Made by a program: the position numbers and the translations under genes
Part shown: piece by piece, positions 1 to 64,000 of the stretch
Layout of the letters: every line of letters begins with the position of its first letter
Position numbering within the stretch: position 1 is the stretch's first letter
The notes under the pieces: generated by a model
What the model was told of the DNA's origin: nothing
Databases searched by the model: none
Seen by the model: the letters and a program-made list of their open reading frames with translations, nothing else
Source: Luteibacter jiangsuensis
GTDB taxonomy: Bacteria; Pseudomonadota; Gammaproteobacteria; Xanthomonadales; Rhodanobacteraceae
Length of the DNA stretch: 64,000 nucleotides
Direction: 5' to 3'
Assembly (NCBI RefSeq): GCF_030812295.1
Contig: NZ_JAUSSK010000004.1
Coordinates: 62,001-126,000 of the forward strand

Positions 1-982
1 CCTTGTCCGGATGGGCGCCGGCCGCGCTCTCCTGCGAGAGCATCACGGCGTCGGTACCGTCGATCACGGCATTGGCCACGTCGAGCACTTCGGCGCGGGT
101 CGGGATCGGCGCCGTGACCATCGATTGCAGCATCTGCGTCGCGGTGATGACCGAGCGGTTGCGTTGCACGGACTCGCGGATGATCTTTTTCTGCAGGCCC
201 GGAAGCTCGGCGTCGCCGATCTCCACGCCGAGATCGCCGCGGGCGACCATGACGACGTCGGAGGCGTCGATGATCTCGCCCAGTACCGGGATGGCATCCG
301 CGCGCTCGATCTTCGAGACGATAGCCGCGTCACCGCCAGCCTCGCGCAGCAGTCGGCGTGCCTCGTGCAGGTCTTCCGCGGAACGGACGAAGGACACGGC
401 CAGGAAGTCGGCGCCCATCTCGGCGGCGAGCTTGATGTCGTTACGGTCCTTGTCCGACAGTGCCGCGACCGACAAGCCACCACCCTGGCGATTCAGGCCC
501 TTGCGGTCGGACAAGCGGCCACCGATCGCGACCCGGCAGCGGATCTCGCTACCCACCACTTCCACGACCGCGAGCGCGACCAGGCCGTCGTCGAGCAAAA
601 GGATGTCGCCGGCGACCACGTCCTTGGGCAGGTCGTAGTAGCTCACGCCGACACGGGCCTGGTTACCCGGAGGCGCGTCGGGACGGCAGTCGAGTACGAA
701 GCTGTCGCCGGTCATCAGGTCGACGGGGCCACCCGCGAACTTCTCGATGCGGATCTTGGGACCCTGCAGGTCGGCCAGGATGCCGACCTCGCGGCCGACC
801 TTGTCGGCTGCGGCGCGTACCGCCGCGGCACGGGCCCGGTGATCGTCCGGCTGGCCATGCGAAAGGTTCAGGCGGACGATATCCACGCCCTCCTCGAGGA
901 TTTTCTCGAGCATGCCCGGCGCATCGGTGGCGGGGCCGAGGGTGGCGACGATCTTGGTGCGGCGTACCTGAATTTCGGTCAT
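1..982 (-). CDS. pyk: Pyruvate kinase, C-terminus beyond window edge
   Basis: Cytoplasmic enzyme of the last glycolytic step, phosphoenolpyruvate plus ADP to pyruvate plus ATP. About 327 residues are visible of a family length near 480; the C-terminal regulatory domain lies outside the window. Visible hallmarks are the N-terminal [10 protein letters not shown] and RLNLSHG segments, ADLQGPKIR, the catalytic GDLGVE stretch and the DGTDAVMLS segment just before the cut. The ATG at 982 follows a purine-rich stretch. The S1/P1 nuclease gene lies 34 bp upstream on the same strand, so the two may be co-transcribed. No phosphoglycerate kinase or aldolase gene is next to it. Confidence 0.95.
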
Positions 983-1016
983 GGAGGATTACCTTGTCTT
1001 GAATGCGGGGCGCGGA

Positions 1017-1841
1017 TCAGTCCAGCGTCTTGTTGAGCAGGTCGGCGAGGCGTCTGGCCGCTTCGCGCAAGCGTGTCTCGGCGATAGGCAGGTTCGTCGC
1101 CACGTAGGCGTCGTCGATGCGGTGGCCGTCGGGATAAAAACCCGGAGTGGCGACGATCGAGCAGGACTCCTCCGCCCATTGCGCGTACGGATTGTCGAAC
1201 GGCGCGATCGGGCGCGGCAGCTTCACGGGTCCTTCGGCGGCCAGACGGTCCGCGTAGGCCTGCCACTTGAGGTCACGGGTGTAGAGCATCTGCGAGTCCC
1301 ACACGCGGTGCAGGTTCGTACCCTTGCCATCGAACTGCACCTGGTACTCGTTGCCGCCCTTGTCGTCACGGTTGCCCGCGTGCAACGGCTGGTGCACGTC
1401 GCCGACGAAGTGGACCACGAATTTCAGCGCCTCGGCGCGTTCCGCGTTGGACTTGTGCCGGTCGCCGAGGATGGCCACGTATTTCTCCAGCCCGCCGATG
1501 ACGCAACGGCCGTCGGCGCAGTCGCGTGGCGGCACGTAATGGCACTTCCCGTCGCGGAAATTCACGTAGTGCAGGGGACCGGTGGCCTTGCCCAGGTCTT
1601 CCTTGCCGGGCATGTCGCGCAGATGGTCGGGCCAGCTGGCGATATCGGGCAGGGAATCGGACCCATCCGCCTTCAACAGCCGGGTCACCTCGGCGCGGGC
1701 CGAGGGGTCGAGCTGGCGCCAGGCCAGTTCGGCGACGATACGGTGGCCGATGTCGCCCCAGGCCTGCACGGTGGCGGCGAAGGCGGGAATGGCGAGGGCC
1801 AGCAGGGCGGCGATGGTGCGGCGCTTATGGAGGGCTTTCAT
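1017..1841 (-). CDS. Secreted S1/P1-type zinc nuclease
   Basis: 274-residue precursor of the S1/P1 nuclease and phospholipase C superfamily, which cleaves single-stranded nucleic acids and 3'-nucleotides with three zinc ions. A signal peptide (residues 1-27) ends directly before Trp28, and in this family the mature N-terminal Trp is itself a zinc ligand. WGDIGH (28-33), GDVHQPLHAG and NLHRVWD supply further His and Asp ligands. The ATG at 1841 was chosen because it starts the signal peptide; the open frame continues 53 codons upstream without family resemblance. It likely acts in the periplasm or outside the cell for nucleotide scavenging. Confidence 0.9.
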   Translation of the reverse strand: MKALHKRRTIAALLALAIPAFAATVQAWGDIGHRIVAELAWRQLDPSARAEVTRLLKADGSDSLPDIASWPDHLRDMPGKEDLGKATGPLHYVNFRDGKCHYVPPRDCADGRCVIGGLEKYVAILGDRHKSNAERAEALKFVVHFVGDVHQPLHAGNRDDKGGNEYQVQFDGKGTNLHRVWDSQMLYTRDLKWQAYADRLAAEGPVKLPRPIAPFDNPYAQWAEESCSIVATPGFYPDGHRIDDAYVATNLPIAETRLREAARRLADLLNKTLD

Positions 1842-2014
1842 GGACCAGCAAACGTTTCCGGGCGGGCGAACGGCCAAGTGTGCCACAGCCGGACTGAGAC
1901 CCGGATGACAAATCGCGGCAATGCAGCAAGCAGGGTCCGGGGGGCTTCCGTTACCATGGAGGTTTACACCACCCGCCCCTACTTCGTTAGCACATCCCAT
2001 CCCGGAGGCTGCAC

Positions 2015-3031
2015 ATGACCATCAAGGTCGCCATCAACGGTTACGGTCGCATCGGTCGCAACATCCTGCGCTCGCTCTACGAAGCGAAGAAGAACGGCCA
2101 GGACATCCAGATCGTCGCCGTCAACGACCTCGGCAACGCCGAGACCAATGCCCACCTCACCCAATACGACACGGCCCATGGTCGCTTCCCGGGCGAGGTG
2201 TCGGTCGACGGCGGCGACCTGATCGTCAACGGCGACCGCATCAAGGTATTCGCCGAGCGCGATCCGTCGAAGCTGCCCTGGGGCGAGCACGAGGTCGACG
2301 TGGTGATGGAATCGACCGGCTTCTTCACCTCCAAGGCCAAGGCCGGCGCGCACATCGCCGGCGGCGCGAAGAAGGTCATCATCTCCGCCCCGGGCGACAA
2401 GGACGTGGACGGCACCTTCGTCTTCGGCGTGAACCACGACAAGCTGACCTCGCAACATCAGGTCATCTCCAACGCATCGTGCACCACCAACTGCCTGGCG
2501 CCGCTGGCCAAGGTCCTGCACGAGAAGATCGGCATCGTGCACGGCCTGATGACCACCATCCACGCCTACACCAACGACCAGGTGCTCACCGACGTCTACC
2601 ATTCGGACCTGCGCCGCGCCCGTAGCGCCACGCACAGCCAGATCCCGACCAAGACCGGCGCCGCCGCCGCGGTGGGCCTGGTGCTGCCGGAACTCAACGG
2701 CAAGCTCGACGGCTTCGCCATGCGCGTGCCGACGATCAACGTGTCGGTGGTCGACCTCACCTTCACCGCCGCGCGCGCCACGACCAAGGAAGAGATCGAC
2801 GCCGCCATCAGCGAAGCCGCGAACGGTTCGCTGAAGGGCATCCTCTCGGTCAATACGCAGCCGCTGGTCTCGATCGACTTCAACCACAATCCACACTCGT
2901 CGATCTACGACGCGACGCAGACGCGCGTCATGGAAGGCACCCTGGTCAAGGTTCTCTCGTGGTACGACAACGAGTGGGGCTTCTCGAACCGCATGCTCGA
3001 CATGGCCACGGCCTTGATGGCCGCGAAATAA
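2015..3031 (+). CDS. gap: Type I glyceraldehyde-3-phosphate dehydrogenase
   Basis: 338 residues, normal for the tetrameric NAD-dependent enzyme that oxidises glyceraldehyde-3-phosphate to 1,3-bisphosphoglycerate. The Rossmann start [10 protein letters not shown] and catalytic Cys156 in NASCTTNC are intact, and the [11 protein letters not shown] segment lies near the C-terminus. A CCCGGAGG ribosome-binding site precedes the ATG. The gene is divergent from the S1/P1 nuclease-pyk pair and followed by a strong terminator, so it is probably monocistronic. The gap-pgk-pyk-fba cluster common in relatives is not present here. Confidence 0.97.
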
Positions 3032-3063
3032 GCGCCGCCACAATCGAATAGGTACGGCCACGG

Positions 3064-3095
3064 GGGGCCCGCAGCGATGCGGGCCCCTTTTTTTT
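3064..3095 (+). terminator. Rho-independent terminator of gap
   Basis: Perfect 9-bp stem GGGGCCCGC / GCGGGCCCC (3064-3072 and 3079-3087) with a short loop, followed by eight T (3088-3095). It lies 33 bp after the gap stop codon and before the next gene. Confidence 0.93.
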
Positions 3096-3111
3096 GCACG
3101 GAGAATGACCG

Positions 3112-3651
3112 ATGTCCCAAGGATTCATCCTGGCCGGCTGCCTGTTGTGGTTCACGCTGCCAGTCGCCGCGACCGATTGCACCGCAACACGGCCCTCGAC
3201 GGCGGACATCGTGGACGAGGGCTTGTTGACCCCGTCGGTGGCCATCGACCGACGCAGGCGCCTCGCCGACCGCCTCCTCTGCTCCGCACTCGCAGGCAAT
3301 GCGGCAAGCCAGGAACTGGCGGGAACGCTCTACTACCAAGGGCCATCACGAAAGGGGAACGTACTGATGCGCGACATGTCCCGGGCACGTCATATGCTCA
3401 CCGCGGCGGCAAACCGGGGACGCCGTCACGCGATGCACCAGCTCGCGGAACTGGAGCTGTCCGACGGGCACCTCTATGAAGCCGCGCTTTGGACCCGTGT
3501 CGAGTACGTGATGCACGGGCTCCCGCTGCCGCCACTGGCGCACTTGAATCGCACGATCGAGGCTCGGATATCGCAGGACACCCGGCTGGAGGCGGACGTG
3601 CTCTTGAAGGTGGCGGCCATACGCGAAGCGATGGAGGCTCCTACGCCTTGA
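3112..3651 (+). CDS. Secreted Sel1/TPR-like protein of unknown function
   Basis: 179 residues with a hydrophobic signal-like N-terminus (about 1-20, ending near VAATDC). The middle has helical repeats resembling Sel1-like units (for example GNAASQELAGTLYYQG, then RARHMLTAAANRG and HAMHQLAELEL), suggesting an alpha-solenoid adaptor in the periplasm. No catalytic motif is visible. It starts 16 bp after the gap terminator. Its last 11 bases overlap the 3' end of the opposite-strand FAH gene. The assignment to Sel1 is by eye and only moderately sure. Confidence 0.6.
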   Translation: MSQGFILAGCLLWFTLPVAATDCTATRPSTADIVDEGLLTPSVAIDRRRRLADRLLCSALAGNAASQELAGTLYYQGPSRKGNVLMRDMSRARHMLTAAANRGRRHAMHQLAELELSDGHLYEAALWTRVEYVMHGLPLPPLAHLNRTIEARISQDTRLEADVLLKVAAIREAMEAPTP

Positions 3652-4621
3652 CGATCGCCTGTTCGATCGATCCGAAGATGGAAGCCCCGTCGTTGTCGGT
3701 GACGTCGATTCGCACCGTGTCGCCGAACGAAAGGAAGGGCGTGCTCGCCTTGCCGTCACGCAGGGTTTCAACGGTGCGCTGCTCGGCAAGGCAGGACGCG
3801 CCCTTGGACGTATCCTGGTTGGCGATCGTTCCCGAGCCTACCAGCGTGCCGGCGGTCAGGGGGCGCGTCTTCGCCACATGCGCCACGAGCTGGGCGAAAT
3901 CGAACTGCATGTCCACGCCGCACTCGGCTTCACCGAACCACGCGCCATTGATCCACGTGCGCATCGGCAGGTGCAGCTTCTCGTTCCGCCACGCCTCGCC
4001 CAATTCGTCGGGCGTGACGAACACCGGCGACAGCGCCGAACGCGGCTTCGACTGGAGGAAGCCGAAACCCTTCGCCAACTCGGCGGGAATCAGCCCGCGC
4101 AGCGACACGTCGTTGACCAGGCCGACGAGCTGGATATGCCCCGCGGCCTGCGCCGGGGTCACACCCATCGGCACATCGTCGGTCACCACCAGCACTTCCG
4201 CTTCGAGATCGATACCGAATGCTTCGCTCGATACGACCACCGGGTCACGCGGGCCGAGGAATCCGGCACTCGTCGCCTGGTACATCAGCGGATCGGTATA
4301 GAACGACTCCGGCACCTCGGCGCCACGCGCCTTGCGCACGCGCTCCACGTGTGGCAAGTAGGCGCTGCCATCGACGAATTCATAGGCACGCGGCAAGGGC
4401 GCGGCAAGCGTCGCCATGTCCAGATCGAACGCGCCCTCCGCCTCGCCGGCGTTCAACGCTTCCGAAAGTGCATTGAGGCGGGGCGCCATCGCGTGCCACT
4501 CGTCCAGCGCCGCTTGCAGCGTCGGTGCGATGCCCGCGGCCTTTACCCCACGGGTGAGAGACCGATCGACCACCACGAGCGTGCCGTCGCGGCCGCCTTC
4601 CTTCAGCGAAGCGAGTTTCAT
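3641..4621 (-). CDS. Fumarylacetoacetate hydrolase family enzyme (tyrosine operon)
   Basis: 326-residue FAH-superfamily protein, third gene of the hpd-hmgA-FAH operon and starting 15 bp after hmgA. Metal-binding acidic residues are recognisable in the FGIDLEAEVLVVTDD region and in LVGLVNDVSLR; the C-terminal GTLVGSGTIANQD segment is typical. By position it most likely cleaves fumarylacetoacetate to fumarate and acetoacetate. It is shorter than the roughly 420-residue eukaryote-type fumarylacetoacetase and belongs to the compact bacterial form. No maleylacetoacetate isomerase gene is nearby, so the isomerisation step must be encoded elsewhere. Confidence 0.85.
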   Translation of the reverse strand: MKLASLKEGGRDGTLVVVDRSLTRGVKAAGIAPTLQAALDEWHAMAPRLNALSEALNAGEAEGAFDLDMATLAAPLPRAYEFVDGSAYLPHVERVRKARGAEVPESFYTDPLMYQATSAGFLGPRDPVVVSSEAFGIDLEAEVLVVTDDVPMGVTPAQAAGHIQLVGLVNDVSLRGLIPAELAKGFGFLQSKPRSALSPVFVTPDELGEAWRNEKLHLPMRTWINGAWFGEAECGVDMQFDFAQLVAHVAKTRPLTAGTLVGSGTIANQDTSKGASCLAEQRTVETLRDGKASTPFLSFGDTVRIDVTDNDGASIFGSIEQAIVKA

Positions 4622-4636
4622 GCTTTTCCTTACAGA

Positions 4637-5947
4637 TCAGGTGGCCGAGGGATCGAAGTGCTTCTTCAATCCGCGCCAGCATTCGTAGTAATCGCCCTGC
4701 AGCGCCGTCGACTCGAGGGCTTGCCGGCTGGGGCGGATGACCTTGCGCGTTTCGAACATGAAGGCCATGGTGCCAACGATATGGTCAGGACGCGAGATGT
4801 CGGCGGCCGAGGCTTTCTCGAAGCTTGCCGCATCGGGGCCGTGCCCGCTCATGCAATTGTGCAGGCTCGCGCCACCTGGCACAAAACCGCCGGCCTTGGC
4901 GTCGTACGCGCCATCGATCAATCCCATGAACTCGCTGGCCACGTTACGGTGGAAATACGGCGGCCGGAATGTGTGTTCGGCCACCAGCCAGCGCGGCGGG
5001 AAGATCACGAAGTCCATGTTCGCCACGCCCGGCGTGTCGCTGGACGAGGTGAGCACCGTGAAGATCGAAGGGTCCGGGTGGTCCACCGCGATCGAGCCGA
5101 TCGTATTGAAACGCCGCAGGTCGTACTTGTAAGGGGCGTAGTTGCCGTGCCAGGCGACCACGTCCAGGGGCGAGTGGCCGATGGAGGCCGCCCACAAGGT
5201 CCCCTGGAACTTGGCGAGGAGTTCGAAATCGCCGTCGATATCCTCGTAGGCCGCCACGGGCGTAAGGAAGTCGCGCGGGTGGGCCAGACCATTCGCGCCG
5301 ATCGGCCCCAGGTCCGGCAAATGCAGCGGCGTGCCGAAATTCTCCGCCACGTAGCCACGCGCTTCGCCCTCGGGCAGTTCAACGAGAAAGCGAACGCCGC
5401 GCGGCACTACCGCGATCTCCAGCGGCTCCACGTCGAGCACGCCGAGCTCCGTGCGAATACGCAACCTGCCCTGCTGCGGCACGATCAACAGTTCGCCATC
5501 CGCATCGTAGAAGTAGCGCGCCTCCATGGACCGGTTGGCGCCATAAAGATGGATGCCGATGCCGGCCTGCTCCGCCGCGCCGCCATTGCCACCCATCGTG
5601 ATCAGGCCATCGAGAAAATCGGTGGGCTGGGTCGGCATGGGCAGCGGATCCCAGCGCAGCTGGTTCGGCGTGGCCGGTGCTTCGTCGAAGCGGTTGTGGA
5701 AGGTCGCATGCCCCTGTTCCGTGAACGGGGAGTGCTGTGCCGCCGGGCGGATGCGGTACAACCAGCTGCGCCGGTTGCGATGCCGGGGCGCGGTAAAGGC
5801 GCTACCCGAAAGCTGTTCGGCGTAGAGCCCCATGGCCACGCGCTGCGGCGAGTTCTGCCCCGAAGGCAATACACCGTCTACCGCTTCGGTGGCGAACTCG
5901 TTGCCGAAGCCGGTCTGGTAGCCGCGGATATCGTCGGTGTGGCTCAT
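4637..5947 (-). CDS. hmgA: Homogentisate 1,2-dioxygenase
   Basis: 436 residues, the family length. Opens the aromatic ring of homogentisate to maleylacetoacetate with a non-haem Fe(II). The ring of iron ligands is visible: His and Glu in [15 protein letters not shown] and the later His in the CMSGHGPD segment. The N-terminal [10 protein letters not shown] and RSWLYRIRP stretches are also characteristic. It lies 36 bp after hpd on the same strand and upstream of the FAH gene, giving the pathway order hydroxyphenylpyruvate, homogentisate, maleylacetoacetate, fumarylacetoacetate. Expression is expected to follow the hpd promoter controlled by the divergent MarR protein. Confidence 0.96.
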
Positions 5948-5983
5948 CGTGGTGGTCCTTAGGCGATGACGGCCGGCCCGGCG

Positions 5984-7072
5984 TCAGAGCACGCCGCGGC
6001 GCATCTGGTCGCGCTCGATCGACTCGAACAGTGCCTTGAAATTACCATTGCCGAAGCCTTCGTTGCCCTTGCGCTGGATGATCTCGAAGAAGATCGGCCC
6101 GATGGTGTTCTGGGTGAAGATCTGCAGCAGCAACTTCTTCTTGGTCTCGTCGTCGGCGTCGATCAGCAGCTTGTTCTCTTGCAAGCGCGCCACGTCCTCG
6201 CCATGGTCCGGCACGCGCACGTCGATCACTTCGTAGTACGTCTCGGGCGTGTCGAGGAAGGCCACGTCCTGCGCACGCATCGCCTCGACCGACTCGTAGA
6301 TGTTGTCGGTGAACAGGGCGATGTGCTGGATGCCTTCGCCATTGTACTCACGCAGGTATTCGTTGATCTGCGACTTCTCGTCCGAGGACTCGTTCAGCGG
6401 AATGCGCACGAGGCCGTCCGGCGCCGTCATCGCCTTCGACACCAGGCCGGTCTTCGCGCCCTTGATGTCGAAGTAGCGGATCTCGCGGAAGTTGAACAGG
6501 CGCTCGTAGTACTCCGACCACTTCTCCATGTTGCCGAAATGGAGGTTGTGCGTCAGGTGGTCGATGAAGGTGAGACCGAAACCCTTCGGATGCCGATCGA
6601 CACCCGGCAGCCACTCGAACTCGGCGTCGTACACCTCGCCCTTGGCGCCATAAGTGTCCACCAGGTACAGGGCTGCACCACCGATGCCTTCGATGGTCGG
6701 CACCTGCAGGGCCAGCGTCTCCGGCTTGAAGCCGATCTTCGTGGCGCCGTTGGACAGCGCCGTGGCCTGCACGTCGGTGGCGGGACGGTTGAAACGAATG
6801 GCGAATCCGCAGGCGGACGGGCCGTGCTTGGCGACGAAATCCGCGGCGAAGGAGCCCGGCTCCTCATTCACGAGGAAATTGCAGTCGCCCTGGCGATAGA
6901 GGGTGATCTTCTTCGTCTTGTGCTTCGCGACCGGCATGAAGCCGAGCCGGGGAAACAAGGCGTGCAGCAACGCCGGATCCGGTGCTGCGAATTCCACGAA
7001 CTCGAAGCCATCGACACCCTGCGGGTTTTCGAAGGTGGTGACTTCCATACCGGTGTTGGGCTGGGCGCTCAT
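5984..7072 (-). CDS. hpd: 4-hydroxyphenylpyruvate dioxygenase
   Basis: 362 residues. Fe(II) enzyme converting 4-hydroxyphenylpyruvate to homogentisate; first gene of the tyrosine degradation operon. The C-terminal vicinal-oxygen-chelate half holds the facial triad: His in IDHLTHNLHFG, His in IQHIALFTDNI and Glu in FFEIIQRKG. The GFGNGNFKALFESIERDQ tail is the family signature. An AGGAG ribosome-binding site precedes the ATG at 7072. A sigma-70-like promoter and a MarR-type palindrome lie just upstream in the gap shared with the regulator gene. Confidence 0.97.
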   Translation of the reverse strand: MSAQPNTGMEVTTFENPQGVDGFEFVEFAAPDPALLHALFPRLGFMPVAKHKTKKITLYRQGDCNFLVNEEPGSFAADFVAKHGPSACGFAIRFNRPATDVQATALSNGATKIGFKPETLALQVPTIEGIGGAALYLVDTYGAKGEVYDAEFEWLPGVDRHPKGFGLTFIDHLTHNLHFGNMEKWSEYYERLFNFREIRYFDIKGAKTGLVSKAMTAPDGLVRIPLNESSDEKSQINEYLREYNGEGIQHIALFTDNIYESVEAMRAQDVAFLDTPETYYEVIDVRVPDHGEDVARLQENKLLIDADDETKKKLLLQIFTQNTIGPIFFEIIQRKGNEGFGNGNFKALFESIERDQMRRGVL

Positions 7073-7119
7073 TGGGCGATACTCCTGCGACGGGCACGGC
7101 TTGCGCCGTATACCGCCAC

Positions 7120-7149
7120 GTTATAGTTTCACTTGTAACCATTTGCAAG
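7120..7149 (-). promoter_or_regulatory. hpd promoter with overlapping MarR-type operator
   Basis: On the minus strand, TTGCAA (7148-7143) and TATAAC (7125-7120) are separated by 17 bp, a good sigma-70 promoter about 40 bp before hpd. The near-perfect palindrome CTTGTAA-N4-TTGCAAG (7132-7149) covers the -35 box and spacer. An 18-bp dyad in the gap between a marR gene and its divergent target is the usual arrangement for autoregulated MarR repressors, so tyrosine-pathway repression with release by a pathway intermediate is the likely mode. That is inference. Confidence 0.8.
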
Positions 7150-7161
7150 GACCAGCGCAGC

Positions 7162-7611
7162 ATGACATTCGAGACCGTCCCAGCACATGCCCCGTTGGAA
7201 CTGGAGCGCTTCCTGCCTTACCGGCTATCGATCCTGTCGAATACGGTGAGCCAGTCCATCGCGGCGGAATACCAGGACCGATTCGAACTCAGCATGACGG
7301 AATGGCGCGTGATGGCGGTCCTGGGCCGCTTCGCGGAGCTCTCGGCTCGCGAGGTCGCCGAACGCACGGCGATGGACAAGGTGGCGGTGAGCCGAGCCGT
7401 GGCGCGGCTGGTCGAGGCTGGCCGGGTCGACCGGAGCACCCACGGCGGCGACAAGCGCCGTTCGGTGCTGAAGCTTTCCGAGGCGGGCTGGGCCATCCAC
7501 GACGAGGTCGCGCCCATGGCCAGGGCCCACGAGCGGGACCTGCTGGCGAAGCTGGATGAGGGCGAGCGGGTGCAGCTCAACCGGATACTGGATAAGTTGC
7601 TGGCGCCCTGA
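7162..7611 (+). CDS. MarR family regulator, probable repressor of the hpd operon
   Basis: 149 residues starting at the ATG at 7162; the longer open frame upstream runs through the operator and is not family-like. The winged helix spans about residues 35-105: LSMTEWRVMAVLGRF, then AREVAERTAMDKVAVSRAVARLVEAG as helix-turn-helix and the basic wing HGGDKRRSVLKLSEAG. Helices at both ends would form the dimer interface. It is divergent from hpd and shares the operator at 7132-7149. Similar MarR proteins (HpdR type) next to hpd control tyrosine breakdown in related bacteria; the ligand is not evident from sequence. Confidence 0.88.
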   Translation: MTFETVPAHAPLELERFLPYRLSILSNTVSQSIAAEYQDRFELSMTEWRVMAVLGRFAELSAREVAERTAMDKVAVSRAVARLVEAGRVDRSTHGGDKRRSVLKLSEAGWAIHDEVAPMARAHERDLLAKLDEGERVQLNRILDKLLAP

Positions 7612-7618
7612 GGCGCCT

Positions 7619-7693
7619 ATCGCCGACAGGGTCGGCTCCCACCAAGCCCGTCAAGCCGACGAAGCCGAGGTGGGAGCCGACCCTGTCGGCGAT
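7619..7693. repeat. REP-type inverted repeat, 25-bp perfect arms
   Basis: Arms 7619-7643 and 7669-7693 are exact reverse complements (ATCGCCGACAGGG... against ...CCCTGTCGGCGAT) around a 25-nt loop. It fills the gap between the convergent marR and POT transporter genes and would fold in RNA from either strand, so it may also act as a bidirectional terminator. The same GTGGGAGCCG core recurs at other 3' ends in this window. Confidence 0.92.
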
Positions 7694-7696
7694 GCT

Positions 7697-9202
7697 TCAC
7701 TTCACCCCGTGCATGAGCCGGTTGATCAGTGGCGCGATCAGGAACAACACGATCCCCGCGCCAATCAGCAGTTCGAAGCTGAAGCTGAAACCGGACAACG
7801 CCGAAGTCACGGTCATGCCCGTCTCGCCGCTGATATGCCCCGCCAGCAGGCCCGACAGGTTGTTGCCGATGGCGGTGGAGAGGAACCAGCCGCCCATGGC
7901 CAGGCCGACCACGCGAATCGGCGCCAGCTTGGTCACCATCGACAGGCCGATCGGCGAAAGGCAAAGCTCGCCGATGGTCTGCAGCACGTAGCATGCCGCC
8001 AGCGGCCAGAACGGAATCAGGCCATTGCCGCCGACCAGGCTCTTCAACGCATACATCAGCACCAGGAAGCCCAGCGCGTTGAAGATGAGGCCCAGGCCGA
8101 ACTTGCGCGGGATCGACGGTTCCTTGCGCAGGCGCGCCGACCAGCCCCAGGCCAGCGCGACGATCGGCGCGAAGACCAGGATCGCCGCCGAGTTCACCGA
8201 CTGGAACCATCCGGTGGGGAACTCCCAGCCGAACATCTGTCGGTCGACGATGTTCTGGGCGAGGAAGTTGAACGAACTGCCCGCTTGCTCGAAGAACATC
8301 CAGAACAGCACGTTGAAGGTAAACAGCAACAGCATCGCGATCACGCGATGGATCTGGATGCGGTCGTGGCGAACCGCCTCGACCACCAGCATCACGGCGA
8401 CGCCGATGAAGAGCACGCCGAGCAACCATGCGATGAAGATCGCGCCCGCCTTGGCCATCAGCAGGTAGACGAGCGGGATGGCGACGAGGATGCCCACGAT
8501 CACCGCGACCAGGTTCTTCCCTTCATGGCGCTCCGGCGGCGGAACGCCCACGCCCTTGAGCTGGTGCTTGCCGACGAGGAACCAGATGAAGCAGATCACC
8601 ATGCCCACGCCGGTGGCGGCGAACACGGCCTTGTAGTTGTCCTGCAGCGGCGTGTCCGTCAGCACGGAAGCGAGCCAGCCCGTGACGAGGGGAGCGAGGA
8701 ACCCGCCAAGGTTGATGCCCATATAAAAGATCGTGAAGCCACGATCGCGGCGATCGTCGCCGACCGGATAGATCTGTCCGACCAGCGAGGAGATGTTCGG
8801 CTTGAACAGGCCATTGCCCACGATCACCGTGGCCAGGCCGGCGAGGAACACCTGCTGGTTCGGAACCATCACCATGAACAGGCCCGTGCCCATCACCGCC
8901 GCGCCCACCAGGATGGAGCGCTGGTAGCCGAGGATGCGGTCGGCCACCCACCCGCCGAAGATCGCCGAGGCGTAGACCAGCGCGAGGTAGGCGCCATAGG
9001 TCCGGCTGGCATAGCCCTGCCCTGCCGGATCGCCGTTGAAAAACTGGGCGACGATGTACAGGGTGAGGGCCCAGCGCATGCCGTAGAAGGCGAAGCGCTC
9101 CCAGAATTCGGTCATGAACAGCATCCACAGGGGACGCGGGTGACCCAGGGTCTGCGGGTAGTCGGGCACGGGCCGGGCGGCGGCTGGGGCGGTCGGTGTC
9201 AT
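7697..9202 (-). CDS. POT/PTR family proton-dependent peptide transporter
   Basis: 501 residues with about 12-14 hydrophobic segments, inner membrane. The family ExxERF signature appears as TEFWERFAFYGM near residue 34, and the PTR signature region follows in FYMGINLGGFLAPLVTGWLA. It imports di- and tripeptides with protons. The ATG at 9202 has an AGGGAAA ribosome-binding site; a further in-frame ATG 51 bp upstream lacks one. It stands alone between the REP element and the tryptophan dioxygenase gene. Substrate range cannot be read from the sequence. Confidence 0.93.
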   Translation of the reverse strand: MTPTAPAAARPVPDYPQTLGHPRPLWMLFMTEFWERFAFYGMRWALTLYIVAQFFNGDPAGQGYASRTYGAYLALVYASAIFGGWVADRILGYQRSILVGAAVMGTGLFMVMVPNQQVFLAGLATVIVGNGLFKPNISSLVGQIYPVGDDRRDRGFTIFYMGINLGGFLAPLVTGWLASVLTDTPLQDNYKAVFAATGVGMVICFIWFLVGKHQLKGVGVPPPERHEGKNLVAVIVGILVAIPLVYLLMAKAGAIFIAWLLGVLFIGVAVMLVVEAVRHDRIQIHRVIAMLLLFTFNVLFWMFFEQAGSSFNFLAQNIVDRQMFGWEFPTGWFQSVNSAAILVFAPIVALAWGWSARLRKEPSIPRKFGLGLIFNALGFLVLMYALKSLVGGNGLIPFWPLAACYVLQTIGELCLSPIGLSMVTKLAPIRVVGLAMGGWFLSTAIGNNLSGLLAGHISGETGMTVTSALSGFSFSFELLIGAGIVLFLIAPLINRLMHGVK

Positions 9203-9273
9203 GGCTTTCCCTGTGGAAGATTCGTGCAGGGTGTTTAGCTGGCCCGGCCCCATGCGTCAAATCCGCCGGATTT

Positions 9274-10122
9274 TCAGGTCCCCAGGATCGTGCGCACTTC
9301 GATCAATTCGGGGAAGAAACTCTGCTCCAGCGCCTTGCGCAGGAACGCCACGCCGGAGGAACCGCCGGTACCGGGGCGGAAGCCGATGATGCGCTCCACG
9401 GTCTTCATGTGGCGGAACCGCCAGAGCTGGAAGGATTCCTCGATATCCACCAGTTCCTCGCTGAGATGGTACTCAGGCCAGTGGTGGGCCGTGTCCTCGT
9501 AGATCCGCTTGAACACGGGCAGCAGGGCGGGCTGGCTTCGCCAGGGCTGGGTGAGGTCGCGCTGCAGCAGTTCCACAGGCACCGGGTGGCCGCGCCGTGC
9601 CAGGTAGCGCAGGAATTCGTCGTAGAGGCCGGGAGCCTCGAACACCTTGCGCAGGCGTTCGTGGGCCAGGGGATCGTGCTCGAACACGCGCAGCATGTCG
9701 GCGTGCTTGTTGCCGAGCAGGAACTCCACCATGCGGTATTGCAGCGACTGGAAGCCCGACGAGGGCCCGAGCACGTCGCGGAACTGCAGGTATTCCGCCG
9801 GTGTCAGTGTCTCCAGCACTCCCCACTGTTCGTAGAGCTGGCGTTGAATCTGCTTGACCCGCGCGAGGATCTTCAGCGTGCCGTCCACGTCGTCGGCGCG
9901 CAGGCGTTCGAGCGCGGCGTCCAGCTCGTGGATCATCAGTTTCAGCCACAACTCCGAAGTCTGGTGCTGCACGATGAACAGCATCTCGTCGTGATGCGCC
10001 GGCTGGCTGCGCGGATGCTGGGCGGAGAGCACCTGATCGAGCTTCAGGTATTCCGAATAGGTAAGGCTCCCGCCGAGATCGGTGCGGATTCCGGGTTCGA
10101 GGTCGCGCCTGGGATTGGCCAT
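9274..10122 (-). CDS. kynA: Tryptophan 2,3-dioxygenase
   Basis: 282 residues, normal for the bacterial haem enzyme that oxidises L-tryptophan to N-formylkynurenine, the first step of the kynurenine pathway. Signatures are the N-terminal [16 protein letters not shown] and [18 protein letters not shown], the proximal haem His in [14 protein letters not shown], and the GTGGSSG loop. The start at 10122 matches the family N-terminus; the open frame extends 63 codons upstream with no resemblance. No kynureninase or formamidase gene lies nearby. It is divergent from the dehydrogenase operon. Confidence 0.95.
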
Positions 10123-10350
10123 GGGGACGAATTCACAATGAGGGGTTGACAGCCGCCAAACCCGCGCCATGACGCCATTCGTGGCCTCTGGCGGGGAAAT
10201 CCATGCTGCGCCGTGCCTTGCCGCGCCATAATACCCCTGATATCTAGTCCGGCTCGCAAGAACCCAAAAGCCGTGTCGCGCCCCGCTGGATGGGCTTGGC
10301 CGCTTCCCCACTCGTGCGTGTCGTTTCTAACCTTCCCCTGGGAGCGAGTC

Positions 10351-11430
10351 GTGTCCATCGCCGCCAAGTTCGAAATCGAATACCTGCAATACCTTGACCA
10401 GGACGGCAAGGAAACCGGTAAGGAACTCCCCGCATTCACCAAGGATCTCGACCACATGGTCGAGCTCTACAAGCTCATGGTGTCCACCCGCGTGTTCGAC
10501 GCCAAGTCGATCGCGCTGCAGCGCACCGGTAAACTCGGCACCTATGCATCGTGCCTCGGCCACGAAGCCGCCCACGTCGGCATCGGCAGCGCGATGCGCC
10601 GCGAGGACTCGCTGGCGGTTTCCTATCGCGAGTACGGCGCCCAGCTGTATCGCGGCGTGAAGCCGCGCGAGGTCTACACCTATTGGGGCGGCGACGAGCG
10701 CGGCAACGACTATGCCGATGCCCCCGCCCACGATTTCGCCTGGTGCGTTCCCATCGGCACGCAATGCCTGCATGCCGCCGGCTCGGCGCTCGCCTTCAAG
10801 ATTCGCAAGGAACCGCGAGTCGCGGTCTGCACCATCGGTGACGGCGGCTCGTCCAAGGGCGATTTCTACGGCGCCATCAATGTCGCTGGCGCGCAACAGC
10901 TGCCGCTGGTGGCCGTGATCGTGAACAACCAGTGGGCGATCTCGGTGCCCCGTCGCATCCAGACCGGCGCCGGCACGCTCGCGCAGAAGGGCATCGCCGC
11001 CGGCCTGCCGTGCATCCAGGTCGACGGCAACGACATCATCGCCGTGCGCGCGGCCATGGAGATCGCGCTGGAACGTGCCCGCTCCGGCCAGGGTGCCTCG
11101 GTGATCGAGGCGGTCACCTACCGCCTGGGCGACCACACCACCGCCGACGACGCCCGCCGCTACCGCGGCGAGCAGGAAGTGAAGGACGCCTGGGAACGCG
11201 ATCCCGTGCCTCGCCTGCGCAAATGGCTCGAAGGCAAAGGCATGTGGGACGACGCGAAGGAAGAGGCCTGGAAGGCCGAGTGCGACGACTGGATGGACAA
11301 CGAGGTGAACGCGTACCTGGAAACGAAGAACCAGCCGGCCACGGCGATGTTCGACTACCTGTACGCCGAGCTCCCGGCCGACCTCGAAGCACAGCGCGAG
11401 CTCGTCGCTTCCCTCGATCGCAAGTCGTAA
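10351..11430 (+). CDS. pdhA: 2-oxoacid dehydrogenase E1 component, alpha subunit
   Basis: 359 residues from a GTG at 10351 preceded by GGGAG; the upstream part of the frame is not protein-like. Thiamine-diphosphate enzyme subunit that decarboxylates the 2-oxoacid and acylates lipoyl-E2. The ThDP motif is GDGGSSKGDF through VNNQWAIS, and the SYREYGAQLYRG and HTTADDARRYR loops are typical of heterotetrameric E1. Followed after 13 bp by E1 beta. Relatives carry it as a pyruvate or branched-chain oxoacid dehydrogenase, and substrate cannot be decided from sequence alone. The 116-bp region upstream has a CATAAT hexamer near 10229 but no clear -35. Confidence 0.9.
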   Translation: MSIAAKFEIEYLQYLDQDGKETGKELPAFTKDLDHMVELYKLMVSTRVFDAKSIALQRTGKLGTYASCLGHEAAHVGIGSAMRREDSLAVSYREYGAQLYRGVKPREVYTYWGGDERGNDYADAPAHDFAWCVPIGTQCLHAAGSALAFKIRKEPRVAVCTIGDGGSSKGDFYGAINVAGAQQLPLVAVIVNNQWAISVPRRIQTGAGTLAQKGIAAGLPCIQVDGNDIIAVRAAMEIALERARSGQGASVIEAVTYRLGDHTTADDARRYRGEQEVKDAWERDPVPRLRKWLEGKGMWDDAKEEAWKAECDDWMDNEVNAYLETKNQPATAMFDYLYAELPADLEAQRELVASLDRKS

Positions 11431-11443
11431 GGAATTCCTTCCC

Positions 11444-12424
11444 ATGGCACAAATCACTCTTATCGAAGCGGTGACCCAGGCGCTCGCCTATGAGATGCGC
11501 AACGACGACAGCGTCGTGGTGCTCGGCGAGGACGTCGGCGTCAACGGTGGCGTGTTCCGCGCCACGCAGGGCCTGCAGGAACAGTTCGGCGAAATGCGCG
11601 TCATCGACACGCCGCTGGACGAAGGCACCATCGCCGGCCTCACCGTCGGCCTGGCCGCACAGGGCATGAAGCCGGTGGCCGAAGCCCAGTTCGAGGGCTT
11701 CATCTATCCGATGATGGAACACATCGCCTGCCACGCGGCGCGCATGCGCAACCGCACCCGCGGCCGCATGACCGTGCCGGCTGTATGGCGCGCCCCCTGG
11801 GGTGGCGGCATCCGTGCGCCGGAGCATCACTCGGAAGCCAACGAACACCTGTTCACGAACATCCCGGGCCTGCGCGTGGTGATGCCATCGTCGCCGGCCC
11901 GCGCTTATGGCCTGCTGCTCGCCGCCATCCGCGATCCGGACCCGGTGATCTTCTTCGAGCCCAAGCGCATCTACCGCCAGTACAAGGAAGAAGTGCCCGA
12001 CGACGGCGAGGCGCTGCCGCTCGACGTCTGCTTCGTGCTGCGTGACGGCACCGACGTGACCCTGGTGACCTGGGGCGCGCAGGTGAAGGAATGCCTCGAG
12101 GCCGCCGACGAACTGGCGCAGAAGGGCATCAGCGCCGAGGTGATCGACGTCGCCACGCTCACCCCGCTCGACTTCGACACCATCGCCGAATCGGTGACCA
12201 AGACCGGCCGCTGCGTGATCGTGCACGAGGCTCCGAGGACCGCCGGTTTCGGCGCGGAGATCGCCGCCCGCCTGGCCGAGGAATGCCTCTACAGCCTGCT
12301 CGCACCGGTGGAACGCGTCACCGGTTTCGATACCCACATCCCGCTGTTCCGCCTGGAAATGAAGTACCTGCCCAGCGTGGAACGCATCGTCGAAGCCGCC
12401 CAGCGTACGCTGGCCGCCTCCTGA
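11444..12424 (+). CDS. pdhB: 2-oxoacid dehydrogenase E1 component, beta subunit
   Basis: 326 residues, the standard length. Forms the alpha2-beta2 E1 with the preceding gene product and contributes the second half of the ThDP site (LGEDVGVNGGVFRATQGL, EAQFEGFIYPM) and the RAPWGGGIRAPEHHS loop. The C-terminal transketolase-like domain includes TLTPLDFDTI and VIVHEAPRTAGFGAE. It lies 13 bp after E1 alpha and 13 bp before E2, clearly one operon. Confidence 0.94.
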   Translation: MAQITLIEAVTQALAYEMRNDDSVVVLGEDVGVNGGVFRATQGLQEQFGEMRVIDTPLDEGTIAGLTVGLAAQGMKPVAEAQFEGFIYPMMEHIACHAARMRNRTRGRMTVPAVWRAPWGGGIRAPEHHSEANEHLFTNIPGLRVVMPSSPARAYGLLLAAIRDPDPVIFFEPKRIYRQYKEEVPDDGEALPLDVCFVLRDGTDVTLVTWGAQVKECLEAADELAQKGISAEVIDVATLTPLDFDTIAESVTKTGRCVIVHEAPRTAGFGAEIAARLAEECLYSLLAPVERVTGFDTHIPLFRLEMKYLPSVERIVEAAQRTLAAS

Positions 12425-12437
12425 GGAACCGATAGAA

Positions 12438-13823
12438 ATGGCCGATATCAAGACCTTTTTCCTGCCGGACCTCGGCGAAGGCCTTCCCGACGCGACCGTC
12501 GTGGAATGGCACGTCAAGGAAGGCGACACGATCAAGCTCGACGCCCCGTTGGTGTCGATGGAAACCGCCAAGGCCGTCGTCGACGTGCCTTCGCCGTACT
12601 CCGGCACCGTGAAGAAGCTGCATGGCGCACCGGGCGATATCATCGAGACGGGTGCTTCGCTGGCCGACTTCGAGATCGACCCGAACGCGCGGCAGCGTGC
12701 CGAGGCCGAATCCACCGGCCATCATCACGGCCCCAAGAAGGGCGTGGGCAGTCCCGCCCCGGACGACGCCTCCAAGGTCATCGCTTCCGATGACGGCGGC
12801 GAAATCGATTCCGGCAACGGCGGCGATCGCGAAGACGAAGGCACCGTCGTCGGCGCCATGGTCAGCGGCAACGCCGTGCACACCGAACAGGTGAGCAGCG
12901 CCGGTGGCGTCAAGGCCGTGCCGGCCGTGCGCGCCGCCGCGAAGAAGCTGAAGGTCGACCTCACCCGCGTGCAGCCCACGGGCGCCGGCGGCGTGATCAC
13001 CATGAGCGACGTGAAGAACGCCGCCGCCAATGGCAGCGCCGCGCTGGGTGCCGCACCCACCCGCTCGGCCGCCGCCCAGCACCTCGCTCCCAGCCTGCCC
13101 GAGCCGGGCCCGGCACCGCAGCAGCGCACCGCCGTGTCGCTCGCCGGCAAGGCCGTCCGCACCGCGCCTCCGGGCAAGGACGCGATCGGCCAGCCGGAAC
13201 AGTTGAAGGGTGTCCGCCGCAACATGGCCCGCGTGATGGCCGAAGCACATGCCAACGTCGTCCCGACCACCATCGTCGACGATGCCGACCTGCACGCCTG
13301 GATCGGCAAGCAGGACATCACGGCGCGCCTCATCCGCGCCATCGTGGTGGCATGCAAGACCGTGCCTGCGCTCAACGCCTGGTTCGATGGCAAGAACCTC
13401 AGCCGCACCGTGCATCCGCACGTGGACATCGGCATCGCCGTGGACACCGAGGACGGCCTGTTCGTGCCCGCCCTGCGCAACGCCGACGTGCTCGATGGCG
13501 CCGGCATCCGCGCCGCGATCAAGCGCCTGCGCAGCTCCGTGGAAGACCGCAGCATTCCGGCCTCGGAGCTTTCCGGCTATACGATCAGCCTGTCGAACTT
13601 CGGCATGTTCGCCGGCCGCTACGCCACCCCGGTGGTCGTGCCGCCGACCGTCGCGATCGTCGGCGCCGGCAAGCTCAGCCACGACGTGGTCGCCGTGATG
13701 GGTGGCATCGAGGTACATCGCCGCATGCCGCTGTCGCTCACCTTCGACCATCGTGCCGCCACGGGCGGGGAAGCCGCGCGCTTCTTGAAGGCCATGATCG
13801 ACGACCTGGGACTGCCCAACTAA
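12438..13823 (+). CDS. pdhC: Dihydrolipoamide acyltransferase E2 with variant active-site motif
   Basis: 461 residues, core of the dehydrogenase complex. The order is a lipoyl domain (1-80; lipoylated Lys45 in METAKAV), an Ala/Pro-rich linker, a peripheral subunit-binding domain (about 155-195, VPAVRAAAKKLKVDL), a second linker, and the catalytic domain (about 235-461). The catalytic HxxxDG motif reads DHRAATGG: His438 is kept but the usual Asp is Thr442. The rest of the domain is intact, so this is probably a lineage variant. No E3 gene follows within the window. Confidence 0.92.
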   Translation: MADIKTFFLPDLGEGLPDATVVEWHVKEGDTIKLDAPLVSMETAKAVVDVPSPYSGTVKKLHGAPGDIIETGASLADFEIDPNARQRAEAESTGHHHGPKKGVGSPAPDDASKVIASDDGGEIDSGNGGDREDEGTVVGAMVSGNAVHTEQVSSAGGVKAVPAVRAAAKKLKVDLTRVQPTGAGGVITMSDVKNAAANGSAALGAAPTRSAAAQHLAPSLPEPGPAPQQRTAVSLAGKAVRTAPPGKDAIGQPEQLKGVRRNMARVMAEAHANVVPTTIVDDADLHAWIGKQDITARLIRAIVVACKTVPALNAWFDGKNLSRTVHPHVDIGIAVDTEDGLFVPALRNADVLDGAGIRAAIKRLRSSVEDRSIPASELSGYTISLSNFGMFAGRYATPVVVPPTVAIVGAGKLSHDVVAVMGGIEVHRRMPLSLTFDHRAATGGEAARFLKAMIDDLGLPN

Positions 13824-13861
13824 CCCGTTCGCCCGGCAAAAGCCTGGTGGGAACAGCCTGA

Positions 13862-13930
13862 TGGGAGCGGGCCCTGTCCGCGATTCGGGGAGACCGCTCC
13901 GCAGGAATCGCGGACGGGGTCCGCTCCCAC
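13862..13930. repeat. REP-type inverted repeat downstream of pdhC
   Basis: Arms of about 24 nt (TGGGAGCGGGCCCTGTCCGC... at 13862-13885 and its near reverse complement at 13906-13929) differ at two positions that still allow G-U pairing. It lies 38 bp after the E2 stop and may terminate or stabilise the operon mRNA. Confidence 0.85.
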
Positions 13931-13951
13931 CAGGTCCGCTTCCCGTAGGAC

Positions 13952-13997
13952 GCTCCCACACCTCATGCACTTGTGTGGGAGCCGCTTAAGCGGCGAT
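13952..13997. repeat. Second REP-type element before yehS
   Basis: GCTCCCACA at 13952 pairs with TGTGTGGGAGC around 13973, and the second arm continues into the GCCGCTTAAGCGGC palindrome (13981-13994). It is a member of the GTGGGAGCCG family but with the GCTTAAGC core instead of the ACCCTGTC core. It ends about 30 bp before the next start codon. Confidence 0.75.
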
Positions 13998-14027
13998 GGC
14001 GACTACCGCGATGGTACCCTTGGCCCC

Positions 14028-14492
14028 ATGCTCAACAACGACACCCTCCGCAGCATCCGCTACATGCTCGACCTCGGCGACGTCCACGTCGTCGAGATCA
14101 TGAAGCTCAGCGGATTTCCCGCCACCCGTGAACAGGTCGAACCCTGGCTGCGCAAGGAAGACGAGCCCGGCTTCGCGGAGATGCCCGACACCGCGTTGGC
14201 GCACTTCCTCGACGGTCTCATCATCCACCGCCGCGGGCGTGACGAGAACCAACGGCCGCGCCCCGTCGAGAATCGCGTCAACAACAACGTGGTGTTGAAG
14301 AAGCTGCGCGTCGCCTTCGAACTCAAGGAAGACGACATCCTCTCCATCATGACCGATGCCGGGTTCCGCGTGTCCCGGGGCGAAATCAACGCCCTCTTCC
14401 GCCAGCCGAAGCACACCAACTTCCGCCTTTGCGGCGACCAGTTCCTGCGCAATTTCCTAAAGGGCCTGACGGCTCGCCTGCGCGGGCAATAA
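14028..14492 (+). CDS. yehS: DUF1456 (YehS) family protein
   Basis: 154 residues with two similar halves, each a small all-helical unit: MLNNDTLRSIRYMLDL and later NNNVVLKKLRVAFEL. The second half carries the SRGEINALFRQPKHTNFR signature. The family has no established biochemical role; in E. coli YehS is a conserved cytoplasmic protein. The ATG at 14028 matches the family start; 21 extra codons upstream overlap the REP element. It stands alone, and its direct promoter is not obvious. Confidence 0.9.
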   Translation: MLNNDTLRSIRYMLDLGDVHVVEIMKLSGFPATREQVEPWLRKEDEPGFAEMPDTALAHFLDGLIIHRRGRDENQRPRPVENRVNNNVVLKKLRVAFELKEDDILSIMTDAGFRVSRGEINALFRQPKHTNFRLCGDQFLRNFLKGLTARLRGQ

Positions 14493-14508
14493 GCGTCGCT
14501 CGGCAGCT

Positions 14509-14533
14509 CGTCGGGAGCCGACCCTGTCGGTGA
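14509..14533. repeat. REP half-element
   Basis: GTCGGGAGCCGACCCTGTCG at 14509 is a single unpaired arm of the window's REP family, between the convergent yehS and small membrane protein genes. Confidence 0.65.
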
Positions 14534-14536
14534 TCC

Positions 14537-14863
14537 CTACGGAGCGCGCCTCTTCCAGACCATCTGGCGAATAACCAGCGCCACCACCAGCACGGCCACG
14601 AACGCGCCGTACCCATACAGCGCTGGCACCACCTGCTGCCAAATTGCCCCGCTCTTGGGCCCGAACTGGTCCGCCGCGGGCAGCTCGACGGCATCGAAAG
14701 CCAACACGGCGGCCTGGATCGCCGCGACGGTCGCGGCCAGCAGCGCCAGTACATCGAAACCACGCCGGGTCATGTTCGTCAGCAGCGACTTCGGATAGGC
14801 CCAATACGCCCAACCCAGCACGACCAGCCACGGCGCGAGAAGCATGATCGCGAGGTAGCGCAT
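14537..14863 (-). CDS. Small membrane protein of unknown function, trpS operon
   Basis: 108 residues with three hydrophobic segments (about 3-22, 36-55 and 77-100) and a basic C-terminus (RQMVWKRRAP), suggesting an inner-membrane protein. It starts 4 bp after the trpS stop codon, so translation is probably coupled to trpS. I do not recognise the family. The sequence PKSLLTNMTRRGFDVLALLAA is not a known catalytic motif. Confidence 0.75.
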   Translation of the reverse strand: MRYLAIMLLAPWLVVLGWAYWAYPKSLLTNMTRRGFDVLALLAATVAAIQAAVLAFDAVELPAADQFGPKSGAIWQQVVPALYGYGAFVAVLVVALVIRQMVWKRRAP

Positions 14864-14867
14864 GCGG

Positions 14868-16283
14868 TCAGGCTCCTTGCCGGGCGGCGTTCGCCTTGGC
14901 TGCCGCCTCTTCGGCTGTCGCGGCGGCCAACGCGTCCAATGCCGTGCGTAGACGCAGCACGCCCGCGGCGCGTGCCACTTCGTCGGGGTAAGACGCACCA
15001 TTGGCCACGACCTTGCCGTCGACCAGCAAGGCGACGTGATCGCCCTGCGACTCGATGGTGGCGGTTGCGCCACCCATCGTGGAAAGAGCCTGGCGCAGCG
15101 ATCCCGCCGCCTTCGGATCGGAGAACGACGCCGACAGCAGCAGTTCTTCACCGTCCGCGGCGAAGAGGCGGAAGCGGAAGCTGCCATCGGTATCGCGGAA
15201 GCTGGCGAAACGAGGCGGCTTCGATTTCTGTTCGACCGGTACGCTTGCCGGTTCCTCGGGGGACTTCAGCTTGTGCCGCGCACTGCGCAGGCCCACCGCA
15301 TCGCGCAGCGTCTCCAGCAGCGGCGCTGCGATCGCGCGTGCCTTCGCCGCGCCGGCAAGAAGGATGTCTTCCATGTCGTCCGGGCGCGCCATCAGCGCGT
15401 CGTAGCGTTCACGCATCGGTGCCACCTCGGCCTCGATCCGCTCGAACAGCACCTGCTTCGCCTCTCCCCAACCGATACCGTTGTGCAGGGCATCGGCGAA
15501 CGCCGTCGTTTCCGCGGGCGATGCGAAAGCCTGGAAGATGGTGAAAAGGGCGGAGTCTTCGGTGTCCTTGGGTTCGCCCGGCGCACGCGAGTCGGTGACG
15601 ATCTTCATGATCGCCTCGCGCAGGCCCTTGGGGCCGCCTTCGAACAAAGGAATGGTGTTGTCGTAGCTCTTGGACATCTTGCGGCCGTCGAGCCCGGGCA
15701 GTGTCGCCACCTGTTCCTCGATCAAAGCCTCGGGCATCACGAAGAACTCGCGTCCGTAGGTATGGTTGAAACGCTGGGCGATATCGCGGGCCATCTCGAT
15801 ATGCTGGATCTGGTCGCGCCCCACCGGCACCTTGTTCGCATTGAAGGCGAGGATGTCGGCGGCCATCAGTACGGGGTACATGTAGAGGCCCGCGGTGACG
15901 CCGGCGTCGGCGTCTTCCTGGGCTTCGATGTTGCGGTCCACCGCCGCCTTGTAGGCATGGGCGCGGTTGAGCAGGCCCTTGGATGTCACGCAGGTGAGCA
16001 GCCACATGAGCTCGGGCACTTCGGGAATGTCCGACTGCCGGTAGAACGTGGCGACGTTCGGGTCGAGCCCGGCAGCCAGGAAGGTCGCGGTGATCTTCAA
16101 CCGCGAAGCCTCGACGCGATCCGGATCGTCGCTCTTGATCAGGGCGTGGTAATCGGCCATGAAGTAGAACGCGTCCACCTCGGGATCGCGGCTGGCCAGG
16201 ATGGCCGGCCGGATGGCGCCGACGTAGTTGCCGAGGTGCGGCGTGCCGGTGGTGGTGATGCCGGTGAGGACGCGGGTATGCAT
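14868..16283 (-). CDS. trpS: Tryptophanyl-tRNA synthetase with C-terminal YegP-like domain
   Basis: 471 residues against about 335 for the usual enzyme. Residues 1-335 form a complete class I synthetase: the HIGH-equivalent TGTPHLGN near the start, the tryptophan-pocket region [14 protein letters not shown], and KMSKS in [12 protein letters not shown] linker is followed at about 354-450 by an extra domain. Its [19 protein letters not shown] segment resembles the DUF1508/YegP repeat, with a weaker second copy ([16 protein letters not shown]), then an Ala-rich tail. The function of the extra domain is unknown; tRNA contact is one possibility. It charges tRNA-Trp in the cytoplasm. Confidence 0.93.
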
Positions 16284-16380
16284 GGGGAACCTGGGGGCCT
16301 GGACGGACGGTAACCGCTCGAGTGTAGCCCGCGTGACGGTCCCGGGGCGACCCGGCTGTGCGGCAGGTTGCCGCGCTCCA

Positions 16381-16407
16381 CGCGAATCGCCGACCCTGTC
16401 GGCGATT
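16381..16407. repeat. Short REP palindrome between arginase and trpS
   Basis: Perfect 12-bp arms CGAATCGCCGAC / GTCGGCGATTCG with loop CCT. It shares the CGCCGAC...GTCGGCG core with the larger REP elements and lies 9 bp after the arginase stop, so it could also work as a terminator hairpin. Confidence 0.85.
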
Positions 16408-16416
16408 CGACCTGCC

Positions 16417-17337
16417 TCAGCGCATCAACGTCGACTTCCCAAACAACGATTCCACCAGGTCCACCGCCAGCTTCGCCGTCTGGTTGCGCTTGTCGAACGC
16501 AGGGTTCAACTCCACGATATCCAGCGACCCGACCCGGCCGGTATCCGCGATCATCTCCATGCACAGCTGAGCCTCGCGATAATTCGGCCCGCCGCGCACG
16601 GTCGTGCCGACCCCCGGCGCGATCGATGGGTCAAGGAAGTCCACGTCGAAGCTGACGTGCAGGTGCGTGTCTTCGTCCACCCCCGCCAGCGCCTCTTCCA
16701 TGGCGGCCTTGATGCCGATCTCGTCGATGTAGCGCATGTCGTAGATATCGATGCCCACCTCGTGGACGAAGCGTTTCTCGCCCTCGTCCACGGAGCGGAT
16801 GCCGATCTGGCGGAACACACCGGGCGTGGTCGCCGGCACCGTCCCACCGATGTGTGTGAGCGCATCGGGGCCGTAACCGCACAGGCACGCCACCGGCATG
16901 CCATGGATGTTGCCGGACGGCGTGATCTGGCTGGTGTTGAAATCCGCATGCGCGTCGAGCCACAACACCCGGAGCTTCTTGCCGTTCTCACGGCAATGCC
17001 GCGACACGGCCGAGATCGAGCCGATGGCCAGACAATGGTCGCCGCCCAGCATCACGGGCAGGTGGCCGGCGTTCAACTCGGTGTAGATGGCCTCGTGCAC
17101 CGCGGTGTTCCAGGCGACGACCGCCTCGAGGTGGCGATAACCGTCCGTCGGCGGCAACCAGGGATTGAGTGGTCCGGAGAGGTTGCCGCGGTCCACGACA
17201 TGCATGCCGCGCTTTGCCAGCCGCTCGCCGAGGCGGGCGACGCGCAAGGCCTCCGGGCCCATGGAGCTGCCACGGTGACCGGCACCGATATCGGTGGGGA
17301 CGCCGATCAGGGCGACCGAACGGGTGGTTGGACTCAT
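16417..17337 (-). CDS. rocF: Arginase
   Basis: 306 residues, cytoplasmic manganese enzyme hydrolysing L-arginine to ornithine and urea. The ureohydrolase metal-binding motifs are complete: [18 protein letters not shown] and [17 protein letters not shown]. The N-terminal [17 protein letters not shown] is arginase-like rather than agmatinase-like. The ATG at 17337 gives the family start; the frame continues 25 codons upstream into the rhodanese gene. It follows the rhodanese gene by 10 bp, so the two are probably co-transcribed although their functions have no known link. Confidence 0.95.
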
Positions 17338-17347
17338 GACGAAAGAC

Positions 17348-17737
17348 TCAGGGAGAGGGATGTTCCTGGACAAGCGGACGCCCTTCGGCACGCCAGGCAT
17401 TCGCACTGCCATCGAGCAGTTCCACGTGCGTGTATCCCAGGGATTGCAGGGTTTCGCGGGCGCGCGCGGCGCGCTTGCCGGTCTTGCAGTAGACGACCAG
17501 TTCGCGGTCGTGCGGGATGCCCAGCACGCCGTGGCGCGCGGCGACTTCGTCGACGGGCACGTTCAGCGCACCCGCCAGATGCCCTTCGCGGTATTCCGCG
17601 GGGGTACGCACATCGAGAAGCAGCGGGGTTTCGTGCGCCGCCATCCGTGCGGCGAGCGCATCCCGGGACAGGTCTTGCGCCCAGCCGGCGGCCGGAAGCA
17701 GGAAAACGGCAAGCAACGACACGCGGAGACTGGTCAT
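17348..17737 (-). CDS. Periplasmic single-domain rhodanese
   Basis: 129 residues: a signal peptide (about 1-20, ending GWAQ) then one rhodanese domain. The active-site loop CKTGKRA supplies the persulfide-forming Cys and the CxxxxR arginine; LLLDVRTPAEYREGHLAGALNVP is the CH2 signature. It probably moves sulfane sulfur or handles thiols in the periplasm, as PspE does. It heads the arginase operon and is divergent from a LysR regulator. Confidence 0.9.
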   Translation of the reverse strand: MTSLRVSLLAVFLLPAAGWAQDLSRDALAARMAAHETPLLLDVRTPAEYREGHLAGALNVPVDEVAARHGVLGIPHDRELVVYCKTGKRAARARETLQSLGYTHVELLDGSANAWRAEGRPLVQEHPSP

Positions 17738-17759
17738 CCCGCAAGTTTACACCGGACCT

Positions 17760-17777
17760 TGCAACAGCCACGTTGCA
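17760..17777. promoter_or_regulatory. Candidate LysR-regulator binding dyad
   Basis: TGCAAC-N6-GTTGCA is a perfect 6-bp dyad in the 97-bp gap between the rhodanese-arginase operon and the divergent LysR gene. It has the size and position expected for a LysR recognition site. No binding evidence exists; the call rests on symmetry and location. Confidence 0.5.
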
Positions 17778-17834
17778 GCGCGTCAGGATAAAAAAGAGGG
17801 CACCATAGGCGCACACCTCAAGCGAAGCGCCGCG

Positions 17835-18731
17835 ATGATTCGATTGGACGATGTGCAGATCTTCGTGCATACCGCCGATGCCGGCAGCTTTTCGGCGGCC
17901 GCCCGCCTGCTCGACAGCACGCCGGCCATGGCCAGCAACGCCGTCCAGCGACTGGAGCGGGAGCTCGGCACGCGGTTGTTCGTGCGCTCGACGCGCAGTA
18001 TGCGGCTCTCGGACGACGGCGAACGCTATCTGCCACACGCCCGCGCGATGCTCCAGTCCCTTGCCGGTGGCGCCCAGGCCCTGGCCGAAGCGCGCGGCGA
18101 GATCGCGGGACCGCTTCGCCTCTCCGTGCCCTCCGACCTCGGCCGCAACGTGCTGCTGCCCTGGCTCGACGCCTTCCAGGCCAATCACCCTGCCGTTTCC
18201 CTTCAGTTGCGGATCAGCGACCGCGCCGCCGACCTTCGCCGCCACCCGATCGACGCCGCCATTCGCTATGGCACGCTCGACGATTCCGGACTGGTCGCGC
18301 AGTCATTGGTGCCCGACAACCGCCGTGTCCTGTGCGCTTCGCCGGACTACATCGCGCGCCACGGCGCACCCAGGCAACCCGACGACCTGCGCGAGCACAA
18401 CTGCCTGTGCTTCGTCTGGGGCGAGCAGATACACGACCGCTGGGTCTTCGACCTGCCACGCGGGCCACACGCGGTAAAGGTCGCCGGAAACCGTATCAGC
18501 GACGACGCGGAGGTCACCCGCCGATGGGGTCTGGCCGGCCACGGCATCGTCTATAAGTCGCACATCGACGTGGTCGCCGATCTCGCCGCAGGACGGCTCG
18601 TCGACCTGATGCCGGGCATCGGCGAACGTGCGCCGCTGAACCTGGTCAGCGCGCACCGATCGCAGCTCACCCCGGCGGTACAGCGGCTCAGGGACTTCTT
18701 GCGTGTGCGGCTGGGCGAGTTGCTCGGCTAG
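17835..18731 (+). CDS. LysR family transcriptional regulator
   Basis: 298 residues from the ATG at 17835. The N-terminal winged helix-turn-helix (1-60) contains FSAAARLLDSTPAMASNAVQRLERELGTRLFVRSTR, followed by the hinge helix and a periplasmic-binding-protein-like ligand domain (about 90-295; GPLRLSVPSDLGRNVLLPWL). It resembles the CrgA/AaeR-like group. Target is uncertain: the divergent rhodanese-arginase operon is the obvious candidate. Its TAG stop shares the tetranucleotide CTAG with the stop of the convergent serine hydrolase gene. Confidence 0.9.
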   Translation: MIRLDDVQIFVHTADAGSFSAAARLLDSTPAMASNAVQRLERELGTRLFVRSTRSMRLSDDGERYLPHARAMLQSLAGGAQALAEARGEIAGPLRLSVPSDLGRNVLLPWLDAFQANHPAVSLQLRISDRAADLRRHPIDAAIRYGTLDDSGLVAQSLVPDNRRVLCASPDYIARHGAPRQPDDLREHNCLCFVWGEQIHDRWVFDLPRGPHAVKVAGNRISDDAEVTRRWGLAGHGIVYKSHIDVVADLAAGRLVDLMPGIGERAPLNLVSAHRSQLTPAVQRLRDFLRVRLGELLG

Positions 18732-20173
18732 TCCTGGGTCTTCCGCGCCACGCGCGATCCCACACGCAAGCCCCCATCGTCGTCGACCGTCACGGTGTAG
18801 CCCGTCTCGGGCGCGACGAATGCCAAGGCGGACGTCGGCACCAATTCGGTTCGTCCGATGTCCGGCAGATCCAGGAACCACCGTGCGCCCCCGCGAAACA
18901 GAGACAGATCGCGGTTTCCCCGCGAGTCGGCATCCTCGAACCGGTAGTGCCCCATGTATCGGGCCATCGTCTTTTCGTCGAGCGTGGCACGTGTCGCGAC
19001 CCGCGGTGCGTAGTCGGGCCAACCATAGGCCGCAGCGACGGCCTTGATGAACTCGCCACCCAGGTAGGACCCGTTATCGCCATCGGTCAAGACGACCACG
19101 CCGTTTCCACTGGCCAGGAACATGACGTAGCTGCTCTTGAAGCCGAGGTTGCCGCCGGAATGCATGAAACGACGATGTTCGCCGTCGCCGCTGACGAATA
19201 CTCCCAGGCCGTACTTGTTCATGCCCGGCGCGAGCATGGTTCTCGCCGCGTCGGTGGGCATGAAGGAAGGCCGCCCCTCCTCCGCATCGCGTACCCCGAT
19301 CAGCCAGCGCGCGAGGTCATCCGGCGTGGTCCATAGCCCCGCGGCGGCGAGTTCGGGGTAGGTATTCGCCCCGCCGGGAACCGGCTCGCCGTCCGCGGCA
19401 TGGCCTACAGCGTGAGGTATCGATGCCGGCAACGGTTGAGCGAAGCTGCTCCGGCGCATACCGGCGGGCATGAGCACCTCGCGCTGCATCAGGTCGGCGA
19501 ACGAGGCACCCGCGCAATGGCTCATGGCGATCTGGGCCACGGTGTACCCACCGCCCGAATAGGCATACGCGCTTCCTGGCGCCGTGGCGATGACGACGGC
19601 AGGCGACTTCGCCGGCGTTTCGCCCCGCACGACCTGCTCCGGCGTCGGCACCGGCTCGCCCGGCGCGTAACCGTCGAAGCCGTTGACCGTCGCACCGGAC
19701 GTATGCTGCAGGAGGTTACGCAGCGTCACCGGATGCTCCGCGTCCTGCTTTCCGCGTGGCAGGCTCAGAGGTGCCAGGCAGCGGTCCACGGGAGCGTCCA
19801 GGTCGATCACCCGGCGCGCGGCCAGGATGGCGGCGAGGCCTCCCGTCACCCCTTTGCTCAGCGAGGCCGCCTGGAAGCGCTCGTTCGCCGCTGGAAGGCG
19901 AGCGCTTCCATCGATCCCATAGGTGGCGGACCAGACCACGCGTCCGCCTTCGATAACCGCCACCGCCATGGTCGGGACGCGATAACGCCGCATCCGCTCG
20001 TAGACGTTCCACTGCATGGCCGGCTGGCCGGCGATTTCCACCCGGGGCGTGAGGCTGTGTTCCACGGTCTGCCGGCGGGAGTCGTCGCGCGCGCCGGGCG
20101 CCGCGCAACCGATAAGCATTCCGAGTAGCGCGACGCTTACCGTTGCCTTGAGCCCCGCCGATGCAAATCCCAC
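18728..20173 (-). CDS. Class C beta-lactamase-fold serine hydrolase, lipoprotein
   Basis: 481 residues from a GTG at 20173 with an excellent GGGGAAGGG ribosome-binding site; the in-frame ATG 78 bp upstream has none. The signal ends in a lipobox (LIGC), so it is probably membrane-anchored in the periplasm. The SxxK nucleophile motif is SLSK within FQAASLSKGV, the second motif is YSGGGY where YxN is usual, and a His-Ser-Gly segment (MHSGGNLG) replaces KTG. Such proteins include esterases, D-aminopeptidases and peptidoglycan enzymes; the substrate is unknown. A C-terminal beta-rich extension of about 100 residues follows the catalytic domain. Confidence 0.88.
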   Translation of the reverse strand: MGFASAGLKATVSVALLGMLIGCAAPGARDDSRRQTVEHSLTPRVEIAGQPAMQWNVYERMRRYRVPTMAVAVIEGGRVVWSATYGIDGSARLPAANERFQAASLSKGVTGGLAAILAARRVIDLDAPVDRCLAPLSLPRGKQDAEHPVTLRNLLQHTSGATVNGFDGYAPGEPVPTPEQVVRGETPAKSPAVVIATAPGSAYAYSGGGYTVAQIAMSHCAGASFADLMQREVLMPAGMRRSSFAQPLPASIPHAVGHAADGEPVPGGANTYPELAAAGLWTTPDDLARWLIGVRDAEEGRPSFMPTDAARTMLAPGMNKYGLGVFVSGDGEHRRFMHSGGNLGFKSSYVMFLASGNGVVVLTDGDNGSYLGGEFIKAVAAAYGWPDYAPRVATRATLDEKTMARYMGHYRFEDADSRGNRDLSLFRGGARWFLDLPDIGRTELVPTSALAFVAPETGYTVTVDDDGGLRVGSRVARKTQD

Positions 20174-20252
20174 GTTCCCTTCCCCGTCGACATGCGGTGC
20201 GCACGAACAGGATAGATGTGCAAACCGGAGGAAAGGTTTAGCCCGGCCCAAG

Positions 20253-20307
20253 GGTCGGACGTTGCTTCAGCGATGTCCGACCTGTCCGCGCTCTCGTGTC
20301 CGCGGAC
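20253..20307. promoter_or_regulatory. Dyads upstream of the sigma-54 promoter, candidate activator sites
   Basis: GGTCGGAC-N14-GTCCGACC (20253-20260 and 20275-20282) is a perfect 8-bp inverted repeat and GTCCGCGGAC (20298-20307) a perfect palindrome. They lie about 80-135 bp upstream of the predicted transcription start, where enhancer-binding activators of sigma-54 usually bind. Function is inferred from position only. Confidence 0.45.
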
Positions 20308-20362
20308 GTCCTGCAAAGCCGGCGCATGGCAACCGGCCCCGCCGCGCGGCGGCCCTCCGGCT

Positions 20363-20378
20363 TTGGCACGCCCATTGC
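20363..20378 (+). promoter_or_regulatory. Consensus sigma-54 (RpoN) promoter
   Basis: TGGCACG-CCCA-TTGCT matches the -24/-12 consensus TGGCACR-N4-TTGCW at every defined position, with GG at 20364-20365 and GC at 20376-20377. The predicted start of transcription is near 20389, followed by AAGGA (20395-20399) and a GTG at 20409, leaving a 20-nt leader. It points at the 78-codon gene. Confidence 0.8.
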
Positions 20379-20408
20379 TGTCCTCCACGCATCGCAAGGA
20401 CCTGCCGC

Positions 20409-20645
20409 GTGATCGCTCCCTCGGACCTCAGACAAGGAATCCACCCCTTCACCCGCCTGCCCTGGCGGGTGCAGATGTTCGTCGTGTTCTATCTTCGGGC
20501 CAACGGTTACGCCTGCACGGAAGAAGAACGCGAACTGGCCGCCACGCTGCTCGAACAACGCATCGCACACGGCCCGATCGACCACCGCACGCTGTCGGTT
20601 GTGCTCGACCGGCAGTTCCCGCGCGAGCGGGAAGGCGGTGCCTGA
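20409..20645 (+). CDS. 78-residue protein of unknown function, sigma-54 promoter
   Basis: Small, probably cytoplasmic protein starting at GTG 20409 after an AAGGA ribosome-binding site; the codon usage matches neighbouring genes. The sequence has an N-terminal FTRLPWRVQMFVVFYLRANGY segment and a charged helical C-terminal half (EEERELAATLLEQRI, then LSVVLDRQFPRE). I do not recognise a family and no catalytic motif is visible. Its only evident context is the consensus sigma-54 promoter directly upstream. It ends 5 bp from the convergent AraC gene. Confidence 0.75.
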   Translation: MIAPSDLRQGIHPFTRLPWRVQMFVVFYLRANGYACTEEERELAATLLEQRIAHGPIDHRTLSVVLDRQFPREREGGA

Positions 20646-20650
20646 TCCCG

Positions 20651-21487
20651 TCAATGCGTCTCGTCCCTCAAAGGAAGCAGCACCTCGGTAAGCCACTCTG
20701 CTTCGGGCGTCGCATCCGGATCGTTGAGGAAATGATGAACGAGTGGCGCGTCCGCGGGCTCGTAACTCGAACCGGCCAACCAGTGCCCCATCAGCCAGGC
20801 TTCGGCAGCCGGCAATCCATCGTAGGAGCCTTGGTGAGTCAGGCTGGCGTACCTCCCACCTCGGAGCGTCGAATTCAAGAAGGGTGGCGGGGCATCCGCG
20901 TGCAGCGCGAGGCAGGCCTCATAGCGCGATTCACCTTCGGTGACGCTGGCGGCATCGTCGACCGCTACGCCATAGATGCCTTGCAGGTTTTCCAGCAGGC
21001 CCTCACTCTCCGCCCATGCCCACAGCTGTCCGTATGCCTTGTTCATGGCGACATAGTCGGCGCCGACCCGCCGCAGGACGACGATTTCAACGGGTTCACG
21101 CAAGACGATTCGGACGTCCGAATCAGGCAGCGAGCGCGCACTGACCGGCTCGCCGCGTGCGAAGTTCGAAGGCGTTGTCCCCGTCAACCGACGGAACGCC
21201 CGTGCGAACGCCTGCGGTGTCGCGAACCCTGTTTCCATCGCAACGCTGGTCACCGATCCCCCAGCGGCGCGAAGCTTCTGTTGCGAGGCCTCTATGCGAA
21301 GCCTCGCAATGGTCGCCCCGACGGCCTCGCCCGTCAGTCCACGCCAGATGCGATGGAAATGGAACGGCGACACATGGGCGGCGGCGGCCAGTTCCTCCAG
21401 CGAAGGAGGCACATCCAGCCGTCCGGTCAACAGCGCCGCCGCGGCAGCCATTCTCTCGAACCAACGTTCTTGCGCCAGATCAGTCAT
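20651..21487 (-). CDS. AraC family regulator with GyrI-like effector domain
   Basis: 278 residues. The N-terminal double helix-turn-helix (about 1-110) has SLEELAAAAHVSPFHFHRIWRGLTGE and SVAMETGFATPQAFARAFRRLTGTTP. The C-terminal half (about 125-278) is a GyrI/SbmC-like small-molecule-binding domain, as in Rob and BmrR-type activators (VRIVLREPVEIVVLRRVG, then GRYASLTHQGSYDGL). Such proteins sense lipophilic or toxic compounds and activate efflux or detoxification genes. No obvious target is adjacent. Confidence 0.92.
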   Translation of the reverse strand: MTDLAQERWFERMAAAAALLTGRLDVPPSLEELAAAAHVSPFHFHRIWRGLTGEAVGATIARLRIEASQQKLRAAGGSVTSVAMETGFATPQAFARAFRRLTGTTPSNFARGEPVSARSLPDSDVRIVLREPVEIVVLRRVGADYVAMNKAYGQLWAWAESEGLLENLQGIYGVAVDDAASVTEGESRYEACLALHADAPPPFLNSTLRGGRYASLTHQGSYDGLPAAEAWLMGHWLAGSSYEPADAPLVHHFLNDPDATPEAEWLTEVLLPLRDETH

Positions 21488-21597
21488 GAAAAGCTCCCAT
21501 TGGGCATCGTGGAGCCATCGTACGTAGCGGGCCGCGGCAATGCGTTCCCGATCTTGCGCTTTCGGTGCCCGAGGTCTCTACGAACGCACACGCTCAC

Positions 21598-21933
21598 TCA
21601 AGCGGAATGCCGCGCGGCCACATTCATCGGGGACAGGTCCTCGACAGGCAGACGCCTGAAGGTCAGGACGTGCATGGTTTGGTTCCTGCAACTGACCTCG
21701 CGGCCCCACCACAACGTTCTTTCGAAACAGAACACCGCCACGACGGTCAGCCACGGCGCGATCGCCCAGCCTGTCGAGAAAGCGATGGCCGCGATGATCG
21801 TCATGCCCACGAAGGCCGTATACGCCACCCGATGCAGGAAGACGTCCCTTTCCTGCTCCCTTTTCAAGTGATCGTAGATCTCGCTCGCCGAGCCATAGAA
21901 GGTCGTGAGGTCTGTGTGCGCAAGGCTCTTCAT
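21598..21933 (-). CDS. Two-helix membrane protein of unknown function
   Basis: 111 residues. An N-terminal charged helix (ASEIYDHLKREQERD) precedes two transmembrane segments (about 35-55 and 58-73, VAYTAFVGMTIIAAIAF and WAIAPWLTVVAVFCF), and the C-terminus is hydrophilic. I know no family name. It is monocistronic between the AraC gene and a small lipoprotein gene. Confidence 0.7.
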   Translation of the reverse strand: MKSLAHTDLTTFYGSASEIYDHLKREQERDVFLHRVAYTAFVGMTIIAAIAFSTGWAIAPWLTVVAVFCFERTLWWGREVSCRNQTMHVLTFRRLPVEDLSPMNVAARHSA

Positions 21934-22121
21934 GTCCTGGTCCCCCGGTATGACTGGCTCGGTCGAGCGTCCCCGGGGACGGACTTTGAGGGGGAATAGT
22001 CACCCTTGCAACTAGCTCGGCCGGTATGGGGCGCAAGGTGAAGGCAGGACTGTAGGCGATCTCCTACAGACAACAAGGCCGTCGCGGCGCAAAATGCGCG
22101 CGAACCGACCGGACACCCGCC

Positions 22122-22316
22122 ATGCGCCTCCTCTGCCTGCTTAGTCTCGCCTGCGCCGCTCTTTCTGGCTGCGCCAGCACACAGCCTCACTGGTCCGACG
22201 AGCGTTCTGTCGGCCCCGTTACGCCAACCGCACACTGCTCGTCCAGCGGTGGGAACGCGGGTCCGTGCGCGGCAACGATCGCGGTGAACGCCGTCATTCA
22301 TAGCGTCCAGAAATAA
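22122..22316 (+). CDS. Small lipoprotein
   Basis: 64 residues with a type II signal: MRLLCLLSLACAALSGC, lipobox LSGC with Cys17 as the lipidated residue. The mature part of 48 residues is Ser/Thr-rich with two further Cys (HCSSSGGNAGPC) that could form a disulfide. The function is unknown. It resembles the many short, poorly conserved lipoproteins of Xanthomonadales. Confidence 0.65.
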   Translation: MRLLCLLSLACAALSGCASTQPHWSDERSVGPVTPTAHCSSSGGNAGPCAATIAVNAVIHSVQK

Positions 22317-22360
22317 CCCGGCAACCGCCGGGACGATGCCCACCTCTGGGGGGCCCCCGC

Positions 22361-22775
22361 ATGAACATCGACCGTTCCGAAGGCTGGGACGCCATCGCCG
22401 ATATTGATAGCCGCGTTCAGGCGACTGGTTCCTGCAACGCAAACCGCCTGCGAGGCCGCGCAGGACAGCGCGTTCTTTCACCGGACCTTTGCCGGGGCTG
22501 TTTCTGTCGGCCTGCTGTTTCTTCTCTCCGCGGACGACCAACAGGACGTTCTTCGTCGGGTCGCGAACGCCCTGGAGCCGGGCGGGCGATTTCTGTTCAG
22601 CGCGCCTCGCGAAGCCTGCGAATGGAGGGATATGCAGACGGGCCAGCCGTCACGCTCGCTTGGTCAGCAAGAGTACGCGCGGCTCCTGGAAGCATCAGGA
22701 TTACGCCTCATTGGCTGTCGTCTGGATGAGGGCGAAAATAACTACTTCGATGCCATCAAGCCATCTGCAGGCTAG
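22361..22775 (+). pseudogene. Decayed class I SAM-dependent methyltransferase
   Basis: An ATG at 22361 opens MNIDRSEGWDAIAD, which looks like the true N-terminus of a small methyltransferase, but the SAM-binding glycine motif is absent. After about 15 codons and a frame change, the C-terminal half continues in another frame (22404-22775): FLLSADDQQDVLRRVANALEPGGRFLFSAP and GLRLIGCRLDEGENNYFD, matching motifs that follow the glycine-rich loop in this superfamily. The centre, roughly 70 residues, appears to have been deleted. The remnant ends 15 bp before the tRNA-Thr gene. Confidence 0.75.
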
Positions 22776-22790
22776 TTTTGGCTGAGTTTC

Positions 22791-22866
22791 TGGTGCCGAC
22801 ACCCGGATTCGAACTGGGGACCTACCGCTTACAAGGCGGTTGCTCTACCAACTGAGCTATGCCGGC
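22791..22866 (-). tRNA. thrU: tRNA-Thr (anticodon UGU)
   Basis: The 76-nt cloverleaf on the minus strand starts GCCGGCATAGCTCAG and ends in an encoded CCA. The anticodon stem ACCGC/GCGGT encloses CTTGTAA, with anticodon TGT reading ACA codons. The T-arm is CCCAG-TTCGAAT-CCGGG; its one A-C mismatch is also found in the E. coli threonine tRNA of this type. It follows the birA-coaX-SPOR genes on the same strand. Confidence 0.96.
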
Positions 22867-22882
22867 GAAGTCGCAGAGTTTA

Positions 22883-23689
22883 TCAGAAGCACCCGGTGGT
22901 TCTAGCCGTGATGCCGGGGGTGCGGATGCTCCGGCGGATGTCGGTGCCGGCCTCGTCGGGGATGACCACGTCGAGCCACCAGACGGGCGTGGTCTCGGTG
23001 CGCTCGCTCATGCGCGCCGGGAAGCCGGCGGCGACCACCTCGTCGCGACGCTTGCGGGCGTTGGCGGGGTCGTGGAACAGGCCGAGCGCGACCGAGTTCT
23101 GCAGGTCGCCCTGGGCGGTGACCACGAAATAATCCTTGATGCCCTTCGCATCCAGGCGACGGGCCTGGGCGAGCGCCTGTTCGCGCGTAGCCAACGCGGG
23201 CAGGAAGACCCGCCAGCCGTGCGACTCGCTGGTCTGCTCCTGGCGCTGGCGGCTGCGCACGGTGCGTGACGCGATGGCGGTGCGTGCCGCGCGCAGGTCC
23301 ACCTGGTTGGCGAATGGCCCCAGGGCCAGGCAGCGGTAGCTGCGTCGGGGGCTGGTCGGCGCGGTCTCGGTGGGTGCGAGAAGCGTGTCCCCTGCCACGG
23401 CCTTGGTTCCGGGCTTCGCAGGCGGGATGGCGGGCGACGACGTGGCCGGGGCCGTGGTGGACGCCGTCTTCGGCAAGGCCGCGACGGATGCGGGCGCTGC
23501 CACGGATGCGGATGCCACCGGCGGGGCGCCACTCCCCGGTGGAGCCGGCAATTCGGCGAGGAGCTTCAGCTTCGGCACGCCGCCATCCGTCGGATCGACA
23601 GCGTGCGTCGCCGAATCGCCCAGCAGCAGCCACGCGGCCACCGCGATGTTGAGGGCGATCAGCAAGACGAACAGCAAACGCAGCAGCAT
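22883..23689 (-). CDS. SPOR domain membrane protein
   Basis: 268 residues: an N-terminal transmembrane segment (about 3-23), a long Ala/Pro-rich periplasmic linker (about 50-115), then a C-terminal region (about 118-250) with the pattern of a SPOR domain (SYRCLALGPFANQVDLRAARTAI and GWRVFLPALATREQALAQARRL). SPOR domains bind denuded glycan strands at the septum. It follows coaX by 66 bp in the birA-coaX-SPOR order and precedes the tRNA-Thr gene by 16 bp. Confidence 0.82.
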   Translation of the reverse strand: MLLRLLFVLLIALNIAVAAWLLLGDSATHAVDPTDGGVPKLKLLAELPAPPGSGAPPVASASVAAPASVAALPKTASTTAPATSSPAIPPAKPGTKAVAGDTLLAPTETAPTSPRRSYRCLALGPFANQVDLRAARTAIASRTVRSRQRQEQTSESHGWRVFLPALATREQALAQARRLDAKGIKDYFVVTAQGDLQNSVALGLFHDPANARKRRDEVVAAGFPARMSERTETTPVWWLDVVIPDEAGTDIRRSIRTPGITARTTGCF

Positions 23690-23755
23690 GGTGGCCTTGG
23701 GCTTCCAGTGAGGGCCTGCGCGCGTTCCCCTGTAAGAACCGGCGGCGTCGGGATT

Positions 23756-24514
23756 CTAGGCGATATTGTCCGCGCGGGCATGCGTCTTCGCCCACACGGC
23801 GAGTCCGCGCAGCACCGCATCCGGCACCAGGACGACCTCTCGCTCCAGCAAGGGCGCCAGTACATCGGCATCGCCGCCGCCCAGCGTCACCGTCGGGCTT
23901 CCGCCAAGAAGTGGCGCCGATCGTCCGACGAAGCGGTCGACGAGCGCCGCGCACGCCTGCCAGCAACCGGAAGCGAGGCCATCGGCGGTGTTGTCGGCGA
24001 GGTCGCGCACGGCACCGGCATGACCCGGCCGTACCTGGACCGTGGCGCCGAGCACCGACTGCTGCATCAACAGCGGACCCGGGGCGATCCATCCGCCGAG
24101 ATGTCTCCCTTCCCCGTCCAGCGCATCCAGCGTGAGCGCGGTACCGACGCTGGCCAGCACGCAAGGCGCACGGCCTGCCGCGAGAGCGTCCACCATCGCC
24201 AGGAAGCGGTCGACACCGAGCCGATGCGGTTCGGCGTAGGCATTCGTGACACCGCAAGCCTCGGCCGGCGTACGCACCCACACGGGCGTGCGACCGAAGG
24301 CCTTGTCGGCCGCCACGGCCACCGCCGTCTCGCGCGCGGAATCGACCACGGATGCGCCGACGACGCGTTCGGGCATCGGCCACGACGCCCAGAGCGTGGC
24401 CAGTTCATGCGCGATATCGGCATCCCAACCGAACGCACCCCGGTGAGTGAATTCACTGCCATCCAGCAAGGCGAACTTCAGACGGGTATTGCCCAGGTCC
24501 AGCAGCAGGATCAT
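23756..24514 (-). CDS. coaX: Type III pantothenate kinase
   Basis: 252 residues. Phosphorylates pantothenate, the first step of coenzyme A synthesis, in the cytoplasm. The ASKHA-fold motifs are present: LLLDLGNTRLKFAL (phosphate loop), GVDRFLAMVDAL, ASVGTALTLDALD and GGWIAPGPLLM. Its ATG overlaps the birA stop by 4 bp (ATGA), so translation is coupled. It replaces the unrelated coaA type found at this locus in enteric bacteria. Confidence 0.94.
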   Translation of the reverse strand: MILLLDLGNTRLKFALLDGSEFTHRGAFGWDADIAHELATLWASWPMPERVVGASVVDSARETAVAVAADKAFGRTPVWVRTPAEACGVTNAYAEPHRLGVDRFLAMVDALAAGRAPCVLASVGTALTLDALDGEGRHLGGWIAPGPLLMQQSVLGATVQVRPGHAGAVRDLADNTADGLASGCWQACAALVDRFVGRSAPLLGGSPTVTLGGGDADVLAPLLEREVVLVPDAVLRGLAVWAKTHARADNIA

Positions 24515-25491
24515 GTGGCGCTCCGGCGCACCGAAACTTCGGCACTATCCACGGTGACGAGTTCTCCATCGGCGCGGCGTACGCGCAAGGCACCGCGTTC
24601 GTCGACGCCTTCGCCCACGGCGATGTATTCGCCGCGCGGATCGATGATGCGCAGGGATTCGCCACGCAAGAGGTCGTTCGCCACGTATTCGTCGGCGAAC
24701 GCGGCGAAGCCGTGGCGCTCGAACGTCCGCAGTCCCTCGGTGAGTTCGGCCACGAGGGCACTCGCGAAGCGGTTGCGGCCGGGCGGTTCGCCACCGGTGA
24801 CCGAGGCGAGGTCGGTGATCGGCTGGCCAGCGCGTTCGTGCAGGTCGTCCGGCAAGCGGATGTTGACGCCCACGCCGATCACCGCTGCGCACGGACCCGA
24901 GTATTCGCCGGACAGTTCCACCAGGATCCCCGCCAGCTTGGCGTTGCCCGCCAGCACGTCGTTGGGCCATTTCAGACCGGGTGTACGGATGCCGACCTCG
25001 CCCATGGCGCGGATCAGCATCACGCCCACGGCGAGCGATAGGCCCGACAACGACGCGAAGCCAGCGTCGAACCGCTTGAGCACCGACAGGTACAGGTTCA
25101 TGCCGGGCGGCGAAAGCCAGGGCCGCCCGCGGCGGCCACGCCCCGCGGACTGGCTTTCGGATATCACGAAGGCCAGATCGTCGAGTACGGGGATGCGCCG
25201 GGCCAGCTCGCTGGACGTGGAATCGATCTCCCAGTGCACCTCGAGCATGCCGACGCCGGCCGAGATCGCGGGCGGCAATGCCGCCCGGATACGCTGGCCG
25301 TCCAGCAGTTCGGTCGGCCACGGCAGCCGGTAACCGCCTCCGACCTTGGCCTCCACGGGCACGCCCTTGAGACGCAAGGCCTCGATCTGTTTCCAGACGG
25401 CGGCACGCGTCACCCCGGCCTTCTTGGCCAGGACGGCACCGGACACGGCATCGCCGCCGGCAAGGGCTTCGAGGAGATCGCGTGCGAGCAT
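24511..25491 (-). CDS. birA: Biotin-protein ligase / biotin operon repressor
   Basis: 326 residues in three parts: an N-terminal winged helix (about 1-65, SGAVLAKKAGVTRAAVWKQIEAL), the catalytic core with the biotinyl-AMP loop SAGRGRRGRPW and KWPNDVL, and a small C-terminal SH3-like domain. It activates biotin and attaches it to the acetyl-CoA carboxylase carrier protein. The DNA-binding domain implies a second role as a biotin-responsive repressor. The ATG at 25491 fits the family start; the open frame runs nearly 300 codons further upstream without similarity. It is the first gene of birA-coaX-SPOR. Confidence 0.95.
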   Translation of the reverse strand: MLARDLLEALAGGDAVSGAVLAKKAGVTRAAVWKQIEALRLKGVPVEAKVGGGYRLPWPTELLDGQRIRAALPPAISAGVGMLEVHWEIDSTSSELARRIPVLDDLAFVISESQSAGRGRRGRPWLSPPGMNLYLSVLKRFDAGFASLSGLSLAVGVMLIRAMGEVGIRTPGLKWPNDVLAGNAKLAGILVELSGEYSGPCAAVIGVGVNIRLPDDLHERAGQPITDLASVTGGEPPGRNRFASALVAELTEGLRTFERHGFAAFADEYVANDLLRGESLRIIDPRGEYIAVGEGVDERGALRVRRADGELVTVDSAEVSVRRSAT

Positions 25492-25691
25492 GGCTGCCGT
25501 CGGGCCGTCAGGAGGCCGCTGTCGAGGGTGGGGAAAGCCGGGACATCGGACGATTCTAGGGCAGTGGCACCCTTTTCGCCCGCTTGGAGCCAGGAGCGGC
25601 GTCCAACGACCTCCAGCACTGGCACCCTCGTGAATTTTCTGCGAGGATCGGGCGTCCCCCTTTTCGTCCCGAGGGGCCTCAGGGTTTACCG

Positions 25692-26030
25692 ATGAACGCC
25701 AGAACGTACATCTTCGGATGTCTGTGCCTCGTCGGTGCCGCCGGCACCGCCGCCGCTTCCGACATCGACCCGACCAGTGGTCTGCTCTCCATGGGCAGCA
25801 CTTCCTCGTCGTCGTTCGAAGGCAGCTCGCGATCGCCGCAGGGTGGTAGCCGCGATGGCGGTGGTGGCGATATGGATTCGTCGCGCCCGGTGACCGCGCC
25901 ACGGCGGAGCGCCAGCCCGACGCCGATGCCCCCTCCGGTCGACGCCGGCGACGGCGTGCACGACGATGGCCTGCCCATGCGCTCTTCCTCGCCGAGCTGG
26001 CAGTCGCTGCTCCCCGGGTCGATGTTCTGA
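25692..26030 (+). CDS. Secreted Ser/Pro-rich low-complexity protein
   Basis: 112 residues with a clean signal peptide (about 1-23, ending AAAS). The mature part is rich in Ser, Gly and Pro (SSSSFEGSSRSPQGG and PTPMPPPVDAG) and is probably unfolded. No family is recognised. The GTG/ATG choice is clear: ATG 25692 starts the signal peptide. The 200-bp gap upstream, shared with divergent birA, holds two similar GCA[G/C]TGGCACCC copies (near 25564 and 25617) of unknown meaning. Confidence 0.6.
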   Translation: MNARTYIFGCLCLVGAAGTAAASDIDPTSGLLSMGSTSSSSFEGSSRSPQGGSRDGGGGDMDSSRPVTAPRRSASPTPMPPPVDAGDGVHDDGLPMRSSSPSWQSLLPGSMF

Positions 26031-26049
26031 TTCGTTCCGGCCGATCACC

Positions 26050-26814
26050 TTGGGCTTCTTCCAATCGCTGATCGCGCGTTTCCGCGCGCCCGTCCCACCG
26101 ATCGACGATGCGGCATGGCGGCAGGCCGTCCAGCGTGTGCCGCTCGCGAACGCCCTCGATCCTCCGCGTGCGCATTACCTGCGCCAGTTGGCGGCGATCT
26201 TCCTGCACAGCAAGCGCTTCCACGCCATGGGCGATGCACCCCTGGACGATTTCTGGCGCCTGGCGATCGCCATGCAGGCCAGCCTGCCCGCGCTTCCGCA
26301 CGGCCCGAAGGCCTTCAAGGGCTGGACCAACGTCCTGGTCTATCCCGGCGAGTTCAACGTACGGCGCAGCCATCGTGACGCCCCCACCGGCGTGGTCACC
26401 GACAGCGACGACACCTTGATCGGCGAAGCATGGGAACGGGGACCGATGATCCTGTCACTCGCCGACGTGGCGCTCGACCTGGAAGCGCCATGGGACGGCT
26501 TCAACGTGGTGATCCACGAGATGGCGCATAAGCTCGACATGCTCGCGGGCCCGGCCAACGGCGTGCCCCCGCTACCGTCATCGATGAACCGGCGGCAGTG
26601 GATCCAGACGATGCAGCGTGGTTACGACCGCCTGTCCAAGGCGGTGGAGCGAGGCAGAAGGACAGCGATCGATCCGTACGCCGCCGAGGCGCCGGAAGAA
26701 TACTTCGCCGTGACCAGCGAACTGCATTTCTCGCAACCGGCCCTGCTGCGCGAAGCCGAGCCCGACGTGGCGCGCTTGCTCGACGCCTTCTACGGCCCCT
26801 CCCCCTCCACCTGA
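26050..26814 (+). CDS. mtfA: MtfA-like zinc metallopeptidase
   Basis: About 254 residues if read from the TTG at 26050; the exact start is uncertain because an ATG at 25966 would overlap the previous gene and the ribosome-binding site is weak. The family signature is the zinc motif HEMAHKLD (HExxH) after WDGFNVV, with a downstream Glu in EAPEEYFAVTSELHF as third ligand. E. coli MtfA binds the Mlc repressor and has aminopeptidase activity. No ptsG or mlc homologue lies nearby. Confidence 0.88.
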   Translation: MGFFQSLIARFRAPVPPIDDAAWRQAVQRVPLANALDPPRAHYLRQLAAIFLHSKRFHAMGDAPLDDFWRLAIAMQASLPALPHGPKAFKGWTNVLVYPGEFNVRRSHRDAPTGVVTDSDDTLIGEAWERGPMILSLADVALDLEAPWDGFNVVIHEMAHKLDMLAGPANGVPPLPSSMNRRQWIQTMQRGYDRLSKAVERGRRTAIDPYAAEAPEEYFAVTSELHFSQPALLREAEPDVARLLDAFYGPSPST

Positions 26815-26842
26815 TCAACACACCACAAGACTCCGTCGTCCT

Positions 26843-26872
26843 TGTGGGAGCCGCTCCAGCGGCGATATCGCC
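26843..26872. repeat. REP element at a convergent 3' junction
   Basis: GTGGGAGCCGCTCCAGCGGC followed by GATATCGCC, with inner dyad GCCGCT-CC-AGCGGC, between the convergent mtfA and sensor kinase genes. Same family as the element at 13952-13997. Confidence 0.75.
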
Positions 26873-26880
26873 TCAAACCA

Positions 26881-28266
26881 TCAAGGCGGCGGAAGCTTCA
26901 CGCTGAACCGGGCTCCACCAAGTTCCTCAGAGCGATCGACATGCAGTTCGCCCTGATAGGCCTTCACGATGTCCTGCACGATGGACAGGCCGATGCCATG
27001 GCCTTGCACGCGTTCGTCACCGCGTACGCCACGCTGGAGGATCTTCTCGATCTTCTCGTCGGGAATACCGGGGCCGTCATCTTCGACGACCAGTTCGAGG
27101 CCACTGCGGCCACGCACCTTGCCGACGGACCGCGCCGTGAGCAGCACGCGATGCGATGCCCACTTGAACGCGTTCTCCACGAGGTTACCCATGAGTTCGA
27201 GCAGGTCGCCCTGCTCACCCGGGAAGGACACTCCCTCTTCCAGCTCGAACTCGCAAAGCACGTTCTTCGCCGCATAGACCTTTTCGAGGCTCTGCACGAG
27301 ATCTTCGGCATGCCCGGCGATCGGCTCCACCGAGGCGATGGTGCGCCGGCCCGACGTGGCCGCACGGGAAAGCTGGTACGCCACGATCTCGTCCATCTTT
27401 CGCACCTGGTCGAGGATGTCGCCGCGCAGGGTGTCGGCGTCACCGCCACTCTCCAGCTGCGAGCGCACCACCGCCAGCGGCGTCTTCAAGCTATGCGCGA
27501 GATCGGCCAGGGTGTCGCGGTAACGCGAGCGCTGTTCGCGTTCACTATCGATGAACGCGTTGAGGCGCCGGGTAAGCACCGTCAATTCCACGGGATACGG
27601 TCCATCGAGGTGATCTCGCGTACCACGTTCGATGTGGGCAAGATCGCTGGACACGCGGCGCAGCGGCAACAGGCTCCAGCGCAACAGGAAAAGCTGCAAC
27701 AGCATGAGCATCATGCCGAGCATCGCCAGCCACAGGAACTGCGTGCGCCGGTACGTCGCCACCTGACGTTCGAACTGGTCTTCCGTCTGGGCGATCGCGA
27801 AGGTCAGCGGCACGCTGCGTTTGTCCGTGCTGTCCAGCGAGACACCGTAACTGAAGACATAGAGCTTGCCGCTGCGCGTCTCCACCGGCTCGAAGGCGGT
27901 CTCGCCGGGCGATAGCATGCGCACGAAATCGAAATCGCGTCCCAGCGCGGACGACGACTCCCATCGAAAACCATCGTTGCCGACGATGATCGCGTAGAGG
28001 CCCGAACCGGGCCGGGAGAAGTCCGGATTGGGTTGGCTGTCGGGCGTGGTGACCTTGCCCGCACGGGTGATATCCGTGCCGGTGATGTACGCGATGGCGT
28101 AGTTGTGCAGCCGGTCGTGCATGGCCGACAACTCGGAAGCGTAGTTGGCCTTGTTCTGGGCGAGGCCGGTCAGGCCAAGGAAAGCGGCCAGCGCGAAACC
28201 GGTCGCCAGGGCCGCACGCGCGGCCAGCGAGAGGGGCCGGCGTTTGGTCGGGGAAGCGGTGTCCAT
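26881..28266 (-). CDS. phoQ: PhoQ-like sensor histidine kinase
   Basis: 461 residues. Two transmembrane segments (about 14-34 and 172-195) flank a periplasmic sensor of about 135 residues, followed by a HAMP-like linker, a DHp helix with phospho-acceptor His in LADLAHSLKTPLAV, and an ATPase domain with NLVENAFKWAS (N box), DDGPGIP (G1) and GHGIGLSIV (G2). It follows the response regulator by 55 bp. The pairing and PepSY gene resemble PhoP-PhoQ loci responding to divalent cations or antimicrobial peptides; the signal here is inference. Confidence 0.88.
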   Translation of the reverse strand: MDTASPTKRRPLSLAARAALATGFALAAFLGLTGLAQNKANYASELSAMHDRLHNYAIAYITGTDITRAGKVTTPDSQPNPDFSRPGSGLYAIIVGNDGFRWESSSALGRDFDFVRMLSPGETAFEPVETRSGKLYVFSYGVSLDSTDKRSVPLTFAIAQTEDQFERQVATYRRTQFLWLAMLGMMLMLLQLFLLRWSLLPLRRVSSDLAHIERGTRDHLDGPYPVELTVLTRRLNAFIDSEREQRSRYRDTLADLAHSLKTPLAVVRSQLESGGDADTLRGDILDQVRKMDEIVAYQLSRAATSGRRTIASVEPIAGHAEDLVQSLEKVYAAKNVLCEFELEEGVSFPGEQGDLLELMGNLVENAFKWASHRVLLTARSVGKVRGRSGLELVVEDDGPGIPDEKIEKILQRGVRGDERVQGHGIGLSIVQDIVKAYQGELHVDRSEELGGARFSVKLPPP

Positions 28267-28321
28267 GCTTCGAGCTTACCTGCGGGTGGCGCGGCATCTT
28301 GCCCGTGCCACCCGCGGGCGA

Positions 28322-29014
28322 TCAGTCTTCGTCCGCTTCGTTGCGCGGGATGGCGAAGCGGTAGCCCCGGCCACGGACGGTCTCGATCGGCTTCAGGGCG
28401 CTTTCCGGATCGAGCTTGCGACGTAGGCGGCCGATGAAGACTTCAAGCACGTTGGAATCGCGGTCGAAGTCCTGCTGGTAGATGTGCTCGGTGAGGTCGG
28501 CCTTGGAGACCAGCTCGCCCGCGTGCAGCATCAGGTATTCCAGCACCTTGTACTCGTAGCTGGTCAGGTCGACCTGACGGCCTTCGACCGTCACCGTCTG
28601 CGCCGTGGTGTCGAGCTTGATCGGACCGCAGGCCAGCACCGGCTTCGACCAACCGCTGGCACGGCGTACCAACGCGTTGATGCGCGCCAGCAGTTCCTCG
28701 ACGTGGAAGGGTTTCACGAGGTAGTCGTCGGCGCCGTACTTGAGGCCCTCGACCTTGTCCTGCCAGCTGCCGCGGGCGGTAAGGATGAGGATCGGATAAC
28801 GCTGGCCGTGTTCACGCAGGGCCTTCACCAGGTCCATGCCCGACAACTTGGGCAGGCCCAGGTCGATGATGGCGAGATCGAACGGCACTTCGCGACCGAG
28901 GTACAAGCCCTCTTCGCCGTCCTGTGCCGCGTCGACGGCGAAACCGTCGCGCTTGAGGCGCGCGGCGAGTGTCTCGCGCAGCGGGGCCTCGTCCTCTACC
29001 AGCAGGATTCGCAT
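28322..29014 (-). CDS. phoP: PhoP-like OmpR-family response regulator
   Basis: 230 residues. The receiver domain (1-115) has the acidic pocket VEDEAPLRE, phospho-acceptor Asp in FDLAIIDLGLPK, the Thr in LILTARGSW and the Lys in YLVKPFHVEEL. The C-terminal winged helix (about 130-225) includes EYKVLEYLMLHAGELVSK and RDSNVLEVFIGRLRRKL. Start is the ATG at 29014, which overlaps the PepSY stop as TGATG; a TTG one codon earlier is less likely. Confidence 0.93.
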   Translation of the reverse strand: MRILLVEDEAPLRETLAARLKRDGFAVDAAQDGEEGLYLGREVPFDLAIIDLGLPKLSGMDLVKALREHGQRYPILILTARGSWQDKVEGLKYGADDYLVKPFHVEELLARINALVRRASGWSKPVLACGPIKLDTTAQTVTVEGRQVDLTSYEYKVLEYLMLHAGELVSKADLTEHIYQQDFDRDSNVLEVFIGRLRRKLDPESALKPIETVRGRGYRFAIPRNEADED

Positions 29015-29301
29015 CAATGTTTCTCCTTGTTATCCCCGGCGTTCGCATCCAGGGGCTTGGCGGTTTCGGTACGGACGGGCACCACCTTGACGTGTCCGTC
29101 CAGGGTAAGCACCTTGACCCGGTATTCGGTAATCCGGCCGCGCTCCACCAGCCGCGTATCCGCCGACAGCACCTTTCCCCCGGTATCCTTCTGCACCTTG
29201 CTTACCGCCTGCTCCAACGTCAACGACTGGTCAGCCAGGGCGATGGCAGGCAAGGCAAGGCAGAGCGCGGCGAAAATTAGCGGAAGAAACGTGATTTTCA
29301 T
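29014..29301 (-). CDS. Periplasmic PepSY-domain protein
   Basis: 95 residues: a signal peptide (about 1-23, ending ALAD) then a single PepSY domain (LTLEQAVSKVQKDTGGKVLSAD and ITEYRVKVLTLDGHVKVV). PepSY proteins can inhibit peptidases or modulate sensors at the membrane. It is the first gene of the PepSY-phoP-phoQ operon and coupled to phoP by a 1-bp overlap, so it may act on the sensor's periplasmic domain. Confidence 0.85.
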   Translation of the reverse strand: MKITFLPLIFAALCLALPAIALADQSLTLEQAVSKVQKDTGGKVLSADTRLVERGRITEYRVKVLTLDGHVKVVPVRTETAKPLDANAGDNKEKH

Positions 29302-29452
29302 GTCTGGCGCGGGGCGACCGGGGTCTGGCTAGTCGACCGATCATGCCCAGCGCCGCCCAGCCCGAAGCTGAACGAAACTTAGGCGGTCCGCCGCCGGGGG
29401 CGCCATGGCCCACTTCGATCAGCCGCCGATCCCCCTTCGAGCCGGACATCGG

Positions 29453-29959
29453 CTACGGGCTGCGCTCGAACATTGTCTGCGTCTTGCCCTTGTAGTCGGT
29501 CTGGTCGAACGCCCGGTAGCCGAGGCGTTCGCCCAGCCGCACCGACGCCAGGTTCGCCGGATCGATGAGACAGACCGTCCGGCCCGCCTCGCGGCGCTCG
29601 AAGAACCAGTCGTGCACGGCCAGGAGGGCCTCGGTGCCATAGCCTTTGCCATGCGCCGACCGAGCCAGCGCCCAGGCGCCCTCCGGGAACGGGTCGAACC
29701 GGTCGCCCAGGCCACGGCGGAAATGGGCCAGGCCCGCCTCCCCCACGAACCGGCCGCCGTCTTTTTCGCGCAAGGTAAAGAGCCCGTAACCGAAGGAAGT
29801 CCAGTGGCCCACGTTACGGAGCAGCCGAATCCAGGTGTCTTCCCCCGGCGCGCTGCCACCGATGAAGTGCATCACCTCCGGGTCCGTCCTCATCGCATGG
29901 CAGTCGTCGAAATCGGAGACGGCGCTCGGGGTAAGGATCAGACGCTCGGTGACGATCAT
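29453..29959 (-). CDS. GNAT family N-acetyltransferase (RimJ/RimL type)
   Basis: 168 residues. The N-terminal TERLILTPSAVSDFDD start is typical of RimJ/RimL-like acetyltransferases; the acetyl-CoA binding region corresponds to the SAHGKGYGTEALLAVHDWFF stretch, and NLASVRLGERLGYRAFD is the last core helix and strand. Substrate unknown: protein N-termini, small amines or antibiotics are all possible. It lies 33 bp after dusA in the same direction. Confidence 0.88.
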   Translation of the reverse strand: MIVTERLILTPSAVSDFDDCHAMRTDPEVMHFIGGSAPGEDTWIRLLRNVGHWTSFGYGLFTLREKDGGRFVGEAGLAHFRRGLGDRFDPFPEGAWALARSAHGKGYGTEALLAVHDWFFERREAGRTVCLIDPANLASVRLGERLGYRAFDQTDYKGKTQTMFERSP

Positions 29960-29992
29960 GCGGTGCGGACCTCAGGAAAGGTGTCGGGAGTA

Positions 29993-30982
29993 TCAGGCGA
30001 CCTGCCGGAAGGCGGCCAACGCGGTTTCGATCAGGCGCCAGTCGGCCCCGGGCAGATGGGCGCCTTCGGACAGTTGGCGGCGGAAGGCGCGCGCGCCGGG
30101 CTCGCCCTGGTACAGCCCGAGAATGTGCCGGGTGATGTGCTTCAACTGCGTGCCGCGAGCCAGTTCGGCATCGATATAGATACGCATCCGTTCCAGGATG
30201 TCCGACCGCTCTGGCAAGGGCGTGCCATAGAGATCGGCTTCCAGCTTCGCCAGGACGAAGGGGTCGTGATACGCGGCGCGGCCAAGCATCACGCCGTCGA
30301 CGTGAGCCAGGTGCTCGCGCACGGCATCCACCGTCGTGATGCCACCGTTGATGACGATCGTCAGTTCCGGAAATTCTCGCTTCAACCGGTACACCCGCCC
30401 GTAGTCCAGCGGCGGGATCTCCCGGTTCTCCTTGGGGCTGAGGCCATCGAGCCAGGCCTTGCGGGCATGGACCACGAGGATCCGCACGCCCGCCTCGATC
30501 ATCGTCGTGGTGAAGCGTTGCAGGTCGGCGTATTCGTCCTGGTCGTCCACACCGATGCGGCATTTCACCGTCACCGGCACGTCGACCACGTCGGCCATCG
30601 CCCGGACGCATTCACCGACGAGGCCGGGCTCGCGCATCAGGCAGGCGCCGAACTTTCCGGACTGCACCCGATCCGACGGGCAGCCCACGTTGAGGTTGAT
30701 CTCGTCGTAGCCCGCCTGTGCACCCATCACGGCGGCCTTGGCCAGTTCCACGGGATCGCTGCCGCCCAGCTGCAGGGCCACCGGATGTTCTTCGTGGCTA
30801 TGCTCGAGCAGCCGCAGTTGATTACCCCGCACCAGCGCGGCGCTGGTGACCATTTCGGTATAGAGGCGGGCGTGCGGCGAGAGCAGACGGTGGAAGTACC
30901 GGCAGTGGCGGTCCGTCCAGTCCATCATGGGTGCAATCGATAGCTGGGAGTCATTTCGATTGATAGCGTGCATGAGGCCCAT
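29993..30982 (-). CDS. dusA: tRNA-dihydrouridine(20/20a) synthase DusA
   Basis: 329 residues, an FMN-dependent enzyme reducing uridines in the tRNA D-loop. The TIM-barrel N-terminus SIAPMMDWTDRHCRYF, the catalytic Cys in NVGCPSDRVQSGKFGACLM, HARKAWLDGLSPKENR and INGGITT match the DusA subgroup rather than DusB or DusC. A second in-frame ATG lies three codons downstream of the chosen one. It is followed by the acetyltransferase gene. Confidence 0.94.
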   Translation of the reverse strand: MGLMHAINRNDSQLSIAPMMDWTDRHCRYFHRLLSPHARLYTEMVTSAALVRGNQLRLLEHSHEEHPVALQLGGSDPVELAKAAVMGAQAGYDEINLNVGCPSDRVQSGKFGACLMREPGLVGECVRAMADVVDVPVTVKCRIGVDDQDEYADLQRFTTTMIEAGVRILVVHARKAWLDGLSPKENREIPPLDYGRVYRLKREFPELTIVINGGITTVDAVREHLAHVDGVMLGRAAYHDPFVLAKLEADLYGTPLPERSDILERMRIYIDAELARGTQLKHITRHILGLYQGEPGARAFRRQLSEGAHLPGADWRLIETALAAFRQVA

Positions 30983-31177
30983 TCTACATGCGTGCCCCGG
31001 AGCGCGAAGCGTTGCCGGTGATTGCGGGGATCGCCCACCGCGGGCTTTTCAGGCTCCGTTGTCCGGTGGACGAGTCCCTTCTCGGTGCTGAACTATCGAC
31101 AAATACAACGCCGTCGCACTCAAGCTGGTGCCAATTCCAACACTGACCCAGAACAGCCAAAGGAAGACGGCCGGCCT

Positions 31178-31208
31178 TTGGCATCGAACGAACTTGGCAT
31201 CGAACGAA
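31178..31208. repeat. Tandem duplication of a 16-bp unit
   Basis: TTGGCATCGAACGAA occurs twice (31178-31192 and 31194-31208), one base apart. It lies in the 259-bp gap between dusA and the next gene, which otherwise shows no gene, terminator or promoter that I can support. Confidence 0.7.
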
Positions 31209-31241
31209 AATATCCCCTTCCGACCCGCTGTCGACTATTGG

Positions 31242-31790
31242 CTACGCTACCTTCATTCCATTCACAAATCGCGATCCACTAACTAAGGACAGTCCGATGG
31301 CGGCATAAAGTGCGTCGACGAGGAATGCCTGCCATACGAACGCATCCGCCACCGAATCGCCAAATACTAGGCCAGCCAATGATTGGATCGCTTCCACGAC
31401 AAGAAAGACAATCAAGGTGTGGACGACAAGCCTTTTCGTCACGGGCCACAGAAACCAAACGTAAACAAGGCTGGACGCTAGGCCTGTGAGCACGAGCTCG
31501 ATCAAGCGAAAGTTAGCCCCGGCCTGCTCCGGATTATGGCCGAAGAGCAAAGGCTTCCAGCCAAGCATCGCGGCTAACACGACGCCTGGAACTAACATCG
31601 CTAGAAGTACCAAGGACGAAAAAATCGCCGTTCGCCGATAAAGCACAACCCCCTCCCTTTTCGCTAAATATCTCGTTGGTGCGTGGGTCCGCTCCGGGTC
31701 GGTAGCGGAGATATACGGCGTTGCCGCTGTTGGCATCGGCTTTGCACTACCTATCTCGAAAGCCTCCACCATCGAACGGACAGCCGCCAT
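31242..31790 (-). CDS. Membrane protein of unknown function
   Basis: About 182 residues from the ATG at 31790. A polar N-terminus of some 50 residues is followed by four hydrophobic segments (about 52-75, 90-112, 118-138, 150-170). No family recognised. Base composition here is visibly less GC-rich than around it, and codon choice is less biased, which suggests recent acquisition. Start is uncertain; a TTG and a second ATG are nearby. Confidence 0.6.
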   Translation of the reverse strand: MAAVRSMVEAFEIGSAKPMPTAATPYISATDPERTHAPTRYLAKREGVVLYRRTAIFSSLVLLAMLVPGVVLAAMLGWKPLLFGHNPEQAGANFRLIELVLTGLASSLVYVWFLWPVTKRLVVHTLIVFLVVEAIQSLAGLVFGDSVADAFVWQAFLVDALYAAIGLSLVSGSRFVNGMKVA

Positions 31791-31885
31791 AACACTCGAA
31801 ACCCTGATGCTCAATAGCTTCTTTGCCGCCTGCGTTGTGCTTTGCGTGTCTAACCCTGGCCGCCATGTTGGTTTGAGTATTCGAT

Positions 31886-33127
31886 ATGATCACTCATTGT
31901 CTGATATCACCAAGAATGCGGCTCATCAAGGGAAAGGTCGTGCTTCCAGAAATAGCGCAGCAGGAAAGGTCCGCACTGCCAAGCGGACGGGGGTTGTTTG
32001 GTTCGCTGGCGTTGTCGGGCTTGATCGCCGCAATTTCCTTCGGTATCGCAAGTTCTGCAACCGCAGGCGACCATGCACATCGCACGGCGCGCGATATCGT
32101 TGCGGACAAGGCCGTCAGCGAGTATCTGCGCAACAGTTGTCACGTCGGCATCTCCATCGCAGTGGTGGATGCGGACCATACCTACTTCTACAACTATGGC
32201 AGCACATCGCGCGACAAGGTCGAGCGGCCGACGCCGCTGACCATCTATGAGCTGGCGTCGGTCACCAAGACCTTTACCGCGTCTCTGGCAGCACGCGCGG
32301 TTGTAGATGGCCGCATGACGCTCGATGGGGATTTCCGCAGCGACCTGCCGGGTGATTACCGCAACCTCGCTTGGAACGGCCAGCCGATCACCTTGCGTAC
32401 GCTGCTTACCCATTACTCCGGCATGCCTCGGGATATTCCCGACTCGGATGCACTTTTTGCGGACAAGGAATCGCCTGATTTCAATGCTCGCCTTTTCGCG
32501 CTCAATCAGGGATTCGGTCGCAAACAATTTCTGGCCGCGCTGCACGACATCCATCTTCGCAGTGCGCCGGGCGACAAGCAGGCCTATTCCAACGCCGGCT
32601 ATCTGGTGATCGGACTCGGCCTGGAACACGTACTCGGCGAGCCGATGGATGCGCTGATGCGCCAATACATCTTCCAGCCACTGGGCATGACCTCAACGGG
32701 CTTTACCTTGAAGGGCGACGAACTGGCGCGCATCGTCAACGGCTATGACCGCTATGGCCGCGTCACGCCGCGCCCTCCAGAAAATGCAGGCGCAGCATGG
32801 GGACTCTATGCATCCACCGCAGACATGGCGAAGTACGTGCGCTGGCAATTGGACGAGAGCAATCCCGTCGTCCGTTTGTCGCATCAGGCTTTGACGGGCA
32901 GCGGGAGCGACGGCGAGGCGATGGCCTGGAACCTGGGAGGAGACCAGCGGCAGCCGCTGATCTGGCACGGCGGCGGCAGCCTTGGCATGTCGAGCCAAGT
33001 GGTGCTTTATCCGAAGCAGCACGAGGGCTATGTGCTCCTGGCGAATGATGCTTGCGAGGGTACTGAGGGCGCATTGAAAAACCTGGCTGAAACGATGCAT
33101 GCTGCCGAGGTTAAAAGCGATCCCTGA
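31886..33127 (+). CDS. Class C beta-lactamase-fold serine hydrolase, secreted
   Basis: About 413 residues in the longest reading; internal starts at 31916 (ATG) or the GTG just after it are equally possible. A hydrophobic stretch (about 37-60, ending ATAG) is a signal peptide or membrane anchor. The active-site motifs are SVTK (SxxK) in LASVTKTFTAS, YSN (YxN) in AYSNAGYL and HGGG in IWHGGGSLG. This fits the esterase/D-peptidase group. It is unrelated in detail to the lipoprotein hydrolase near 19,000. Confidence 0.87.
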   Translation: MITHCLISPRMRLIKGKVVLPEIAQQERSALPSGRGLFGSLALSGLIAAISFGIASSATAGDHAHRTARDIVADKAVSEYLRNSCHVGISIAVVDADHTYFYNYGSTSRDKVERPTPLTIYELASVTKTFTASLAARAVVDGRMTLDGDFRSDLPGDYRNLAWNGQPITLRTLLTHYSGMPRDIPDSDALFADKESPDFNARLFALNQGFGRKQFLAALHDIHLRSAPGDKQAYSNAGYLVIGLGLEHVLGEPMDALMRQYIFQPLGMTSTGFTLKGDELARIVNGYDRYGRVTPRPPENAGAAWGLYASTADMAKYVRWQLDESNPVVRLSHQALTGSGSDGEAMAWNLGGDQRQPLIWHGGGSLGMSSQVVLYPKQHEGYVLLANDACEGTEGALKNLAETMHAAEVKSDP

Positions 33128-33140
33128 TTCAAGAGATGGC

Positions 33141-33170
33141 AGTGTCCGCTTCGGGTCGGAAGCGGACACT
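33141..33170. repeat. 12-bp perfect palindromic hairpin
   Basis: AGTGTCCGCTTC and GAAGCGGACACT (33141-33152, 33159-33170) with loop GGGTCG, 14 bp after the serine hydrolase stop. It lacks a T-tract, so it is more likely a dispersed palindromic repeat, or a hairpin processing or termination signal, than a standard terminator. It shares no core with the GTGGGAGCC REP family. Confidence 0.75.
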
Positions 33171-33381
33171 CCGAGCTTGTCGAGCTGCCCTGAACGCAGC
33201 AAGCGCGGCCGCTCCGAGGCCGCCCCCCCCGGGGGCAACGATGGTGCAACACGAGGGAGATCGAAAACCCTAACCCGCTGCTTTATAAGGCTTACATGCC
33301 TTCGCTGGTCCAGTCCATCATGGGGGCCAACCGCCCCATGCACGTGCTGTTCTAACCGTGAGACCTCATAGGTGCCCGGCA
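33171..33381. other. Non-coding stretch with possible gene remnant
   Basis: No complete gene. One plus-strand frame reads about 30 protein-like codons ending at TAA 33355 (NPLLYKAYMPSLVQSIMGANRP...), with no start or upstream continuation. The same place on the minus strand reads LAPMMDWT, and 17 bases (33308-33324) are identical to the start of dusA (30915-30931). A run of eight or more C near 33224 lies alongside. Confidence 0.35.
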
Positions 33382-34146
33382 TCAGTGACCATGCATATCC
33401 GCCGGCGTCCCATCGGACCACGTTCCCACTCCGACCAAAAATACCAGGATGGGCGGCAGCCCCTTCGCCTGCTCCTGCGGGTTCGGGGCCATGAACCAGT
33501 AAGGGCTGGACATGACAGGCGAGCCCTCCGCACCGGCACCCCAATCCTTGCCGTCCTTGACCAGGGTGTCGAACATGAGGTGAGGCATGTTGTGCTCGCC
33601 TTCGTCGGTCAGATACGACGATTTCGACATCATGAAATCCATGGCGCCGCATTCGAGTTCCGGCAGTTGCTTCTTTTCATACGCGGCCTTGACAGCCGAC
33701 AGCATCTCCTCCTTCGACCGGCCGGCCATCGCCAGCCTGGCGCGCAGATGGAAGATCGGCACGATCGCCCGGGCAGCTTGGGGATTCAGGCAATCGGCGG
33801 CCCTTATCTTCGGGTTCCAGAATTCCGGCCAGTCGAACGGCCCCGTCCAACTCCTGCCCACCACGCAGACGAAGCCGTTCTTGCCCTCGACCGCCGTTTC
33901 GTAGCCCTTCCGTCCCAGAACCAGGACCGTTGCGCCATGGGAAATGGATACAGGAGCCGCGCTTCGCGCCAACGCGATTTCATCGTCCCGGTTCGCCATG
34001 AGGTATTGGTCGACCGGCGCCATCTTTGGATAAGGCGCCGCACCGGCGGCCTTTTGCGTACCCTGCGCCAGTGCTCGTTGCGACATACCGAACATCGCAA
34101 GCAACGCAAAACTCATGATGCCGATCGTCCGCTTAGCCTTGTGCAT
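33382..34146 (-). CDS. Secreted protein of unknown function
   Basis: 254 residues with a signal peptide (about 1-28, ending RALAQG). The mature protein has two Cys in different segments (GFVCVVG and AADCLN), plus a further Cys in PELECGAMDFMM, and C-terminal GLPPILVFLVGVGTW. No family is recognised and no catalytic triad is evident. It stands alone between the remnant region and hipA, and is probably periplasmic or extracellular. Confidence 0.7.
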   Translation of the reverse strand: MHKAKRTIGIMSFALLAMFGMSQRALAQGTQKAAGAAPYPKMAPVDQYLMANRDDEIALARSAAPVSISHGATVLVLGRKGYETAVEGKNGFVCVVGRSWTGPFDWPEFWNPKIRAADCLNPQAARAIVPIFHLRARLAMAGRSKEEMLSAVKAAYEKKQLPELECGAMDFMMSKSSYLTDEGEHNMPHLMFDTLVKDGKDWGAGAEGSPVMSSPYWFMAPNPQEQAKGLPPILVFLVGVGTWSDGTPADMHGH

Positions 34147-34276
34147 GGGATTCCTCCTGACGATGGGGCTGGTTCAGCCACAGCCCGTGAGAGGCGCCGA
34201 TTGGCTGCCTTCACCTATCGTCGAACGGACGTACCGGATTTCGACAGGTCATCGAGAAAAAACGCCGCGCCCTACC

Positions 34277-35605
34277 TCACCTTTTCGCGAGAAGGCCCGA
34301 TCGGCCAATTACGACCTTCTCCGGCTTGGCCGGCTCGGGGTCAGCTAAGCCACGAAAGGCCTCTCCTAATTCCGCCTTACCCATCGCGTAGACTCGCTTG
34401 TCTCGCAGGCTGGTAATGCCTTCCTGCCAAGCCAACAACATGCGTTTGCCGATATCGTTGAACCCAGGGTGCTCTTGCATCGCCGCACGCACGTGGGGCC
34501 CGACCTCGATCAACGCATCTCCGATTCGGTCGATGATGGTCTTCTGGTCCTTGGCCGAAACGCCAAAGGTTACGGTGATGAACTGCTGAAGCTGTTTACC
34601 AGGCGCCCAGGTCTTCCTGCCACGGAACGCGATGGCCGGTGGGTTGTTCCTGTAGTCCACGTATGCCGCGGTTGTGATCATGTCGTAAGCCGGCGCCAGA
34701 TGGACGTCTTCGAGGCCGGTATAAAGCAAGGCCACGTTTTTCGCGTGGCAATCGGCATTCCTGAGCGCGAAGGTCAGAAGCAACATGGTGGCCATCTGCC
34801 GAAACACTTCCGCTCGATTTATAACCGGTACGTGGTCGCGCACGGCCTTCGCTATACGTTCCCACGTCGTCTCGTATTTAGCGGCTGGACGTAGCCCCAA
34901 CAACGCGCAGAAGTCCTCCATGCCCAGGTTCGGGATACCGTTCCCGTCCACGTCGAAGCGATGGACGATCAGCACCTGTCCGTCACGCGAGATGTCGGTC
35001 CTGGCCGCAGGCATCACTTTCGCCACGACCTGCATGCATAGATGTTCGTTGAGGGTAACGAACGGCAGGAGCCGGGACGAACCCTTGACGATATGTCGGT
35101 GGGTGAACAGCGTGGCTCTCGTGTGAGCGTTCGCGGCTGCTACCTCGACGTCCGTATCCAGGAACTTCGGAACGACGCCAGATACGCCGCTAGTGGCGTG
35201 TTGACGCACCAAGTCGGCGAAGGCCTCCTCGGAATTGTCGCCTTGAAGCAAGGCGGCGACATCCACCGGCTTAGGCGGATCCCTCAGATCGACTCCGGGC
35301 GCCGCTACTTGAATCCGGCCGATCATGTTACGGCCGATCACTGAAAGGAGTGCCATGGGACTGGCACCGATATGTGGACCGAACTGCTCCTGCAACACTT
35401 GCAGCAGGTATCCCTCCGGCAGATTCATCTGGAAGATGGGGTGGAGCACGTCGTCCCAGAGATACGGATCTCGACGAACTCGCATCGTCAACGAGACCAG
35501 GTCGTTCGGTAGCACACCGTCACGATAGGTCATCGAACTCCTGAAGTCGCCGATGGACTCCAACGTGGCGACCTCGCGGCCCGACACATAGACCGAGAGG
35601 TTCAT
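34277..35605 (-). CDS. hipA: HipA family toxin kinase
   Basis: 442 residues, close to E. coli HipA (440), so a full single-chain toxin. The N-terminal part (about 1-120) is the HipA_N subdomain; the core has the GVSGVVPKF loop, which replaces the P-loop-like phosphorylated loop, the catalytic RNADCHAKNVALL (D.HAKN) and the metal-binding APAYDMI. E. coli HipA phosphorylates glutamyl-tRNA synthetase and causes growth arrest; other HipA proteins have other tRNA synthetase targets. Its ATG overlaps the hipB stop by 4 bp, coupling antitoxin and toxin. Confidence 0.92.
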   Translation of the reverse strand: MNLSVYVSGREVATLESIGDFRSSMTYRDGVLPNDLVSLTMRVRRDPYLWDDVLHPIFQMNLPEGYLLQVLQEQFGPHIGASPMALLSVIGRNMIGRIQVAAPGVDLRDPPKPVDVAALLQGDNSEEAFADLVRQHATSGVSGVVPKFLDTDVEVAAANAHTRATLFTHRHIVKGSSRLLPFVTLNEHLCMQVVAKVMPAARTDISRDGQVLIVHRFDVDGNGIPNLGMEDFCALLGLRPAAKYETTWERIAKAVRDHVPVINRAEVFRQMATMLLLTFALRNADCHAKNVALLYTGLEDVHLAPAYDMITTAAYVDYRNNPPAIAFRGRKTWAPGKQLQQFITVTFGVSAKDQKTIIDRIGDALIEVGPHVRAAMQEHPGFNDIGKRMLLAWQEGITSLRDKRVYAMGKAELGEAFRGLADPEPAKPEKVVIGRSGLLAKR

Positions 35606-35856
35606 GAGCCACCGCGCTCGCGACGGAGTTCATCCAGAGAACCCGATGTCCCCATGTCGACGAATTGCAATTCCATCCCCAGGACGGCGAGCACCGCCAG
35701 CAGTTTTCGGGAGCCAAATTCCGCTGTCTTGCCGCGCTCGAAACGAGACAAAGCCTCTTGGGTTAGACCCGCTCGCGCAGCCACGTCGCCCTGCTTCAGA
35801 TCGAGAGACTTCCGCTTGGCGGCTACCGCTTCACCTAGCTCAGTGAGGGTTTGCAT
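35602..35856 (-). CDS. hipB: HipB-like antitoxin/repressor
   Basis: 84 residues from the ATG at 35856, with an XRE helix-turn-helix (about 12-65: LGEAVAAKRKSLDLKQGDVAARAGLTQEALSRFERG). The C-terminal tail (FVDMGTSGSLDELRRERG) may enter HipA as in other HipBA complexes. It should dimerise, neutralise HipA and repress its own promoter through the inverted repeat at 35856-35915. Unusually, the proximal operator arm abuts the start codon, so the leader is very short and lacks a clear ribosome-binding site. An upstream in-frame start inside the repeat is possible. Confidence 0.9.
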   Translation of the reverse strand: MQTLTELGEAVAAKRKSLDLKQGDVAARAGLTQEALSRFERGKTAEFGSRKLLAVLAVLGMELQFVDMGTSGSLDELRRERGGS

Positions 35857-35915
35857 TTTGATGTATTTGTCAAAATATGTGGAAGTTGCTCGATTATTTG
35901 ACAAATACATCAAAA
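35856..35915. promoter_or_regulatory. hipBA operator-promoter with 19-bp inverted repeat
   Basis: Arms 35856-35874 and 35897-35915 are exact reverse complements; each contains the dyad TTTGA-N8-TCAAA, giving two operator sites 40 bp apart centre to centre, on the same helix face. A sigma-70-like promoter for hipB, TTGTCA (35904-35899) then CACATA (35881-35876) with 17-bp spacing, lies across and between the arms. Repression by looped or paired HipB dimers is the likely mode. Confidence 0.85.
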
Positions 35916-35930
35916 AAACAACTGTCGATC

Positions 35931-36344
35931 TTACTTTGCCCGCTTGGCCGCCTTTCCCCTGGACGCATTGAGCGCAATAGCGGCGCGGACGAGTGCCTTG
36001 AACGCATCCGCGTCGACCTCCTCGCCCTCGCCGATGTCGATGGCACGCCTCACGTTCCCGTCCAGGCTCGAATTGAACAGCTCCGAGGGGTCTTTCAACG
36101 ACGCGCCCTTGGCGAAGGTCAGCTTCACCTTCGCCTTGTACGTCTCGCCGGTGCAGATGATGCCGCCGTGCTCCCATACCGGCGTGCCCATCCACTTCCA
36201 GGTTTCGACGACCTCCGGGTCGGCCTCATGGATGAGCATGCGCATCCTCGCCAATGTCTCGCCGCGCCAGTCGGCGAGGCTCGCGATTCGTTCGTCGATC
36301 AGCCTGGACGCCGATTCGTTTCCCGACATGTCTTTAGCCTTCAT
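35931..36344 (-). CDS. DUF1801 family protein
   Basis: 137 residues from the ATG at 36344, which follows a GGGGAGG ribosome-binding site. Recognisable DUF1801 features are ASLADWRGETLARMRMLIHEADPEVVETWKWMGTPVWEHGG and a basic C-terminal tail. The fold is small and alpha/beta; the biochemical function is unknown. It is upstream of hipBA on the same strand, its stop 16 bp beyond the outer operator arm, so read-through into hipBA is possible. Confidence 0.87.
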   Translation of the reverse strand: MKAKDMSGNESASRLIDERIASLADWRGETLARMRMLIHEADPEVVETWKWMGTPVWEHGGIICTGETYKAKVKLTFAKGASLKDPSELFNSSLDGNVRRAIDIGEGEEVDADAFKALVRAAIALNASRGKAAKRAK

Positions 36345-36378
36345 GCCACGCCTCCCCATCAATGGCCCGCGTCGAAGT

Positions 36379-37272
36379 CTATCGTCCCACGGGGCTGAAC
36401 TGCTGGATCACCCAATCGATGAACACCCGCACGCGCGGACTCAACTGGCGAGCCCTCGGATACAGGATGGACACCGGTCCCGGCGGCAGCGCATACGGCG
36501 CAAGCACCCGCTGCAAACGCCCTTCGGCAAGGTCCCGCTCGATGTGGAACAACGGCATCTGTGCGAGGCCGAAGCCGAGCCGCACCGCTTCCAGGAAACT
36601 CTCCGTCCCCGTGACGGATAACGGCACCGCCATGTCCACCTTGGTGACCTGCCCCGCCTCGACGAACTCGAAAGGTCTCAGCGCACCCGTGGTGATGGAG
36701 CGGAGGCACACGGCCCGATGATTCGCCAGGTCGTCCAGGCTCGTCGGCGCGCCGTACTTCTCCAGATAGCTGGTCGCGGCACATGTGATCCGCTCGAGCG
36801 ACGTGACGGGCCTCGCGATCAGGTCGCTATCCGGCAAGGCGCCATAGCGCAGCACGCAATCGCAGCCCTCGCGGATGACGTCGACCCAGCGGTCGCTCTC
36901 GCTCATGGCGATCTCGATCTGCGGGTACGCGGCGAAGAAACGCGGAAGGCTGGGCATGAGGAAGTGACGGGCCAGGGTGCCCTGCACCTCGATCCTCAAC
37001 ATGCCCTTGGGCACCGCCCCACTGAAGGCACCTTCCGCGTCTTCGATGTCGTCGAGGATCGCCAGGCAGCGGCGGTAATACGCCTCACCGTCGAGGGTCG
37101 GGCGAACCGTCCGCGTGGTCCTCTGCAACAGCTTCACGCCCAGCCGGTCTTCCAGTTGCTTGATGACCTGGGTGGCCGTCGAGCGAGGAATTTCCAGGTC
37201 GTTGGCGGCCTGGGTGAAGCTCCGGCGGTCGACTACCCGGGTGAATAGCCGCATGGCTTCGAGTCGATCCAT
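36379..37272 (-). CDS. LysR family regulator of the adjacent dehydrogenase pair
   Basis: 297 residues from the ATG at 37272. The N-terminal helix-turn-helix (FTQAANDLEIPRSTATQVIKQLEDRLGVKLLQRTTR) and the ligand-binding domain (GMLRIEVQGTLARHFLMPSLP) are intact. It is divergent from two short-chain dehydrogenase genes with a 127-bp gap that contains the dyad TTC-N9-GAA (37288-37302), so it probably controls them. The inducer is unknown. Confidence 0.9.
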   Translation of the reverse strand: MDRLEAMRLFTRVVDRRSFTQAANDLEIPRSTATQVIKQLEDRLGVKLLQRTTRTVRPTLDGEAYYRRCLAILDDIEDAEGAFSGAVPKGMLRIEVQGTLARHFLMPSLPRFFAAYPQIEIAMSESDRWVDVIREGCDCVLRYGALPDSDLIARPVTSLERITCAATSYLEKYGAPTSLDDLANHRAVCLRSITTGALRPFEFVEAGQVTKVDMAVPLSVTGTESFLEAVRLGFGLAQMPLFHIERDLAEGRLQRVLAPYALPPGPVSILYPRARQLSPRVRVFIDWVIQQFSPVGR

Positions 37273-37287
37273 TCGGCGCCCTAATTG

Positions 37288-37302
37288 TTCGTGATTACAG
37301 AA
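37288..37302. promoter_or_regulatory. Candidate LysR box upstream of the dehydrogenase genes
   Basis: TTC (37288-37290) and GAA (37300-37302) enclose nine bases, which contains the LysR consensus T-N11-A with dyad symmetry. It is 16 bp upstream of the LysR start and about 100 bp before the first dehydrogenase start. Confidence 0.5.
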
Positions 37303-37399
37303 CTGTGTTGCCAAAACTAGCTGGATTATTTGCTCGACTCAAGCGCGGATAGTTCGTCCCACGCCGCCCACCACGGGTTGCCCTTCTGGAGACGAAATC

Positions 37400-38137
37400 A
37401 TGAACGAGACGAACAAGGTTGCCATCGTGACGGGTGCTTCGCGCGGCATCGGTGCCGCCATCGCCAGCCGGCTCGCCGCCGACGGCTTCACCGTCGTCGT
37501 CAATTACGCCGGTCATGTGGCGGAGGCCGAGCGACTGGTGGCGAAGATCGAGGCCGCCGGCGGCCGAGCCATTCCCGCACAGGCCGATGTGAGCGACGGT
37601 GCCGCCGTGGCCCGGATGTTCGATGCCGCCCAGGCGGCCTTCGGTGGCGTGGACGTCATCGTCAACAACGCCGGCATCATGAAGCTCGCAAGCATCGCCG
37701 ACACGCAAGACGCGTTGTTCGACAGCCACGTCGCCATCAACCTCAAGGGCAGCTTCAACATGCTGCGCGAAGCGGCGAAGCGACTGCGCGAAGGCGGCCG
37801 CATCATCAACCTGTCTTCCAGCGTCGTCGGCCTCTACCAACCCAACTATGCCGTCTACGCGGCCACCAAGGCTGGCGTGGAAGCCATGACCCACGTCCTC
37901 TCCAAGGAACTGCGCGGCCGCAACATCACGGTGAACGCCGTGGCTCCCGGTCCCACGGCCACCGCGCTCTTCCTCGACGGCAAGCCGCAGGCCGTCATCG
38001 ACCAGTTGGCGAAGCTCTCGCCGCTGGAACGCCTCGGCCAACCGGAAGACATCGCCAGCGCGGTGGCGTTCCTCGCCGGCCCAGACGGTGCATGGATCAA
38101 CGGCCAGGTGCTGCGCGCCAACGGCGGCGTCATCTGA
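37400..38137 (+). CDS. Short-chain dehydrogenase/reductase, first of two
   Basis: 245 residues. A classical SDR: NAD(P) motif TGASRGIGAAIA, NNAG in VDVIVNNAGI, catalytic Ser in NLSSSVVGLY and YxxxK in YAVYAATKAGVEAM. A GGAGA ribosome-binding site precedes the ATG. It resembles the glucose-dehydrogenase or 3-oxoacyl-reductase-like group; the substrate is not determinable. Followed after 37 bp by a second SDR, likely one operon under the divergent LysR protein. Confidence 0.93.
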   Translation: MNETNKVAIVTGASRGIGAAIASRLAADGFTVVVNYAGHVAEAERLVAKIEAAGGRAIPAQADVSDGAAVARMFDAAQAAFGGVDVIVNNAGIMKLASIADTQDALFDSHVAINLKGSFNMLREAAKRLREGGRIINLSSSVVGLYQPNYAVYAATKAGVEAMTHVLSKELRGRNITVNAVAPGPTATALFLDGKPQAVIDQLAKLSPLERLGQPEDIASAVAFLAGPDGAWINGQVLRANGGVI

Positions 38138-38174
38138 TCCCCTTCGAACGACATCCCATCCAGGACATTCCGTC

Positions 38175-39077
38175 ATGAGCAAGAAAGTCATCCTGATCAC
38201 CGGCGCCTCCAGCGGCTTCGGCCGCATCACCGCCGTAGCACTCGCCCGCGCCGGCCACACCGTGTACGCGTCGATGCGCGACGTGGCCGGGCGCAATGCT
38301 GGAAACGCGGCCGAGATGGCCCAGCTATCGGCCTCCGAAAACGTCGACCTGCGCGCACTCGAACTCGACGTGCAATCGGACGCCTCGGCCGAAGCCGCCA
38401 TCGAGGTCATCATCGAGGAGAGCGGGCGCATCGATGTCCTTGTCCACAACGCTGGCCACATGATGTTCGGTCCCGCCGAAGCCTTCACGCCCGAACAGTT
38501 CGCCCAGCAGTACGACGTCAACGTGCTGGGGACGCAGCGGGTCAACCGCGCCGCGCTTCCGCACATGCGCGCGGCGAAGCAAGGCCTCCTGGTTTGGGTT
38601 TCCAGCAGCAGTTCGGCCGGCGGCACACCGCCTTACCTGTCGCCCTATTTCGCCGCGAAGGCCGCGATGGATGCGCTGGCGGTGCAATATGCCCGCGAAC
38701 TTTCGCGCTGGGGCATCGAGACCTCGATCGTCGTGCCGGGTGCCTTCACCAAGGGCACCAACCACTTCGCCCATTCGGGGCGTCCCGCCGACGAAGCCCG
38801 TCTCGCCGACTACGAAGCCGGCCCCTACAAGGGCTTTGGCGAACAGGTGCAAAAGGCCTTCGCCGAGATCGTTCCGGACGACGCCGATGTCGGCGGCGTC
38901 GCGAAGGGCATCGTCGACATCGTGGACATGCCCTTCGGAAGCCGTCCGTTCCGCTTCCACTACGACCCGACGCAGGACGGCGCGAACGTGGGCTTCGCGG
39001 TACTCGATCGCCTCCGCGCGGAGATGCTGCACCGCGTGGGCCTGTCCGACCTGCTCAAGCCAGCCATACTGGCTTGA
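38175..39077 (+). CDS. Short-chain dehydrogenase/reductase, second of two
   Basis: 300 residues from the ATG at 38175, longer than the first by a C-terminal substrate-lid region. Motifs are TGASSGFGRITA, HNAGHMMFGPAEAF, VSSSSSAGGTPPYLSPYFAAKAAMDAL (Ser, Tyr, Lys). The TGASSGFG start and the extended C-terminus resemble the YbbO-like group. It is probably co-transcribed with the preceding gene, and the two may act on successive steps of one substrate, which is inference. Confidence 0.92.
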   Translation: MSKKVILITGASSGFGRITAVALARAGHTVYASMRDVAGRNAGNAAEMAQLSASENVDLRALELDVQSDASAEAAIEVIIEESGRIDVLVHNAGHMMFGPAEAFTPEQFAQQYDVNVLGTQRVNRAALPHMRAAKQGLLVWVSSSSSAGGTPPYLSPYFAAKAAMDALAVQYARELSRWGIETSIVVPGAFTKGTNHFAHSGRPADEARLADYEAGPYKGFGEQVQKAFAEIVPDDADVGGVAKGIVDIVDMPFGSRPFRFHYDPTQDGANVGFAVLDRLRAEMLHRVGLSDLLKPAILA

Positions 39078-39094
39078 ATCCGTCATCCGCGGGC

Positions 39095-40258
39095 TTAAGG
39101 CGAAAAGGCAGCCGCGATAGCCGCCACGGGCTTGCGCAGGATCGTTTCGTTGAAGGTCAGCTGCAATCTTCCTTCATGGACGGAGCCGACGACGATGTCC
39201 TGCTCCAACAGGCGTTCCCGCAATCCCGTGGCCATCCGCTCGTCGAGCTCGAGGAAGGCGATGTTGCTGCCGTTCGGCACGCGCTGCACCGCGATACCCG
39301 GCATGGCGCCAAGCAGGCCGAGCAACCTCTCCGCCTCGGCATGCACGCGTGTGAATCGCTGATCGAAACCCACCAAGGTCTTCGATGCGATCGCCGCGGC
39401 TATCCAGCCGTGGTAGATCGTGCCGCCGAACACGTGGCGCGCCAGGCGCGCTTTCGCGACGAAGGCCTTGTCGCCCGCCAGCACGGCGCCGAACGGCGCG
39501 CCCAGGTACTTGTAAAGCGACACATAGACCGAATCGAACGGCGCGCAATACCGCTGGAGGTCGAAGTCCTTGTTGCCATACATCAATAACAGGCGCGCGC
39601 CATCCAGGTGCATGCCCGCGCCCTTGCTTCGTGCGAGCGCCCCGAGCTTCGACACCGTTTCCTGCGACACCGCCGCGCCATCCAGCCGCCGCACGGGGCT
39701 CTCGACCGAGACCGCACCGATCTCGACCGGGTAAGGCTTCTCGGCGCTTTGCGCGAAGGCCGCGGCCACGGCATCGTAAAGGCCGTCCGAAGCCCCGCCA
39801 TCGACCGGTACGGGGTTGATCGCGTTCATCACGGCGACCGCGTCCGCCTCGTCACGATAGACGTGGCTTTCCTTCTGCAGCAGCACACGCGAACGGTCGC
39901 CGCTCAGGAGCCGGATGGCGATCTGATTGGCCATGGTGCCGGTCGGCATGAAAGCCGCGTCTTCCTTGCCCAGCAGCTTCGCGAACTGCGCCTCCAGGCG
40001 TCCCACGGCGCCTTCCGCGAGGTAGGAATCGCCCACATCGCTGGTTTCCTTGAGTATCTCGGCCAGTTGAGCGGGGTATTGCGCCGGTTTCCTCGGCACG
40101 TTGTCGCCGGCCAGGGAGACCATCTTTTCAACGGGGATGTCCTGCACCGAACGTGGCGTCTTGGCGGCGGCGTGTGCCGCCGGCCAGGCCAGGCCCAGGC
40201 CTGCCAGGGAAAGCGCGCCCAACGGCGCGGCCTGCATGAACTCGCGACGACTGACCAT
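39095..40258 (-). CDS. Tat-exported threonine-aldolase-like PLP enzyme
   Basis: 387 residues from the ATG at 40258; the frame continues 60 codons upstream without resemblance. A Tat signal (VSRREFMQ twin-arginine, then hydrophobic ALSLAGLGLAWPAAHA) precedes a fold-type I PLP domain with the beta-eliminating lyase pattern: the FMPTGTMANQIAIR phosphate site, HLDGARLLL (Asp to the pyridine N) and the candidate Schiff-base Lys in SLYKYLGAPFG. Folding with cofactor before export would explain the Tat route. Low-specificity threonine aldolase activity is plausible but unproven. Confidence 0.85.
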   Translation of the reverse strand: MVSRREFMQAAPLGALSLAGLGLAWPAAHAAAKTPRSVQDIPVEKMVSLAGDNVPRKPAQYPAQLAEILKETSDVGDSYLAEGAVGRLEAQFAKLLGKEDAAFMPTGTMANQIAIRLLSGDRSRVLLQKESHVYRDEADAVAVMNAINPVPVDGGASDGLYDAVAAAFAQSAEKPYPVEIGAVSVESPVRRLDGAAVSQETVSKLGALARSKGAGMHLDGARLLLMYGNKDFDLQRYCAPFDSVYVSLYKYLGAPFGAVLAGDKAFVAKARLARHVFGGTIYHGWIAAAIASKTLVGFDQRFTRVHAEAERLLGLLGAMPGIAVQRVPNGSNIAFLELDERMATGLRERLLEQDIVVGSVHEGRLQLTFNETILRKPVAAIAAAFSP

Positions 40259-40432
40259 CCGATCCCTCCCGTGAGCGACACCCCTATGCCGGCCAAGACT
40301 CGCATGTCCTTTCGTGGCCGCCAATGGCCGTCCGTCATGGGTCCCTGGCGGGGCGGAGGCCGGATTCCTGCACGGTTCCGTCGCAGGCACTAGAATGCCG
40401 CCCCCGCCGTCGCGTCCGCCTGTAGCCGCATC

Positions 40433-41260
40433 ATGCATATCGTCGTCAACGAAGACCTCAAGGCCTACATCGACCCGCTGACCCCCGACGAGTACGAGGC
40501 GCTGGAGCGCAGCCTGCTCACCGAGGGCTGCCGCGACGCGCTGGTGCTATGGGGCGACACGCTGGTCGACGGGCACAACCGGTACGGCATCTGCCGCAAG
40601 CACGACATCCCCTTCACCACCGTGCAGAACGAGCGTTTCCAGTCCCTGGACGACGTGCACTTGTGGATGATCGAGCAGCACCTGGGACGGCGCAGCGTCT
40701 CGGATTTCCAGCGCGGGGTGCTGGCCCTGCGCAAGCGCGAGATCCTCGCCGAGCGGCGTGCCCGCATGGCCGCGGCCGAGGGTGCCGACACCGCGTCCGA
40801 CCTGCCCTTCGATGCCGCCGGCGCACAGCCGGCACAGGGGAAGCCGGCCAAGACCCCTCCCGCCGAGACCCGCAAGGACATCGCGCGCGAAGCCCGGATC
40901 AGCAGCAACCAGGTAGGGATGATCGAAAAGATCCGCAAGGAGGCCGCTCCGGAGGTGGTCGCCGCGGTGAAATCCGGAACCTTGTCGATCAGCGCCGCGG
41001 CGGCGGTTGCCAGCCTGCCCGAGGAAGAACAGCGTGCCGCGGCCACCGCCGGCGACGCGGAACTGAAGGAAGCGGCCAAGCGCGTCAGGGAGTCGAAGCG
41101 CAAGCCGCGTGAAAAGCCGACCGACGAGGTGAAGGCCTTGCGCGAGCAAGTCGCCGAACTCGAAGCCGAGAACCGCAACCTTCGCCGCGAGATCGACAGC
41201 CTGCGCGCCCGCCTTGGCGAAAGCGTGCCCGAGGACGCCGACGAGGCGCCGGCGGAGTAA
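40433..41260 (+). CDS. ParB/Spo0J-like DNA-binding protein, orphan
   Basis: 275 residues. The N-terminal ParB-like (ParBc) domain (about 1-95) includes DPLTPDEYEALERSLLTEGCRDALVLWGDTLVDGHNRYGIC. A helix-turn-helix region follows (about 135-175, TRKDIAREARISSNQVGMIEKI), then an Ala/Lys-rich helical tail with a coiled coil (about 225-262, LREQVAELEAENRNLRREIDSL). Chromosomal, with no ParA neighbour and no parS palindrome seen. Often annotated as plasmid replication/partition related in relatives; its role on a chromosome is unknown. Confidence 0.85.
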   Translation: MHIVVNEDLKAYIDPLTPDEYEALERSLLTEGCRDALVLWGDTLVDGHNRYGICRKHDIPFTTVQNERFQSLDDVHLWMIEQHLGRRSVSDFQRGVLALRKREILAERRARMAAAEGADTASDLPFDAAGAQPAQGKPAKTPPAETRKDIAREARISSNQVGMIEKIRKEAAPEVVAAVKSGTLSISAAAAVASLPEEEQRAAATAGDAELKEAAKRVRESKRKPREKPTDEVKALREQVAELEAENRNLRREIDSLRARLGESVPEDADEAPAE

Positions 41261-41359
41261 GGTGGCGAAAGGCCGGGAACTCCGGTGGCACACCGGTGTT
41301 CCAAGGCCGGTACACCGGACGCGCCCTGAAGCGTTCCATGGCCTAACCCGGAGCGTCCC

Positions 41360-41848
41360 ATGAAACCGATCCTCGCCCTCACCGCCCTTTCCCTGCTTGC
41401 CACGGCCGCCGTGGCGCAGGAAAAACCGCTCAACCTCAGGCTGCCGGCGGACTACGTGCCGGCCTCCTCCAGCAGCACCGCGCCCCCGGCCACCACCCAA
41501 GGCGCGGCCGGAACGGCGGTGACGAAGAGCGGCGAAAGCGTCGCCGTGACGCCATCCCGGCCGAAGGACCCGCCCGGCACCTACTACGGCGACACCAGCG
41601 GCCGCATGGCCGGCGCCGACGTGGAAGACGCAGGTCCCCGCTGCGACGATGCGACCTACAACAAACCCCAGGTACATGGCAGCGTCAGCACGGGCGTGGT
41701 CAGCGCCAGCCACGGCGGCAGCGGCAACTATCAGGCAGGCACGGTGAGCCTCAGCCAGGCCTTCGGCAGCTGCGAACATCCCACCGGAGGGGTCAGCATT
41801 TCCGTGGGCGGCGGCACCGGACACTTCGGCGGCGGCCGCATCCGCTGA
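41360..41848 (+). CDS. Secreted Ser/Gly-rich protein
   Basis: 162 residues with a signal peptide (about 1-19, ending AVAQE). The mature half is Ser/Thr/Pro-rich; the C-terminal 60 residues carry two Cys (PRCDD and GSCEH) and Gly-rich beta-like repeats (VSTGVVSASHGGSG, SVGGGTGHFGGG). The function is unknown. A GGAG ribosome-binding site precedes the ATG. Confidence 0.65.
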   Translation: MKPILALTALSLLATAAVAQEKPLNLRLPADYVPASSSSTAPPATTQGAAGTAVTKSGESVAVTPSRPKDPPGTYYGDTSGRMAGADVEDAGPRCDDATYNKPQVHGSVSTGVVSASHGGSGNYQAGTVSLSQAFGSCEHPTGGVSISVGGGTGHFGGGRIR

Positions 41849-41862
41849 TCCCTTTCCTGGGT

Positions 41863-41882
41863 CGGCCCGCTCAGGCGGGCCG
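41863..41882. terminator. GC-rich hairpin at a convergent junction
   Basis: CGGCCCGC-TCAG-GCGGGCCG is a perfect 8-bp stem overlapping the dnaJ-like stop codon (41871-41873) on the minus strand and 14 bp after the upstream plus-strand gene stop. No T-tract; it may act as a shared terminator-like barrier. Confidence 0.55.
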
Positions 41883-42206
41883 GGCGGCGCATGCCTCCGC
41901 GTAGGCCGCGTTGATCTCCTTCGCGCGGCGTTCGGCCAGCGCGCGGATGTCCTCTCCCATGTTGGCCACCTTGTCCGGGTGGTACTGGCTCATGCGCGTG
42001 CGGTAGGCGGCCACGATCTCTGCATGCGTCGCCTCCGGAAGCACGCCCAGCACCTCGTGCCATGGCAGCGGTCGCTCGAAGAAAGGCGTGATGTCCGGGG
42101 GACGGTCGTCCGGGGTGGGCTCGTCGCGCTTGCCCAGCAACGCGGACGTGTACTTGTAGCCGATCGCAAGGCAGGCGCCGATGACGACGAATTCGAGCGT
42201 GCTCAT
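41871..42206 (-). CDS. Membrane-anchored DnaJ-domain protein
   Basis: 111 residues: an N-terminal hydrophobic segment (about 5-17) and a J domain (about 47-105) with the HPD tripeptide in YHPDKVANMG. WHEVLGVLPEATHAEIVAAYRTRMSQ is the helix I-II region. It would stimulate a DnaK-type ATPase at the membrane. Its ATG overlaps the upstream membrane gene stop by 4 bp. It lacks the Gly/Phe and zinc-finger regions of full DnaJ. Confidence 0.88.
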   Translation of the reverse strand: MSTLEFVVIGACLAIGYKYTSALLGKRDEPTPDDRPPDITPFFERPLPWHEVLGVLPEATHAEIVAAYRTRMSQYHPDKVANMGEDIRALAERRAKEINAAYAEACAARPA

Positions 42207-42916
42207 GCCAGGGCACCTTCGATCTGTAGGAGGTAGGTCTGCAATTGCGAGTGCCGCTCGCTGCCGGGGTCTTCGAGATCCATCTGCCGATGCAGCCTCG
42301 CGTGGATGGCCGCCGCCAGGCGCGCACGCTCGTCGCTGTCGAGCAAGGCATGGGCCGCGGCCACCAGGTCGAAGCGCTCCGCGGCATGCAGTCCCTGTTT
42401 CCGCACGATGTTCAGCGCGTAGGGCGCGCAGAGCAAGGCATCGGAGGCCAACGAAGCGAAGGTCCTGCCGCCGAGTCCGGTGAGCTTGCGCATCCGCCAG
42501 GTTCGCAGCACGGCCAGGACGATGGCGACATATAACGCGACCATCCAGCCCAGGAGCACCCATACCGACGTGAACAAGACGGCGGGCATCGCGGCGAACA
42601 GCAAGGCCACGAGCATCACAGGAAGCACCGTGGCGCCCACGCCGGATCGCCACGCGCGCAAACCATGCGGCGAGGCGATGTCGAGCGGGGCGAGGCGGGA
42701 CGACCAGCGCAGGCGCAACATGGGCCGGCCGGGTGCGAGTAATGGAGGTATATAGACATGCCGCCCCGCCAGCTCGAAGTCCGAACCGACGGAGAACGAC
42801 CAGTCACCGTCCCTCCGTTCGAAGAACACCACATCGTTGTGGTAGATGAGCAGCACGGCGTCGTAGAGATACATCCCCACGACGCCGGCCAGCAACCACC
42901 ACGCATGCGGCAACAT
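42203..42916 (-). CDS. Membrane protein of unknown function
   Basis: 237 residues. The N-terminal hydrophobic segment (about 4-24) precedes a beta-rich soluble part, then two adjoining transmembrane helices (about 95-118 and 120-142), and a C-terminal helical domain (about 160-235). The DELAGRHVYIPPLL-like region has no known motif. It is the middle gene of DUF2167-membrane-DnaJ, overlapping the latter by 4 bp and starting 8 bp after the former, so all three should be translated together. Confidence 0.7.
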   Translation of the reverse strand: MLPHAWWLLAGVVGMYLYDAVLLIYHNDVVFFERRDGDWSFSVGSDFELAGRHVYIPPLLAPGRPMLRLRWSSRLAPLDIASPHGLRAWRSGVGATVLPVMLVALLFAAMPAVLFTSVWVLLGWMVALYVAIVLAVLRTWRMRKLTGLGGRTFASLASDALLCAPYALNIVRKQGLHAAERFDLVAAAHALLDSDERARLAAAIHARLHRQMDLEDPGSERHSQLQTYLLQIEGALA

Positions 42917-42924
42917 CCCGGCGT

Positions 42925-43758
42925 CTACGCCTTGCGCCCGAACAGGCGCTTGATCGCGCCGCCGACGGCGGCGAGGCCGATGAGAATGAACTTCCAGGCC
43001 GCGGCGAAGAACGTGGCTATCACGGCGAAGAACCCCTTCTTGGCCGCCACCGCGGCCACGCCTCCGGTGATCAGCGCGGCAAGGCCGTACTCCGCCACGC
43101 GATCGCCCGCATGGAAATCGGTATAGGTCTGGCCCGGCGCGAACGCGAAGCCATCCAGCGCACCCTTGAAATCCGCAACCGACGCATCGAGCGATTCCGG
43201 GTCCGACACCAGTACCACGTTCATGACGCCACTTCGGCCGAGGATGCGCGCGTTATAATTCACCACTTCCGTTTGCGACTTGTCGTTGCGCGCCAGGAAC
43301 GACCAGGCCAACGACTTGAACTGCGTGTCGTACTGCGGCGGGTTCTTCCAGCCGACGAGGGTGAGCGTGTCCCAGCCGCGCGAGCGACGTTCCTTGTTGC
43401 TTTCCTCGGTACCTTCCTTGACGGACTTCAGGATGTCGTCGGGGTCCAGCTTCTCATCGTCCTTGACGTAGCCGATGTCGTCGTAGTCGAAGAAGGCGGT
43501 CCAACGCATGTCGGTCGGCGCGAGCGTGTACGTGTCGGTCTCGTCCGGCGGATTCTCCATCAGCACGTTGAGCCGCTTCGTGCCTTCCGGATCGAGGAAG
43601 GCATAGCCATCCGGCACCTCGATCGTGGCTTGCGGACCCACCTGCACCTTGGCCGGTCCGAACTGCCATGGCAGATCCGAAAGCGCCGACGCATTCGACA
43701 TGGATACGAACAGCGACAAGGCGACGAAGGTCGCCCACTTCCTTGCCAAACCCTTCAT
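42925..43758 (-). CDS. DUF2167 family membrane protein
   Basis: 277 residues from the ATG at 43758. A signal peptide (about 1-25, ending NASA) is followed by the DUF2167 domain (WQFGPAKVQVGPQATIEVPDGYAFLD, then WTAFFDYDDIGYVKDDEKLD and SKERRSRGWD-like segments) and two or three C-terminal hydrophobic helices. Family members are predicted inner-membrane proteins of unknown role. It is the first gene of the operon with the membrane and J-domain proteins, divergent from the SGNH hydrolase. Confidence 0.88.
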   Translation of the reverse strand: MKGLARKWATFVALSLFVSMSNASALSDLPWQFGPAKVQVGPQATIEVPDGYAFLDPEGTKRLNVLMENPPDETDTYTLAPTDMRWTAFFDYDDIGYVKDDEKLDPDDILKSVKEGTEESNKERRSRGWDTLTLVGWKNPPQYDTQFKSLAWSFLARNDKSQTEVVNYNARILGRSGVMNVVLVSDPESLDASVADFKGALDGFAFAPGQTYTDFHAGDRVAEYGLAALITGGVAAVAAKKGFFAVIATFFAAAWKFILIGLAAVGGAIKRLFGRKA

Positions 43759-43890
43759 GGTTTTCCCCTGGTGGGTCGCAACCCCCTGCCGCGACCGGGC
43801 GAGTTTGGGACCGGGGAAAAACATCGTCAAGGCAAGCCTCCCCCGATGGCCGGGTGTAGGATCGGCAGGCCCATCGAACGAGGACACGCC

Positions 43891-44802
43891 ATGCCGCAAT
43901 CCTCCGCCCTGTCCCAGCGTGGCCAGTTCCGTGCCATGTACATGGGTCTCAAGGGCCAGCACGCGCTCGAACACACCCCCGTGATCCTCTGCGAAGGCGA
44001 CTCCTGGTTTTCCACGCCACTGGCGATGAACCTGCTCGACTGGATCGTGTCTCCCGCCCCCGAAGACGAGGCGCGGGGCGTGCCGCAGTTCGGCAAGGGC
44101 GGCCTCTTCTTCCGGGTGGAACGCAGCGGCGATCAGGCGGCTCCGCAAGCCGCCCATCCCGGTCGCTCGATGTTCACCGAGGACAACGTCGACGATCTCG
44201 TCGGCTGGTTCACCCGTTATCGGTTCGATGCCGTGCTGCTGAGCGCCGGCGGCAACGACTTCGTCGACACATGGCTGCACGATGCCCTGGCCGGGCGGCG
44301 TGGCCTGAGCGCCAGCCAGGCGTTCGATGCCATCGTCGCGACCGGCCGTTACGAAGAGGTACGCGAGGCTTACGCGTTCTTCGTCAAGACATTCCATGAA
44401 GCACGGCCCGATGTGCCGATCATCGCGCACACATACGACTATCCGCGGCGCATCGGCAGCGCGGCTGAACTCGGCTTGCGCAACCTGGGCGCCGCCGCCT
44501 TGCTGAAAAAGTCTGCCGGCCCGTGGATCGGACCGAACATCGAGACCGTGATCGAGGGCGGCATCGATGCATGGCGCGAGTTCACCCGCCACCTGATCGA
44601 CGGTTTCGTCCAGCGCGTACTCGAGCCGGTGAAGCGCAACGCGGCTTTCGGCGGCATGTTCGACTACGCGGACCTGCGCGGGCAATTGACCGACGACGCA
44701 CAGTGGAACGACGAGATGCACCCCACCGAGGCGGGATTCCACCAACTCGCGGGCGTCTTCCGCGCAAAGCTGATAAGCAGGTTACCGCTCGCCAAGCGTT
44801 GA
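43891..44802 (+). CDS. SGNH/GDSL family hydrolase
   Basis: 303 residues from the ATG at 43891, no signal peptide. Block I has the nucleophile in ILCEGDSWFSTP, block III is GGND (LLSAGGNDFVD), and block V is DEMHPTEAGFHQLA with the catalytic Asp and His. Such enzymes are esterases, lipases or carbohydrate deacetylases. Cytoplasmic by signal absence, which is unusual for secreted lipases. Its last 21 bases overlap the convergent methyltransferase gene. Confidence 0.88.
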   Translation: MPQSSALSQRGQFRAMYMGLKGQHALEHTPVILCEGDSWFSTPLAMNLLDWIVSPAPEDEARGVPQFGKGGLFFRVERSGDQAAPQAAHPGRSMFTEDNVDDLVGWFTRYRFDAVLLSAGGNDFVDTWLHDALAGRRGLSASQAFDAIVATGRYEEVREAYAFFVKTFHEARPDVPIIAHTYDYPRRIGSAAELGLRNLGAAALLKKSAGPWIGPNIETVIEGGIDAWREFTRHLIDGFVQRVLEPVKRNAAFGGMFDYADLRGQLTDDAQWNDEMHPTEAGFHQLAGVFRAKLISRLPLAKR

Positions 44803-45621
44803 ACGGAACACCACGATGCGTTCCGCCGCCTGGGGATCCGGGTCATCGCTGCGGAGCCATGGCATCCGTGCAAAGGTGCGCGAACAGGGACCGAGTGTGA
44901 TCACGCGGATCGGTCGCCGCCGTGCTTCGCGCTCGATGTTGGCCACGACATCGCGCAGCACGCTGCCGACGAAGGGCGTGAACAGGTAGAAGACGTTCGC
45001 CTCCGACAGGTCGGCGTCACGCGCGTCGCCGACGCGCATGTGCACGCCGGCCAGGCCCAGGCGGGCTACCGCCTCGACCGCCCGATCGACGTAGGCGGGC
45101 TCGCGTTCCACGCCGAGCGTGCGCGCTCCCGTGAGGATCGCCACCAGGATCGGCACGTGTCCCATGCCCGCTCCGAGATCCAGCACGATATCGCCGGCCG
45201 TGATGCCGGCACGCGCTACGCCATCGATGATGTGCCTTGCGGGGCTCGGTTGATAGAAAACCATCTCCGCCGGCAACACGCATGGCACCGCGGGTTCCTC
45301 CAGCGAAAGCACGCCCGCGACGATATGGTCCAGCACGTCGTAGTGCTGTCCCGTCGGAAAGCCGACATCGAGCCATGCCGTCAACGCGGCGCGTCCTTCG
45401 CCGCGACGGATGGCATCCCGGATCGAAGAGAAACCTTCCGCGTCGAGCGTTTCCATGGCATCGAGGAGCCGCGCCGCGCGCTCCCGCCACGCGGGATCGT
45501 GCGCGCCGATAAGGAGCAGGTCGAGACGGTCGGCGGCTTCGGCGCGCCACAGGAAGGCGGCGGGGTCACGCCACGCCTGCTCCTGTTCGAGCAGCACGAC
45601 GGTGGAGGCTAGCGATTCCAT
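44782..45621 (-). CDS. Class I SAM-dependent methyltransferase
   Basis: 279 residues from the ATG at 45621. The N-terminal 120 residues are helical and unassigned; the SAM motif I is IVLDLGAGMGHVPIL, followed by the acidic motif II (TLGVEREPAYVDRAV) and VFYLFTPFVGSVL, which is like motif IV of DOT1- or PCMT-like enzymes. The substrate is unknown. It is divergent from the GH97 glycosidase and convergent with the hydrolase gene. Confidence 0.85.
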   Translation of the reverse strand: MESLASTVVLLEQEQAWRDPAAFLWRAEAADRLDLLLIGAHDPAWRERAARLLDAMETLDAEGFSSIRDAIRRGEGRAALTAWLDVGFPTGQHYDVLDHIVAGVLSLEEPAVPCVLPAEMVFYQPSPARHIIDGVARAGITAGDIVLDLGAGMGHVPILVAILTGARTLGVEREPAYVDRAVEAVARLGLAGVHMRVGDARDADLSEANVFYLFTPFVGSVLRDVVANIEREARRRPIRVITLGPCSRTFARMPWLRSDDPDPQAAERIVVFRSTLGER

Positions 45622-45739
45622 GGAACGGTGTGTCTCCTCACAGTTTGCCCAAGGATGCCTTGAGTACGGGGGTGCCGTGTGGAATCCTCGGCGGTGGACC
45701 GTCATGCATATGCCTCCCGCAGCCGACAGGAACCGCCGG

Positions 45740-47542
45740 ATGAAGCTCGTACGCCGTTCGTTCGTCCCCCGCCGTATCGCCGCCATGCTCGTCGCGTGCT
45801 TCTGTCTGCCCGCCTTGGCGACCCCTCCGCTGGCGACGCTGGTATTTCGCGACGGCGGGCAGCCGGTGCTCACCATCACCGATCCGCACGGCCTCGCCCT
45901 CGTGGACGAGACCCTCGGCCTCCGCACCATGGAGGCGGATCTTACCCATGGCCTTCGACTCGTCGGTACCACGCAGCGGCAGCTCACCGAGCGCTATCGC
46001 ATGACCGTCGGCAAGCGCCTGGATCGCCATGCCAATCTTTCCGAAACCCGATACGCCTTGCAGAACGGCAAGGGGCAGAAGCTCGATGTCGTCGTGCGCG
46101 TCGCCAACGACGGCGTGGCATTCCGCTACGAATTGCCAGGAACGGCGCAGGCGACGGTGACCGGCGAGGCCACCGCGTTCGCCGTGCCGCCGGCTGCGAG
46201 AGCGTGGTTGCTTCCCTATAACCCGCAGTACGAGAAAGAACGTATCGAAACCAGCGCGGGAAGTGCCGCACCGGGCGATTACGGCTACCCGTCGCTGTTC
46301 CAGGTCGGCGACAACTACGTGCTGGTCACCGAAGCCAACGCCGACGGCCGCTACGACGGCAGCCGCCTTACGCACGCGGCGAACAGCGGCACGTATGCAT
46401 TGACCCTCGCCGACGCCCGCGTGGAAAGCACCGGTGTCACACCGTGGCGCACGGTGATCGCCGGCGACCTTGCCACCGTCACGGAGTCCACCCTGGTCGA
46501 CGACCTCGCCGATCCGGCGCGCTTCGCCGATACCTCTTGGATTCGCCCGGGCAAGGTCGCCTGGTCGTGGCTGAGCGAACACGACAGCCCCTCGAACGCC
46601 GAACGGCAGAAAGCCTATGTGGACTTCGCCGCACGCAACCGCATCCCCTATGTGCTGGTCGACGAAGGCTGGAACGAGAGCTGGGTGCCGGGCCTGGTCC
46701 GCTATGCGAACGCGAAGCATGTCGACATCCTGCTCTGGTTCCACTGGTCGAAACTCGACACACCCGCCAAGCGCATGGCCGAACTCGCGCGGGTGAAGGG
46801 CTGGGGCGTGAAGGGAGTGAAGATCGACTTCATGGAATCCGACTCGCAGGCGCGTTATCGCTGGTACGACGACACCCTCGCCGATACGGCGAAACTGCAC
46901 CTCATGGTGAACTTCCACGGCGCGACGATTCCCCATGGCCTCGCTCGTACGTGGCCGCACCTGATGACCATGGAAGGCGTGCGCGGCGCGGAGAACGATC
47001 CGCCCGCGGCTGGAAACACCATCCAGCCGTACACACGCAATGTCGTCGGTTCCATGGACTACACGCCGGTGGCATTCGATGCGGGCCGGAAGGAAGCCTC
47101 GATCGCGCACGAGTTGGCGTTGCCGATCGTCTTCGAGTCGGGCTGGACGCACCTGGCCGACATGCCGGAAGCTTACGAGCGCCGGCCGCAAGCGCTCGCC
47201 TTCCTCGACCAGGTCCCCACCGCGTGGGACGAGACGAAGCTACTCGGCGGCACGCCTGGACGGGACGCGATCTTCGCCCGCCGCAGCGGCGACCGCTGGT
47301 TCATCGGCGCGATCTCGGCCGGGCCCGCGCGCCGGCTCAGCGTGCCACTGGCATCCCTGGGCGTCGGGCCGTGGCACGCCGATATCGTTCGTGACGGCGT
47401 GGGCAGGGGCGACGTGGTCCGCTCGGCACAAAACATCACGGCCGATGGCGCGCTTTCGTTCGAGGTATCCGTGAACGGAGGTTTCGCCGCGATCCTGTGT
47501 CCGCTGGCCAAGGGACAGTTCGCGAGCGGTTGTTACCGCTAG
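45740..47542 (+). CDS. Glycoside hydrolase family 97 enzyme
   Basis: 600 residues from the ATG at 45740 (another at 45704 is possible). A signal peptide (about 1-27, ending ALAT) is followed by the N-terminal beta-sandwich, the TIM-barrel (about 270-510) and a C-terminal beta domain. The barrel has VAWSWLSEHDSP, VLVDEGWNESW, GVKIDFMESDSQ and MVNFHGATIPHGL, the GH97 pattern. The family includes alpha-glucosidases and alpha-galactosidases; the KIDFMESD Asp suggests the retaining group. It would act in the periplasm on oligosaccharides. It shares the stop tetranucleotide CTAG with the convergent sensor kinase. Confidence 0.9.
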   Translation: MKLVRRSFVPRRIAAMLVACFCLPALATPPLATLVFRDGGQPVLTITDPHGLALVDETLGLRTMEADLTHGLRLVGTTQRQLTERYRMTVGKRLDRHANLSETRYALQNGKGQKLDVVVRVANDGVAFRYELPGTAQATVTGEATAFAVPPAARAWLLPYNPQYEKERIETSAGSAAPGDYGYPSLFQVGDNYVLVTEANADGRYDGSRLTHAANSGTYALTLADARVESTGVTPWRTVIAGDLATVTESTLVDDLADPARFADTSWIRPGKVAWSWLSEHDSPSNAERQKAYVDFAARNRIPYVLVDEGWNESWVPGLVRYANAKHVDILLWFHWSKLDTPAKRMAELARVKGWGVKGVKIDFMESDSQARYRWYDDTLADTAKLHLMVNFHGATIPHGLARTWPHLMTMEGVRGAENDPPAAGNTIQPYTRNVVGSMDYTPVAFDAGRKEASIAHELALPIVFESGWTHLADMPEAYERRPQALAFLDQVPTAWDETKLLGGTPGRDAIFARRSGDRWFIGAISAGPARRLSVPLASLGVGPWHADIVRDGVGRGDVVRSAQNITADGALSFEVSVNGGFAAILCPLAKGQFASGCYR

Positions 47543-50500
47543 CGCAACGTATCCCGTAACCGGCGCAGCCACCCCGCACGGTGCGGGAACGCTCGCGCAA
47601 CGGGCAACCGTACGCACACATCCGTCCCGCCGTCCAGGCGCGAAGCGATCGAGACGAGCGCATCGATGGTGGCGGCGCGCTCGCGAATGCCGCGCAGACC
47701 CCAGTGGCCCTCGCGGCCGTCACGGAGCACCGCTTCGTCGATGCCGCGGCCGTCGTCGCGTACCGAAAGGAGCAGTTCGGCGTCTTCGACCCGAAGCTCC
47801 ACGTCGACGCGGTTCCCCTGCGCATGGGTGAGGGCGTTGTGCACGGCTTCACGGGCGATGCCATATAGCTCGTCACGAACCAGGTCATCCAGGCCGCGCA
47901 GGTCCCCGTAGGTGGTTACGACCACAGGTACCGTGTGTTCCGCTGCATACGCCGAAGACAGGGCCCGCAACGCGACATCCAGGCGCGCCGACTCCCCGGC
48001 GTGGGCGCGCAGGTCGCGCACGCGGTCTCGCGCTTCCACCAGCGCTTCGTCGGCGCGATCCAAGGCGCGTTCCATCTCACCGCGCAGCGGCTCTTCCGGC
48101 GGCACGCGGTTGGCGATGGCCTGGAAGCGCATGGTCAATCCCTGGATGCTCTGCAACAAGGTGTCATGCAATTCCCTGGCGATGCGTTCGCGTTCCGCAT
48201 GCCGCTCCTGCAAGCGCGCGCGCAGTTGCGAGGCCATGCTGCGCAGGCGCAGGAAGAAGGCCAGCCAGGCAAGAAGCACGACCGCGAGCAGACATAGCAG
48301 GAAGAACCACGGCATCTGGTAGAACGCACGCGCCACGTTGACCTCGATCGACGCGCCTTCCTCGTTGACCACGCCATCTTCGTTCGCCGCGGTGACGCGG
48401 AACACATAGTGGCCGGGCGGCGGGTCGGTATAGACGGCCTCGCGATCGTTTCCCGCATCGCGCCAGCGCGTGTCGAGGCCTTCCATGCGATAACGGAAGC
48501 GCACACGTTCGGGCACGCTCAGGCTCGTGGCCGTGAACGCGATCCGCAGCCGCTCGGTATACGCGGGCAGATCGATACGAGGGCCTGCGGGCCACGTGCC
48601 GACATCCGTGGAAAAGGAACGAATGGACACCGGTGGTGCCAAGGGGTTGCGGGGCACGTGCGCGGGATCGATGGAGACAATGCCGCTCGTGGTGGCGAAC
48701 CATAGCCGGCCATCGTCCGCCACGACCGCGGTGGGTAACGGCCTGAATTGCGCGGGTGTGCCCGGCAAGCCGTCGAGGGAATCGAACAAGGTGCCCGGGG
48801 GCCGGTAGTCCGGCTCTTCCAATGCACGCGCCATGTCAGCCGTGGCTATCCGGACAACGCCCTGTGCCGCGTTGGCCCAGAAGTCGCCACGATGATCGCG
48901 GACCAGGCCGGAGACACCGCGCAGCGGATCGCCCGCCATCGCGATCATCCGCGCCCGGCCGGCGATGACGACGCCGATGCCGAGTTCGCCACCGACCCAT
49001 ACGGCCTCGCCGTCTTCCAGCAGCGCCGTGACATTGCCCACCGCCAATCCTTCGCCCGATCCGATCACGACGTCCCCGCCTTGCGAGCGCACGAGGATGT
49101 TGTTGCGGGCGAAGCCCATCCACAGCCGCGCACGGCGGTCGTTCATCAAGACCAGCGGAGCCGAGTCGATGGGAACGGCCGGCAGGGGATCGTGCTCCCA
49201 GCCACCTTCGGTGAAGTGGAAGATGCCGGGCCGGTTGACCGACACCCAGGCACCACCCTTGCCATCGCCCACCACCGCCTGCACCCCCGAGTAATCCGGG
49301 TAGGGCAACGGAGCGAACGGTTCGGGCTTGCCGTCATGCAGGCGCCAGAGGCCTCCAGGACCGCCGAGCCAGATGCCGTCGGCATCACGGCTGGCGGCGG
49401 TGATCGCCTCGGTCAGTGCGATGGGTTCGATGCCGTTCGCGTCGACCCGGCTGAGTGGCCGGCTCTTGGTGCCAACCCAGACGCCATGATTCTTCGCCGC
49501 TACCATGGCGAAATCCGTGGCACCGGAGGGAAGCATCGCCGGCAGCAGGCGGCTCACCCGAAAACGGTCGAGTCCCCGGCTGCCCCCCACCCAGATATTC
49601 CCTTCGCGATCCTGGATCACGCTGCTGGCGTAATCGGAACTGAGCCCGTCGCGCTCCACGAAACGCTGCGCCTCGGCACTTTCCGCACCGATCACGCGGC
49701 GCGGAAGATCGCGCACCCGGGGTACGCGGCGGATGCCATCGCCCAAGGTCGGCATCCACAAGGCGCCGTCCCGGTCGAATAGCAAGCCCGCCGACGACAA
49801 TCGCAGTACGGGACCGGCTTCGGCGGGATCGGCCTCGCCCGTCCACGCCGGACGCACCCCGCCATCAGCCTCGGCCACCCAGATCGAACCGTCGGCGGCC
49901 TCGGCGATCCGGTTCACCCGGCCGACCTCGCGTGTCGCCACTTCGAAACGGTGACCACCACGCGGCAACCAGGCCAGTGCATCTTCGGTCGCCACCCAGA
50001 GGCGGCCTTCGCGATCCACGAACAGGTTGCGGGCGCGCATGCCCGGCAAGCCCATCGAAGGGCCCACCGATATCCAGCGCCCATGATCGAGGCGGACGAG
50101 ACCATTGAAGGTCGCCGCCCAGATGTTGCCGTCGGGGGTACCGCCGATGGCATAAAGCGTTCCCGTGGGTAGTCCGGACGACGCCGCGTAATGCATGGCG
50201 TGGTCCCCGTCGATGAAACTCGCCACGCCATAACGGAACCCGACCCACAAGCCGCCGGATGGCGGCGCATAAAGCGAGGCCACGCTGGACGCCAGGAAGT
50301 CTCCACCCTCGCGTGGGTGGTAGCGTTCGAAACGCACGCCATCGAAACGATAGAGGCCGGTTTGCGTGCCCAACCAGAGGTAACCGTCGCGCGTCTGCGC
50401 CAACGCCGTGACCTGGCCCGGGGCGCCTTCGCGTATCGTCCATGCCGTGTGGTAGAACTGGCCGATGTCGCGATCCCGGCTATCTGCCGCCAGGGTGTCG

Positions 50501-50574
50501 CAGGCGAACGCCAGCCAGCCGGCAACCACCAGCCAGACCGACATCCACGCAGCGATCGCGCGTTGGAAACGCAC
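47539..50574 (-). CDS. Propeller-sensor histidine kinase (Reg_prop, Y_Y_Y, HisKA_3)
   Basis: 1011 residues from the GTG at 50574, chosen because GGGAGG lies 8 bp upstream and it gives a clean signal peptide (about 1-31). The periplasmic part (about 35-730) is built of two-component propeller repeats (for example TALAQTRDGYLWLGTQTGLYRF) and a Y_Y_Y domain (FRYRMEGLDTRW); one transmembrane helix follows (about 735-760). The cytoplasmic part is a NarL-type kinase with RELHDTLLQSIQGL as phospho-acceptor helix and DDGRGID in the ATPase domain. No receiver or partner regulator is nearby. Such sensors often detect polysaccharide fragments, fitting the neighbouring GH97, which is inference. Confidence 0.9.
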   Translation of the reverse strand: MRFQRAIAAWMSVWLVVAGWLAFACDTLAADSRDRDIGQFYHTAWTIREGAPGQVTALAQTRDGYLWLGTQTGLYRFDGVRFERYHPREGGDFLASSVASLYAPPSGGLWVGFRYGVASFIDGDHAMHYAASSGLPTGTLYAIGGTPDGNIWAATFNGLVRLDHGRWISVGPSMGLPGMRARNLFVDREGRLWVATEDALAWLPRGGHRFEVATREVGRVNRIAEAADGSIWVAEADGGVRPAWTGEADPAEAGPVLRLSSAGLLFDRDGALWMPTLGDGIRRVPRVRDLPRRVIGAESAEAQRFVERDGLSSDYASSVIQDREGNIWVGGSRGLDRFRVSRLLPAMLPSGATDFAMVAAKNHGVWVGTKSRPLSRVDANGIEPIALTEAITAASRDADGIWLGGPGGLWRLHDGKPEPFAPLPYPDYSGVQAVVGDGKGGAWVSVNRPGIFHFTEGGWEHDPLPAVPIDSAPLVLMNDRRARLWMGFARNNILVRSQGGDVVIGSGEGLAVGNVTALLEDGEAVWVGGELGIGVVIAGRARMIAMAGDPLRGVSGLVRDHRGDFWANAAQGVVRIATADMARALEEPDYRPPGTLFDSLDGLPGTPAQFRPLPTAVVADDGRLWFATTSGIVSIDPAHVPRNPLAPPVSIRSFSTDVGTWPAGPRIDLPAYTERLRIAFTATSLSVPERVRFRYRMEGLDTRWRDAGNDREAVYTDPPPGHYVFRVTAANEDGVVNEEGASIEVNVARAFYQMPWFFLLCLLAVVLLAWLAFFLRLRSMASQLRARLQERHAERERIARELHDTLLQSIQGLTMRFQAIANRVPPEEPLRGEMERALDRADEALVEARDRVRDLRAHAGESARLDVALRALSSAYAAEHTVPVVVTTYGDLRGLDDLVRDELYGIAREAVHNALTHAQGNRVDVELRVEDAELLLSVRDDGRGIDEAVLRDGREGHWGLRGIRERAATIDALVSIASRLDGGTDVCVRLPVARAFPHRAGWLRRLRDTLR

Positions 50575-50622
50575 AGGGTCGACCTCCCTCGGAACAGGCA
50601 AAGATAGCGCGTCGGCGATCCG

Positions 50623-51480
50623 TCAGCGCGCGACGCCCACGTCATGCAGGAACGCTACCGAATCAGCAAGTACCCGTGCGGCCGCGGGAGAGCGCTCGGG
50701 TGAGGCGAGCACGTGCGCGGCATGATCGTAGGCGACCAGCCGGCGACGCGATGGCGCAGTCCCGAGCCACGCGAACGCCTCGCGCATCGCCGCCACCGAC
50801 GTGAGCGTATCGCGGTCGCCCTCGCCGCCGTCCCACATGCCGAAGAACACAGGGCAAACGATGGTGCCCAGGCGCTCCGGTCGCATCCACTCGATAAAGA
50901 GCCGCGCGATGGCGCGGTAGCCATCGGAATGGACCATCGACGACCAGTAGCGCCGCTGGAACGGCGACCTCTCCCCCGGCGGCACCACGGCACCTTGCAG
51001 CAAGAGCGCCGCGCGCAACTGCTCGGGATCGTGTACGCGGATACCGGGGGACCAGGCCACCACGGCCGCGATGGCGTCCGGGCGGCGCACTGCCAGATCG
51101 AGGGCGAGCGACGCACCCATCGACGTGCAGACGAGTACTATTTTTTCGCCCAGGCGCAGGCCGATCTCCAGCGCCGCATCAGCGTCCGCGCGCCATCGCT
51201 CTGGCGAAGCACCGGCCATGGCCCCGGGTTCGTCCGAGCCATGTCCGGTCAGGCGATTGAGGAAGAGGTGGGCCGCGCAGGCCCGGGCGATCGTACGATG
51301 TGCCGGCGCACCCTCCGCCTGGCTGGCGGTGAAGCCGTGCAGGTAGACGACCGACAGCGGCTGACGATCATGCGGCACGCCTGCGCCAAACACGATACGC
51401 GCCTCGTTGTCGGCCTTGATATCCGCTACTTGGCGCTCCCTTTGATCGATGTCGCTGGCGAGCTCATCCAGTGTCCTCAC
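50623..51480 (-). CDS. Alpha/beta hydrolase, translationally coupled to the hybrid kinase
   Basis: 285 residues from the GTG at 51480, which overlaps the hybrid kinase stop as GTGA. Alpha/beta-hydrolase features are the oxyanion segment SVVYLHGFTAS, the nucleophile elbow CTSMGAS (Ser; the first Gly of GxSxG is replaced by Cys) and the C-terminal YDHAAHV with the presumed catalytic His. GHGSDEPG resembles the cap-adjacent loop of esterases. No signal peptide. The substrate is unknown. It stands between two sensor kinases in one operon. Confidence 0.85.
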   Translation of the reverse strand: MRTLDELASDIDQRERQVADIKADNEARIVFGAGVPHDRQPLSVVYLHGFTASQAEGAPAHRTIARACAAHLFLNRLTGHGSDEPGAMAGASPERWRADADAALEIGLRLGEKIVLVCTSMGASLALDLAVRRPDAIAAVVAWSPGIRVHDPEQLRAALLLQGAVVPPGERSPFQRRYWSSMVHSDGYRAIARLFIEWMRPERLGTIVCPVFFGMWDGGEGDRDTLTSVAAMREAFAWLGTAPSRRRLVAYDHAAHVLASPERSPAAARVLADSVAFLHDVGVAR

Positions 51481-53645
51481 GCGTCGGCCGCCACGCCCGC
51501 CTGCTGCCGCTGGATTTCCACGAAGCGCCGTACCGACCGGCCCAGCGCATCGACCTCGGCGGAGGCCGCACGCATGTCGCCGCCGGCATCGACGATCACG
51601 GCGATGTCGTCGCATACGCGGCTGGCGCCGGGTACACCCAGGTTGCCCAGCACGTTACGCAAGGCATGGACCGCCTCGGACGCCGCGGCGATGTCGTGCG
51701 AGGCGATCGCGGCGCGAAGCGCATCCAGGTGGTGGCCGGTGGTATGGGCGCAGAGATCGACGAAGTTGGCGAACTCGTCCTGGCTGCTGAGCGCGCGCAT
51801 CTCATCCAGAGGGGTACCGATGTTACCCCGCCCATCCGCCGGTGAATCGATCACCGGCTGCCAATGCCGCACGGCATGCGCGAGCTCGCGCTCCTCCGCG
51901 ACGGCTTCGATCACATCGAGCAGGCGTTGCGCCGCGATCGGTTTCGTCAGGTAGGCCCGCGCGCCCGCCCTGAAGGCGATGCGCACGGCGTCATGGCTGG
52001 AATCCGCGCTGAGCATCACGATGGGCGGCACGCTGCCTGTGCGCCGGGCAACTTCGATGCGGCCAAGCACGTCCCAGCCGGAACTGCCGGGCATATGCAG
52101 ATCCATGAAGATCAGGTCGACGCCTTCGCTGGCCAGGCGCGACAGGGCCTCGTCGCCGCTGGCACCGAACACGGGCTGGTGACCGGCGCGCTCCAGGATG
52201 CGTCCCACGATCTCGCGATTGGCGGCGTTGTCGTCCACCACCAGGCAGCGCAGTGGAGCGACCCTCACCCTGTGGTCGTCGAGCAGGTCCACCAGCGGCG
52301 TGTCGGCCACGCTGCGCGCCCCGGCGGCCGCCCGAGGCAAGGTGAAGCGCCAGCTGAAAACCGAGCCGCCCATGGGGTTGTCGCCCACGTCGAGGCTGCC
52401 CTGCATCTGCTCGGAGACGTTGCGCACGATGTAGAGGCCCAGCCCGACCCCCTCCTGGCGCCGGCTTTCGCCTGCACTCAGTTGGTGGAAAGGATCGAAG
52501 ATCCGCTGCTTGTCGCTATCGGCGATACCGATGCCTGTATCGGTCACGGTGCAGACGATGGTCGGATCGCGGCCCGCCACGCTTTCCAGCAGTTCCACGC
52601 GCACGTCGACCGAGCCTCCCGGCGGCGTGAACTTCAGTGCATTGGAGGCGAGGTTGGACAGCACCTGCTCGATGCGCCCAGGGTCGCCCGCGAACACGCC
52701 TTCGACCGAGGCATCGCGCGACAGGCTGAAGGCGATCCGCTTCTCGGCCGCGTAGGGACGGCAAACGGCCCCCACCGTCGCCAGCACCTCGTCGAAAGCG
52801 AAGGCCTGGTGACGAAGGTTGAAACTGCCGCCGGCGAAGGACGCGACGTCCAGCACGGCGTTCACCCGATGCAGCAAGGCATTGGCGTTGGTGGAAAGCA
52901 GGGCCACCAGGCGGCGCTGGTCGTCGTTCATGGCCGAGGTGTCGAGCAGCGAAGCGGCATGTATCACCGTACCCAGCGGCGTGCGCATCTCGTGGCTCAT
53001 CATCGAGATGAAGCGGTGCTGTGCCTCGCGCGAGGCGATCGCTTCCGCCGACACCTCGCGCAACGCATCCATCATGCGGTAGAGCGTCATCGGGAGCACG
53101 ATCACCAGCGCCAGGGCATATAACGCATAGGCCGGACGGGCAATCCAGAAACCATCCGGCGCCACCACGGCCAGGATAGCCACCGACGCGGCGACGCTGG
53201 CGACGAAGGCCCTGCGGCTGTAACGCACGCCCAATGCCACGGAGAGGAAGGGCAACACCGGGGTCAGCGTGATGAGCAACATGAACGCCGACTTGAGCAA
53301 GACGGCAACCATGACGAAGTTGGTGACACCGCCGACGGCATCGATCGCCACGTTCTGGCGCAACGAACCCGCCCGGAGGCCAAGCATCCAGAAGGCACTG
53401 AGCACGAACAGGGCGGCCGCGACGGGAACCACGCGGTGGGCCTCGATCGCCATCGGCACGGGGCCCTGGAGCCATGCGGCGGACCAGATGACGACGAATC
53501 CGAGAACCACCGTACGCATCAGCGAGACGTGGTACTCACGGAAGCTCGCCACGATGCGATCGATACGCGGGTTACGCAACCGCTCGGCGACCTCACTGAG
53601 CATCACCGGTTCGGCGCGCTTGCCGCTACCGCCATCGATCTTCAT
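51477..53645 (-). CDS. RpfC-like hybrid sensor kinase (HisKA-HATPase-REC-Hpt)
   Basis: 722 residues from the ATG at 53645; a TTG 24 bp upstream is possible. The N-terminus has about six hydrophobic segments (about 40-190) with short loops and no large periplasmic domain. Then follow a DHp helix (His in SMMSHEMRTPLG), ATPase (SNLASNALKFTPPGG, TDTGIGI, GVGLGLYIV), a receiver (VVDDNAANRE, Asp in FMDLHMPG, Lys in YLTKPI) and a C-terminal Hpt (HALRNVLGNLG). This architecture matches RpfC of Xanthomonas, the receptor for diffusible fatty-acid signals, but no rpfF-like synthase or rpfG gene is adjacent. Confidence 0.88.
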   Translation of the reverse strand: MKIDGGSGKRAEPVMLSEVAERLRNPRIDRIVASFREYHVSLMRTVVLGFVVIWSAAWLQGPVPMAIEAHRVVPVAAALFVLSAFWMLGLRAGSLRQNVAIDAVGGVTNFVMVAVLLKSAFMLLITLTPVLPFLSVALGVRYSRRAFVASVAASVAILAVVAPDGFWIARPAYALYALALVIVLPMTLYRMMDALREVSAEAIASREAQHRFISMMSHEMRTPLGTVIHAASLLDTSAMNDDQRRLVALLSTNANALLHRVNAVLDVASFAGGSFNLRHQAFAFDEVLATVGAVCRPYAAEKRIAFSLSRDASVEGVFAGDPGRIEQVLSNLASNALKFTPPGGSVDVRVELLESVAGRDPTIVCTVTDTGIGIADSDKQRIFDPFHQLSAGESRRQEGVGLGLYIVRNVSEQMQGSLDVGDNPMGGSVFSWRFTLPRAAAGARSVADTPLVDLLDDHRVRVAPLRCLVVDDNAANREIVGRILERAGHQPVFGASGDEALSRLASEGVDLIFMDLHMPGSSGWDVLGRIEVARRTGSVPPIVMLSADSSHDAVRIAFRAGARAYLTKPIAAQRLLDVIEAVAEERELAHAVRHWQPVIDSPADGRGNIGTPLDEMRALSSQDEFANFVDLCAHTTGHHLDALRAAIASHDIAAASEAVHALRNVLGNLGVPGASRVCDDIAVIVDAGGDMRAASAEVDALGRSVRRFVEIQRQQAGVAADA

Positions 53646-53750
53646 GCTCGATTGGTCCACCTCCCCCAATAGCCGCCTAGTCTATGAACTCTGTCGCCGC
53701 TGGCAAGTGCGGCGTGGGGATTCACTTTCGTGAAAACGTTTCCAGCCGCG

Positions 53751-54578
53751 CTACGCGGGCTTCCGGGCGGTCGCTGTCTTCTTCGCTGGTGCACGCTTCC
53801 GGGCCGGTTTCCCCAGTTCGACCCACACCGGGGCGTGATCGCTGGCCTTGGGCTGATCCCGGACCCAGCGATCGACATTGGCATCGGCCAGCCGCTTGGC
53901 CAGATCCGGCGACAGCAGCAGGTGGTCGATACGAAGCCCCCGGTTGCGGGGCCAATGCTGCCGGAAGTAGTCCCAGAACGTGTAGATGCGCTCCTCGGGG
54001 TGAATGGTGCGCAATGCGTCCGTCCATCCCTGGGCCAGCAGCCGGGCGTATGCCTCACGACTCTCCGGCTGTAGCAGGGCGTCGCGGCGCCACCCCTTCG
54101 GGTCGTAGATGTCCTCGTCGGTGGGCACCACGTTGTAATCGCCCGCCAGCACCACCGGGTGTCCGCTGTCGAGCAACCCCTTGGCATGCCGGATGAAGCG
54201 CTCGAACCACGCCAGCTTGTATTCGAACTTCGGGCCTGGCCACGGGTTTCCATTGGGCAGATAGAGACAGCCGACCAGGACGCCGTGCGCCGCCGCCTCC
54301 AGGTAACGGCTCTGCGTGTCCTTTTCATCGCCGGGCAGCCCCCGGCGGCTTTCCACCGGGTCCACTCCCTTCGCCAGGACGGCCACTCCATTCCATGAGG
54401 CCTGGCCGGCCCAGAGCGCGCCGTACCCCGCATCGTTGATCGCCCCGATCGGAAATCCCGTGTCCACCGCCTTCAGTTCCTGGAGGCAGGCGATATCGGG
54501 CGATTCCCGCTCTAGCCACTCGATCAGGTTGGGGAGACGGGAGCGAATGCCGTTGACGTTGTAGGTCGCGATCTTCAT
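53751..54578 (-). CDS. xth: Exodeoxyribonuclease III
   Basis: 275 residues, a class II AP endonuclease and 3'-5' exonuclease for base excision repair. The EEP-fold motifs are present: YNVNGIRSRL, CLQELKA (metal Glu), GDYNVVPTDEDI, the RIDHLLLS segment and SDHAPVWVEL with the catalytic His. The C-terminal 15 residues are Lys/Ala-rich, an addition to the core. Single gene, divergent from the TonB receptor. Confidence 0.94.
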   Translation of the reverse strand: MKIATYNVNGIRSRLPNLIEWLERESPDIACLQELKAVDTGFPIGAINDAGYGALWAGQASWNGVAVLAKGVDPVESRRGLPGDEKDTQSRYLEAAAHGVLVGCLYLPNGNPWPGPKFEYKLAWFERFIRHAKGLLDSGHPVVLAGDYNVVPTDEDIYDPKGWRRDALLQPESREAYARLLAQGWTDALRTIHPEERIYTFWDYFRQHWPRNRGLRIDHLLLSPDLAKRLADANVDRWVRDQPKASDHAPVWVELGKPARKRAPAKKTATARKPA

Positions 54579-54648
54579 TCGGCGGAATGTCGGTCAGGTC
54601 GGGTGGATGACGGGTGATGGCCGGCCGGGATGGACGACCGCAAGAACT

Positions 54649-54664
54649 TGGCACGAGATTTGCC
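54649..54664 (+). promoter_or_regulatory. Sigma-54-like promoter upstream of the TonB receptor
   Basis: TGGCACG-AGAT-TTGCC has the GG (54650-54651) and GC (54662-54663) at exact 12-bp spacing and differs from consensus only in the last base (C for A/T). The predicted start is near 54675, leaving a leader of about 395 nt before the receptor gene. Whether the receptor uses it is inference. Confidence 0.5.
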
Positions 54665-55069
54665 TCGATCCAAACCCACGACCCCCATCCGGTACAGGTA
54701 GGGACTCCCCAAGGGGCCGCCGCGTAAATTTTTACGGCGCCCGCCGACACCGTGCAGGCACGTTTCCGGCAAGCTCTTTCGAACGCATAAAACTCCACAA
54801 ATCCCCATGGTTACATCATTTTCTGCTGCGACGCGACAACGCGTTTGGACGGCTGGACGGCTATCCCGGTGTGTCTTTCGGCCGCTGGACAACGCAGCCG
54901 ACGTGCTGTAAACCGTCGGCTTGACCCATTTGGATCGAGGCAAATGGGGAGCACAGCGATGGAGCGCGGGAGGGGTCTTCGAGACTCCATATCTCAGCGC
55001 CGGGCGGGGGCCCGGCGCCGCGGTCCCGTGCTGCCGTCTTTTTCTGGGGCATCATTTTTCGGGGAAGGC
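54665..55069 (+). other. Long non-coding leader upstream of the TonB receptor
   Basis: No gene seen in the 491-bp gap (54579-55069). Structures: the dyad GTAAA-TT-TTTAC (54724-54735) and a strong hairpin GCGCCGGGC-GGGG-GCCCGGCGC (54997-55018) followed 18 bp later by TCTTTTTC, resembling an attenuator terminator, 51 bp before the start codon. GGGGAAGG is the ribosome-binding site. A transcript here could be regulated by termination or leader folding. Confidence 0.5.
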
Positions 55070-58000
55070 ATGAAGAAGCAGTTTCTCTCTCGCAGGAGCG
55101 CACTCGCACTGGCGGTATGTACCTGCCTGGGTGGCGTTTCGAGCGTTTACGCGCAGTCCACCACCGGCGCCATCAACGGCTCCGTTCCGGCGGGTGGCAA
55201 CGAAACCATCGTGATCGAAAGTGGCACCGGCTTCCGCCGCGAAGTGCCAGTGGACGAGCGTGGCCGCTATTCCATCGCGCAGTTGCCCCTGGGTACCTAC
55301 GCCGTGAGCCTCGTTCGCGACGGCACCACCATCGATACCCGGAAAGACGTAGCCCTGCGTGTCGGCGCCAGCACGGACGTTTCCTTCAACGCTCCTCCGG
55401 CGACGGCAGGCAACGCCAGCGATGCCACCAGTCTCCAGGGCGTGACCGTCACCGGTACCGCATTACCCAACATCGACGTCACTTCGGTGGACTCGCGCAC
55501 CGTCATCACCTCGGAGCAACTTGCAAAGCTGCCGCTGGGCCGCACGGCCGAAGCAATCGCCCGGCTGGCGCCCGGCGTGGTCAACAATGGTGGCGGCTTC
55601 ACCAGCGATACCGGCCGCTCCGTCGCCAGCTTCGGCGGTGCCGCAGCCAACGAGAACGCGTATTACATCAACGGTTTCAACACCACCGACCCACTCAACG
55701 CCGTCGGCGGCCTGCAACTCCCCTACGGTGCGATCGACCAGCAAGAGGTGTACACCGGCGGCTATAGCGCACAGTATGGCCGCTCCGATGGCGGCGTGAT
55801 CAGCCAGGTCGGTAAACGCGGCACCAATGAGTGGCATTTCGGTGCCCAGCTTCTCTGGGAGCCCGCCTGGGCGCGCGCCAGCAACGACGACCTGCACTAC
55901 GCACGCGTACCCTCATCGGCCCCAGCGGGAAATCTTTACCAGCCGAAGAGCCAGAACGATCGCTGGACCACCACGGTCAGTGCGTACGCCGGCGGCCCGC
56001 TGATCAAGGACAAGCTGTTCTTCTTCGTGGCGGGCGAATTCGAGAAACAGGGCCAACGTAACGTCAACTCCGTCGGCAGCAACACGCCTTCATCGACCAA
56101 CGACTATAAGTCGCCTCGCTGGTACGCCAAGCTCGACTGGAACATCAACGACAGCAACATCCTCGAGCTGACCAGTGCGGGCGACAAGCGCGAAGGTTCG
56201 GGCACGCGTTACAACTACGATTATGTCAACCTCAACCGCACCAGCACCATCGGTCCAGTGGACGACACCAAGACCGGTGGCGACCTGTGGGTGGCCAAGT
56301 ACACGAGCTACATCACCGACAACCTGACGGTGAGCGCCATGTACGGCAAGATGAACACGAAGAACTACGACCAGCCGGGCAACTATGATCCCACCCTGGT
56401 GCGCGTCGACAGTTCGCAGAATCAGAATCCGGCGCTCAACGGCGGCTCCGCGATTCGCAACAACCAGGTCGACGATATCAGCGCGCCAGGCCGTGGCAAC
56501 AAGGCTACCAATTTCCGCTTCGACGTCGCCTACACGCTGGGCGACCACACGATTTCCGTGGGTATCGACAACGTGAAGTCGAAGGCCGTGGAATTCGGCA
56601 CGCACAGCCCCGGCCCAGGCTACACCTGGAACTACGGACAGCAAGACGATCCGACGCAGCCGATCTCGGATGCGCCCGGCATCAACTTCGTTCCCGGCAC
56701 CGCCGGCTTCGCGAACGGCGCGGACGGCTATTACGTCAGCCGTAACGTCGTGGACAACCTGGTCAATGTCCGGTCGGACCAGAAAGCGCAGTACATCGAG
56801 GACAAATGGCAGGTAAGCGATACCTGGCTGCTCTCCATCGGCCTGCGCAACGACCAGTTCACCGATTACAACCAGTTCGGCCAGGAATTCATCACACAGA
56901 CCAAGCCGCAGTGGGCGCCACGCCTGGGCGCATCGTGGGACGTCAACGGCGACGGTTCGTTCAAGGTATTCGCCAATGCCGGCCGCTATTACCTGGGCCT
57001 GCCACTCAACCCTGCCACGGGCGCGGCTGCCGGGTATACCTCCACCCAGCAGTACTACACGTATTCGGGCATCGATTCGACTGGCGCGCCCACGGGGCTC
57101 ACCCAGATCAGCGCCCCCGTATCGGCAAACAATTCGTATGGCATACCGCCCGACCCGCGCACCGTCGCCGGCAAGAACCTGAAGGCGGAGCACCAGGATG
57201 AATTCATCCTCGGCTTCGACAAGTCCTTCGGCGATCACTGGGTGTACGGTGCCAAGGCCACCCAGCGCATCCTGCGCAGCGCCATCGACGACTTCTGCGA
57301 CGTCGCGCTCGTGACCGACAAGGCGGAGGCACTTGGATACACCGTCGGCTCGACCAACAGTTGCTACCTGGTCAATGGCGGCGCGTCCAACACCTTCACA
57401 CTGCTCGACCCGAACGGCAACGCGTTCGAAGTACCGCTCAGCCGCAAGGAAATCGGTTTCCCCGCGCTGAAGCGTCGCTACTACAGCCTCGAGACATTCA
57501 TCGAGCACAGCTTCGACGGCGTGTGGTACGGCAAGCTCGACTACGTGTTCTCGCGCAGCTACGGCAATACCGAGGGCCAGGCACGCACCGACACCCGCCA
57601 GAGCGGCGCGGCCGGCAGCGTCGACTGGGACAACAAGTACGTCATGGAGTATTCGAACGGTCCGCAGGGCAACGACCACACGCACGTCGTCAAAGCGTAC
57701 GGTTACTGGCAGTTCCTGCCGGAATGGCAGCTGTCGGGCAACCTGCAGGCCATTTCCGGAGCCCCCGAAGTCTGTACCGGCTACTACGGCCCGAACCACA
57801 CCGATCCGGTGTCTTACGGCAGTTCGTACCGCTGGTGTAATGGACAGCCCTCGCCCCCGGGTAGCCATGGCCGCCTGCCCTGGACATTCCAGCTCGATCT
57901 CGGCGTGACCTATCGTCCATCCTGGGGTGGCCAGAAGCTTGCCTTCTCGGCCAACGTCTTCAATGTGCTGAACCAGCAGCGGGCGACGTTCCGTTACCCG

Positions 58001-58102
58001 GCCAGCGAAGGTCCGGCGAACACGCTCAACACGATCTATCGCGTACCGCTCTACACCCAGGATCCGCGCTACGGCCGCCTCGCGGTGACCTACGACTTCT
58101 AA
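55070..58102 (+). CDS. TonB-dependent outer-membrane receptor (Oar-like)
   Basis: 1010 residues from the ATG at 55070 with ribosome-binding site GGGGAAGG. Order: signal peptide (about 1-29, ending VYAQ), a CarboxypepD-reg-like beta domain (about 30-115; TGAINGSVPAGGNETIVIES), the plug (about 130-250; LPLGRTAEAIARLAPGVV, RSVASFGGAAANENAYYINGF, GGVISQVGKRGTN) and a 22-strand barrel ending in an aromatic residue (VTYDF). It transports or binds a large substrate such as an oligosaccharide, peptide or chelate with TonB energy. Substrate unknown; no SusD or periplasmic partner is nearby. Confidence 0.92.
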   Translation: MKKQFLSRRSALALAVCTCLGGVSSVYAQSTTGAINGSVPAGGNETIVIESGTGFRREVPVDERGRYSIAQLPLGTYAVSLVRDGTTIDTRKDVALRVGASTDVSFNAPPATAGNASDATSLQGVTVTGTALPNIDVTSVDSRTVITSEQLAKLPLGRTAEAIARLAPGVVNNGGGFTSDTGRSVASFGGAAANENAYYINGFNTTDPLNAVGGLQLPYGAIDQQEVYTGGYSAQYGRSDGGVISQVGKRGTNEWHFGAQLLWEPAWARASNDDLHYARVPSSAPAGNLYQPKSQNDRWTTTVSAYAGGPLIKDKLFFFVAGEFEKQGQRNVNSVGSNTPSSTNDYKSPRWYAKLDWNINDSNILELTSAGDKREGSGTRYNYDYVNLNRTSTIGPVDDTKTGGDLWVAKYTSYITDNLTVSAMYGKMNTKNYDQPGNYDPTLVRVDSSQNQNPALNGGSAIRNNQVDDISAPGRGNKATNFRFDVAYTLGDHTISVGIDNVKSKAVEFGTHSPGPGYTWNYGQQDDPTQPISDAPGINFVPGTAGFANGADGYYVSRNVVDNLVNVRSDQKAQYIEDKWQVSDTWLLSIGLRNDQFTDYNQFGQEFITQTKPQWAPRLGASWDVNGDGSFKVFANAGRYYLGLPLNPATGAAAGYTSTQQYYTYSGIDSTGAPTGLTQISAPVSANNSYGIPPDPRTVAGKNLKAEHQDEFILGFDKSFGDHWVYGAKATQRILRSAIDDFCDVALVTDKAEALGYTVGSTNSCYLVNGGASNTFTLLDPNGNAFEVPLSRKEIGFPALKRRYYSLETFIEHSFDGVWYGKLDYVFSRSYGNTEGQARTDTRQSGAAGSVDWDNKYVMEYSNGPQGNDHTHVVKAYGYWQFLPEWQLSGNLQAISGAPEVCTGYYGPNHTDPVSYGSSYRWCNGQPSPPGSHGRLPWTFQLDLGVTYRPSWGGQKLAFSANVFNVLNQQRATFRYPASEGPANTLNTIYRVPLYTQDPRYGRLAVTYDF

Positions 58103-58133
58103 GCGAAGAAACCCAGATCCCTGTGTGACACTT

Positions 58134-58197
58134 GCGCCCCTCTACGGAAACCGGACTCTCCCCTGCCGGTTTCCGTAGACCGGGCGCCCTTTTTTTT
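58134..58197 (+). terminator. Terminator of the TonB receptor gene
   Basis: Perfect 13-bp stem CTACGGAAACCGG / CCGGTTTCCGTAG (58142-58154 and 58166-58178), extended by GCGCCC (58134-58139) with GGGCGC (58182-58187), then eight T from 58190. Confidence 0.92.
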
Positions 58198-58591
58198 ATT
58201 GTCGAGCCTCGCCCGAGGCCGCGACCACCATTTCGATGTAACCGAGGATCTCGCTCACCGGGATCTCGAAGATGCCCGCGTCACCGTTGTCGTAAGCCTG
58301 GCGCCAGACGGCGTATCCATCGCGCCAGCTTTCGTCCGCATCGGCCTCGCCTGCCAACGCGAGCAGGCTCGCATCGAGCGTGGCCCGGGATACGGCGGCG
58401 TGGTTCATGGCCCGCTGCATGCCTCCCGGCAACCGGTGGTTGCGCAGCTTCACGTCCAGGATCGAGACGTGGAAAACCTCGCCGTCTTCCGGCTCATGGT
58501 CGATGTGGCGAATCGCCACGCGCGACGCCTCCTCGCCGGGGCGGGTGCGGTAGGTCCAGGACTGGCCCGCGACATAGTCGGGTTTGGGCAC
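58196..58591 (-). CDS. Conserved hypothetical protein
   Basis: 131 residues from the GTG at 58591, chosen because AGGAGAA lies about 7 bp upstream; ATG starts further up lack a site. Soluble, acidic, no signal peptide. The N-terminal PDYVAGQSWTYRTRPGEEAS and the central HVSILDVKLRN look like a small alpha/beta fold, but I do not recognise the family. Its stop overlaps the T-tract of the TonB receptor terminator. Confidence 0.65.
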   Translation of the reverse strand: MPKPDYVAGQSWTYRTRPGEEASRVAIRHIDHEPEDGEVFHVSILDVKLRNHRLPGGMQRAMNHAAVSRATLDASLLALAGEADADESWRDGYAVWRQAYDNGDAGIFEIPVSEILGYIEMVVAASGEARQ

Positions 58592-58823
58592 CGGGTGTTC
58601 TCCTGCTGGACGGCCCCGCATCTTAGACCAGGGCGCGTTCAGGCGCCCGCAGGGCGGACCCCGCCGGTTTGATTTAAACTTACGCTCCATGGGCGCGCAC
58701 CTACGCGGGTGCGACGCCATGCGCGAGGCAGCGCGGTCCACGGGACCGCTTCCCCAGCCGATCCCCAGGCTACGCGCACGGCGCGATGGCCCGTCCCTTT
58801 CGTTTTTCGAGGTTCAAGCAACC

Positions 58824-59600
58824 ATGGTGGCACTGGCGACCGAGCACGTCATCGACGTGCACCACTGGAATGACAGTCTTTTCAGTTTCCGTACCACCCG
58901 CGATCCAGGGTTCCGGTTCGAGAGCGGGCACTTCGTGATGATCGGGCTGGAGGTCGACGGGCGGCCCTTGATGCGCGCCTACTCGATCGCGAGCGCGCAC
59001 TACGAAGAGCACCTGGAGTTCTTCAGCATCAAGGTACAGAACGGCCCGCTCACGTCCCGGCTTCAGCACCTCAAGCCCGGCGATCCCATCATCGTCAGCC
59101 GCAAGCCCACCGGCACCCTGGTCCTCAACGACCTCAAACCGGGCAAGCGGCTGTACCTGCTGGGCACCGGCACCGGCCTGGCCCCCTTCCTCTCGATCAT
59201 CCGCGACCCGGAAACCTACGAGCGCTTCGACAAGGTGGTGCTGGCCCACGGCGTCCGCCACGTGGACGATCTCGCCTACTCCGGCTACATCGAGAACGAG
59301 CTGCCGAACCACGAGTACCTGGGCGACCTGGTGCGCGAGAAGCTCGTCTACTACCCCACGGTGACCCGCGAGGAATTCCGCAATCGTGGCCGCATCACGG
59401 ACGCCATCGCCGACGGGGAACTGGCGCGCACCACCGGCCTGCCCCAGCTGAATCACGCGGAGGATCGCGTGATGCTCTGTGGCAGTCCGTCGATGCTCGA
59501 GGACATCTGCGTCCTGCTGGACGGCGAGGGCTTCCAGGCGTCGCCGCGCACGCGCGAGCCGGGCGACTACGTGATCGAGCGGGCGTTCGTCGAGAAATAA
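58824..59600 (+). CDS. fpr: Ferredoxin-NADP(H) reductase
   Basis: 258 residues from the ATG at 58824. A bacterial-type FAD flavoprotein: RAYSIAS (FAD binding), LLGTGTGLAPFLSIIRD (NADP phosphate region), VMLCGSPSMLED and a C-terminal RAFVEK. Length and tail match the Azotobacter/Pseudomonas subclass rather than the E. coli one. It moves electrons between NADPH and ferredoxin or flavodoxin, often in oxidative stress defence. No regulator or ferredoxin gene is adjacent. Confidence 0.92.
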   Translation: MVALATEHVIDVHHWNDSLFSFRTTRDPGFRFESGHFVMIGLEVDGRPLMRAYSIASAHYEEHLEFFSIKVQNGPLTSRLQHLKPGDPIIVSRKPTGTLVLNDLKPGKRLYLLGTGTGLAPFLSIIRDPETYERFDKVVLAHGVRHVDDLAYSGYIENELPNHEYLGDLVREKLVYYPTVTREEFRNRGRITDAIADGELARTTGLPQLNHAEDRVMLCGSPSMLEDICVLLDGEGFQASPRTREPGDYVIERAFVEK

Positions 59601-59615
59601 GGGCGCGAGGCACCC

Positions 59616-60266
59616 TCAACGGCGAATGCGGCCCTGCCCTTCGTTATCCCAATAACCGAAGATCCGCCGCGCGATCAGCTTGTACAGGCGCTTCCCGGTG
59701 GCGCGCCACAGCCGCGAATGCGCCGCCGGGCGAGCGAGTATCGCGCGCTGCCGCGCCGAAAGACGCTCCGCCGCATAGGTGCGCTTGTGCTTGAGCAAGT
59801 GGCGCAGGTCTTCGCGGGCCAGCAGGCGGAACAGCGCGCCGCGCCGGCCCCGGGTCCAGGCGATCTGGAAATCCACCAGGCCCGGTGAACCGTCCTCGCG
59901 GACGAGCCAGTTCGGCTCCTTGGCCAGGTCGTTATGGACGATGCCGCGCCGGTGCAGCACGGCAAGCAGGCGCAACGCATCGCGGTAATACGCCGCACCG
60001 AGCGGCTTGCCCAGCTGCATCGGCTGGCCCGCCATGTAGCTGCGCTCCAGCACGCGGCCGTCCCACGCGAGCAGGCGTGGCACGCCGTCGATGCCATCCA
60101 GCCGGGCCAATGCACGCGCCTCGCGAGCGGCGGCGCGGCGGGCGAACCAGCGGGCCCACCAGCGGGCGGCGCCGATGTCACGACGGATCAGCAACACGCC
60201 ATCGCGCTCCACGCGTTCGATGCGGCCAAGCTCGTCGGCCTTGAGCAGGGTGACGGACTCCGTCAT
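59616..60266 (-). CDS. RIO/Kdo-kinase-like small protein kinase
   Basis: 216 residues from the ATG at 60266. The N-lobe has LIRRDIGAARWWARW with ARREARALARLDGI; the catalytic loop is HRRGIVHNDLAKEPNWLV (HNDLxxxxN) and the metal motif is DFQ (GLVDFQIAWT) in place of DFG. The C-terminus is strongly basic. It resembles the lipopolysaccharide Kdo-kinase and RIO-type group; the substrate could be a lipid-linked sugar or a protein. No lipopolysaccharide genes are nearby. Confidence 0.75.
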   Translation of the reverse strand: MTESVTLLKADELGRIERVERDGVLLIRRDIGAARWWARWFARRAAAREARALARLDGIDGVPRLLAWDGRVLERSYMAGQPMQLGKPLGAAYYRDALRLLAVLHRRGIVHNDLAKEPNWLVREDGSPGLVDFQIAWTRGRRGALFRLLAREDLRHLLKHKRTYAAERLSARQRAILARPAAHSRLWRATGKRLYKLIARRIFGYWDNEGQGRIRR

Positions 60267-60359
60267 CGCGGTATGCACGCTGGTCCTTCGGTTCGTTGAC
60301 GCGCTCTCCGCTAAAGGGGAGCTACGGTAAGATGCGATCCTCGCAGGGAGAGACGCAAC

Positions 60360-61130
60360 ATGCTGGTGCGACACATCCTGTCGCTGGTCTTCGCCACGGC
60401 CGGGCTCGTGGCCTGCCGTGACGGCGCCGACCGGACGAACGATGGGGATACGCCACCGCCCGCAAAGACGGACGTGGCCAAGGATACCCAATCCGGAAGG
60501 GAGGGCCTGTATACGATGGAACTCAAGCTCCCGGACTTGCCGCCCAAGGCGGCACCGCTGCGTGGCGCCATCGACCGCTATGTGGAGCGGCAAAAAGAGT
60601 CTTTCCTCGCCAGCCTCGATGCACCCGGCGCCACGGCCCGCGCGCGCGAACTGCCGTGGGACCTGAACCTGGACATCGCCGTGGCCGCCCGCACCGACCG
60701 TTTCATCAACGTGCAGGTCGATGGCTCGGCCTTCACCGGTGGCGCCCATCCCGCGCCCATCGTCGACAGTTTCACCTATGACCTCGACGACCAGCGGGTC
60801 GTGGGAATAAACGACCTTTTCGACGATCCGCATGCCGCCGAGAGTGCCTTCGCGGCCGAAGCGCGCCGGCAATTGCTCACGGCACTGGACGACCAGGACG
60901 AGCCGCTCGCCTCCGACAGCGCGCAAATCGATGAAGGCACGGCGCCGGGCAAGGACCACTTCCGGGTGTTCAGTCTGCTCACCGGGCCGGACGACAAGGT
61001 GCATGGCCTCACCTTCATCTTTCCGCCTTACCAGGTGGCTTCCTACGCCGCCGGGCCCCAGGCCGTCGATGTGCCTAGCGAGTCATTTTCGGCCTACCTG
61101 AAGCCGGAGTACCGAGAGGCCTTCCGTTGA
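60360..61130 (+). CDS. DUF3298/RsiV-like lipoprotein
   Basis: 256 residues. The signal ends in LVAC (Cys19), so it is likely a lipoprotein. The body has DUF3298 features: FTGGAHPAPIVDSFTYDL, and FIFPPYQVASYAAGPQAVDVP near the C-terminus. RsiV-like proteins bind lysozyme and act as anti-sigma factors in Bacillus, but no cytoplasmic anti-sigma part is present here, so the role is unknown. Its TGA overlaps the next ATG (TGATG). Confidence 0.85.
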   Translation: MLVRHILSLVFATAGLVACRDGADRTNDGDTPPPAKTDVAKDTQSGREGLYTMELKLPDLPPKAAPLRGAIDRYVERQKESFLASLDAPGATARARELPWDLNLDIAVAARTDRFINVQVDGSAFTGGAHPAPIVDSFTYDLDDQRVVGINDLFDDPHAAESAFAAEARRQLLTALDDQDEPLASDSAQIDEGTAPGKDHFRVFSLLTGPDDKVHGLTFIFPPYQVASYAAGPQAVDVPSESFSAYLKPEYREAFR

Positions 61131-61612
61131 TGGAGGCCGCCCTTTACCTGCTTGCCGCCGCGTTGATCGTGGGTGGCGTGGCAGGCGCGATTCTGCCGGT
61201 GCTGCCTGGCATCCCCATGATTTTCGGCGGCATCTGGCTGGCGGCCGCCGTGGACGAATACCGCCACCTCGGTTGGGGTTGGCTGGTGGCGATCGGCATC
61301 GTCGGCGCGGTCGGCGTCGCGCTCGATTTCGTCTCGGCGTCGCTCGGCGCGAAACGGATCGGCGCCAGCCCGCGCGCCTTGTGGGGCGCGGGCATCGGGA
61401 CCACGGCGGGTATGTTCTTCGGCATCCCCGGCCTGTTGATCGGCCCCTTCGCCGGTGCGGTGATCGGCGAGTTATGGTCGGGGACCAGCATCCTCCGCTC
61501 GGCCCACGTGGGCATCGGCACCTGGATCGGCATGCTGGTGGGCATCCTTGCCAAGGTGGTGATCTCCTTCCTCATGATCGGCATGGCCGGGCTCGCACTG
61601 CTCTTCAGCTGA
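61130..61612 (+). CDS. DUF456 family membrane protein
   Basis: 160 residues with about four hydrophobic segments and Gly-rich pairs (AGAILPVLPGIPMIFGGIWLAA and FGIPGLLIGPFAGAVIGEL), the internal-repeat pattern of DUF456. Inner membrane, function unknown. Coupled to the DUF3298 gene by TGATG overlap, so the two proteins are probably made together. Confidence 0.9.
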   Translation: MEAALYLLAAALIVGGVAGAILPVLPGIPMIFGGIWLAAAVDEYRHLGWGWLVAIGIVGAVGVALDFVSASLGAKRIGASPRALWGAGIGTTAGMFFGIPGLLIGPFAGAVIGELWSGTSILRSAHVGIGTWIGMLVGILAKVVISFLMIGMAGLALLFS

Positions 61613-61684
61613 TCGGCCATCAGGCACATTGGCGCGCGCCGTCCGCAGAAGCTAGTCTCGCCGGACTTCACTGGGGAGATACGC

Positions 61685-63460
61685 ATGTTCCGACGACTCA
61701 TCCTCGCCACTGCCGTGACTTTCGCCATCGGCGGCCTGCACGCGGAAACGGCACAACCCGCCTGGATCGCCCGCAGCAACGCGGATGCACAGGCACTGCT
61801 CGACGTCACCGCCCGCTTCAGTCCCGAATCCGCCACCGACATCGGCCTGAAGGGATTCGACGAGAAAACGGTGGACCTCGGCCCCGATGTCGACCAGCGC
61901 CAGCGCGCCGCACTGGTCGACGTGCGCGGCAAAGTGAGCAAGCGCCTCGCCGAGGAGAAGGACCCCAATGTGAAGCAGGATCTTCAGATTCTGCTCAAGC
62001 AGATCGACGGCAACATCAAGGGCATCGATCTCAACGACAAGTACCTCCTGCCATGGTTCGATGCCGGGCAGATCGTTTTCAGTGGTGAGTTCTCCTTGCT
62101 CAACGCTGAAAGCACGCCGGAACAGAACAAGGCCGCTCTCGGACGCCTGAAGTGCTACGTCGGCATGACGGCCGGCTGCACGGCCCTGGTCGACCAGGCA
62201 CGCGCCCGCACCACGGAAAAACTGGGTGACAAGGCCCTGCTAGGCCCCGTGAAGGCCGACGTCGAGCAGAAGCTAGGCAATACGCAACGGTATGTCGACG
62301 GCATCCGCAAGCTGTTCGCCGAGAAGAAGATCGCCGGCTCCGACGAGGCGATGGCAAAGCTCGACCAGCAATTGAAGGATTACAACGCCTGGGTGAAAAA
62401 GGTCGTGCTTCCGCATGCGCGCACCGACTTCCGCCTTCCGGAGCCGCTGTACGCCTATAACCTCGAACAGGTCGGCCTCGATATCTCGCCACACGACCTC
62501 ATCGACCGCGCGCAGCTGGAGTTCATGGAAACGACCTACGCGCTGCAGATGCTCGCGCCCGTCGTCGCGAAGGCGGAAGGCCTGCCCAACGGCGATTACC
62601 GCGATGTGCTCAAGGCGTTGAAGAAGAAGCAGCTGGCAAAGGACAAGGTCGAGCCGACGTATCACGACGTCATCGGCAAGATCGAAGAGACCATCCGCCA
62701 GCAGCGCATCGTCGAACTGCCGAAGCGCCAGATGGCCATGCGCCTCGCTTCCGAAGCCGAGAACGCGCGTACCCCGGCGCCGCATATGGACCCGCCGCCC
62801 TTCGTCGGCAACACCGGTCAACGCGGCACCTTCGTGCTCACCACGGGCAATCCGCCGGCCGACGGCGACAAGACGCAGATGTACGACGACTTCACCTTCG
62901 AAGCCGCGGCATGGACGCTGACCGCGCACGAAGGCCGCCCCGGCCATGAACTGCAATTCGCGGCGATGGTCGAGCAAGGCGTGTCGTTGACCCGTAGCCT
63001 GTTCGCCTTCAACAGCGTGAACGTGGAAGGCTGGGCTCTTTACGCCGAAGCGGAAATGGTGCCGTACGAGCCACCCGCCGGACAATTCATCGCGTTGCAG
63101 TTCCGTCTGTTGCGCGCGGCGCGCGCCTTCCTCGACCCGATGCTCAACCTGGGCATGATCGATCGCGACCGGGCGCACGAGATCCTGGTGCACGACGTGG
63201 GATTGTCCGAGCCCATGGCGCGGCAGGAACTCGATCGCTACACGCTCAACTCACCGGGCCAGGCCACCGCGTATTTCTATGGTTACACGCGCATCCTGCA
63301 GTTGCGCGCGGAAACGCAGACCAAGCTTGGCGATCGCTTCGACCGCAAGGCGTTCAACGATTTCCTGATCGCCCAGGGCCTGTTGCCACCGGACCTGCTG
63401 GCCGAAGCCGTGCGCACGCGCTTCATTCCGGAGCAGGAGAAGAAGGCGAAGAAGAGCTAA
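61685..63460 (+). CDS. DUF885 family metallopeptidase, secreted
   Basis: 591 residues with a signal peptide (about 1-20, ending LHAE). The helical DUF885 domain has the zinc motif HEGRPGH (HExxxGH) in LTAHEGRPGHELQF and the downstream Glu in NVEGWALYAEAEM. Family members are related to thimet-type peptidases and are usually periplasmic. It is probably monocistronic, ending in a REP element. Substrate unknown. Confidence 0.92.
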   Translation: MFRRLILATAVTFAIGGLHAETAQPAWIARSNADAQALLDVTARFSPESATDIGLKGFDEKTVDLGPDVDQRQRAALVDVRGKVSKRLAEEKDPNVKQDLQILLKQIDGNIKGIDLNDKYLLPWFDAGQIVFSGEFSLLNAESTPEQNKAALGRLKCYVGMTAGCTALVDQARARTTEKLGDKALLGPVKADVEQKLGNTQRYVDGIRKLFAEKKIAGSDEAMAKLDQQLKDYNAWVKKVVLPHARTDFRLPEPLYAYNLEQVGLDISPHDLIDRAQLEFMETTYALQMLAPVVAKAEGLPNGDYRDVLKALKKKQLAKDKVEPTYHDVIGKIEETIRQQRIVELPKRQMAMRLASEAENARTPAPHMDPPPFVGNTGQRGTFVLTTGNPPADGDKTQMYDDFTFEAAAWTLTAHEGRPGHELQFAAMVEQGVSLTRSLFAFNSVNVEGWALYAEAEMVPYEPPAGQFIALQFRLLRAARAFLDPMLNLGMIDRDRAHEILVHDVGLSEPMARQELDRYTLNSPGQATAYFYGYTRILQLRAETQTKLGDRFDRKAFNDFLIAQGLLPPDLLAEAVRTRFIPEQEKKAKKS

Positions 63461-63471
63461 ACCTTCGAGCC

Positions 63472-63522
63472 TGTGTGGGAGCCGGTCCGGCAAGCATCGC
63501 CGACAAGGTCGGCTCCCACACA
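63472..63522. repeat. REP inverted repeat between convergent genes
   Basis: TGTGTGGGAGCCG (63472-63484) and its reverse complement CGGCTCCCACACA (63510-63522), with CATCGCCGACAAGG in between. Same GTGGGAGCCG family as at 7619-7693; lies between the DUF885 and hemolysin III genes. Confidence 0.88.
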
Positions 63523-63572
63523 AACCTGAAGTAGCCCTCGCGCGGAAAGCAGTTTCCACACGTACGTGGCGA

Positions 63573-64000
63573 TCAACCCTGCGACGGCGCACCGGGAATC
63601 ACATAGAACAACACCGCCAGGTAATGCAGGACGCTGCCGGCGAGCACGAAGAAATGCCAGATGGCGTGGTGATACGGCAGCTTCCGCGCCATGTAGAACG
63701 GTACGCCGGCGGTATAGGCAAGGCCACCGCCGAACAGCAGTAGTAGTCCACCCGCCTGTACGTTGTCACGCAACGGCTCGATCGCCACCACCGCCACCCA
63801 GCCCATAGCGACGTACATCACCACCGCCGCCTTCCGATACCGCTTCAGCAGTCCGAGCTCCGCCGCGCTACCAATGATCGCCAGGGCCCAGATCGTGCCG
63901 AACAAGCCCCATCCCCACGCACCCGGCAGGGCGAGCAAGGTGAACGGCGTATAGGTGCCGGCGATGAGCAAGAAGATAGCGATGTGGTCGAGCGTGCGCA
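63573..64000 (-). CDS. Hemolysin III / YqfA family membrane protein, N-terminus beyond window
   Basis: About 142 residues visible; the gene begins past the window end. At least five hydrophobic segments; the signature RTLDHIAIFLLIAGTYTP is at the edge and HHAIWHFFVLAGSVLHYLAVLF near the C-terminus, giving the metal-binding His set of the TrhA/hemolysin III and adiponectin-receptor superfamily. Function in bacteria relates to membrane homeostasis. The last residues (VIPGAPSQG) precede the stop. Confidence 0.92.
   Translation of the reverse strand, partial: RTLDHIAIFLLIAGTYTPFTLLALPGAWGWGLFGTIWALAIIGSAAELGLLKRYRKAAVVMYVAMGWVAVVAIEPLRDNVQAGGLLLLFGGGLAYTAGVPFYMARKLPYHHAIWHFFVLAGSVLHYLAVLFYVIPGAPSQG

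Follow-up and report, generated by a model that had tools for sequence, protein, structure and literature searches.

Membrane kinases with a known lipid signal are rare, one example being RpfC, the DSF receptor of the rpfBFCG system in Xanthomonas, whose receiver is bound by the DSF synthase RpfF. In the LqsA-LqsS pair a kinase senses the product of an enzyme, LqsA being a PLP enzyme. In the 3-OH MAME system described for Ralstonia, the histidine kinase PhcS senses the product of the small-molecule enzyme PhcB, which is a methyltransferase, whereas the enzyme at the locus analysed here is a hydrolase. RpfC is described as having five transmembrane (TM) regions in most Xanthomonadales and ten in some (PMC4517397), and as binding fatty acid via its N-terminal sensor, in which the residues R15, D17, S/T18, E19 and Q22 were mapped as indispensable to DSF sensing (PMC5391125). 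RpfF, for its part, is described as a crotonase that has both thioesterase and dehydratase activities and gives rise to free fatty acids (PMC4542539).

The window, that is, the whole stretch of 64,000 nucleotides of Luteibacter jiangsuensis DNA that was analysed, contains on its minus strand a gene for an RpfC-family hybrid histidine kinase of 722 aa (51477..53645), which starts with ATG at 53645 and stops with TGA at 51479-51477. Pfam assigns HisKA to residues 209-269 (8.6e-11), HATPase_c to 320-436 (3.9e-27), Response_reg to 468-579 (1.2e-22) and Hpt to 630-703, the last at 1.7e-5 and with 25.4 bits, barely over the cut-off of 24.6. An AlphaFold model of the sensor part, made with a 22-row alignment (mean pLDDT 84.8), predicts helices at 37-57, 63-91, 99-119, 130-141, 144-161 and 171-209, so that the sensor would consist of about six short-loop membrane segments; because the fourth helix has only 12 residues, five crossings plus a re-entrant piece are also possible. 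The order of RpfC, a multi-TM sensor followed by HisKA, HATPase, receiver and Hpt in a single chain, is present in the Luteibacter kinase, which bears out the RpfC-like architecture that an earlier note had read from the DNA. The relatives of the kinase in Xanthomonas, Pinirhizobacter and the genome G050 have no Hpt domain; there, an Hpt-like protein is encoded by a separate gene and falls in each case below the Pfam cut-off.

Several lines of evidence bear on how close this kinase is to RpfC. Firstly, it is homologous to RpfC across kinase and receiver: when aligned with an RpfC that is linked to rpfF in a Xanthomonas, it is identical in 31% of 616 aa. The RpfC receiver 3m6m is its best receiver-only match (3.3e-28) among the 60 listed of 74 matching PDB chains; source annotations label several of its homologues RpfC. 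However, the TM/sensor part is only weakly similar to that of RpfC, and the five or ten TM regions described for RpfC (PMC4517397) differ from the roughly six predicted here. Secondly, two RpfC rows stand apart from the kinase family (100/100) in a midpoint-rooted tree in which L254, L253 and L255 are long branches; this tree and the hydrolase tree discussed below were each built on a single search. Thirdly, RpfC has the sensor octet R-x-D-[ST]-E-x-x-Q, whereas the kinase of the window lacks it. The pattern [RK]xD[ST]ExxQ was found within the first 60 residues of none of 32 kinases of this family, of which L254, L077 and L084 may start late, and in one of the two RpfC rows; the other RpfC row, L183, is a truncated gene call. 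Finally, in the two Xanthomonas genomes examined the kinase-hydrolase module is present alongside a true rpfF-rpfC. Judging by these comparisons, the kinase belongs to the RpfC family as a branch distinct from RpfC itself, and the pair is a paralogous module. The proposal of the earlier note that the hydrolase replaces RpfF is not supported, because the module coexists with rpfF-rpfC in those two genomes.

RpfC systems have rpfF and a cognate RpfG, whereas the partner of the Luteibacter kinase is an alpha/beta hydrolase. At E<=1e-30, RpfF was found in none of the 12 Luteibacter genomes searched, that of the window included, and no rpfF lies beside the kinase; at the same threshold it was found in 27 of 147 family genomes, where the weaker ones, with 38-43% identity, are perhaps not genuine RpfF. 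Five proteins of the window's genome match PF00378, and for the two that were compared with the PDB, RpfF was absent from the best 60 of 138 and of 208 matches. RpfG (REC-HD-GYP) is near-absent as well: at E<=1e-40 it was found in one of 23 Luteibacter genomes (36% identity) and not in that of the window. It should be noted that Luteibacter appears in a published list of bacteria with DSF signalling (PMC9040794), in contrast to the result for RpfF in all 12 genomes.

The hydrolase occupies a place comparable to that of RpfF, that of an enzyme beside an RpfC-family kinase, although RpfF is described as a crotonase (PMC4542539) and the enzyme here belongs to the alpha/beta hydrolases. In line with the earlier note's suggestion that the enzyme may make or destroy what the kinase senses, it might produce or quench a diffusible signal that passes between cells and is sensed by the kinase, in a DSF-like quorum system where it stands in RpfF's place, a reading with which the kinship of the kinase with RpfC, the RpfF-negative Luteibacter genomes and the thioesterase activity described for RpfF itself (PMC4542539) agree. 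However, six of the 23 Luteibacter genomes keep the kinase without the enzyme, and the coexistence of the module with rpfF-rpfC in Xanthomonas also argues against it. Furthermore, we know of no dehydratase function to be expected in the alpha/beta hydrolase family and, to our knowledge, an enzyme of this family is not likely to introduce the 2-enoic double bond of DSF by itself. Such a quorum system is in our view quite unlikely.

The hydrolase gene lies at 50623..51480 on the minus strand, whereas the interval 51477..53645, which had been given earlier for both genes, is that of the kinase and does not contain the hydrolase body. The encoded protein of 285 aa, which has a GTG start, is over the Pfam cut-off for Hydrolase_4 and Abhydrolase_6, and its predicted model has a pLDDT of 96.4. 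Ser120, Asp224 and His256 were assigned as the catalytic residues by conservation, being present in 46 of 46 aligned relatives. Its N-terminus shows no hydrophobic stretch by eye, and the enzyme is probably cytoplasmic. The modified elbow, CTSMG, to which functional meaning had been attached, is really there, but it carries no weight as a functional clue: the three catalytic residues are fully conserved, and the first place of the elbow is G, A, S or C among relatives, the Ser and the second Gly being invariant. The elbow motif was matched in 74 of 77 Luteibacter-type cluster representatives, with G in the first place in 45, A in 24, S in 4 and C in 1, this sole cluster with C being the window's own. 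By sequence, the nearest solved relatives are the lipolytic enzyme LipS (4fbl; 1.3e-5) and, weakly, the monoacylglycerol lipase 4lhe (0.008). The hydrolase shares its Pfam families and the Ser/Asp/His residues with these monoacylglycerol lipase/lysophospholipase-like Hydrolase_4 enzymes, but it forms a subfamily of its own, as a profile of the 46 relatives matched no PDB chain at the strict threshold of 1e-12. Both genes are under purifying selection, with dN/dS values of 0.08-0.16 for the kinase and 0.11-0.20 for the hydrolase over seven genome pairs in which dS is high (0.7-1.4).

Some relatives of the hydrolase are found in lipid-gene neighbourhoods, which suggest an acyl-lipid chemistry for the enzyme. 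Among 65 Bacteroidota-type loci, 32 have a FabH-like (21), DAGK-type lipid kinase (19) or FabI (9) ORF, and all three are absent in 33; these ORFs were counted within 1.5 kb 3' on the same strand, and one member of each type was named by Pfam. The gene caller had been trained on the window and is poor on Bacteroidota, and six-frame ORFs were therefore used for these three types; GDPD is found in none of the 65 loci by the gene calls, which are poor there. Runs of TonB receptor, hydrolase and GDPD occur in L068, L074, L304 and L305. The seven loci of the genus g67 (L298-L303 and L306) have neither GDPD nor TonB receptor, and no GDPD lies directly behind the hydrolase in L069, L072 and L073. The FabH, FabI and GDPD neighbours belong to other hydrolase subfamilies and probably reflect a few inherited arrangements.

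The stop codon of the kinase gene and the GTG of the hydrolase gene overlap by 4 nt (GTGA, 51477..51480, minus strand), as the earlier note had seen, which suggests translational coupling. An NTGA overlap of 4 nt is present in all ten Luteibacter pairs compared (8 GTGA, 1 TTGA and 1 ATGA); the hydrolase starts in this comparison are predictions of the gene caller, except that of L058, which was set by hand. Upstream of the kinase gene lies a conserved -35-like hexamer, TTGCCA (53701..53706, minus strand), followed 16 nt further on by a conserved -10-like hexamer, TAGACT (53679..53684, minus strand). Both hexamers occur at this 16-nt spacing in 12 of the 14 Luteibacter loci compared; L060 has the variant TTGCGG, and L066 has none.

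The kinase is present in all 23 Luteibacter genomes and the hydrolase in 17, in every one of which it lies directly 3' of the kinase gene. The pair was also found in Pinirhizobacter and Xanthomonas, so that the link, for which a search of other genomes had been suggested, is conserved beyond one strain and survives the check by which the earlier note would have called it chance. Chance adjacency is ruled out by the 17 adjacent pairs out of 17 together with the overlap, a back-of-envelope estimate of the chance being about 1e-5 per genome. Among the 299 genomes of the order, the kinase occurs in 29 and a hydrolase relative in 34, the two being adjacent in 16 and one gene apart in one more; at most eight hydrolase and three kinase first-look candidates per genome were scored in these searches, so that misses are possible. 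A hydrolase search of the 147 genomes in the family sample gave matches at E<=0.001 in 42; only 16 of these reach E<1e-40, and the other 26, which are weak partial matches, were left out of the count of relatives. In a scan of GTDB contigs, the kinase adjoins 10 of the best 80 of 219 loci, namely 7 of 7 in Luteibacter, 3 of 7 in Xanthomonas and none of the 66 remaining loci, among which some offer little flanking sequence. In the hydrolase tree, a 100/99 branch sets the 18 kinase-linked hydrolases, along with five rows that have no kinase close by, apart from the rest.

Each gene can also exist alone, since kinase-only and hydrolase-only loci both occur. Besides the six Luteibacter genomes, the kinase is kept without the hydrolase in the genera g4 and g6, in L075 and L255 (sister branch) and in L254, and four of the seven named Xanthomonas loci keep the hydrolase frame without kinase and Hpt. 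That either gene can be absent by itself, and that other genera have different neighbours in place of the third gene of the Luteibacter unit, would fit an operon whose genes are kept together by descent with no functional link. However, the pair is kept although its genomic surroundings vary widely: it lies between cupin and response-regulator genes in Pinirhizobacter, before a Reg_prop kinase gene in Luteibacter and between presumed yajQ and DUF1415-like genes in Xanthomonas, and CPBP genes are found in between in G050 and G209. Mere hitchhiking therefore seems to us improbable. The response regulator beside the Pinirhizobacter pair, considered as a cognate regulator, has a LuxR-type HTH match below the Pfam cut-off, and no clear orthologue of it was found in Luteibacter (the matches listed, 10-21 per genome, have 24-33% identity).

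On the one hand, the hydrolase may be merely a co-expressed downstream or metabolic enzyme. The kinase would then respond to a compound from outside or to the state of the membrane, the enzyme would deal with lipids or esters formed in those conditions, and its chemistry would be unconnected with the ligand. The kinase-only Luteibacter genomes, the hydrolase-only Xanthomonas loci and the presence of further members of the hydrolase family among lipid genes, with this kinase not close by, are all in line with this explanation, whereas the overlap in ten of ten pairs and the adjacency across genera favour a closer link. We consider it a real possibility, if a doubtful one. On the other hand, the pair, which recurs in related bacteria, may be a lipid-sensing unit, and the reading that we tentatively prefer, at somewhat less than even confidence, is that of a conserved two-gene sensory unit of Lysobacterales in which an acyl-ester hydrolase adjusts the lipophilic ligand sensed by an RpfC-family kinase.

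According to this preferred reading, the kinase would represent an RpfC-family receptor branch that works without RpfF in Luteibacter. Its short-loop membrane domain would sense a lipophilic ligand and pass the signal into a His-Asp-His-Asp relay, whose Hpt would be fused in Luteibacter and, in Xanthomonas and Pinirhizobacter, apparently encoded on its own. For its part, the coupled hydrolase would be a serine acyl-ester enzyme, similar to a lysophospholipase, a monoacylglycerol lipase or a thioesterase, and would adjust the ligand pool by releasing or removing a fatty acyl group; we infer both the link of the kinase ligand to the hydrolase substrate and the direction of the effect. As the kinase often occurs without the enzyme, we lean towards tuning or turnover of the ligand over its sole synthesis, and the kinase-only genomes indicate that the hydrolase is not an obligatory signal source in Luteibacter. 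That the sister-branch kinases also lack a hydrolase likewise counts against an obligatory source. The points against the preferred reading include the absence of the DSF-sensing residues, the weak likeness of the sensor part to RpfC, the loci in which either gene stands alone, and the fact that the FabH, FabI and GDPD neighbours belong to other hydrolase subfamilies. It is unlikely that an RpfF-independent RpfC branch forms a separate lipid-signalling system, in which it reads a free fatty-acyl or lyso-lipid ligand that the hydrolase, instead of a crotonase, frees at the inner membrane. If this were nevertheless true, some Xanthomonas would have two fatty-acid sensors working side by side, whereas Luteibacter would rely on the hydrolase-linked one alone.

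No description of the kinase-hydrolase pair was found in the open-licence literature searched. What the RpfC family senses outside DSF signalling would come to light in a sister branch whose conserved partner is another enzyme and which, in Luteibacter, has no RpfF, and Luteibacter suits direct testing because no rpfF was found there (12 genomes searched) to confuse the result. Where automatic annotation calls these kinases RpfC, this should not be taken to mean DSF quorum sensing.

Two further genes on the minus strand deserve mention. A SAM methyltransferase-like protein is encoded at 44782..45621, and its membership in the unit is uncertain: the gene lies directly behind the Reg_prop kinase gene in L057, L061 and L062, and in the window the two are separated by a GH97 gene of opposite orientation. 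It is present in 21 of the 23 Luteibacter genomes, four of which have no hydrolase; therefore, it does not track the hydrolase and was ruled out as a co-player producing a methyl-ester signal. The third gene of the presumed operon encodes a Reg_prop/Y_Y_Y/HisKA_3 sensor kinase (47539..50601), whose start codon is uncertain, and begins 21-78 nt past the hydrolase gene, the gap varying with the start chosen. In L063, L064 and L066, all without the hydrolase, this gene follows directly behind that of the hybrid kinase.

The hybrid histidine kinase gene (51477-53645, minus strand; 722 aa) is followed at its 3' side by the gene of an alpha/beta hydrolase (50623-51480, minus strand; 285 aa). The GTGA overlap claimed in the earlier note is present in the window: the kinase TGA shares bases with the hydrolase GTG. 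Its description of the kinase, with about six membrane segments, kinase, receiver and Hpt, was likewise borne out, because Pfam identified HisKA, HATPase_c, receiver and Hpt domains, and a structure model of residues 1-210 has six helices within residues 37-209 that are possible membrane segments, the fourth being short. The hydrolase matches Hydrolase_4 and Abhydrolase_6, both above cut-off, and its structure model has very high confidence (pLDDT 96.4). The motif TTGCCA-16 nt-TAGACT is kept upstream of the kinase in 12 of 14 Luteibacter loci (one has a variant and one lacks it), so that the kinase gene probably heads its own transcript. After the hydrolase comes a Reg_prop/Y_Y_Y/HisKA_3 kinase gene (47539-50601, minus strand). 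A GH97 gene on the opposite strand (45740-47542) lies between this Reg_prop kinase and a SAM methyltransferase-like gene (44782-45621), which has a counterpart in 21 of the 23 Luteibacter genomes searched. The counterpart is immediately 3' of the Reg_prop kinase in L057, L061 and L062, and on a different contig from the hybrid kinase in genome G047, so its locus is not constant.

Judged from the genome sequences compared, the kinase-hydrolase pairing is real and conserved. All 23 Luteibacter genomes contain the kinase and 17 contain the hydrolase; the co-occurrence that the earlier note had looked to in other genomes was found, as the hydrolase adjoins the kinase, directly 3' and on the same strand, in all 17, and adjacency extends beyond the genus. 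The overlap is NTGA in each of the 10 Luteibacter pairs compared. Purifying selection seems to act on both genes: dN/dS is 0.11-0.20 (hydrolase) and 0.08-0.16 (kinase) over seven genome pairs, rough values because dS is high. Inspection covered four of the six hydrolase-less loci, L063, L064, L065 and L066: in L063, L064 and L066 the Reg_prop kinase is directly 3' of the hybrid kinase, and in L065 neither it nor the hydrolase is found there.

In an order-wide sample of 299 genomes (kinase, E<=1e-130; hydrolase relative, E<=1e-30), the kinase was present in 29 and a hydrolase relative in 34. The two are directly adjacent in 16 genomes (10 Luteibacter, Pinirhizobacter G011 and five of genus g58) and one gene apart in G209. 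The kinase stands without a neighbouring hydrolase in 12 of the 29, and the hydrolase without a neighbouring kinase in 17 of the 34, G301 being in both counts. In G050 and G209 a CPBP (Rce1-like) gene lies between kinase and hydrolase; membrane protease genes of this kind separate the pair in two distant genomes (L067, 6988-8522, with DUF998; L253, 6839-7495). The Pinirhizobacter locus runs from a cupin gene through an Hpt-like gene, a kinase lacking Hpt and the hydrolase to a response regulator. The last (L070, 8600-9286), immediately 3' of the hydrolase and with a weak LuxR-type HTH match, could be the regulator through which the kinase acts; no clear Luteibacter orthologue was found. In Xanthomonas prunicola, nasturtii and vasicola, the order is a presumed yajQ, Hpt-like, kinase and hydrolase. 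At four further named Xanthomonas loci (L098, L101, L102 and L104, near 8001-8816), the hydrolase frame alone remains, between what we take to be yajQ and a DUF1415-like gene, and Hpt and kinase were not found; in the three frames read (L098, L101 and L102) it is open, but has no standard start at the expected position. The separate Hpt-like proteins scanned match Pfam Hpt below cut-off.

In the midpoint-rooted hydrolase tree, a 100/99 branch separates 18 kinase-linked rows and five rows without a nearby kinase from Rhodanobacteraceae relatives, several of them with hydrophobic N-termini, and from Bacteroidota relatives. The kinase tree has one branch with and one without the hydrolase, without strong support for the deep split (94/71, 83/66).

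The earlier note had called the kinase RpfC-like and placed the hydrolase in the position of the synthase RpfF. The likeness holds for homology (31% identity over 616 aa), for the receiver, which closely resembles the solved one of RpfC, and for the layout. However, the DSF-sensing octet of RpfC, as mapped in PMC5391125, was found in none of 32 compared kinases from this family, some of them with possibly late starts; RpfF was not found in any of 12 Luteibacter searched; an RpfG-like protein was found in one of 23, as a weak match; and in Xanthomonas genomes G147 and G149, in addition to this kinase, the true RpfC adjoins RpfF elsewhere in the same genome. On these sequence comparisons, the kinase is therefore of RpfC-type relay layout but does not qualify as a member of the DSF system, and the pair is unlikely to be such a system in which one synthase has been exchanged for another enzyme. 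Luteibacter is named among DSF-signalling bacteria in the discussion of one paper (PMC9040794), a listing not borne out for RpfF by the present search. No description of the kinase-hydrolase pair was found in the portions of the open-licence literature searched.

Ser120, Asp224 and His256 are invariant across all 46 aligned hydrolase relatives; the cysteine of the nucleophile elbow CTSMG occurs in one of 74 cluster representatives, the window's own. The gene neighbours of its more distant relatives point to lipids. Among 65 Bacteroidota-type loci, within 1.5 kb downstream on the same strand, a FabH-like ORF occurs in 21, a DAGK-type lipid kinase in 19 and FabI in 9; 32 loci have at least one of these and 33 have none, the 32 probably representing a few inherited arrangements and not 32 independent events. 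An uncharacterised hydrolase recurs near such fatty-acid genes in L134, L123, L117 and others. In the Rhodanobacteraceae loci L068, L074, L304 and L305, a TonB receptor, the hydrolase and then GDPD follow one another; GDPD is absent directly behind the hydrolase in L069, L072 and L073, and neither TonB receptor nor GDPD was seen in seven loci of genus g67 (L298-L303 and L306).

We propose that the kinase membrane domain would read a lipophilic compound, the level of which the hydrolase would set by cleaving an acyl ester or thioester. The acyl chemistry is suggested by the relatives, and the functional coupling by gene order; the main rival explanation is that the hydrolase is a co-expressed metabolic enzyme with no chemical link to the kinase ligand. 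In 6 of 23 Luteibacter and in the sister kinase branch the kinase is present but the enzyme is not, which speaks against the hydrolase as the sole ligand source and favours tuning or turnover.

Elsewhere in the window are a HipA-like kinase gene (34277-35605; HipA_C and Couple_hipA) and a gene for a large TonB-dependent outer-membrane protein with a carboxypeptidase-regulatory domain (55070-58102). When 11 Luteibacter loci were compared, a homologue of the latter flanked the kinase locus in 10 (L056-L065; not in L066).
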